Positions 1 through 24,875 of a DNA stretch of 24,875 bases are shown piece by piece. Below the pieces are notes generated by a model, which saw nothing but the letters and a program-made list of their open reading frames with translations, did no database searches and had not been told where the DNA came from. The DNA is from a virus, in the IMG/VR virus record IMGVR_UViG_3300043568_001129, positions 1-24,875 of that record; one strand, written 5' to 3'. Position 1 is the stretch's first letter. Every line of letters begins with the position of its first letter. The position numbers were made by a program, and so were the translations under genes.

Positions 1-191
1 AGCCAGACCAATACGGGAACATTGCCAGCGCCAAGCAGGACTTAGGCAAGGAACGCCGACAAGCAGGCGAAAAAGCCCCGTATTGTGGAAATGGGAAATG
101 GCTTGAGACGCGGCAAGCACCAGCGGCGAAGCCAGCGCCACAGCCGAAGCACAGGGAGGATTTTGACAATGATCCAAGCATTCCGTTTTGA
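1..191 (+). CDS. Probable single-strand DNA-binding protein, C-terminal part (5' end outside window)
   Basis: An open frame enters the window (first full codon at 3) and ends at TGA 189-191. The 62 visible residues include a flexible Pro/Ala/Gln-rich stretch (APAAKPAPQPK-like) and end in the acidic, hydrophobic tip DFDNDPSIPF. That tip is the hallmark of bacterial and phage SSB proteins, where it recruits replication and repair partners. The OB-fold lies outside the window, so the family assignment rests on the tail alone. The helicase gene starts 14 bases after the stop, which fits a replication operon. Another phage ssDNA-binding family with a similar tail is possible. Confidence 0.6.
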   Translation, partial: PDQYGNIASAKQDLGKERRQAGEKAPYCGNGKWLETRQAPAAKPAPQPKHREDFDNDPSIPF

Positions 192-205
192 CCAACCGAT
201 AAGCC

Positions 206-1318
206 ATGGCCAAGCCTAAATCATTGAGAGAATACCAGTTTTCAATTGTTGACGAAACAATAAAGGCGCTTCAAATACACTCTCGCGTCGTCGTGGCATG
301 CCCAACCGGATCGGGCAAAACTGTGATTGCTATCCACGGACTACTTCCGAATCTGATAGGAAAGACAGCATGGGTGACGCACCGGAAGGAGCTAGCGAAG
401 CAAGCCCGTGAATATGGGCAAAACCTGGACGTGTTCATGGCACAAGGGGAAATCACTGGCGAATATGATACGATCATCATTGACGAGGGACACCACGTCT
501 GCGCCGCTCAGTATCGCAAAATACTTGCTGGCTACCCCTCCGCTAAAATCATTGCGCTGACCGCAACACCCTACCGGCTCGACGGAGTTGGTCTTGGATC
601 GTGTGGATTCTCTCGGATCATCCATGGTCCCGATACCTACGACCTGACTGAAGACGGAACACTTTGCCGCGCTCGGGTCTATATCCCTCGCTCGGAGCAC
701 ACAGCGGCATGGTCGCCGGATGCCGCCGCAAGGAGGATTACCCAAACATCATTCAAGAAAGGAATCGTCTTCTGCCGATCAGTGCGAGAAGCGCAAGAAC
801 TGGCGCAACTTCTGACGGATGCTGGAATCAATGCCGCAAGCATCGACGGCGCAACCGACCCGAAAAAACGGGCGAAACTTTTCCGCAGCTTCGCCAAGGG
901 CAAGCTCAAGATCATGTGCAATCACACTATCTTCACGGAAGGCGTGGACGTGCCAAATGTGGATCTGGTGGTCTTGAATCGCCACACACTGAGCCGATGC
1001 CTCTGGAAACAGATGATAGGTCGCGGAACACGGAATGCTCCGGGCAAGAAAGAATGCACGGTGCTAGACCTCGCAGGGAACGGCGTGCTGCATGGCTCAA
1101 TCTACGACCGGGAAATCTATGATCTGAACGGCAAGGTGGAATCCACCGAATACCGAACACTCACGCAAACGCCAACCTCAGACGAGGCGCAAAAATACGA
1201 ACACAACGAAGGAGAGGAACTAAAAGAATGGAAGCCACAGCCGAAGCCAATCATGCTAATCGAGAGCTTACATCGACTGAAATCCAAATCGCCATTGCAC
1301 AGATTCAGGACCGCTTGA
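206..1318 (+). CDS. SF2 (DEAD/DEAH-type) DNA helicase
   Basis: This 370-residue protein has the full set of superfamily 2 helicase motifs. There is a Q-like RxYQ near residue 8, Walker A CPTGSGKT at about 32-39, motif II DEGH at 93-96, motif III TATP at 119-122, motif V TEGVDVPN near 244-251 and motif VI QMIGRGTR at 269-276. It should be an ATP-driven helicase or translocase used in phage replication or recombination, like other short phage 'DEAD-box' helicases. Only about 90 residues follow motif VI, so there is no obvious accessory domain. The ATG at 206 has no clear Shine-Dalgarno sequence. It lies just after the SSB-like gene and overlaps the next gene. The family call is firm; the exact role is inferred. 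Confidence 0.9.
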   Translation: MAKPKSLREYQFSIVDETIKALQIHSRVVVACPTGSGKTVIAIHGLLPNLIGKTAWVTHRKELAKQAREYGQNLDVFMAQGEITGEYDTIIIDEGHHVCAAQYRKILAGYPSAKIIALTATPYRLDGVGLGSCGFSRIIHGPDTYDLTEDGTLCRARVYIPRSEHTAAWSPDAAARRITQTSFKKGIVFCRSVREAQELAQLLTDAGINAASIDGATDPKKRAKLFRSFAKGKLKIMCNHTIFTEGVDVPNVDLVVLNRHTLSRCLWKQMIGRGTRNAPGKKECTVLDLAGNGVLHGSIYDREIYDLNGKVESTEYRTLTQTPTSDEAQKYEHNEGEELKEWKPQPKPIMLIESLHRLKSKSPLHRFRTA

Positions 1319-1743
1319 TGCGTGTCGCTAAAGCACAAAGCGAGCTTGCGGAGATCACCGAAGGCGATGACGAAAAGGAGTTCGAGGCAAAGCTGCGGAC
1401 GAAATACGACATTCCCGAAGGGGTGTATTTGTTTTTTTGGGGCGTGGACTCCGCGCTGACAAAGGACGACGCTAAAACCTGCAAACCTCACCTCGCGGCC
1501 TTCGTCAAAGGCAAGCTGACGCAACACGGAATGTGGGATTTGATCTTCTACTTTGAAGAGTGTGCCGAATGTGATTACGGCTGGATAATGGTAGAGCGTC
1601 CGATGGGCTTCTACGGTCAGCCAAGCGACAACGATATGGATGATGTGCGCCGGGAAATCGAATCCATTGGCACGCGCTCACGCTCGAAAAATACGAAACT
1701 GCCAGCGATTGCAGGCGTATTTTCTCCTGAGTCATCTGGTTGA
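1228..1743 (+). CDS. Unknown protein overlapping the helicase 3' end
   Basis: The product is 171 residues and was not recognised. The N-terminal 45 residues are helical and charged, a likely coiled coil. The middle is richer in aromatic residues and contains a Cys pair (EECAECDYGW). The start is ambiguous. ATG 1228 has one of the best ribosome sites in the window (GGAGAGGA about 8 nt upstream) but places 91 bases inside the helicase gene in another frame. ATG 1318 overlaps the helicase stop as TGATG, a normal translational coupling, with only a weak AGGA, and would give 141 residues. The strong Shine-Dalgarno sequence and coherent helical N-terminus favour 1228. Confidence 0.65.
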   Translation: MEATAEANHANRELTSTEIQIAIAQIQDRLMRVAKAQSELAEITEGDDEKEFEAKLRTKYDIPEGVYLFFWGVDSALTKDDAKTCKPHLAAFVKGKLTQHGMWDLIFYFEECAECDYGWIMVERPMGFYGQPSDNDMDDVRREIESIGTRSRSKNTKLPAIAGVFSPESSG

Positions 1744-1767
1744 AAATTAAGAGCTTACCGAATAGGC

Positions 1768-1798
1768 TTGACATAAAACTAGGCGAGGTAGCTAAAAT
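1768..1798 (+). promoter_or_regulatory. Candidate promoter in the post-helicase gap
   Basis: A perfect TTGACA at 1768-1773 is followed 19 nt later by TAAAAT at 1793-1798, close to the sigma-70 consensus but with a long spacer. It lies in a non-coding gap and would fire about 70 nt ahead of the terminator at 1868, so a short untranslated RNA is possible. This rests on pattern match only. Confidence 0.3.
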
Positions 1799-1867
1799 GG
1801 AGGCGGAGAAGCCAGCACGACGCAGAACCGCTGAGAACCGCATTGACAAACCGACAGTCCCTTTCAA

Positions 1868-1899
1868 CCTCGCAGGCTTAGGCTTGCGGGGTTTTTCTT
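1868..1899 (+). terminator. Rho-independent terminator
   Basis: CCTCGCAGG and CTTGCGGGG form a 9-bp stem (two G-T pairs) around a 6-nt loop CTTAGG. The stem is followed directly by a T-rich run (GTTTTTCTTT). It would end transcription from the SSB/helicase operon, or from the candidate promoter at 1768. It is the only hairpin in the window with a proper T tract. Confidence 0.75.
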
Positions 1900-1925
1900 T
1901 CCCCGCTTGACAAACCGCAACCAAT

Positions 1926-1937
1926 TTGCAATTGCAA
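1926..1937. promoter_or_regulatory. Perfect 12-bp palindrome before a small gene
   Basis: TTGCAATTGCAA is a perfect palindrome ending 4 nt before the ATG at 1942. A TTGACA lies at 1907-1912. The position is right for an operator over a promoter or start site. The half-site TTGCAA resembles TTGCGA in the inverted repeat beside the HTH gene (21183-21188), so the same repressor could bind here; that link is speculative. Confidence 0.3.
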
Positions 1938-1941
1938 GGGC

Positions 1942-2127
1942 ATGACAATTGCGCGAAGGCCATACGCTAGGCGAGACTCAGGTGAAATGACACGGGATCA
2001 AAAACGCGAGCGAACGCAAAAGCATCAGGCCCGGATGATCGACGAAATGAAAAAGGCTTGTGACGCCCGGCTTAGAAAAGCAGGAGCAGACACAGCATGC
2101 AGTCGGTCAATCATCGTCAAGGGGTAA
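1942..2127 (+). CDS. Small basic protein of unknown function
   Basis: This is a 61-residue protein rich in Arg, Lys and Gln, with a predicted helical core (MTRDQKRERTQKHQ-like) and no recognised domain. ATG 1942 has AAGGG 3-4 nt upstream, which is close; ATG 1987 in the same frame would give 46 residues. It is the first gene after the terminator and sits beneath a TTGACA and a palindrome, so it may begin a new transcription unit leading into the packaging genes. Many phages carry small DNA-binding or HNH genes at this spot, but no such motif is visible here. Confidence 0.5.
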   Translation: MTIARRPYARRDSGEMTRDQKRERTQKHQARMIDEMKKACDARLRKAGADTACSRSIIVKG

Positions 2128-2131
2128 CGCG

Positions 2132-2284
2132 ATGACGATTTTCCGGCTACGTAGGGCAATCGAGACATGGCAAGCATTGAGAGCCAACGAGTTACGCACC
2201 CCCGTATGGGAACCCTACGTAGATTTACGATGCTTTAGGCGCTGCGTCGGCCGTGCAATCTTTATGCAACAAACTTGCAACTAG
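2132..2284 (+). CDS. Small protein of unknown function
   Basis: ATG 2132 is preceded by AAGGGG at 2119-2124, a good Shine-Dalgarno sequence at about 7 nt spacing, and starts 4 nt after the previous stop. The product has 50 residues, is basic and contains several aromatics (ETWQALRANE, VWEPYVDLRCF). No domain was recognised. The frame is open further upstream, but the ribosome site supports this start. The gene ends 10 nt before the small terminase gene. Confidence 0.5.
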   Translation: MTIFRLRRAIETWQALRANELRTPVWEPYVDLRCFRRCVGRAIFMQQTCN

Positions 2285-2294
2285 GGACCAAGCC

Positions 2295-2801
2295 ATGCCA
2301 AGAACCACAATAGCCGACGCCTGCCGGGAAAGAGGCATTGACCGAAAGGATTGGGACGAAGCCAAGCGCCAAGGAATCGACCCATGGAACCGCCCGGAAA
2401 TGGACGCATGGCTGGGTTCTCGCCGCCATCGAATCGCGCCGGGAGCCACGATAACCGATCCATCCGCCGCATCCGCTCAAAGCCTAGAGGAGATGGAGCA
2501 CGCGATCCGTTCTGCTAAAGACATCGACACGGTTAAAATCCTCAAGGAAAAGGTTCTCGCCCTAAAAGGCATCGTTGCTGTCCAACAAGAAACCCGCGAG
2601 CTTGTCCCGGCTGGCGAGGTCCGGCAATCTATTACAAAAGTCGTCGCCGCTGCTCGTGGTGAAATCCTCAAGCTGTCGGCAGACCTTCCACCTCGATTGG
2701 AGGGATTGTCAGCCGCTAAAATGCAGCCGCTCATCCGGGAATCGGTGATCGAAGTCCTCACCCGCCTTGCCGACGAAACATCCACGCTTTACGCAGAATG
2801 A
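2295..2801 (+). CDS. Putative terminase small subunit (Nu1-like)
   Basis: The product is 168 residues from ATG 2295. An ATG at 2253 in frame would add 14 residues but lacks support. The N-terminus (TTIADACRERGIDRKDWDEAK) looks like a helix-turn-helix, and the rest is helical with a long charged stretch ending in a C-terminal helix. Small terminase subunits recognise the packaging site and deliver DNA to the large subunit. The assignment rests mainly on size, the HTH-like start and the ATGA overlap with the large terminase gene. Sequence conservation in this family is low. Confidence 0.6.
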   Translation: MPRTTIADACRERGIDRKDWDEAKRQGIDPWNRPEMDAWLGSRRHRIAPGATITDPSAASAQSLEEMEHAIRSAKDIDTVKILKEKVLALKGIVAVQQETRELVPAGEVRQSITKVVAAARGEILKLSADLPPRLEGLSAAKMQPLIRESVIEVLTRLADETSTLYAE

Positions 2802-4546
2802 TTCCCGCCGTCGTCAAAGGCGCATGCCTAGGATGGAAACCTCCAACCACGCTAAAGCCGTGGGAGTGGGCGGCGAAGAACGTAAAGATTTCCAACTCAG
2901 AGCGATCAAGCAAATACGACCCGGAGCAAACTCCATGGTGGAAAGCGCCGATGGAATGCGCTGCCGATGCCGAGACGCGCGAGGTAGTGGTTCTAGCGCC
3001 AACCGGAAGCGGCAAATCCACGCTTGCGGAAGCGTTGATTCCCTACGTTGTCAGCGAAGATCCGGGGCCGTTTCTTTACGCTTCCCAAACTGACGAGGAC
3101 GCGAAGTTCTGGGCGGAAACCCGACTCCAACCCGCGCTCAAATCATGCGCTGCCATTGCTGATTTATGGCCAGAAGATCGCCACAAATCACGCAAGCTAG
3201 ACATCATTTTTCCCCACATGCCGCTCATTATGGGTGGCGCGAACGGGTCAAATTTCCAAGAGAAGTCAATGCGATGGCTTTACGGGGACGAGGTCTGGAA
3301 ATGGAAAGCCGGGTTGATCCGTGAGTTTCTCGCCCGCCATCACGACCGATGGAATCGAAAGGTTTTTCTAGTATCGCAAGGCGGATTTGCGGATGGAGAG
3401 TTTGAGGGCGAGTGGAAGAAAACCGACATGGCGGATTTCGCTTGGCGGTGCGATTGCGGGCATGAGCAAGCCTACGATTTCGAGGCGCTAAGATTCGATA
3501 CAATCCCCCGCGAAGACGGAACGATTGACGAGCAGGCGACTGCCGACACCGCCCGCATGGAGTGCAAAATCTGCCGCAAAGCCTATGCCGACACGCCATC
3601 GAATCGCCGGAAGCTGGCGACTTCCAATCTCGGCAATGGCCACGGCGGGTATATCGCCACCACGGAAAGCGGCCTGCGCGGGTATCGCGGATTCCATATC
3701 GACGCCCTCGCAGTCTGGTGGGTTCCATGGTCAAGCGAAGTCCTTGGATGGCTGGAATCTGTCCGCGCATTGAAGCAGGGTATTGTCGATAAACGCCGCC
3801 AGTGGTGGCAAAAACGCCGCGCTAAATTCTGGGCTGATCACATGAGCGATGACGCCATGCCCATTTCGCGCGCCGACTTCACGAAAGCCGATTGCGAATC
3901 CGCCGAGCGTTTCGACTGGGAAAAGGAAAGGTTTATGACAATCGACGCCGGGGGAAATCACTTCTGGCACATGGTTTGCGCATGGGGTGATGGCGGGAAA
4001 GCCCGGATTCTTTCGGAGGGTTACGTTCCGAGCGACGGCAAAGACGAAAAAGCATTGGAGGACTTGCGGAAAAAATACGGAGTAGAACCCGGAAAAACCA
4101 TCATCGACATCGGATTTGACCAAGACCGCATACTTGACCTATGCGTGAAACACGGATGGACGGGCATCAAGGGCGATGGCGTGCGGACGGATTGGGAACA
4201 CGTTGACCGAACTGGAAACAAAGTCCGCCGCCTTTACTCGAAAACGCAACGCCAGAAAGCAAAGTCAGGCGGGATTGCTAAGTGGTTTTGGCTGGCGACC
4301 AACCCCGTTAAAGACATCGCGCACAGGCTCATTACCTGCCAAGGCGGTGAGCTAGAAGTTCCCGGCGACGTGTCAAAGGCTTTCGAGGCACACATGAAAT
4401 CCGAACGGCGGGAGGTGGTAAAGCACGCCAGAACCGGGCAGGAAACTCCGCTATGGATCACACGCAACCGCCAGAATCACTTGTGGGACTGCCTTGTTTA
4501 CCAAGTTGGATGCTCGCTAGTGTTTGAGCTTTTCGAAACGGATTGA
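2798..4546 (+). CDS. Terminase large subunit (lambda GpA family)
   Basis: This 582-residue protein is the DNA-packaging motor and nuclease. Walker A APTGSGKS lies at 67-74 and Walker B MRWLYGDE at 158-165, both typical of the GpA family. A metal-binding cysteine cluster (CDC then CKIC) follows in the middle. The C-terminal nuclease half has acidic motifs, including TIDAGG and IIDIGFDQD, that could hold the catalytic metals. The ATG overlaps the small-subunit stop (ATGA). The length is slightly under that of lambda gpA (641 residues). It is followed 37 nt later by the gpW-like gene, as in lambda. Confidence 0.93.
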   Translation: MIPAVVKGACLGWKPPTTLKPWEWAAKNVKISNSERSSKYDPEQTPWWKAPMECAADAETREVVVLAPTGSGKSTLAEALIPYVVSEDPGPFLYASQTDEDAKFWAETRLQPALKSCAAIADLWPEDRHKSRKLDIIFPHMPLIMGGANGSNFQEKSMRWLYGDEVWKWKAGLIREFLARHHDRWNRKVFLVSQGGFADGEFEGEWKKTDMADFAWRCDCGHEQAYDFEALRFDTIPREDGTIDEQATADTARMECKICRKAYADTPSNRRKLATSNLGNGHGGYIATTESGLRGYRGFHIDALAVWWVPWSSEVLGWLESVRALKQGIVDKRRQWWQKRRAKFWADHMSDDAMPISRADFTKADCESAERFDWEKERFMTIDAGGNHFWHMVCAWGDGGKARILSEGYVPSDGKDEKALEDLRKKYGVEPGKTIIDIGFDQDRILDLCVKHGWTGIKGDGVRTDWEHVDRTGNKVRRLYSKTQRQKAKSGGIAKWFWLATNPVKDIAHRLITCQGGELEVPGDVSKAFEAHMKSERREVVKHARTGQETPLWITRNRQNHLWDCLVYQVGCSLVFELFETD

Positions 4547-4549
4547 ATC

Positions 4550-4583
4550 TTGACATCCGCACCAAGCGCCCAATTCGGGGCGC
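4550..4583 (+). promoter_or_regulatory. Conserved upstream box, copy 1 (putative late promoter)
   Basis: TTGACATCCGC, 9 nt, CCAAT, 9 nt, then ATG 4584. The same arrangement, with identical spacing, occurs at 8783 and 14484. It starts 3 nt after the large terminase stop. The TTGACA matches a -35 element, but no good -10 hexamer is present, and a transcript would start at or very close to the ATG. There is no Shine-Dalgarno sequence. Confidence 0.6.
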
Positions 4584-4859
4584 ATGTCATTGTTTGCAAC
4601 GGCGCGATCCATTTACATCGCATTGAAGGATGACGAATCCGCCATGGCCACAATTGCCACGGAACGCGCTGCCCTTGCGCTATCGCTCGCAACCGACGCC
4701 AACGCATCAATGCGCATCACAAACGCCACAGTGAACGGCCAATCCTTTTCGGGTAGCGCCACAATGACCAATCAGGACCGCTTGCGGATGCTTGGTTTAA
4801 TCCTCAAAATGAACGAAGCGGGCGGCATTCCGGCTTCCGAATCCCACGCCATTTTCTAA
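4584..4859 (+). CDS. Head-tail joining protein, gpW-like
   Basis: The product is 91 residues and lies between the large terminase and the portal, the position of W in lambda. An N-terminal helical half (residues 1-43) is followed by a short beta hairpin (ITNATVNGQSFSGSATM) and a helix (DRLRMLGLILKM), matching the helix-hairpin-helix plan of gpW. gpW plugs the portal after packaging and provides the platform for tail attachment. ATG 4584 is set by the upstream box; ATG 4644 is a weaker alternative. The call rests on position and fold pattern, not on strong sequence identity. Confidence 0.7.
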   Translation: MSLFATARSIYIALKDDESAMATIATERAALALSLATDANASMRITNATVNGQSFSGSATMTNQDRLRMLGLILKMNEAGGIPASESHAIF

Positions 4860-4860
4860 C

Positions 4861-6372
4861 ATGATCCTAAACGAATTTGGCCAGCCTTACGCCTATGGAA
4901 ACAGGGTCGCGCATGCGGCAGATCGCTCGCGATTCCGTGGCCCGCAATTTGCCGTTAGGCGTGATGACATCGACAAGCTCATCCCGACTCACGACTGGAA
5001 TGTGCTTTGCTCGCTATCCGAGCGGCTTTACGTCAACTTTGGAATCCCAAAAGCTGTAATCAATCAACGGGCTTCATTCAGCGTGGGAGAGGCTTTCCTG
5101 CCAACTTACACAGGCGAATCAGACATGGACGACGGCAAAGCAATCGCCTCGTTCATGCGTAAATACTGGTTTCCGTCATGCACCGTCGAAGGCGGGGTGA
5201 TGGATTGGCACTCGCTGCTTGAACTAACTTCAATCACCGTGGATATTTACGGTGATGCGTTTTGGATGCTCATCAAAGGCGAGGATGGATTCCCGCGCAT
5301 TCAATGCTTGCCGCCGCATCGCGTGCGATCCGACAACTCAAAGGAAACAGTTGAGGGCGGGCCTTGGAATGGTTTCAAAATCTCGCGTGGAATCATCCGT
5401 TATGCCAGCGGAAGAATCGCCGCTTTCCGCGTGCAAATGGGTGATGATGCGTCTGTTTACACCGATGTTCCGGCATCGAATATGATCTACGGGTTCAACG
5501 TGCTATTCGCCAAGCAGGGCCGAGGATTGCCGCTTTTCACCCATGCCCTTGAGGATTTCAAAACCTCGCTTTGCTCAATCGACGATGAGCGCATCCGCCA
5601 ACAAATCGTTTCCCGCCTTCACCTTTCGATTCACAACGAGCTAGGGGGCCCGGACCTAGAGAACCCTCGAAACTCCATGAGCCAGCCTGATTCTAACGGC
5701 AACTCATTCGTTGCAACAGCGACTCCGGGCGGGATCATTTACATGACCGCAGGCGCGGGCGAGAAGATCGAGCAAATCAAGCACGAATCACCCGGCGCTC
5801 TTTACGAGTCATTCCAAGACCGACTCTTCAAGTCCGCGATTGTCGCCGCCGATTGGGTTTATTCGCTTGTTTGGAACTCTCCCGGCCAAGGAACGGCAGA
5901 GCGTGCGGAAATAATGAAGGCTCGCCGCGCCATCGTGAAACGCCAGAAACTGCTAGACTTTTTTGCCCGCCGTGCAATCTCGTGGGCGTATTCCGTTTTC
6001 CACGAAGAAAAGCGCGTTCCTTTGCTGGATCATCCGTTTTCGTGGTCATTTTCCCGTCCGCCCCGGCTATCTGTTGACGATGGGCGCGAATCAAAGATGG
6101 AGCTTGAAGAGTGGCGGGCAGGACTTCGCAACACCGACGAAATCACGGGAGCGCGAGGTCTTACCGACGATGAATTTCACGAACGCCGCGCCCGGATCAT
6201 CTGGATGCGGAAATACACCGCAAAGCGCGTTGCGGAAGAACTCAACAAAAAGCACGGGCAGGAAATCACCGTGGAAGACCGCGAAATGGCGATGCTAACG
6301 CCAAACGAAGTTGCCGGGCAGCAATCAACACAAACCGAAACCACTCAAGACGATGAAACTCCTAACGATTGA
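4861..6372 (+). CDS. Portal protein (lambda gpB family)
   Basis: This 503-residue protein follows the gpW-like gene by one base (TAACATG). It has the pattern of lambda-family portals. The N-terminal part contains an RLYVNFGIPKAVINQR helix, the middle has 'DAFWML', 'RIQCLPPHRV' and 'PLFTHALEDFK', and the C-terminal half has the 'YESFQDRLFKSAIVAADW' stem region and the 'GTAERAEIMKARRAI' segment. Twelve copies form the ring at one capsid vertex, through which DNA enters and to which the connector binds. The last 20 nt overlap the protease gene. Confidence 0.9.
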   Translation: MILNEFGQPYAYGNRVAHAADRSRFRGPQFAVRRDDIDKLIPTHDWNVLCSLSERLYVNFGIPKAVINQRASFSVGEAFLPTYTGESDMDDGKAIASFMRKYWFPSCTVEGGVMDWHSLLELTSITVDIYGDAFWMLIKGEDGFPRIQCLPPHRVRSDNSKETVEGGPWNGFKISRGIIRYASGRIAAFRVQMGDDASVYTDVPASNMIYGFNVLFAKQGRGLPLFTHALEDFKTSLCSIDDERIRQQIVSRLHLSIHNELGGPDLENPRNSMSQPDSNGNSFVATATPGGIIYMTAGAGEKIEQIKHESPGALYESFQDRLFKSAIVAADWVYSLVWNSPGQGTAERAEIMKARRAIVKRQKLLDFFARRAISWAYSVFHEEKRVPLLDHPFSWSFSRPPRLSVDDGRESKMELEEWRAGLRNTDEITGARGLTDDEFHERRARIIWMRKYTAKRVAEELNKKHGQEITVEDREMAMLTPNEVAGQQSTQTETTQDDETPND

Positions 6373-7432
6373 AAACCGGGCCGCGAAAGTTCGCCTAAAT
6401 GATGCCGTAACTCCATGGTCTGCCGACGATTTGATTGGCGACATTGAGCGGAGCTATGGAAACAAAGCGGTGGCAGAAAACATGACCGTTGGAGGCTTCA
6501 CGGCGTCCGCTGATGACGCGCTGGAAACCCTCGAAATTGAAATCAATTCGCCGGGCGGTAGCGTTCTTGATGGCTACCGAATTTACAACGCTTTGATGGG
6601 CATGCGTTCGCGCGGCGTGAAGGTTATCGCCACCGTCAACACCCTAGCCGCATCCATGGGCAGCGTCATTCTCATGGCGGCGGATGAGATCAAGATCGTC
6701 GAAGGCGGGCGGATTATGATCCATGAAGCCGCGCAAGTCATCGCTGGAAACGCTGCCGATCACGCCCGAGCCGCTAAGAATCTGGAAGAAATCAGTGAGG
6801 AAATCGCCGCCATTTATGCCAATCGCACCGGAGCCAAGCCAGAAGAAATGCGCGAACTCATGAAGGCTGAGACGTGGATGGGTGCGAAGGAGTCGGTTGA
6901 ACGCGGTTTTGCGGATTCGATTGTTAAATTCAACGCAAAAAATACGGTTGACATTGGCGGTGATTCCCCAACTCCAGGACGCATGAGCTTTCTAAGCGCA
7001 CTTTTCCCCGACAAGTCCGACGCCATCGCTAAACTCGAAAGCGAAGTTGCGGAAAACGCAACACTCCGCGAATCCCTCGCCACCGCGCAAGCGAAGATCG
7101 ACGACCTTCAAAACCTCGCTGGCGAAATCGCCGCGAAAGATTTGAAGATCACCGATTTAACGACCAAGGTTGATGATTTCACCGCCAAACTTGCCGAAAG
7201 GGATTCGACCATTGCCGAGCTAACCGAAAAATCCAAGGCGACTCAATCCGCCGTCGCTGCCGCCGCCGTTGCTGAAATGGCAACCGTTGGGCAAGAGAAG
7301 GCTTTTGAGATTAGCGGAAGCGCGAAGGACTCCAAGGAGGAAATCATCGCAAAGTTCCAAGCAATGCCCGCAGGCGAAGAACGCAGCGCATTTTTCCACC
7401 AACACAAATCAATCCTTTCCATCAAATCCTAA
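6353..7432 (+). CDS. ClpP-type prohead protease with C-terminal scaffold-like region
   Basis: The product is 359 residues from ATG 6353; an in-frame ATG at 6311 would overlap the portal by 62 nt. Residues 1-205 are a ClpP/S14-like serine protease. The INSPGG loop is at 64-69, the nucleophile Ser101 in AASMGS, and His124 in RIMIHEA. Residues about 211-359 are a long coiled coil rich in Ala, Glu, Lys and Thr, resembling a scaffolding protein. In lambda, gene C and nested Nu3 share this design: protease plus scaffold, with the scaffold also made alone. An internal ATG at 6983 (MSFLSALFPDKSD) fits that plan. The protein guides capsid assembly, then cleaves itself and the scaffold. Confidence 0.9.
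   Translation: MKLLTIENRAAKVRLNDAVTPWSADDLIGDIERSYGNKAVAENMTVGGFTASADDALETLEIEINSPGGSVLDGYRIYNALMGMRSRGVKVIATVNTLAASMGSVILMAADEIKIVEGGRIMIHEAAQVIAGNAADHARAAKNLEEISEEIAAIYANRTGAKPEEMRELMKAETWMGAKESVERGFADSIVKFNAKNTVDIGGDSPTPGRMSFLSALFPDKSDAIAKLESEVAENATLRESLATAQAKIDDLQNLAGEIAAKDLKITDLTTKVDDFTAKLAERDSTIAELTEKSKATQSAVAAAAVAEMATVGQEKAFEISGSAKDSKEEIIAKFQAMPAGEERSAFFHQHKSILSIKS
6983..7432 (+). CDS. Possible nested scaffold protein (internal start in the protease gene)
   Basis: ATG 6983 lies in frame within the protease gene, just where the protease domain ends and the coiled-coil part begins. AGGA at 6977-6980 lies 2-5 nt upstream, a short but usable ribosome site. The product would be 149 residues: a short hydrophobic start, a coiled coil from about residue 13 to 95 and a basic helical C-terminus, which in other scaffolds binds the capsid protein. 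Lambda Nu3 is made this way. It is inferred from position and composition. Confidence 0.4.
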   Translation: MSFLSALFPDKSDAIAKLESEVAENATLRESLATAQAKIDDLQNLAGEIAAKDLKITDLTTKVDDFTAKLAERDSTIAELTEKSKATQSAVAAAAVAEMATVGQEKAFEISGSAKDSKEEIIAKFQAMPAGEERSAFFHQHKSILSIKS

Positions 7433-7451
7433 CACTCACCACTAAACCACC

Positions 7452-8336
7452 ATGGCCACCAACACCATCGCGGGCGTAAACCTCGCACAAATCGCGGAAG
7501 AAACCCTTCCACACCTCCAAGCGTTGTTCGCTCCCCTCAACGGAGTAATCACCGACTTTTCGTCTGACATCGCCGCCGAGGGCGCGAGCGTCACCACCCG
7601 CTTTGCAACCGTGCCGACTGCCGTTGACCTTTCCAGCGGTTACACCTCGCAAAACACCGCGCTCACGGCAAAAACCGTCACCCTCGACACCTTTTACGGC
7701 TTCGTTTACGGATTCAAGGACGTGGAACGCTCCAAGTCCTCAATCTTCCTCAACGACCTTTTCATTCAGCCATCGCTTCAAGCGTTGGGGACGAAGGTTT
7801 TCGGTGACTTGTGGAATCTGGTAGTCGCTGACAACTTCGCAACCTCCACCACCATCACCGCCGCGAACTTCGACCGTGACGACATCGTTGACCTTGGTAC
7901 CGCGCTTACTAACACCAAGAAAGCGCCGAAAGCTGGACGGACTATCTGGTCCGCGCCGGGTCACTACGGAAGCATTGTCAAAACCCTCAACTCCGCCGAG
8001 TTTCCCGGCATGGACGCGAACAAAACCGAGGCCATGGCACCACGTGTAGCCGGGTTCAACATTTACGAATCCGACCAATGCGATGCTAATTCGCAAAACC
8101 TCGCCGCCTTCGCCTTCCATCGCTCATCCTTGCTCATGGCTGGTCGTGGTGTTGACTCCACCGGAGCCGCCGAGGTTGGTGTTGAGGTCGAAAACATCAT
8201 CATCCCCGGTCTTAATCTCCCGGTCCAATTCCGCCGTTGGTATGATCCAAACGCTGGCGAGTTGAAATACTCCGTTGGCCTGCTTTACGGCGTTGCCGTT
8301 GGTATGGACTTTGGTGTTCGGGTTGTCACCGCGTAA
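7452..8336 (+). CDS. Major capsid protein
   Basis: This 294-residue protein lies directly after the protease/scaffold gene. Its sequence is typical of HK97-fold coat proteins: an extended N-terminus, an 'E-loop'-like region, a helix (DLFIQPSLQALGTKVFGDLW), a central 'GRTIWSAPGHYGSIV' segment and a C-terminal beta-rich part ('SLLMAGRG', 'PVQFRRWYD', 'KYSVGLLYGVAVG'). There is no sign of a removable N-terminal delta domain, so the separate scaffold region may serve that role. The start at 7452 lacks a Shine-Dalgarno sequence and has the local ACCACC-ATG context. Usage of C-ending codons (ACC, AAC, CTC) is strong, as expected for a highly expressed gene. Confidence 0.88.
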   Translation: MATNTIAGVNLAQIAEETLPHLQALFAPLNGVITDFSSDIAAEGASVTTRFATVPTAVDLSSGYTSQNTALTAKTVTLDTFYGFVYGFKDVERSKSSIFLNDLFIQPSLQALGTKVFGDLWNLVVADNFATSTTITAANFDRDDIVDLGTALTNTKKAPKAGRTIWSAPGHYGSIVKTLNSAEFPGMDANKTEAMAPRVAGFNIYESDQCDANSQNLAAFAFHRSSLLMAGRGVDSTGAAEVGVEVENIIIPGLNLPVQFRRWYDPNAGELKYSVGLLYGVAVGMDFGVRVVTA

Positions 8337-8347
8337 CCTTAACGATC

Positions 8348-8722
8348 ATGGAAAAACCATCATTCGCCGTTTCGTTTGACGAGGAAGGCAAAGCCACGCT
8401 GCTTTGCATGTCAGGTAATGCCGATGAGGTATTGCGGGCATACAAGGCGCATGATGGATCTGCCGCCGCATATCTTCGCCCCGTCGCATCCAAGCGAAAG
8501 GGCGAGGCAAGCGGGCTTGTTTTCCGTGAGGACTCCCCAACCGCGCCAACACCAACCCCAGAACCGGAAGCGCCAACCGCGCCAACCGACAAACCCGAGC
8601 AATCGGGCGAAGCGGAGCAACCCGACATCGAAGCCCTAAAAGTTATCGCCGCTGGCGACGGGCGGAAGGCCGAGGTGAAGGAGGCCAAGGAAAAACTTGC
8701 GGAACTCGGGATCATCGTCTAA
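8348..8722 (+). CDS. Small acidic head-region protein of unknown function
   Basis: The product is 124 residues: a folded N-terminal part (1-60) with a short beta-alpha pattern, a Pro/Thr/Glu-rich linker (61-93) and a helical C-terminal tail with Lys/Glu repeats ending in GIIV. No domain was recognised. It starts 11 nt after the capsid gene stop and ends before the hairpin at 8747, so it closes the head operon. It could be a capsid decoration protein or a linker-bearing accessory protein; the function is not known. Confidence 0.7.
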   Translation: MEKPSFAVSFDEEGKATLLCMSGNADEVLRAYKAHDGSAAAYLRPVASKRKGEASGLVFREDSPTAPTPTPEPEAPTAPTDKPEQSGEAEQPDIEALKVIAAGDGRKAEVKEAKEKLAELGIIV

Positions 8723-8746
8723 CTTTCTTGCGTCGTATTCATTGGC

Positions 8747-8778
8747 AGACCGCCGTCTGGGAAACCGGGCGGCGGTCT
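8747..8778 (+). terminator. Strong hairpin ending the head operon
   Basis: AGACCGCCGTCTGG and CCGGGCGGCGGTCT form a 14-bp stem (two G-T pairs) closed by a GAAA tetraloop, an unusually stable structure. No T tract follows; the next bases are TGTGTTGACA, the start of the upstream box at 8783. It may be a factor-dependent terminator, an RNA-processing site or an mRNA-end protector. Its position, 25 nt after a gene stop and 4 nt before a putative promoter, supports a unit boundary. Confidence 0.6.
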
Positions 8779-8782
8779 TGTG

Positions 8783-8816
8783 TTGACATCCGCTAATCTC
8801 GCCCAATAGCGACGCC
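8783..8816 (+). promoter_or_regulatory. Conserved upstream box, copy 2 (putative late promoter)
   Basis: TTGACATCCGC, 9 nt, CCAAT, 9 nt, then ATG 8817, with spacing equal to that of the copies at 4550 and 14484. It begins 4 nt after the strong hairpin, as expected for a promoter starting the tail operon. The block CGCCCAAT is shared with copy 1. Confidence 0.65.
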
Positions 8817-9149
8817 ATGAGCCTTGTTTCCGCGTTTGCCGCCGCCGCCGCTACTCAGGCATTTGCAATCCTAGGGACGCAGACGCTTTCCATTGGCGGG
8901 GGCGATCCGGTGGACATCGTGGGGGCCGAGACTATGGACGGGTCCGAGTTAATGGAATACGCGCAAGACCCAAATACGCAAAAAACTTGCGTTTGCAAAC
9001 GGAGTGCATTTGATGCGGCCTACCCCCTTGACTCGCAATCCTACCTCAAGAAATCAGCAACAACCGAAAGCCGGGTTTTCCGCGTCGGGTCAATTAATCG
9101 CGGGAGGGATTTTGTAATCATCACCCTAACCGGAAAAGAACGGGCATGA
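8817..9149 (+). CDS. Putative head-tail connector (stopper-type) protein
   Basis: The product has 110 residues. An N-terminal helix rich in Ala (SLVSAFAAAAATQAFA) is followed by a beta-rich body, the sort of small protein that occurs after the capsid gene in siphoviruses. A Cys pair (TCVCKRS) and a C-terminal beta pair (RGRDFVIITLTGKER) are visible. It resembles in size and plan the lambda FII / HK97 stopper class that seals the portal and binds the tail. The evidence is position and length, not a firm match. Its start is fixed by the upstream box. Confidence 0.55.
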   Translation: MSLVSAFAAAAATQAFAILGTQTLSIGGGDPVDIVGAETMDGSELMEYAQDPNTQKTCVCKRSAFDAAYPLDSQSYLKKSATTESRVFRVGSINRGRDFVIITLTGKERA

Positions 9150-9859
9150 TTAAAGCGGAGGTGGACATGGCAAAACTTGAACGCTCATTGCGGTCTGCCG
9201 CCAAGGGATTCGGGGAGTCGTCAAAGCAAGCTGTGATTCGTTGGGGGGTGCAAACCGCCCGCGAAATGGCCGTTGAAACTCAGGTGTGGGGCAAGTCAAA
9301 AACCAAGGGCAAGCAGGAAGGGGCTATGCTGGCGGACGCGTTCAAAGTCCTTGTTGTGATTGACGGGAAGCGATTCAGGAAGTCATCCAAGCGCCGTAAG
9401 CGCGAGCTTGTGACCGTCGAGGAAATCAGTGCATGGATCGACGAAAACCAAAACCCAGCAACCGGAAGAACGCGCAAGCTGCCGATTGAAGAGCGTAAGG
9501 AAGTCACCGAAGCCAACTTCAAGAAAGCGATGAGAGCGCGATTTAAGCGGGCGGGCATGGCAAAGGGGGGATGGCTTGGCGCTGGTCAGGAAATCGCCCG
9601 CGCTCAAACTGGGCAAGGCCGGATTAACATCGGCAGAAACTTTCTGGGCTACGCTCAAAAGCATTCCAAATTCGGAAGCGCGAAAAAACCAATCAACCCG
9701 TTCAAGCCTATCACCGAGCTGAGGAACACCGTTCGCCACTCATCCGCAAGCGATGTTTTGGGATCTGGCGCTAGCCAAAAAGCCATCATTTTTGGACTAC
9801 GTAAAACTACGCAGTGGTATCGAAAAGCGGCAAAGGCATCACTAGACAACGCAAAATGA
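9146..9859 (+). CDS. Putative tail completion / minor tail protein (gpZ-like position)
   Basis: The 237-residue basic protein overlaps the preceding stop (ATGA). It has many Lys/Arg residues, a helical N-terminus and a GWLGAGQEIARAQTGQG region in the middle. Its place between the connector and the tail terminator is that of gpZ in lambda or gp10 in HK97, proteins needed to join head and tail. No catalytic motif is seen. Function is inferred from gene order. Confidence 0.5.
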   Translation: MIKAEVDMAKLERSLRSAAKGFGESSKQAVIRWGVQTAREMAVETQVWGKSKTKGKQEGAMLADAFKVLVVIDGKRFRKSSKRRKRELVTVEEISAWIDENQNPATGRTRKLPIEERKEVTEANFKKAMRARFKRAGMAKGGWLGAGQEIARAQTGQGRINIGRNFLGYAQKHSKFGSAKKPINPFKPITELRNTVRHSSASDVLGSGASQKAIIFGLRKTTQWYRKAAKASLDNAK

Positions 9860-10314
9860 CAACCGACAACACAATCCAATCAATCCGCGAATGGGTGCTT
9901 TTGAAGCAACCGCTTTTTCCAATTCTTGCCGGGCTGGAAGTTTTGGTAAACGGCGACAACCCAACAGCTTCCCCGCCTCTTATCGGAATCACCGAATCCG
10001 GCGACGTTGAGACGTGGGAGCAAAACGGCGTCGCAATGCACGGCATCCTTTCGGTTCCGCTCTCAGTAGTTCTGGAAACCGTGCCAGACGAGGAAAGCGA
10101 TGAGGAAACTTGCGGAACCACGAAGGAGGATCATCGCGCCATGGCTTCCGCGCTTTACGACATCTTAGCGAATCGGGATGCGATCCAATTTTGCCAAACG
10201 CGAAACGGCGTCAATATCCTTGACATCCGCAACGTCAATCCAACTACGAGCGCACAGGACGGACGCCGCGTGACAACCTTTCAAATGAACGTCGTTGCCT
10301 GCCCCAACTACTAA
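9856..10314 (+). CDS. Putative tail terminator protein (gpU-like position)
   Basis: The product is 152 residues from ATG 9856, which overlaps the previous stop (ATGA). An N-terminal helix (SIREWVLLKQPLFPIL) is followed by a beta sheet and a second helix (DHRAMASALYDILANRDAI), then a C-terminal strand (TTFQMNVVACPNY). This alpha/beta plan and length match siphovirus tail terminators, which stop tube growth and bind the head connector. It immediately precedes the tail-tube gene, as expected. Its coding sequence contains an exact TTGACATCCGC at 10220-10230. Confidence 0.6.
   Translation: MTTDNTIQSIREWVLLKQPLFPILAGLEVLVNGDNPTASPPLIGITESGDVETWEQNGVAMHGILSVPLSVVLETVPDEESDEETCGTTKEDHRAMASALYDILANRDAIQFCQTRNGVNILDIRNVNPTTSAQDGRRVTTFQMNVVACPNY
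10220..10253 (+). promoter_or_regulatory. Intragenic near-copy of the upstream box
   Basis: TTGACATCCGC is followed after 9 nt by CCAAC (CCAAT in the other copies), and 9 nt later by ACA instead of ATG. It is inside the tail terminator gene, in a frame coding ILDIRNVN. It could act as an internal promoter for the tail-tube gene, which starts about 107 nt after the box begins. Because it is coding, chance cannot be ruled out. Confidence 0.35.
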
Positions 10315-10326
10315 CACTTTCCAACC

Positions 10327-10755
10327 ATGAGCCTTGCCACAGTTTACGGAACCTCCCAATTCGGCACCGCCGATGAAACCTCCGCGTCCGGGCTTTTCAC
10401 CGGGACCATCTCCTACAACGGAACTAGCGAGCAGGCATTTGCTCCAAACCATATCGGGTGCGATGCAGCTTTTTCGGTTTATAATGCCAAAAAGGATGTT
10501 TCGCTTGATGGGATTGTTGCGGTGAAGGCTACGGGACTTGTTGGGAATATCGGATCGGTGATCGTGCTCGCAAACTCCACAAGCAACAGCCGAACCCGCA
10601 ACAGTTCAAATCTTGGCGATACCCCAAACGCAAATGCCGGACTTGTCATCATCGGCAACAACGTCACGCCAACCAATAACGGGTTTGAAAGCGGGAACGT
10701 GCAAGCCATTTACCTTCCATCCGTCGCCACCAATTCCCCAGTCACCTTGACCTAA
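10327..10755 (+). CDS. Putative major tail tube protein
   Basis: The product is 142 residues, very rich in Ser, Thr, Asn, Gly and Val and in beta-strand pattern, with almost no charged helical segments. This composition and the position between the tail terminator and the tail assembly chaperones fit a tube subunit. It is smaller than lambda gpV (246 residues), roughly a single tube domain without the Ig-like extension. The first 14 nt (ATGAGCCTTGCCAC) are shared with the gene at 12987. No Shine-Dalgarno sequence is seen; the context is CCAACC-ATG. Confidence 0.6.
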   Translation: MSLATVYGTSQFGTADETSASGLFTGTISYNGTSEQAFAPNHIGCDAAFSVYNAKKDVSLDGIVAVKATGLVGNIGSVIVLANSTSNSRTRNSSNLGDTPNANAGLVIIGNNVTPTNNGFESGNVQAIYLPSVATNSPVTLT

Positions 10756-10759
10756 CGGA

Positions 10760-11332
10760 ATGCAACTCACAGGACAATCGACATTTCAGACCGGGGACGT
10801 AAATCTGGCATCTGCGCTTATGTCATGCGGGATTCCATTGGATCAAAATTGCCCGGTTAAACTGATCGAATCAAACACTCGGGATAAGCCCTATGGATCG
10901 TTTTTGGTTTGCGCAATTTCAGAAGATGGAATGGAGGACACTCAAGCACTGATGGAGTTTTGGGCAAACGGAGGAACTTTGCGAGAGGGTCATCCGCTGC
11001 CGAGGATTTGCGAGTTCATCAAGGCCAAGCCAAACGGGATTCTTTCGTCGGATGAATGGCTGGATCACGCCGTTGATTGGCTGAAAGCGCGATCAATTTC
11101 GCTGCCGGGATTGCGCCGAATGTCGGACATTCCGGCTTTTGTGCAAGCTCTCCCGCAATCACTCGAAAGCTATATTCTCGCCTTTGTTTACAACCGCTGG
11201 ACATGCTTCCAACTTTACAACAACGCCCGCCGCGCAATCCATCAAAGCCGTGGGGATCAACTCCACACCTTGATTGATTCACGACTCCCAAAACACCAGC
11301 GCAACGAATTGCTTGCGCGATTAGAAGGATAA
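10760..11332 (+). CDS. Unknown conserved-looking tail-region protein
   Basis: The product has 190 residues. The N-terminal half reads NLASALMSCGIPLD, followed by 'ALMEFWANGGT', and 'HPLPRICEFIKAKP' ends this part, a mixed alpha/beta pattern. The C-terminal half is helical (LPGLRRMSDIPAFVQALPQSLESYI and a basic tail, LPKHQRNELLARLEG). I recall similar 'NLASALM..GIPLD' proteins from other phage genomes but cannot name a family or function. It lies between the tube and the chaperone gene, where lambda has none, so it could be a tail-specific factor or an inserted accessory gene. Confidence 0.65.
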   Translation: MQLTGQSTFQTGDVNLASALMSCGIPLDQNCPVKLIESNTRDKPYGSFLVCAISEDGMEDTQALMEFWANGGTLREGHPLPRICEFIKAKPNGILSSDEWLDHAVDWLKARSISLPGLRRMSDIPAFVQALPQSLESYILAFVYNRWTCFQLYNNARRAIHQSRGDQLHTLIDSRLPKHQRNELLARLEG

Positions 11333-11336
11333 TCCC

Positions 11337-11726
11337 ATGACCAAAAGAGAATGCCTGCTTTCCGCTGTTTGGACTGGCCCGCCGCTAAAGCTGGACGGGC
11401 AAGAATTGCGCTTGCCGTTTGGACGTTTTGAGCTTTTGAGGCGGTGGGGGAATATCATCTTCTCCACCGGATCGGAGCGTGAGCAAAGCGAAACCGCCGC
11501 CGTGCATGAATGCGCTTGGATCATGGCGATGAGCAAAGAATCCATGATTGAGGCGCTTTCAAAAGCCCGTGATGAGCTTGACCCGGATTTTGTGAAGTTC
11601 TGCGCCACTTACGAGGATGAGTTGCCGGAAATCATCGAGGGGGTGATTGAAAGACTCCAACAACTAAAAGCCGCAATGGTGGAAAGCGTAGCGCCGGGAA
11701 AGGGGGATGCTCGCCATGCGTCCTAG
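11337..11726 (+). CDS. Tail assembly chaperone, gpG-like (unshifted product)
   Basis: The product is 129 residues. It has AAGGAT about 8 nt before ATG 11337, one of the few good ribosome sites here. The protein is helical in its second half (SMIEALSKARDELDPDFVKF, EIIEGVIERLQQLK). Its position directly before the tape measure gene, and a slippery heptamer near its 3' end, make it the counterpart of lambda gpG, which coats the tape measure during tail assembly. Sequence similarity to gpG was not checked. Confidence 0.7.
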   Translation: MTKRECLLSAVWTGPPLKLDGQELRLPFGRFELLRRWGNIIFSTGSEREQSETAAVHECAWIMAMSKESMIEALSKARDELDPDFVKFCATYEDELPEIIEGVIERLQQLKAAMVESVAPGKGDARHAS

Positions 11727-11935
11727 CATCTGTGGAGATGTTCGCAAGGCGAGCGGGTATTTGCCCTCACGCGGCAATCTGGGAAATGGAATGCGCGCAC
11801 GTCATGCAGCTTATCCACGCGGACGGAATGCGAAACGGACAGGATTTCCGCTGGGTTTACTTTTTCGAGCCATCGAAAGCCCTAACGGATGAATTTGAGG
11901 AACTAGCAAACATCGAACCGCCACCACTTGAATGA
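11337..11935 (+). CDS. Tail assembly chaperone, gpGT-like (-1 frameshift fusion)
   Basis: A -1 slip at GGGAAAG (11696-11702) would join the first 122 codons of the gpG-like gene to 77 residues in the -1 frame, ending at TGA 11933-11935, for 199 residues in all. The -1 frame is open from the heptamer to that stop and codes a sensible protein (WEMECAHVMQLIHADGM..., RWVYFFEPSK). It has no credible start of its own: ATG 11732 lacks a ribosome site. The stop overlaps the tape measure ATG. Siphoviruses use the two forms in a fixed ratio to build tails. Confidence 0.75.
11696..11702 (+). promoter_or_regulatory. -1 ribosomal frameshift site GGGAAAG
   Basis: In the zero frame it reads G-GGA-AAG, the X-XXY-YYZ form needed for a tandem -1 slip, with codon GGA at 11697. 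The same heptamer works in lambda G/T. The zero-frame stop TAG lies only 24 nt on (11724-11726). G-rich sequence follows at once (GGGG). Confidence 0.75.
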
Positions 11936-12990
11936 TCGGATCAACCGTAAAACTTGGATTTGACGCAACCGCCGTGCAAAAAGGGCTTGGCGGGCTTGGC
12001 GGGCTATTTGGCAGGATCGGAAGGCAAATCGGCATCGGTGGATTGCGGCAAGCCGGGGCGCAAGTCACGGACTTGATGGGCCGGATTATCCTCGCCGTTC
12101 CTCAAGCCGGAAGAGAGATGCTGGACTGGGTTGGAAATCTAAACGACATGAGCATGCAGACGGGGATTTCTGTTGATCGGCTGATGCTCATGGAAGAGGC
12201 ATTAACGATTGCGGGAGCGAAAGCGGCAGACACCTCAATGATTATGTCGCGCTTTGCGGATAATATGTATAAAGCAACGCAAGGCGCGGAAACTCAAAAA
12301 GATGCGTTAAATAAACTGGGGTTTGGTGCTTCGGACTTGAAACACATGAAACTTGATGAACAATTTTACACAATCGGCAAAGCAGTCTCTGAGCTTGGAC
12401 CTGAGTTTGAAGGGCTAGAGGGAATCATGGGTGACCTATTCGGGATGAGAGGCGGCTCGAAATTCATACGATTTTTCCGAGACTTTGACGGCAGCTTGGC
12501 AAAAGCAAAAAGCAACATTTCTTCATTTGGGGGAATGTCGCAAGATGCGTTTGAGGGATTTGATAAAATCGGGGAATACTTAGAACGGTGGACAATGACG
12601 CGCAGAAGCCTGCTTGCTGGTTTCTTTGAAGGCGCGGTCGGAGGATCTGGAATAAAGGGTGCAGCATCCGGCATTGACGCGATGTTCGACAAGCTGAATG
12701 GCATGTCCGACAAAATGCGCGAGTTTGGAAAGGTGTTTAGAACGTCAATCGAATACGTCGCGCAGACTGGCGTTGGAAATGTTTTCAGCGACATGTTCAA
12801 GGGGCTTGGCAAGTCCATTGGTGAAGGCATCGCGGAAAGCATCAAGGAATCAATCTCGCCAAAAGGATTCATCCAATCAATGAACCCATTCGCATCGAAC
12901 AAATCCGACCCGCTTCTGAAAGAGAACCAAAGACAAACCGCCGTTCTTACGCGGATTCAGCGTGACGGCATAACAGCAAAATACGCATGA
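11932..12990 (+). CDS. Tail tape measure protein (short)
   Basis: This 352-residue protein overlaps the chaperone fusion stop (ATGA). It has the Gly-rich N-terminus (GLGGLGGLFGRIGRQIGIGGL), long helical stretches and a hydrophobic Gly/Ala segment (LLAGFFEGAVGGSGIKGAASG) typical of tape measure proteins. These set tail length and help DNA enter the cell. Tape measures scale at roughly 0.15 nm per residue, so this suggests a short tail of about 50 nm, against about 135 nm for lambda with 853 residues. Gene order (chaperones before, distal tail genes after) supports the call. Confidence 0.8.
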   Translation: MIGSTVKLGFDATAVQKGLGGLGGLFGRIGRQIGIGGLRQAGAQVTDLMGRIILAVPQAGREMLDWVGNLNDMSMQTGISVDRLMLMEEALTIAGAKAADTSMIMSRFADNMYKATQGAETQKDALNKLGFGASDLKHMKLDEQFYTIGKAVSELGPEFEGLEGIMGDLFGMRGGSKFIRFFRDFDGSLAKAKSNISSFGGMSQDAFEGFDKIGEYLERWTMTRRSLLAGFFEGAVGGSGIKGAASGIDAMFDKLNGMSDKMREFGKVFRTSIEYVAQTGVGNVFSDMFKGLGKSIGEGIAESIKESISPKGFIQSMNPFASNKSDPLLKENQRQTAVLTRIQRDGITAKYA

Positions 12991-13814
12991 GCCTTGCCAC
13001 CATTAGAGGAATCGCCCGCAACTCATGGTTGCCGGGGCCGGATTTTGTTTTTCAGCGCGACACAACCGGAAAGGTTACTGGATCACAAACATTCTCGGCA
13101 AACCGACAGGATTTTTACGGGCAGATCATGCAAGCCGCGTTCCGCAAGGGAACGAAGATTTCCGTGGTTTATCCACAGGTCTTGTCATACCTTCATCCGC
13201 TTGAAATCGACACCGCAGAATGCCAAGAGGAGCCGGGCGGGATTGACAAAATTTTTGTCACCTATGTCGGATACATCCAAGTTGACTCAGAGATGCAAGA
13301 CCGTGAAACGGTTTATTCCCGAAACAACGCGCTCGAGGAGAGAAGCATCCTGCGCCATCCGAAGTTCCTCGCCGACGTTACTGACATCGAGGACATTGAA
13401 TTGATCGTGAAGGGACATGATGGCCTTTACGAGAAAAACAAGACGGCATCGACTGCCAGTAATTACAAGATATGGGACGTTGTAACACAAGGCAATCGGG
13501 GCGCGCTGATTGACGCGCTCGCGATCGAATGGTGGGATTTTATCGTTACTCGCGGAATAAAGACGTATCAAGCAGCAACTTCCGAATGGACGAAAAGCCG
13601 CAGCAACGCGGGAGGCTTGGCAAACATTGATTTGGAAAAACTTGGCAAGATCGACGTTCCAGATGGAGACCCTGCCGCGCCTGCCGGGATGATTTGGTTC
13701 ATGTCTGGATCGACCGAAAGCCGCACGGTCGGAACCGCTTCTTCATGGTCGATCACATGGACTTTGATAGACGACAACGACATCAACCAAAAACTCTACG
13801 GAGACGATGAGTAA
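12987..13814 (+). CDS. Tail tip / distal tail protein of unknown family
   Basis: The product has 275 residues and overlaps the tape measure stop (ATGA). It is a mixed alpha/beta protein with many aromatics (WLPGPDFVFQRD, TYVGYIQVDSE, IEWWDFIVTRG) and an acidic end (DDNDINQKLYGDDE). Distal tail or baseplate-hub genes stand here in other siphoviruses, but no named fold could be recognised. The next gene begins inside its last codons (overlap of 8 nt). The first 14 nt match those of the tail tube gene. Confidence 0.55.
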   Translation: MSLATIRGIARNSWLPGPDFVFQRDTTGKVTGSQTFSANRQDFYGQIMQAAFRKGTKISVVYPQVLSYLHPLEIDTAECQEEPGGIDKIFVTYVGYIQVDSEMQDRETVYSRNNALEERSILRHPKFLADVTDIEDIELIVKGHDGLYEKNKTASTASNYKIWDVVTQGNRGALIDALAIEWWDFIVTRGIKTYQAATSEWTKSRSNAGGLANIDLEKLGKIDVPDGDPAAPAGMIWFMSGSTESRTVGTASSWSITWTLIDDNDINQKLYGDDE

Positions 13815-14487
13815 ACCCGGGATTTCAATCAACCTTCCACCTCGCGTGGAAAGTGGCGAGGCTGTTAAAGCTGCCGATTTTAATTCAATCCGGCAGGCAG
13901 TGGCGCGGTTGGCGAGGAGCGGCACTCCCGAACTTCCAAGGATAATGCCAACGACTTACAAGCACCCGTGGAAGTTGCAAGTTGTTGAAGAGGAGTCGGA
14001 AATCAGGCTCAAGACGTATTACGGAGCGGTGACGGCGATGAGGTTAAACAATCTTCAGCCAACAATGATTTCGCTGGAATCCAGATTTAACGCGGCGACT
14101 CCGACTTACCTCATCAATGACCCATACAATCCAAGCGGGACAATCGGGCATTCCGTTCTTTCAATTTCGACGACGTATGGCGTATGGGTTCAAATCGAAA
14201 GATTTCCAACTGAATCGTTTGAAGGATTCGGGGGCGACGATTATGACGGTATGAGTTCCGAACCGTTGCTTGGCGCGGTTTCGATATTCGTCACTGATGA
14301 TTTTCCAGATCCAGACGACCAGCCAGACTGGAATGACGACTTGGCGTTCGTCCATGTCGGAACCGTGGCGGTTGACGGAGACGGAGCCGCGACCATAAAG
14401 CAAAGGCTCAGAAGTGACATCTTCCTGCCGATCGTGGCTTACCCTTACGGAATAAATTTCCCAGATCCGCCGGAAAACCCCGCTTGA
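13807..14487 (+). CDS. Tail-associated protein of unknown function
   Basis: The product is 226 residues. The N-terminus 'SINLPPRVESGEAVKAADFNSIRQAVARLA' looks like a short structural leader plus helix that is common in small phage tail and fibre proteins. The rest is beta-rich and includes a strongly acidic stretch (TDDFPDPDDQPDW, about residues 162-174). It ends 'FPDPPENPA'. The stop TGA lies within the TTGACA of the third upstream box. No enzyme motif is seen, and a tail-tip or baseplate role is inferred from position. Confidence 0.55.
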   Translation: MSKPGISINLPPRVESGEAVKAADFNSIRQAVARLARSGTPELPRIMPTTYKHPWKLQVVEEESEIRLKTYYGAVTAMRLNNLQPTMISLESRFNAATPTYLINDPYNPSGTIGHSVLSISTTYGVWVQIERFPTESFEGFGGDDYDGMSSEPLLGAVSIFVTDDFPDPDDQPDWNDDLAFVHVGTVAVDGDGAATIKQRLRSDIFLPIVAYPYGINFPDPPENPA

Positions 14488-14517
14488 CATCCGCCACCAC
14501 AAACCAATCGACACGGC
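14484..14517 (+). promoter_or_regulatory. Conserved upstream box, copy 3 (putative late promoter)
   Basis: TTGACATCCGC, 9 nt, CCAAT, 9 nt, then ATG 14518, identical in layout to the copies at 4550 and 8783. The other 18 positions differ between copies, so this is not a simple duplication. It overlaps the last codon and stop of the preceding gene. Confidence 0.65.
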
Positions 14518-15378
14518 ATGCCAGTTTCTTCCGCACAAGCGATTATAGGGCTTAACGCTGCCGGGACGCCAAGCTCCACGAATGTCACCGGAACCGTTCA
14601 AATTGGACCGTCGCAATCCCAATTCGCATTCCCGACCGCAGACGTTGCCTATTCCGTGCGGGCTATCATTGCCCCGGCGTCTGATTTTGTTTTGAATGTT
14701 CCAGACGGAACCACTGATGAGAGCGATGCGTGGGTTGCTGGCGTGGCTCAAGTCGAAACCGCAACCGCGGTAGGGACCATTGGCAGCGGAAACGGAAACG
14801 CAGAGATAATCGTCACTTGCGACAGCATGGACAACTCCCCCAAGACCATTCTTGTTGATGTAACTTCAGGCGACACGGCGGCGGTTTGGGCTGGAAAGGT
14901 TCGCACTGCTCTTGCGGCAGACGTTGATGTTGCGTCTGTTTTTTCCGTGGGAGGGGCTTCGACTGCTATTGTTTTGACGGTCAAAGAAATTGGCGGACTT
15001 TCTATCCCGATCTATCAAGACAATGATTCAACGATCAATATCGCCATTGATAATGGCACTTGCACAGGAATCACGCCAGCGGCAACAAGCGCCAACACCA
15101 CCCAAGGCGTTGCGACTTCTGGATGCGTAATTTATGACGGAGACGGCAAGGATTTTGAAGGAATTGCCATACCGACAATCACAAATCTAAAGGGCATGAT
15201 TTTGGAAGGGGTTAGTGGGGTGGTTGCCTATGCTACTGAATCGTATGGAACAATGGGCTTGATTGACCCGGCAGAGATTCCAACACTAACCGCAAACTCT
15301 TTACTGTTTGATGAACTAACATTTTCATCAAGCGGGCCATCAGAAATAAGAATTACAGTCATCGGCGAAACCGCTTAA
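14518..15378 (+). CDS. Beta-rich tail or virion structural protein
   Basis: The product is 286 residues, Ser/Thr/Ala/Val-rich, with few charged residues. Residues about 82-160 form a domain I recognise by pattern from phage structural proteins: 'AVGTIGSGNGNAEIIVTC', then 'TAAVWAGKVRTALAAD', then 'VFSVGGASTAIVLTVKEIGG' (strand, helix, strands). Similar modules occur on tail appendages. The C-terminal third is beta-rich (FEGIAIPTITNLKGMILEGV). A role in the tail fibre or tip is inferred. The start is fixed by the upstream box. Confidence 0.6.
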   Translation: MPVSSAQAIIGLNAAGTPSSTNVTGTVQIGPSQSQFAFPTADVAYSVRAIIAPASDFVLNVPDGTTDESDAWVAGVAQVETATAVGTIGSGNGNAEIIVTCDSMDNSPKTILVDVTSGDTAAVWAGKVRTALAADVDVASVFSVGGASTAIVLTVKEIGGLSIPIYQDNDSTINIAIDNGTCTGITPAATSANTTQGVATSGCVIYDGDGKDFEGIAIPTITNLKGMILEGVSGVVAYATESYGTMGLIDPAEIPTLTANSLLFDELTFSSSGPSEIRITVIGETA

Positions 15379-15390
15379 AATCAACCTCAA

Positions 15391-16362
15391 ATGACCAATC
15401 TAACCATCACCGGAAACGGAAACTTTCCAATCAACTCCATCGGATTCGGGCGCGAGTTTAGCGTTGCCGTCTCAGGCACGTTTGGCAGCGGAACCATCAA
15501 GGCCCAATACGCCACCGCCGGACCCGTCGCCGCTACCGAGGTAGTGGACGACGACACGGAAACCGGGGCTTTCACCCTCACCGCCAAGAACCCCGGAACC
15601 GCTGGCAATAGCTACACCTTTGCCATTGGCGACCCTGCCGAAAGTCAGGCTCTCGCAATCACGCAAACCGGGCTGGATTTCGTGGTAACGCCAGCATGCG
15701 ATGCGGGCGATACTGCCGAGCTTGCGACCAGCATGATGGGATCACACAACGACATCCGCATTGTTGCCAATGTCGCCGGATCACTCGCTAACAGTTACAG
15801 CATCGAGCTACTTGCCGGAAGCGGAACCACGCAGGCGCTTTCCGTCGCCACGACCGACTATCTGAAATTCACCGTCACGCTTGCCCGTGCTGCCGACGCG
15901 ATTTCCACCACCGCAACGCAACTTGTCGCCGCGCTCAATGCTTACGCGCCTTTTGCCGCTCTAATGACTGCCGCCGTTAAGTCTGGCGACAACGGAAGCG
16001 GAGTTGTTACAGCACTGGCGGAAACCGATCTAACCGGAGGCGGGGCAAATGCCGCAATCACAACCACAAGCGCCGAGCTTGTCGCGCTCCTCAACGCCTC
16101 CGCAATCGTCACGCCTCACTTCTCAGCGGCTTTGAAAGCCGCATACGATGGCGCGGGGCTGATTGAGCCGCTTGCTGAATCCGCATTCACGGGAGGCACG
16201 GCAGGCACGTTCGTTGACTTCTCAGGCGACAACGCGATTTCATTTACCGCCGCTGGGCAACTCATCGGAACAAACGCGGGCATGCTCTCGACGATCAATC
16301 TAAACGTCGCCGGATCAACCACGCCAAGCATCACCGCCATCGTCACCGAGCTTCCCGAATGA
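15391..16362 (+). CDS. Repeat-containing tail fibre/structural protein
   Basis: The product is 323 residues, low in charge, rich in Ala, Thr, Ser and Gly. The N-terminal 40 residues form a compact beta module. From about 171 to 273 there are two tandem copies of a 52-residue unit: 'ISTTATQLVAALNAYAPF...LAETDLTGG' (171-221) and 'ITTTSAELVALLNASAIV...LAESAFTGG' (223-273). Such duplicated modules are common in phage fibres and extend their length. No adhesin family was named. Its stop overlaps the next start. Confidence 0.6.
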   Translation: MTNLTITGNGNFPINSIGFGREFSVAVSGTFGSGTIKAQYATAGPVAATEVVDDDTETGAFTLTAKNPGTAGNSYTFAIGDPAESQALAITQTGLDFVVTPACDAGDTAELATSMMGSHNDIRIVANVAGSLANSYSIELLAGSGTTQALSVATTDYLKFTVTLARAADAISTTATQLVAALNAYAPFAALMTAAVKSGDNGSGVVTALAETDLTGGGANAAITTTSAELVALLNASAIVTPHFSAALKAAYDGAGLIEPLAESAFTGGTAGTFVDFSGDNAISFTAAGQLIGTNAGMLSTINLNVAGSTTPSITAIVTELPE

Positions 16363-18092
16363 CAACCCGCTTAACAACTCGCGGAACCACGCGCTCGACA
16401 ACTCGCGGCACCTCGCCGGGGGTTGCGTTTGACCCGGAGGTTTCCGCCTACGCTGCTCAGGAGGGTATCACCGACAGCGCCACGCTTCGTCGGATCAACA
16501 ACGCTGTGGTGGTTTTGGACAACGCTGGGATTCGCGGCAATCTCATTGACGCCGCTTTCTTGAGGACTGGAATGGTGGCAAGCGCAACGTCCCCGAAGAC
16601 CTTTCGCGGACTAACAGGCACCACTGGCGGAACTCCAACGCTTACAACCGAGGGCTTGGATCTTGTCGGAGCGACAAAATGGGCGCGGTGGGATCTAACG
16701 ACCGCCCCTGACGCTTTTACGATGGTCATGGACGTTCAAGGTGTCCTGTCCGGCCAGACGACATCCGCCACCATTGGGGGGATGATTAATGCGAGCGGCT
16801 GGACCGCGCCGGGTGGCCAGCTTCTCAATCTTAGCGGCGGGGCGAACACTACCGCTTACGTCGTGAGCCGCCAGTCGCCCACGACTACCACCACGAACGC
16901 GATGACCGACAACGGGGACGCTCGGGTTGTCGCCTTTTACAACCCACTGCCCCAAATCGTTGCTATCGACTATGACGACGCCTCAAGCCCGACCATAAAA
17001 GCGGCAGTGGATGGGCTTGTCGTCCTAACAGACTCCACCGGAAACACCCGTAGCACATCCGCGCTTGACCGTGTGATGATCGGCGCACGCTTCCAAAGCG
17101 GCACCACCTACGACACCCCATACAAGGGGAAGCACGCCGCGTGGCTGCTTTTCGACAAGGTTCTGGACGCCACAGAGCATGCCGCTGCTGCGCTGGCAAT
17201 CCGAATGCTGGACCCGCGCCGGATTACTTTCATCTGTCAGGGTGACTCCCTGACAGCGCAGTTCGCAAACCTAGCCGTTGGTCTGGGCAACTGGCCCGCT
17301 TGGTTTATCCGCCGCAACACCGCCCGCAATGCCGCCGTGCGACTCATCAACGGGGCGCGGAACGGCACCACGTCCGTGGATGGCGTCACCAACTTCCAAG
17401 ATCGCGCAGGCCGTTGGTTCCCAGACGGCAAGATCGCGACTAGCGGAGTTTATTGGTTAATGTATGGCACGAATGACATCTTATCATTGGGCGCTTCGGC
17501 GGCGACGATTTACGGGAGGATTCAAACGCTGATGGGATTAGCGCGGGCGGAGTATCCGGGGATCGTCACTGGCTGCATGACAGTTTTTGCAGGGAGGTCC
17601 GGCGCTTACACCGCCCCGCAAGAAGCCGTTCGATCTGCGCTCAATGACCTTATCCGGGCGGGTGATGGCGTCGATTTTGATTTGCTGCTAGACACAGCCG
17701 AGATCGACATCATCCAAGATGGCATCGCACAGTTTTTCACCGACGCGCTACATCCGAACGCGGAGGGCAATCGGATCGTGGCCCAACGGGTAGCCGCAAC
17801 CATTCCTTTCGCTGGCATTACTATTCCGCGAAACACTGCGCTGCCCGTTGTCACTGGCACGCTGGAAGACGGCGAGACCCTGAGCGCGACCAACGGCACA
17901 TGGGAAAATTCACCATCCGGCTACACCTACCAATGGATGCGGAACGCCACCGACATCGGAAGCGCGACCGCCTCGACCTATCTTCTCACTGCCACCGACA
18001 TTGGAACCCGCATCGCCTGCCGAGTAACTGCCACAAACGCCAGCGGTGACGCGGAAATCACATCCAACTTCACATCAGCAATCAATCCATGA
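16359..18092 (+). CDS. Tail-tip protein with SGNH-hydrolase (esterase) domain
   Basis: This 577-residue protein is probably the receptor-binding spike. An N-terminal Thr/Arg-rich leader (residues 2-18) is followed by a LamG/concanavalin-like beta domain (about 108-288). An SGNH/GDSL hydrolase domain covers about 290-485, with block I CQGDSLT (Ser297), a Gly in block II near 337, block III GTND (Asn372) and block V DALH (Asp462, His465). All four SGNH positions are present, so it should be an active esterase or deacetylase. An Ig-like domain ends the protein (about 489-577: YQWMRNATDIGSATASTYLL). Likely target: acetylated surface polysaccharide. ATGA overlap with both neighbours. Confidence 0.85.
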   Translation: MTTRLTTRGTTRSTTRGTSPGVAFDPEVSAYAAQEGITDSATLRRINNAVVVLDNAGIRGNLIDAAFLRTGMVASATSPKTFRGLTGTTGGTPTLTTEGLDLVGATKWARWDLTTAPDAFTMVMDVQGVLSGQTTSATIGGMINASGWTAPGGQLLNLSGGANTTAYVVSRQSPTTTTTNAMTDNGDARVVAFYNPLPQIVAIDYDDASSPTIKAAVDGLVVLTDSTGNTRSTSALDRVMIGARFQSGTTYDTPYKGKHAAWLLFDKVLDATEHAAAALAIRMLDPRRITFICQGDSLTAQFANLAVGLGNWPAWFIRRNTARNAAVRLINGARNGTTSVDGVTNFQDRAGRWFPDGKIATSGVYWLMYGTNDILSLGASAATIYGRIQTLMGLARAEYPGIVTGCMTVFAGRSGAYTAPQEAVRSALNDLIRAGDGVDFDLLLDTAEIDIIQDGIAQFFTDALHPNAEGNRIVAQRVAATIPFAGITIPRNTALPVVTGTLEDGETLSATNGTWENSPSGYTYQWMRNATDIGSATASTYLLTATDIGTRIACRVTATNASGDAEITSNFTSAINP

Positions 18093-18250
18093 AAACCACT
18101 CTAACAGGATTCTTCGCAGGACTCGCCCTCATCGCGGGCGAGCTTAACGACCATTTCGACAGTGACCCGAAAACCGTCTTTTCCCTCGACGCGTTTCTGG
18201 CAGGTCTTGGGGCTATGGGCATGGGCTACTTTGCGCGTGACAAACAATGA
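18089..18250 (+). CDS. Small two-helix membrane protein, possible holin
   Basis: ATG 18089 overlaps the spike stop and TGA 18248-18250 overlaps the next ATG, giving 53 residues. Two hydrophobic stretches (about 4-16, LTGFFAGLALIAG; 33-49, LDAFLAGLGAMGMGYFA) surround an acidic loop (ELNDHFDSDP), with a charged end (RDKQ). Small two-helix proteins next to lysis genes are often holins, which open the inner membrane at the end of infection, but other small membrane roles are possible. It is below usual gene-finder length limits. Confidence 0.65.
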   Translation: MKTTLTGFFAGLALIAGELNDHFDSDPKTVFSLDAFLAGLGAMGMGYFARDKQ

Positions 18251-18519
18251 TCCTTGCCAATTTCGAGATCGAAAAACTACTCGCCGCCATGACCGGGGCG
18301 GGTGGTGCCATAGTGCTTGCCGCGCTGTGGATTCGTCACCTCATCGCTCAGGTTGACGGGCTTGTGGCGACGATAAAAGAAAAGGACGCCGCGATTCTAT
18401 CACTCGCGGAAAGGACCGTCGCCGCCATGCGTGACGTGATCGCCTTGGACGGCTCAACCAAAGACCGCTTGGACAAAATCGAAATGATTCTAACAAGCCT
18501 CAAAAATGGGCGCGATTGA
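18247..18519 (+). CDS. Membrane-anchored coiled-coil protein, possible holin or spanin component
   Basis: The product is 90 residues with one N-terminal membrane segment (MTGAGGAIVLAALWIRHLIA, about 15-34), followed by a long amphipathic helix or coiled coil (GLVATIKEKDAAILSLAERTV). This layout (one membrane helix, then a periplasmic coiled coil) fits an i-spanin; it also fits some holin-associated proteins. A separate lipoprotein gene at 19761 could be its outer-membrane partner. It overlaps both neighbours (ATGA at 18247; 14 nt at 18506). Confidence 0.6.
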   Translation: MILANFEIEKLLAAMTGAGGAIVLAALWIRHLIAQVDGLVATIKEKDAAILSLAERTVAAMRDVIALDGSTKDRLDKIEMILTSLKNGRD

Positions 18520-18940
18520 TACAGCCAACGCGATGCTGGACAAGGCGCTTTGCGGATTCTATGCCGCGCAAAGCCCGAGCGCGGTCACGATTGAACTACC
18601 ACTCCCCGGCGATAGGTGGGAGGCGTTCCCGCTTTCCGAAGGCGCTCCCGTTTGGTGGCGAAGTGAGCCGTTTGAAGGTGGGAAGGCGGTTCGCTTCATG
18701 TCCTCCGGTGCTGCAAAAATGGGCGCTCACTTCCACGACTTCGCGGAGGAAATAACGCAGGTTTCAGGCACGCTCATAATGGATTGCAACCGCCGGATTG
18801 TGCGGATAGGTCCGGGCGATTCCCACGTTTCTCAGCCCCACGAATACCACTCCGCCGCATACGGGCCGAGCGGCGGGGAAACGGTCTGCCAATGGCGCGG
18901 GATGATTGGTGAAAAAATTCCTTGCAAGGTGATTTCGTAA
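18506..18940 (+). CDS. Cupin-domain protein
   Basis: The product has 144 residues. Residues 73-88 read G-x-H-x-H-x3/4-E-x5/6-G (His75, His77, Glu81 or Glu82, Gly88), cupin motif 1. Residues about 104-115 (GDSHVSQPHEYH: Pro111, His112, His115) are a version of motif 2, so a metal ion could be bound. Cupins include dioxygenases, isomerases and non-enzymatic sugar binders. It is unusual in a phage late region. The start is within the previous gene's last codons. Whether it modifies a host surface sugar, the virion or a metabolite is unknown. Confidence 0.75.
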   Translation: MGAIDTANAMLDKALCGFYAAQSPSAVTIELPLPGDRWEAFPLSEGAPVWWRSEPFEGGKAVRFMSSGAAKMGAHFHDFAEEITQVSGTLIMDCNRRIVRIGPGDSHVSQPHEYHSAAYGPSGGETVCQWRGMIGEKIPCKVIS

Positions 18941-18960
18941 GCGGTAGGGGTTGCGCACCA

Positions 18961-19329
18961 ATGAACGCAGCACACACACCGACGCCGAGGACGGATGGAG
19001 AATGGAATCGGCTTGCCGGTTTGGGACATCCCGAGTTTGAAAGGTGCTTATCCCACTTCGCCCGCCAGCTTGAACGCGAGCTTGCCGAGGCGAAAGATCG
19101 GATCGACGACCTGACATCTACGGGAATCCACTCATGTCACGCCGAATGCGGTCGCCCGAACTGCGTATTGCGAAGAGAGATTGCCGAGGCGACGAAGCAG
19201 CGGGACGCGCTGGCGGTGGCATTACGGGCGCTCATGTTCGATTCCCTGAGATTCCGAATCGAGCCGTCCGACGATGCTTATAAAAACGCAGAATCATCCC
19301 TCGCCGCCCTAGAAGGAAGGGCCGAGTGA
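18961..19329 (+). CDS. Unknown helical protein ('TPRTD' leader)
   Basis: The product is 122 residues from ATG 18961; AGGGG lies about 12 nt upstream. The N-terminus 'HTPTPRTDGEWNRLAGL' and 'HFARQLERELAEAKDRIDDL' are familiar from many phage hypothetical proteins in accessory regions, where the helix forms a coiled coil. Cys-rich residues occur in the middle (HSCHAECGRPNC), a possible metal site. The C-terminal helix is charged. It is the first gene after the cupin gene. Function is not known. Confidence 0.65.
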   Translation: MNAAHTPTPRTDGEWNRLAGLGHPEFERCLSHFARQLERELAEAKDRIDDLTSTGIHSCHAECGRPNCVLRREIAEATKQRDALAVALRALMFDSLRFRIEPSDDAYKNAESSLAALEGRAE

Positions 19330-19757
19330 CAACCGCCGAACAAGCGGCAACACCTGACGACGTTATGACCAAATCAAAAACTACAATCCGATACCACATC
19401 CAAGCATCACTCAATGGAGGCACTTGGTATGACACCGACACCAAGGGATTCACCTCTCGGGATAAGGCCGAACGGGTGTATGACCGCATTCTCCGTGACG
19501 CATACCCGACATGGCGCGGCCTGAGTTTGGTGTGGCGGGTAGTCCGCAGGAAAACGACAGTGACAGCAGACACAAGAATTGAGGTGTTCGCAACTCCCTC
19601 GCACGGGAAAAAGCGGATTCTAATCGGTGAAATGTTCGTTCCGTCGTGGCTTCCGAAACGCCAAAAGGAGCGGCTGAAAATGCGGAGAATCCCAGACGCG
19701 CCGGAGCAATGGCAACCGACATCACAACTACCAATTCCCCAACCCGAAAACAAATAA
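19326..19757 (+). CDS. Unknown basic protein
   Basis: The product is 143 residues if translation starts at GTG 19326 (GTGA overlap with the previous stop), or 130 from the in-frame ATG 19365. The second start gives a cleaner protein (MTKSKTTIRYHIQASLNGG), but neither has a ribosome site. The first 90 residues are a beta/alpha mix with many aromatics (GTWYDTDTKGFTSRDKAERVYDRIL), and the C-terminal part is Arg/Lys-rich, ending in a Pro/Gln-rich tail. No family was recognised. Confidence 0.55.
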   Translation: MTTAEQAATPDDVMTKSKTTIRYHIQASLNGGTWYDTDTKGFTSRDKAERVYDRILRDAYPTWRGLSLVWRVVRRKTTVTADTRIEVFATPSHGKKRILIGEMFVPSWLPKRQKERLKMRRIPDAPEQWQPTSQLPIPQPENK

Positions 19758-19760
19758 ACC

Positions 19761-19916
19761 ATGAAACTACCCCGCCTAATCCACATCGCTGCCCTGTGCC
19801 TCATCGCGCCGATCCTCAATGCCTGCGCCATCCGCCTCAACGCGGACGGGTCAAAGGACGCAACGATTGACGCGCCGAGTGCAATCCGCATCATCGAAAT
19901 CATCGAAGGGAAATAA
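19761..19916 (+). CDS. Small lipoprotein, possible outer-membrane spanin
   Basis: The gene encodes 51 residues. A basic N-terminus (MKLPRL) and a hydrophobic stretch (IHIAALCLIAPI) lead to the lipobox L-N-A-C (Cys at 22), so it should be lipidated. About 30 polar residues follow the Cys, ending IIEIIEGK. Outer-membrane spanin lipoproteins have this size and architecture and join to an inner-membrane partner to fuse the two membranes at lysis. The start has the AAACC-ATG context. It lies directly before the putative lysin and after two unknown genes. It also implies a Gram-negative host. Confidence 0.7.
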   Translation: MKLPRLIHIAALCLIAPILNACAIRLNADGSKDATIDAPSAIRIIEIIEGK

Positions 19917-19918
19917 CC

Positions 19919-20491
19919 ATGTCAATCATCCCACCAAACCGCCCGCAAGCACCACAGTCTAAGGTCATGTCCGCCATGCGGAAGTTCCACCGCGATCAGG
20001 GCAAGGAAATCGCGCCCGTGACCGTAGTTGTCGCCCCCGGCTACTACTCCCTAACATTCGGCAAACCCGGCAATGACCGGGGATTCTATGACGATGCCGC
20101 CTTCATCGTCACCGACCGCACGTTTACCAGCTTCAACTTCAACAGCGACCCATCTGCATACAAAACGGGCATCTCCACCGTCCTGCCGGGTATCTACCCC
20201 TATCGCCGGGGATACCACAAACGAGGCAAGAAAAGCGGCCATCCCGCATTCAGGCCGGCAACAATGGGCGAGGCTTTGCCCGTTAAACGCGACGGTGAAA
20301 AGGGAAGATCAAAGCGTGACGGCGTGGCAAATAACAACCACCGAGGCGGCATTAACGGCACAAGCTCGGAAGGGTGCTTGACCGTTCCGCCTAGGCAGTG
20401 GGATGCTTACCATGCCTTGATCGACTCGGAAATGTCCCGCCTTGGCGTTCAGCATTTCAGCATGTGCATCTTGCCTGAGGGGTGGTTATAA
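19919..20491 (+). CDS. L,D-transpeptidase-like (YkuD/DUF5675-type) protein, candidate lysin
   Basis: The product has 190 residues. Near the C-terminus the sequence NNNHRGG (138-144), followed by TSSEGC (148-153) and LTVP, has the His plus S-x-G-C layout of L,D-transpeptidase-type catalytic sites: His141 and Cys153 would be the pair. The spacing is shorter than in classic YkuD and more like small phage versions (DUF5675-like). The N-terminal 80 residues are beta-rich ('VVVAPGYYSLTFG'). Such proteins act on peptidoglycan. It is the last + strand gene of the late block and follows the lipoprotein, so it could be the endolysin. No signal peptide is seen. Confidence 0.55.
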   Translation: MSIIPPNRPQAPQSKVMSAMRKFHRDQGKEIAPVTVVVAPGYYSLTFGKPGNDRGFYDDAAFIVTDRTFTSFNFNSDPSAYKTGISTVLPGIYPYRRGYHKRGKKSGHPAFRPATMGEALPVKRDGEKGRSKRDGVANNNHRGGINGTSSEGCLTVPPRQWDAYHALIDSEMSRLGVQHFSMCILPEGWL

Positions 20492-20518
20492 CGACAATGA
20501 TCTGGCGTGGCGGGCGGG

Positions 20519-20848
20519 CTACTCCTGCGCATCCTCCCACTCAACAATCAGCCGCGCAAGCTGGCGAGTCGTGCGGACCTTCCTGCGCTTCTTGCCAGCG
20601 CAAGGCGTAGCTTCAAAGCCACGCTTGCCGCATTGGTTATCATAAAGGAACCAGCAAATCCACCCGCCAGAATCGAGCATTCCAAGCAGCTCTTCAAAGG
20701 CGCACCACGTTGCCATGAAAAGCTCGCCGCCAGGGTCAAGCGTTCCGGCTGCGTGCGCCTTGTCGGTGGCGTCACGCAGGCGCTGAAACACCTCGACAAT
20801 CGGCACGATCTTCGCTTCCCATGCGGCTATGCGTTGCGGTTTGGTCAT
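20519..20848 (-). CDS. Unknown protein on the minus strand
   Basis: The product is 109 residues from the ATG complement at 20846-20848; a GTG start at 20891-20893 would add 15 residues. It has a helical N-terminus (TKPQRIAAWEAKIVPIVEVFQRLRDATD), then an acidic/aromatic part (WCAFEELLGMLDSGGWICWFLYDNQCGKRG) and a basic C-terminal helix (RTTRQLARLIVEWED). The pattern 'W.CWF.YDNQCGKRGFEA' recalls small phage proteins found near replication or accessory genes, but no function is known. It ends 27 nt from the opposing lysin gene with no clear terminator between them, and lies downstream of the HTH gene in the same direction. Confidence 0.6.
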   Translation of the reverse strand: MTKPQRIAAWEAKIVPIVEVFQRLRDATDKAHAAGTLDPGGELFMATWCAFEELLGMLDSGGWICWFLYDNQCGKRGFEATPCAGKKRRKVRTTRQLARLIVEWEDAQE

Positions 20849-20940
20849 GGCCCAAAATTGAATTCCCACCACAGGGCGGGCAAGTCGGGACACCTGCCAC
20901 CGGGCATGAAGCCCGTTAACCCCGTGGCGAGGAAAGTTTG

Positions 20941-21141
20941 TTAGAAGCTTGTTAAAAACGTCTCAACCGCCGCCAGCGTCCGCGCCGATGGCTTTCCTTT
21001 GTCCCCTAACAGCCGGGAAATTTCAGGCACCGAAACGCCGGACCTTTCCGCCAGCAGGCTTTTAGTCCTGCGACCCCAGCCCGTAGGGGGCGATGCTTTC
21101 AGCCACCTTTCCGCCAGTTTCTTGATTTGCGCTTGCGTCAT
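20941..21141 (-). CDS. Helix-turn-helix regulator, Cro/CI-like
   Basis: The product has 66 residues, from the ATG complement at 21139-21141. The helix-turn-helix lies at about 27-46 (TKSLLAERSGVSVPEISRLL), in the Cro/C1 style, with a C-terminal helix 'ARTLAAVETFL'. It is transcribed leftwards, opposite to the rightward early operon, with a divergent control region between them. It is too small to carry a cleavable LexA-like domain, so it is probably a Cro or short repressor. It may control itself and the early genes through the inverted repeats at 21169 and 21198. Confidence 0.85.
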   Translation of the reverse strand: MTQAQIKKLAERWLKASPPTGWGRRTKSLLAERSGVSVPEISRLLGDKGKPSARTLAAVETFLTSF

Positions 21142-21147
21142 GCGCCA

Positions 21148-21175
21148 ATCTTACCATCCCGATCAACCCTCGCAA
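21148..21175 (-). promoter_or_regulatory. Candidate leftward promoter of the HTH gene
   Basis: On the minus strand TTGCGA (complement of 21170-21175), 16 nt, then TAAGAT (complement of 21148-21153) forms a weak sigma-70-like pair. The HTH start codon follows after only 6 nt. The -35 element lies in the inverted repeat at 21169-21189, as expected for autoregulation. Matches are 4 of 6 each. Confidence 0.35.
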
Positions 21176-21189
21176 CAAATTCTTGCGAG
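21169..21189. promoter_or_regulatory. Inverted repeat, candidate operator
   Basis: CTCGCAA, 7 nt, TTGCGAG: a perfect 7-bp inverted repeat 27 nt upstream of the HTH gene's start. Symmetry and position suggest a repressor-binding site. It is not followed by T runs and so is not a terminator. Confidence 0.5.
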
Positions 21190-21197
21190 TTGTAACC

Positions 21198-21212
21198 CGT
21201 TGAAAAACAACG
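21198..21212. promoter_or_regulatory. Second inverted repeat in the divergent region
   Basis: CGTTG, AAAAA, CAACG: a 5-bp inverted repeat around a perfect A run. It could be a second, non-identical operator or a short hairpin. It is spaced 8 nt from the first inverted repeat. Confidence 0.3.
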
Positions 21213-21248
21213 TATTGCGGTTTCCCGTGAGAATTACGCAAAAAAAAC

Positions 21249-21276
21249 TTGCAACACGGGGCGGGTTTTGTATCTT
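21249..21276 (+). promoter_or_regulatory. Candidate rightward early promoter
   Basis: TTGCAA (21249-21254), 16 nt, then TATCTT (21271-21276): a partial sigma-70 match. A transcript would start about 35-40 nt before the first early gene at 21321. A run of eight A residues just upstream (21240-21247) could act as an UP-like element. The -35 sequence TTGCAA shares TTGCRA with the operator half-sites. Confidence 0.4.
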
Positions 21277-21320
21277 CCTCACATCAGCCGACGCGCTGCC
21301 AACCTAACCGACCAAATCAA

Positions 21321-21530
21321 ATGACCATTGCTCAAGGGATCGCCCACAACAAACTCAAGAAGCTGAACAGCCACCGCCTAGAGCTAGTCGTGGCATTCAA
21401 CCGCGCCGCCGCCGCTCACCGCGATGTGACGGGCATGTATATTCGCGGATCACACAGCGGGTGTGAATACATGCTCGGCTGCCTGGCCAAGGTAGACGCG
21501 GAAATCGCCAAGTGGAAGGCGCAGCGGTAA
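21321..21530 (+). CDS. Small early protein of unknown function
   Basis: The product is 69 residues from ATG 21321, the first start after the candidate promoter; an earlier in-frame ATG (21249) would overlap it. It is mostly helical (MTIAQGIAHNKLKKLNSHRLELVVAFN) with a short Gly-rich middle ('GMYIRGSHSGCEYMLGCLAKVD') and a charged end. No domain was recognised. The start lacks a Shine-Dalgarno sequence and has a CAAATCAA-ATG context. As the first rightward gene it may be an early regulator, but there is no HTH motif. Confidence 0.6.
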   Translation: MTIAQGIAHNKLKKLNSHRLELVVAFNRAAAAHRDVTGMYIRGSHSGCEYMLGCLAKVDAEIAKWKAQR

Positions 21531-21604
21531 TCACTCTTCATTCTCTGCACAACATTAGCCCCAAGCCGGGCCCAACCCCCGGCCAACCTCAACGCCCTGA
21601 CCAA

Positions 21605-21928
21605 ATGACCCCCGAAGAACACGCCGCCCTACGCGCCGACATAGCCAAGCTGCAATCCGCCATGGAATCCCTAACCGCCCGACTTGACTCCATGATTGCG
21701 AAGGAGCCGGAAGACCCGACACAGCGCATTGTGCCGATACCGGAACACATGCTGCCGCATCTCCCGCCGCTGCCCGAGGGGAAAACGGAGTGGGTTGGAC
21801 GGGGCGAGTTTGAGGGGCTGGAAATTGAAGCAGGGCAACGCTGTGTTTTTTACTGGGATGCGCTCCATTGGGCTTTTGACTACACGTTCTATTTTTCAGA
21901 CAAAACTTTCCACATCGAAGCCGTATGA
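21605..21928 (+). CDS. Small early protein of unknown function
   Basis: The product is 107 residues from ATG 21605 (context CTGACCAA-ATG). An open frame reaches back to 21512, but those 31 residues are Pro-rich and carry no supported start. The N-terminal half is a coiled-coil helix (PEEHAALRADIAKLQSAMESLTARLDSM), followed by a Pro-rich linker and a C-terminal aromatic beta part (CVFYWDALHWAFDYTFYFSDKTF). No domain name can be given. A 74-nt gap separates it from the previous gene. The next gene's start overlaps its stop. Confidence 0.6.
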   Translation: MTPEEHAALRADIAKLQSAMESLTARLDSMIAKEPEDPTQRIVPIPEHMLPHLPPLPEGKTEWVGRGEFEGLEIEAGQRCVFYWDALHWAFDYTFYFSDKTFHIEAV

Positions 21929-22236
21929 CCCACACACTAACAGCCTCCCAGCTTGTCGCCCGAGCCATGTCCCGCGCATCCAGTATCGAAGGACTCGCCA
22001 AGTCTGCAATCGAACGTATGCCCGACGCCGCCGCGTATATCGCCAAGGTGCCGCGACTACGCAGGAGCGAAGCTGTTGCTCAGGGGTATGAGCAACTAAC
22101 AACGCATTACCCGCAATTCCAGCATGTCATGCTTTACGATGCTTTGCGAACCTTCCACCCGCGCCCCGTTGTCCTTGTGCAACTCTCCAAGGGGCTTTCT
22201 ATCTGGTCAAAGCCACTACCAAAACGCCAGCCATGA
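21925..22236 (+). CDS. Small early protein of unknown function
   Basis: The product is 103 residues and overlaps the previous stop (ATGA). It is helical at the N-terminus (LTASQLVARAMSRASSIEGLA), with a central basic helix (PRLRRSEAVAQGYEQL) and a C-terminal part rich in Pro and aromatics (FHPRPVVLVQLSKG). No known domain was recognised. The tight ATGA chaining with the next three genes shows it belongs to one early operon. Confidence 0.6.
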   Translation: MTHTLTASQLVARAMSRASSIEGLAKSAIERMPDAAAYIAKVPRLRRSEAVAQGYEQLTTHYPQFQHVMLYDALRTFHPRPVVLVQLSKGLSIWSKPLPKRQP

Positions 22237-22454
22237 AGATGACCATCACCCCGCTGTTCCACTTCTGCTGCCGTTTTTGCGGCAAAACGTGGCAACTCCA
22301 AGGCGAGAAGCTATGCGACCCCGTGACGTTTGAGTTGATCGACGCGCAAGATGCTGTGCTGGAAGTCAACGGCGATTTCGCCACCGACTGCTGCGCGGAT
22401 TGTAAGCCAGCGGGGAAGCCTTTTGGATCATACTTCACCGACTTAGACCAATGA
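22233..22454 (+). CDS. Small zinc-ribbon-like protein
   Basis: The product is 73 residues with two Cys clusters: Cys12-Cys13-x-x-Cys16 and Cys53-Cys54-x-x-Cys57. Spacing is right for a zinc ribbon holding one metal ion. Between them is a short alpha/beta stretch (FELIDAQDAVLEVNGD). Small zinc-ribbon proteins in phage early operons often bind DNA, RNA or host proteins; the target here is unknown. ATGA overlaps at both ends. Confidence 0.6.
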   Translation: MKMTITPLFHFCCRFCGKTWQLQGEKLCDPVTFELIDAQDAVLEVNGDFATDCCADCKPAGKPFGSYFTDLDQ

Positions 22455-22642
22455 TCCTCGCCACCATCACCATAGGCTTTGCTGTCCTGCTCGCCCAAAT
22501 CGCCTTCACCGAATGGCGGCGATACAAGGCGGCAATCACCGCCGACGTTAACCAATCTTTCGGGCATGCGCATAGCGTATACCCGACCGCAAAACCCCAT
22601 GCGGTAAAGCCGGGGAAATACCTGACAAACACAAGACAATGA
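22451..22642 (+). CDS. Small membrane protein of unknown function
   Basis: The product is 63 residues. Residues 2-18 (ILATITIGFAVLLAQIA) are a likely membrane anchor, followed by a basic/aromatic cytoplasmic-looking segment (EWRRYKAAITADVN) and a Pro/Lys-rich tail. Small single-pass phage proteins in early operons may change the host envelope or block superinfection, but nothing here proves that. Both ends overlap neighbours (ATGA). Confidence 0.55.
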   Translation: MILATITIGFAVLLAQIAFTEWRRYKAAITADVNQSFGHAHSVYPTAKPHAVKPGKYLTNTRQ

Positions 22643-22830
22643 TGATACCCAATCCATTCCAAAACATTCCGGCGACATTGAAATTCTGCGACCATGAAGA
22701 TCCGCAAGGCCATTTCATCCCATCGGAAAAAAGACGCCGCAACAAGACCAGCGAGCCAAGCCAGCGCCAAGTCCGCAAGAAGGCCCGCCGCGCACACGCC
22801 GCCGGGGTCAAGAACGCATTTAAACGCTAA
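22639..22830 (+). CDS. Small, very basic protein of unknown function
   Basis: The product has 63 residues. The N-terminal part contains His/Asp-rich residues (FCDHEDPQGHF) and the C-terminal half is strongly Arg/Lys-rich (EKRRRNKTSEPSQRQVRKKARR). The basic tail suggests nucleic-acid binding. It precedes the ERF gene by 11 nt. No family was recognised. ATGA overlap with the previous gene. Confidence 0.55.
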   Translation: MMIPNPFQNIPATLKFCDHEDPQGHFIPSEKRRRNKTSEPSQRQVRKKARRAHAAGVKNAFKR

Positions 22831-22841
22831 CCGATAAACCA

Positions 22842-23528
22842 ATGAGCACCGAACTAACAACGCCGCAAGCTGCACCCATGTCCCTCCTGCTAGGAGCCGA
22901 CCTCTCCACCGTTGACACTGACAAGCTGGAGAAGCTCATGCAGCTTCAGGAGCGATGGGAGGCAAAGCAGGCGGACAAAGCACTTGCATCCGCCCTCGCC
23001 AGCTTCCAATCAACCGCGCCATCAACCTTCAAGGGCCGCAAGTCAGACCGCGGACAATTCGCCAGCCTTGATGACATAATGCTGGCAATCCGTGAATCCC
23101 TAGCGTCTAACGGCTTGTCGGTTTCATTCGACACCCAGACACCGGAACCGGGGAAGCTAACCGCCGTCTGCCATGTGATGCACAAGGACGGCGGGGCGTT
23201 CAACCGATCTGTGACCGTTCCCGTGGATTCCGCGATGCGGGCCAACGACACGCAAAAGATGGGCAGCGCAATCAGCTACGCGAAACGCTACGCTCTAACC
23301 GCCGCGCTCAACCTAATCGTTTCCGACCATGACGACAACGGGGGATCTGCCGGAACACCGAACATCACCGCCGCTCAGATTGCCGAAATTGAGGGCTTGC
23401 TTGCACAAATCCCCGCGACCGACACGAAGGATAAAATGCTGCAATGGCTCCAAGTCGAGACGCTGGCCGACATCCCTGCCGACGCCTTCCGCAAGGTCAT
23501 CAAAACCCTAAAGGACAAACTGCCATGA
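22842..23528 (+). CDS. ERF-family single-strand annealing protein
   Basis: The 228-residue protein has the ERF signature: 'GSAISYAKRYALTAALNLI' (141-159), then acidic 'SDHDDNG' (161-167), plus the upstream 'FKGRKSDRGQFASLDDIM' core. ERF proteins bind ssDNA and anneal complementary strands in phage recombination and genome circularisation. The C-terminal part (about 175-228) is a small helical extension that may contact SSB or the nuclease. It is paired with the exonuclease gene that follows (ATGA overlap), like the lambda Bet/Exo pair with a different annealase family. The start has an AAACCA-ATG context. Confidence 0.88.
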   Translation: MSTELTTPQAAPMSLLLGADLSTVDTDKLEKLMQLQERWEAKQADKALASALASFQSTAPSTFKGRKSDRGQFASLDDIMLAIRESLASNGLSVSFDTQTPEPGKLTAVCHVMHKDGGAFNRSVTVPVDSAMRANDTQKMGSAISYAKRYALTAALNLIVSDHDDNGGSAGTPNITAAQIAEIEGLLAQIPATDTKDKMLQWLQVETLADIPADAFRKVIKTLKDKLP

Positions 23529-24166
23529 GCCGCGAAATCCAATGCGTGCAAGGCTCACCGGAATGGTGGGGATACCGAAAGGGGCGACCAACCGCCAGCG
23601 AGTTTGGCCGGATCGTCACGCCAGCAAAAGGCGAGTATTCCAAGGCGTCGGATAGTTACGCCGCAGAACTCATCGCCGCCGCTTGCGGGTGGTTGGCAGA
23701 CTTCAAGGGCAGCCCCGACACCGAGCGCGGTAACTACCTAGAGAAACAGGCGTTGTCATGGCTCAACTTCCGGCATGGACTCAATGCGCGAGACTGCGGG
23801 TTTTTCCTATCCGACTGCGGGCGATACGGGGCAAGCCCGGATGCCATTGCCGACGACGGATGCCCCGTCGAAATCAAGTGCCCCGCGCTTCACACGTTCC
23901 TTAAATGGCGGATTGAAGGCGGGTTGCCGTTGGACCACAAAGCGCAATGTCATGGAGAGATGATCGTCACGGGCGCAGATAAGTGCTACTTCCTCGCCTA
24001 TGCCGACAACCCGCACATCGACAACATGCTGGTTGTTGTTGAGCGCGACGAATACACCGCCAAGCTCCAAGCCGGGATTCTGCAATTCTGCGACAGGCTG
24101 GAAGAACTAGCCCGCGACATACTAGCCGAAGAGTTTCCCATTATTTTTCCACACCTAGACCAATGA
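23525..24166 (+). CDS. YqaJ / lambda-Exo-type recombination exonuclease
   Basis: The product is 213 residues from ATG 23525, overlapping the ERF stop (ATGA). The PD-(D/E)XK core is clear: Glu73 in 'GNYLEKQA', Asp106 in 'YGASPDAIAD', Glu116 and Lys118 in 'PVEIKCP', and Gln140 in 'DHKAQCHGEM'. The N-terminal 'GSPEWWGYRKGRPTASEFGRI' is the usual substrate-binding start of this family. Enzymes of this type resect dsDNA 5' to 3', leaving the ssDNA on which the annealase works. The length matches the family (about 200-230). Confidence 0.9.
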   Translation: MSREIQCVQGSPEWWGYRKGRPTASEFGRIVTPAKGEYSKASDSYAAELIAAACGWLADFKGSPDTERGNYLEKQALSWLNFRHGLNARDCGFFLSDCGRYGASPDAIADDGCPVEIKCPALHTFLKWRIEGGLPLDHKAQCHGEMIVTGADKCYFLAYADNPHIDNMLVVVERDEYTAKLQAGILQFCDRLEELARDILAEEFPIIFPHLDQ

Positions 24167-24498
24167 AAACCAGCACCGAAATACAAGCCGAGATTCGCAA
24201 GTTAAACGAACAAATTGAGCCATTACAAAGAGCCCGTGACGAATTGAAGCGGGAAGAATCCGAAGTGCTTTCCCGCGAGTTCATCGCAGCAAACAATATC
24301 ACGCTGGATGATATTGAGATGAGCAATGGTGAAGAAAAGCCGTGGTTTGGTCACGCCTACGCTTTCGGGGAATGGCTCAAGACAAACAGCAAGAAACCAT
24401 GGGCAGAATGGAACGGCGGTATTTATCATGCGGCGGACCTCATCAACAAGCACATGCGGCAAACCAACGGAATGGTTTCAACCTTAGAAAAGCCATGA
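24163..24498 (+). CDS. Early protein with N-terminal coiled coil, unknown function
   Basis: The product has 111 residues. The N-terminal 45 residues form a helix (TEIQAEIRKLNEQIEPLQRARDE), and the C-terminal part has several Trp (KPWFGHAYAFGEWLK, KPWAEWNGGIYHA), a plausible small domain. No domain was recognised. It overlaps the exonuclease stop (ATGA) and the next start, so it belongs to the recombination operon and may help the ERF/exonuclease pair. Confidence 0.6.
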   Translation: MKTSTEIQAEIRKLNEQIEPLQRARDELKREESEVLSREFIAANNITLDDIEMSNGEEKPWFGHAYAFGEWLKTNSKKPWAEWNGGIYHAADLINKHMRQTNGMVSTLEKP

Positions 24499-24743
24499 AG
24501 CCACAATTCCAGACAGGTCACACAATGACAAACAATGTTCAGCCAATTGGCGACGACAGCATTTACGTTGCAAATCAAGAGGGCGAATTGATCTTTGAGA
24601 TTAAAGCAAACACGCGAGGAGGGCTAACCATCAGAGGTTGCGGACATCACAAGATCGACGGCAAGGTTCACACAAGCCAGCTTATCGTCATGCCGCTTGT
24701 CAGCAATGAAATCGAAATCCATACGCTAGAATATCAGCCATGA
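24495..24743 (+). CDS. Small early protein of unknown function
   Basis: The product is 82 residues from ATG 24495 (ATGA overlap), or 72 from ATG 24525, which has AGGT about 8 nt upstream. It is beta-rich (DSIYVANQEGELIFEIKAN, LTIRGCGHHKIDGK, QLIVMPLVSNEIEIHTLEY). No family was recognised. It precedes a partial gene that also overlaps it. Confidence 0.55.
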   Translation: MKPQFQTGHTMTNNVQPIGDDSIYVANQEGELIFEIKANTRGGLTIRGCGHHKIDGKVHTSQLIVMPLVSNEIEIHTLEYQP

Positions 24744-24875
24744 CCGAACTATTCGACATCCCCGAAACCCCTTCCCCGCGCTTGCGGTGGATGCAACGCC
24801 ACCATCTAACCGTTGAGCCAGTCACCGAAGAAAACAGCAACCGCTACGCCGCAAGGCATGGCATGACCGTTATCG
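24740..24875 (+). CDS. Unknown protein, 5' part only (runs off window)
   Basis: ATG 24740 overlaps the previous stop (ATGA). The 45 visible residues start MTELFDIPETPSPRLRWMQR, an N-terminus often seen in phage proteins of unknown function within recombination or replication regions. The frame remains open at the window edge. If the genome is circular it would lie upstream of the SSB-like gene at the left end. Confidence 0.6.
   Translation, partial: MTELFDIPETPSPRLRWMQRHHLTVEPVTEENSNRYAARHGMTVI

Follow-up and report, generated by a model that had tools for sequence, protein, structure and literature searches.

The gene and its neighbourhood

The window, that is, the whole stretch of 24,875 nucleotides of viral DNA analysed here, carries at 19919-20491 (plus strand) an open reading frame (ORF) that starts with ATG and encodes a protein of 190 amino acids with no evident signal peptide. 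On the basis of sequence, conservation and a structural model, it is annotated here as a YkuD-fold cysteine peptidase and putative endolysin of the PHROG 3000 family. The sequence-only reading had drawn attention to two residues of this protein, and both are encoded as it proposed: His141, the putative catalytic histidine, by CAC (20339-20341), and Cys153, the putative nucleophile of an S-x-G-C motif, by TGC (20375-20377), within ...NNNHRGGINGTSSEGCLTV... The codons of two other invariant residues are those of Arg124 (20288-20290), a candidate active-site or substrate-binding residue, and His100 (20216-20218), whose role would be an assisting one. Near-identical copies of the protein (94-96% identity) are present in three IMG/VR phage contigs (L001-L003). 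Comparison of the ORF with these copies gives dN/dS values of 0.08-0.11, with 49-56 synonymous changes, so it is real and under purifying selection. Promoter and terminator scans gave no signal above shuffles.

Small genes located upstream, on the same strand, could encode lysis partners. The first (18089-18250) codes for a 53-aa protein with two hydrophobic stretches, a holin candidate that is conserved in L001 and L003 and whose only match is phrog_29636 (unknown function, E 0.022). The second (18247-18519) codes for a protein of 90 aa in which a single hydrophobic segment is combined with a coiled-coil-like tail; possibly an inner-membrane spanin or a holin, this protein has no Pfam match above the curated cut-off and no PHROG. 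The third (19761-19916), located directly upstream of the putative endolysin gene and conserved in L001, codes for a 51-aa lipoprotein with a hydrophobic N-terminus and the lipobox ILNAC, a possible outer-membrane spanin. A cupin-like protein (18506-18940; PF02311, 1.7e-4) is encoded between the holin candidates and the putative lysin, and at 16359-18092 lies the gene for a tail-type protein of 577 aa, in which a GDSL lipase/acylhydrolase domain is recognised (PF13472, 1.7e-14). The ORF that directly follows the putative lysin gene (20519-20893) is on the opposite strand, has a counterpart in L001 (7443-7814, minus strand) and matches no family.

Two crude tests gave no support for the idea that genes for small membrane proteins or lipoproteins cluster beside members of the family. 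In the first, covering 69 loci, membrane genes represented 11.8% of the near genes vs 11.1% of the far ones, and lipoproteins 1.6% vs 1.3%. In the second, restricted to the same strand, the figures for membrane genes were 21.1% vs 18.8% at 19 viral non-crAss loci (lipoproteins, 7/147 vs 2/128) and 28.7% vs 31.4% at 10 crAss-like loci, with 14.4% vs 10.8% at 40 bacterial loci.

Family, invariant residues and fold

Searches with the window protein against Pfam, NCBIfam, PHROGs and PDB sequences (phmmer) gave no significant match. Its sole match among 50,697 phage records is gp76 of Bdellovibrio phage phi1422 (35.7% identity, E 7e-14). A search with gp76 leads in turn to Crassvirales (crAss002 gp5, cr107_1, cr8_1, cr127_1, 'Rudgehvirus jaberico' and ctcc615) and also to DAC16-type Bacteroides phages; several of these matches have E values above 1e-3. 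All 13 members of a first alignment (A1), which has 13 invariant columns, match phrog_3000 (best E 6.1e-42), whereas the window protein alone reaches E 0.006; this PHROG contains the same domain and carries no assigned function. The A1 profile matched PDB sequences only through chance hits to nanobodies. Scans with A1, the crAss002 protein and a further alignment (A2) yielded 72 IMG/VR loci, 80 matches kept out of 321, and 79 bacterial-contig loci (from 80 of 93 kept). The PHROG 3000 family is present in IMG/VR phages, Crassvirales, phage phi1422 and bacterial contigs; still uncharacterised, it is shared by many phages of the gut and the environment.

The bacterial contigs closest to the window protein (44-48% identity) belong to Verrucomicrobiaceae, Akkermansiaceae and unclassified Verrucomicrobia, so that, judging from sequence similarity, the host of the window phage is likely a member of the Verrucomicrobiota. 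Among the 79 bacterial contigs with relatives, none has a title naming Bacillota or Actinomycetota (titles read by eye). One bacterial contig (L225) carries two copies of the family, at 438-1007 and 5174-5761. In a 634-kb phage record (L012, about 2700-3450), the relative seems, by eye, to have a peptidoglycan-binding-like insert inside the domain.

Nine residues (D59, P78, H100, R124, N139, H141, S150, G152 and C153) do not vary in any of the 230 aligned members, a redundant set with many close copies from which 5 truncated members were excluded. It is composed of 139 added sequences and the 91 rows of alignment A3, that is, the window protein and 90 representatives chosen at 75% identity, and the same nine residues are invariant across these 91 rows. 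The spacing between the conserved His and Cys is 12 in 148 of 234 family sequences, 16 in 80, 18 in five and 11 in one. The proposal that this spacing is unlike that of YkuD therefore holds for the window protein, in which it is 12, while 19 of 20 YkuD domains show 16 or 19 (19 in 12 domains, 16 in seven, 12 in one); it does not hold for the Crassvirales-like members, in which it is 16. The YkuD motif consists of an S/T-H-G-C box followed by an Arg at position C+2. In the window protein the box is SEGC, so that S-x-G-C is retained but another residue stands where the motif has its His, and the residue at C+2 is Thr or Val in all 234 family motifs, whereas it is Arg in 18 of the 20 YkuD domains. 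Val replaces Thr in 80 of the 234 sequences, which fits the Crassvirales-like set.

The window protein matches no Pfam family at E <= 1 and hence neither YkuD (PF03734) nor DUF5675 (PF18925). Although it shares with YkuD the S-x-G-C with an upstream His, it lacks an HMM match, the His in the box and the C+2 Arg. PF03734 matches two of the 91 A3 members, at E 0.024 or worse, and an hhalign comparison of a small YkuD profile with A3 was not significant (probability < 1%). With DUF5675, hhalign brings the His and the Cys of the two profiles into register (E 0.0062, probability 6%, with a DUF5675 profile of eight sequences), and the 12-residue spacing is found in four of eight DUF5675 domains; however, DUF5675 is absent from the 14 Pfam families listed for the 91 members. 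Since the curated models give no match, both family labels were rejected.

The AlphaFold2 models of the window protein and of the Crassvirales-like relative L086 have pLDDT values of 94.3 and 94.9, respectively. In the former, His141 is inside a strand (140-142) and Cys153 is immediately ahead of another (154-156). Foldseek found nothing in the PDB at E <= 0.001 for the window model, so the fold assignment rests on VIA-align, which re-ranks the Foldseek candidate list only. The 43 PDB entries listed for the window model (Z 5.4-9.2; the tool cautions that a Z under 8 may reflect a widespread arrangement) are assigned by name or family to the L,D-transpeptidase type, apart from 4xxt, which bears another name. 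The top entry is LDTGo (8qzg; Z 9.2, rmsd 4.1, 160 aligned residues), followed by Bd1075, Pgp2, Csd6, LdtMt1, YkuD and others. For the L086 model, ranks 1-47 are of the same type (4xxt apart), with Z values from 9.3 to 6.0, and the next row, where unrelated folds begin, falls to 3.2. What led us to accept the fold is the consistency of the entries across the two lists, together with this gap in Z: both models adopt that of the YkuD catalytic domain. Bd1075, Pgp2, Csd6 and Tlde1 are YkuD-fold enzymes too. DpaA (8ikr) and Tlde1 (7uma/7uo3) are among the structural matches, but the window protein has no sequence match to either, and only one of the 91 members matches Tlde1_dom (E 0.012). DpaA is a cellular amidase and Tlde1 a secretion-system effector, and neither is a phage lysis protein. 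Among the Foldseek matches in BFVD is a 'Lysin [uncultured marine phage]', with E values of 2e-7 and 9e-15.

The first assignment, to a Cys enzyme of the YkuD or DUF5675 kind, named the correct sort of enzyme but tied it to too restricted a choice of families: the L,D-transpeptidase-like fold and the invariant Cys bear it out, but the window protein has no Pfam match to YkuD or DUF5675 at E <= 1.

Fusion partners and other lysins

Seven long relatives were scanned for additional domains. Phage_lysozyme was found in two of them (L191 and L223), Glucosaminidase in one (L192), a caspase domain in one (L198) and none in the other three. The lysozyme domain (PF00959, GH24) is N-terminal to the enzyme domain (E 1.4e-34 in L191 and 1.2e-36 in L223), and the match to Glucosaminidase (PF01832) has an E value of 9e-21. 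Another relative, L004, contains PG_binding_1 (E 1e-12), placed by eye at the C-terminus. The PHROG labelled 'endolysin', phrog_33083, probably represents the same lysozyme fusion, since its positions 1-144 match the lysozyme half of L191 and its positions 295-438 match L086 (E 3.7e-13); the window protein, in contrast, has no lysozyme part. The caspase domain (PF00656, 2.6e-15) is joined to the enzyme domain in one 773-aa protein of a Prosthecobacter contig (L198, 6273-8594). The modelled fold, which is that of peptidoglycan hydrolases, and the lysozyme, glucosaminidase and peptidoglycan-binding fusions of relatives are features expected of an endolysin.

These fusions also bear on two other functions. 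The fold is shared with crosslinking enzymes, and the protein could remodel the wall as a true transpeptidase or as a D-amino-acid exchanger, for instance in a superinfection block or a lysis delay. However, relatives are fused to lysozyme and glucosaminidase, the C+2 Arg is missing and a signal peptide is not evident, all of which makes such a role improbable. The second is that of a virion-associated wall enzyme for entry rather than exit, as could be thought from the position of the window gene, six ORFs after tail-type genes, and from the tail fibre gene nearby in phi1422. Against it, most members are small and soluble, relatives carry GH24 and peptidoglycan-binding fusions, and several Crassvirales have their member near the terminase and not near tail genes, so that only a very slight chance is left to this function.

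That the window has no ordinary lysin gene, as first noticed from its ORFs, agrees with all the scans performed. A Pfam scan of 61 ORFs, 42 from the window and 19 from those parts of near relatives that reach beyond the window ends, listed 25 of 28 families, none of them a lysin family (a weak lysin match could sit among the remainder), and no lysin is listed for those flanks alone either. The window record was also searched directly for Amidase_2, SLT, Peptidase_M15_4, Amidase_3, M23 and GH19, none of which was found (the GH19 control being silent). Because the window record is a fragment, another lysin may lie beyond its ends. Within the window, the protein encoded at 19919-20491 is still the best lysin candidate, a choice now supported by these lysin-free scans and by the lysozyme, glucosaminidase and peptidoglycan-binding partners of its relatives.

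Other lysins are also scarce in the phage records that hold a family member, to which the following counts refer (16-18 records). Phage_lysozyme (PF00959) is found in none of 16 records, all from relatives, and Amidase_2, Peptidase_M15_4, Amidase_3 and Peptidase_M23 in none of 18, the window record included. SLT is present in one of 18 (G008, 2822-3022; 3.1e-8), inside an open frame of 744 aa, and this phage carries a family member as well. GH108 is found in none of the 18 and GH19 gives sub-threshold matches in two (L069 and L077), the controls for both being silent, which makes the GH108 result uninformative. The GH19-like lysozyme ORFs of L069 (3106-3753) and L077 (2549-3151) encode about 200 aa and lie 2-3 kb upstream of the family member. 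Therefore, the latter need not be the main lysin in these two phages or in the one with the SLT match. Small coiled-coil-like ORFs and ORFs with two hydrophobic segments are seen by eye directly ahead of the family member in L069 and L077.

In the crAss002 record, gp16 is labelled a holin and no gene is labelled an endolysin; the phi1422 record names no lysin. The words lysin, endolysin, holin and lysozyme are absent from the passage of the crAss002 paper considered here (PMC8042965), and a 2012 table (PMC3391216) has a 'Lysin' in what is apparently the phi1422 column, the gene not being named. A Pfam scan of 128 proteins from both phages (65 of the 76 of phi1422 and 63 of the 81 of crAss002) listed 25 of 36 families, with no lysin in the list and with the same proviso for weak matches; not included were the very long crAss002 gp20, gp32 and gp33, genes that were cut or shorter than 200 bases, and the portal protein. 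In a PHROG scan, likewise, 25 of 86 families are listed.

An enzyme like DpaA, i.e., an amidase or carboxypeptidase that leaves the net uncut and detaches outer-membrane proteins or trims stems, so that the outer layer comes free at lysis, while another, unseen enzyme makes the main cut in murein, is a rather unlikely alternative that would fit part of these data. DpaA (8ikr, Z 7.5 and 8.3), Pgp2 and Csd6 match both models and Bd1075 matches the window model; the Arg after the Cys is lost; and no bacterial contig with a relative, among the 79 titles read by eye, belongs to Bacillota or Actinomycetota. According to a review (PMC12729407), DpaA is a YkuD-type amidase without an Arg that is conserved in LD-transpeptidases. 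However, some murein cutter is needed in the tested phage records, from which six lysin families are nearly absent, and differences in Z of less than 1 cannot rank subfamilies. We likewise consider it rather unlikely that the phage enzyme acts in the manner of DpaA on the covalent links by which murein is tethered to the outer membrane, severing these or trimming the L-centre bonds around them. If it did, it would provide an outer-layer lysis step without spanins in a widespread family for which no Bacillota or Actinomycetota contig is seen here and, in relatives with the lysozyme fusion, one protein would attack both glycan and peptide.

Proposed activity and significance

We favour as likely a phage endolysin that is soluble, has the YkuD (L,D-transpeptidase) fold and acts as outlined below. 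This YkuD-fold cysteine peptidase, whose activity is putative, is probably an endolysin or the peptide-cutting half of a two-enzyme lysin, and the host wall is probably cut by this small cysteine enzyme for the escape of the virus. Since no signal peptide is evident, a holin is expected: the enzyme would stay in the cytoplasm until the holin opens the inner membrane and would then reach the periplasm. There, Cys153 would be the attacker, activated by His141 and assisted by the invariant Asn139, Arg124 and His100. By analogy with other enzymes of this fold, Cys153 would form an acyl-enzyme at an L-centre of the stem peptide, most likely by cutting the meso-DAP3-D-Ala4 bond, and such a cut in the donor stem would sever a 4,3-crosslink. 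The acyl group would then be handed to water, unlike in a transpeptidase. Hydrolysis is favoured because the missing C+2 Arg resembles the situation of DpaA, which according to the review cited above (PMC12729407) lacks a conserved Arg (perhaps not the same one); by this analogy, the loss of an Arg present in 18 of 20 YkuD domains hints at a hydrolase. In some phages the enzyme would be the only visible murein hydrolase, and in others it would act fused to, or encoded near, a lysozyme that cuts the glycan.

Phage lytic proteins of the YkuD type are already known, although PhaLP lists only 10 of them (PMC8310338); the present family escapes recognition by curated models, and the function of its main PHROG is given as unknown. 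Among the titles and abstract openings searched, none names this family as an endolysin. The assignment proposed here gives a candidate identity to PHROG 3000, a large group of unknown function, and to the lysin that is unnamed in the crAss002 and phi1422 records. Such enzymes might become new tools against the cell walls of Gram-negative bacteria and, if the assignment is true, a little-studied catalytic fold joins the list of common phage lysins.
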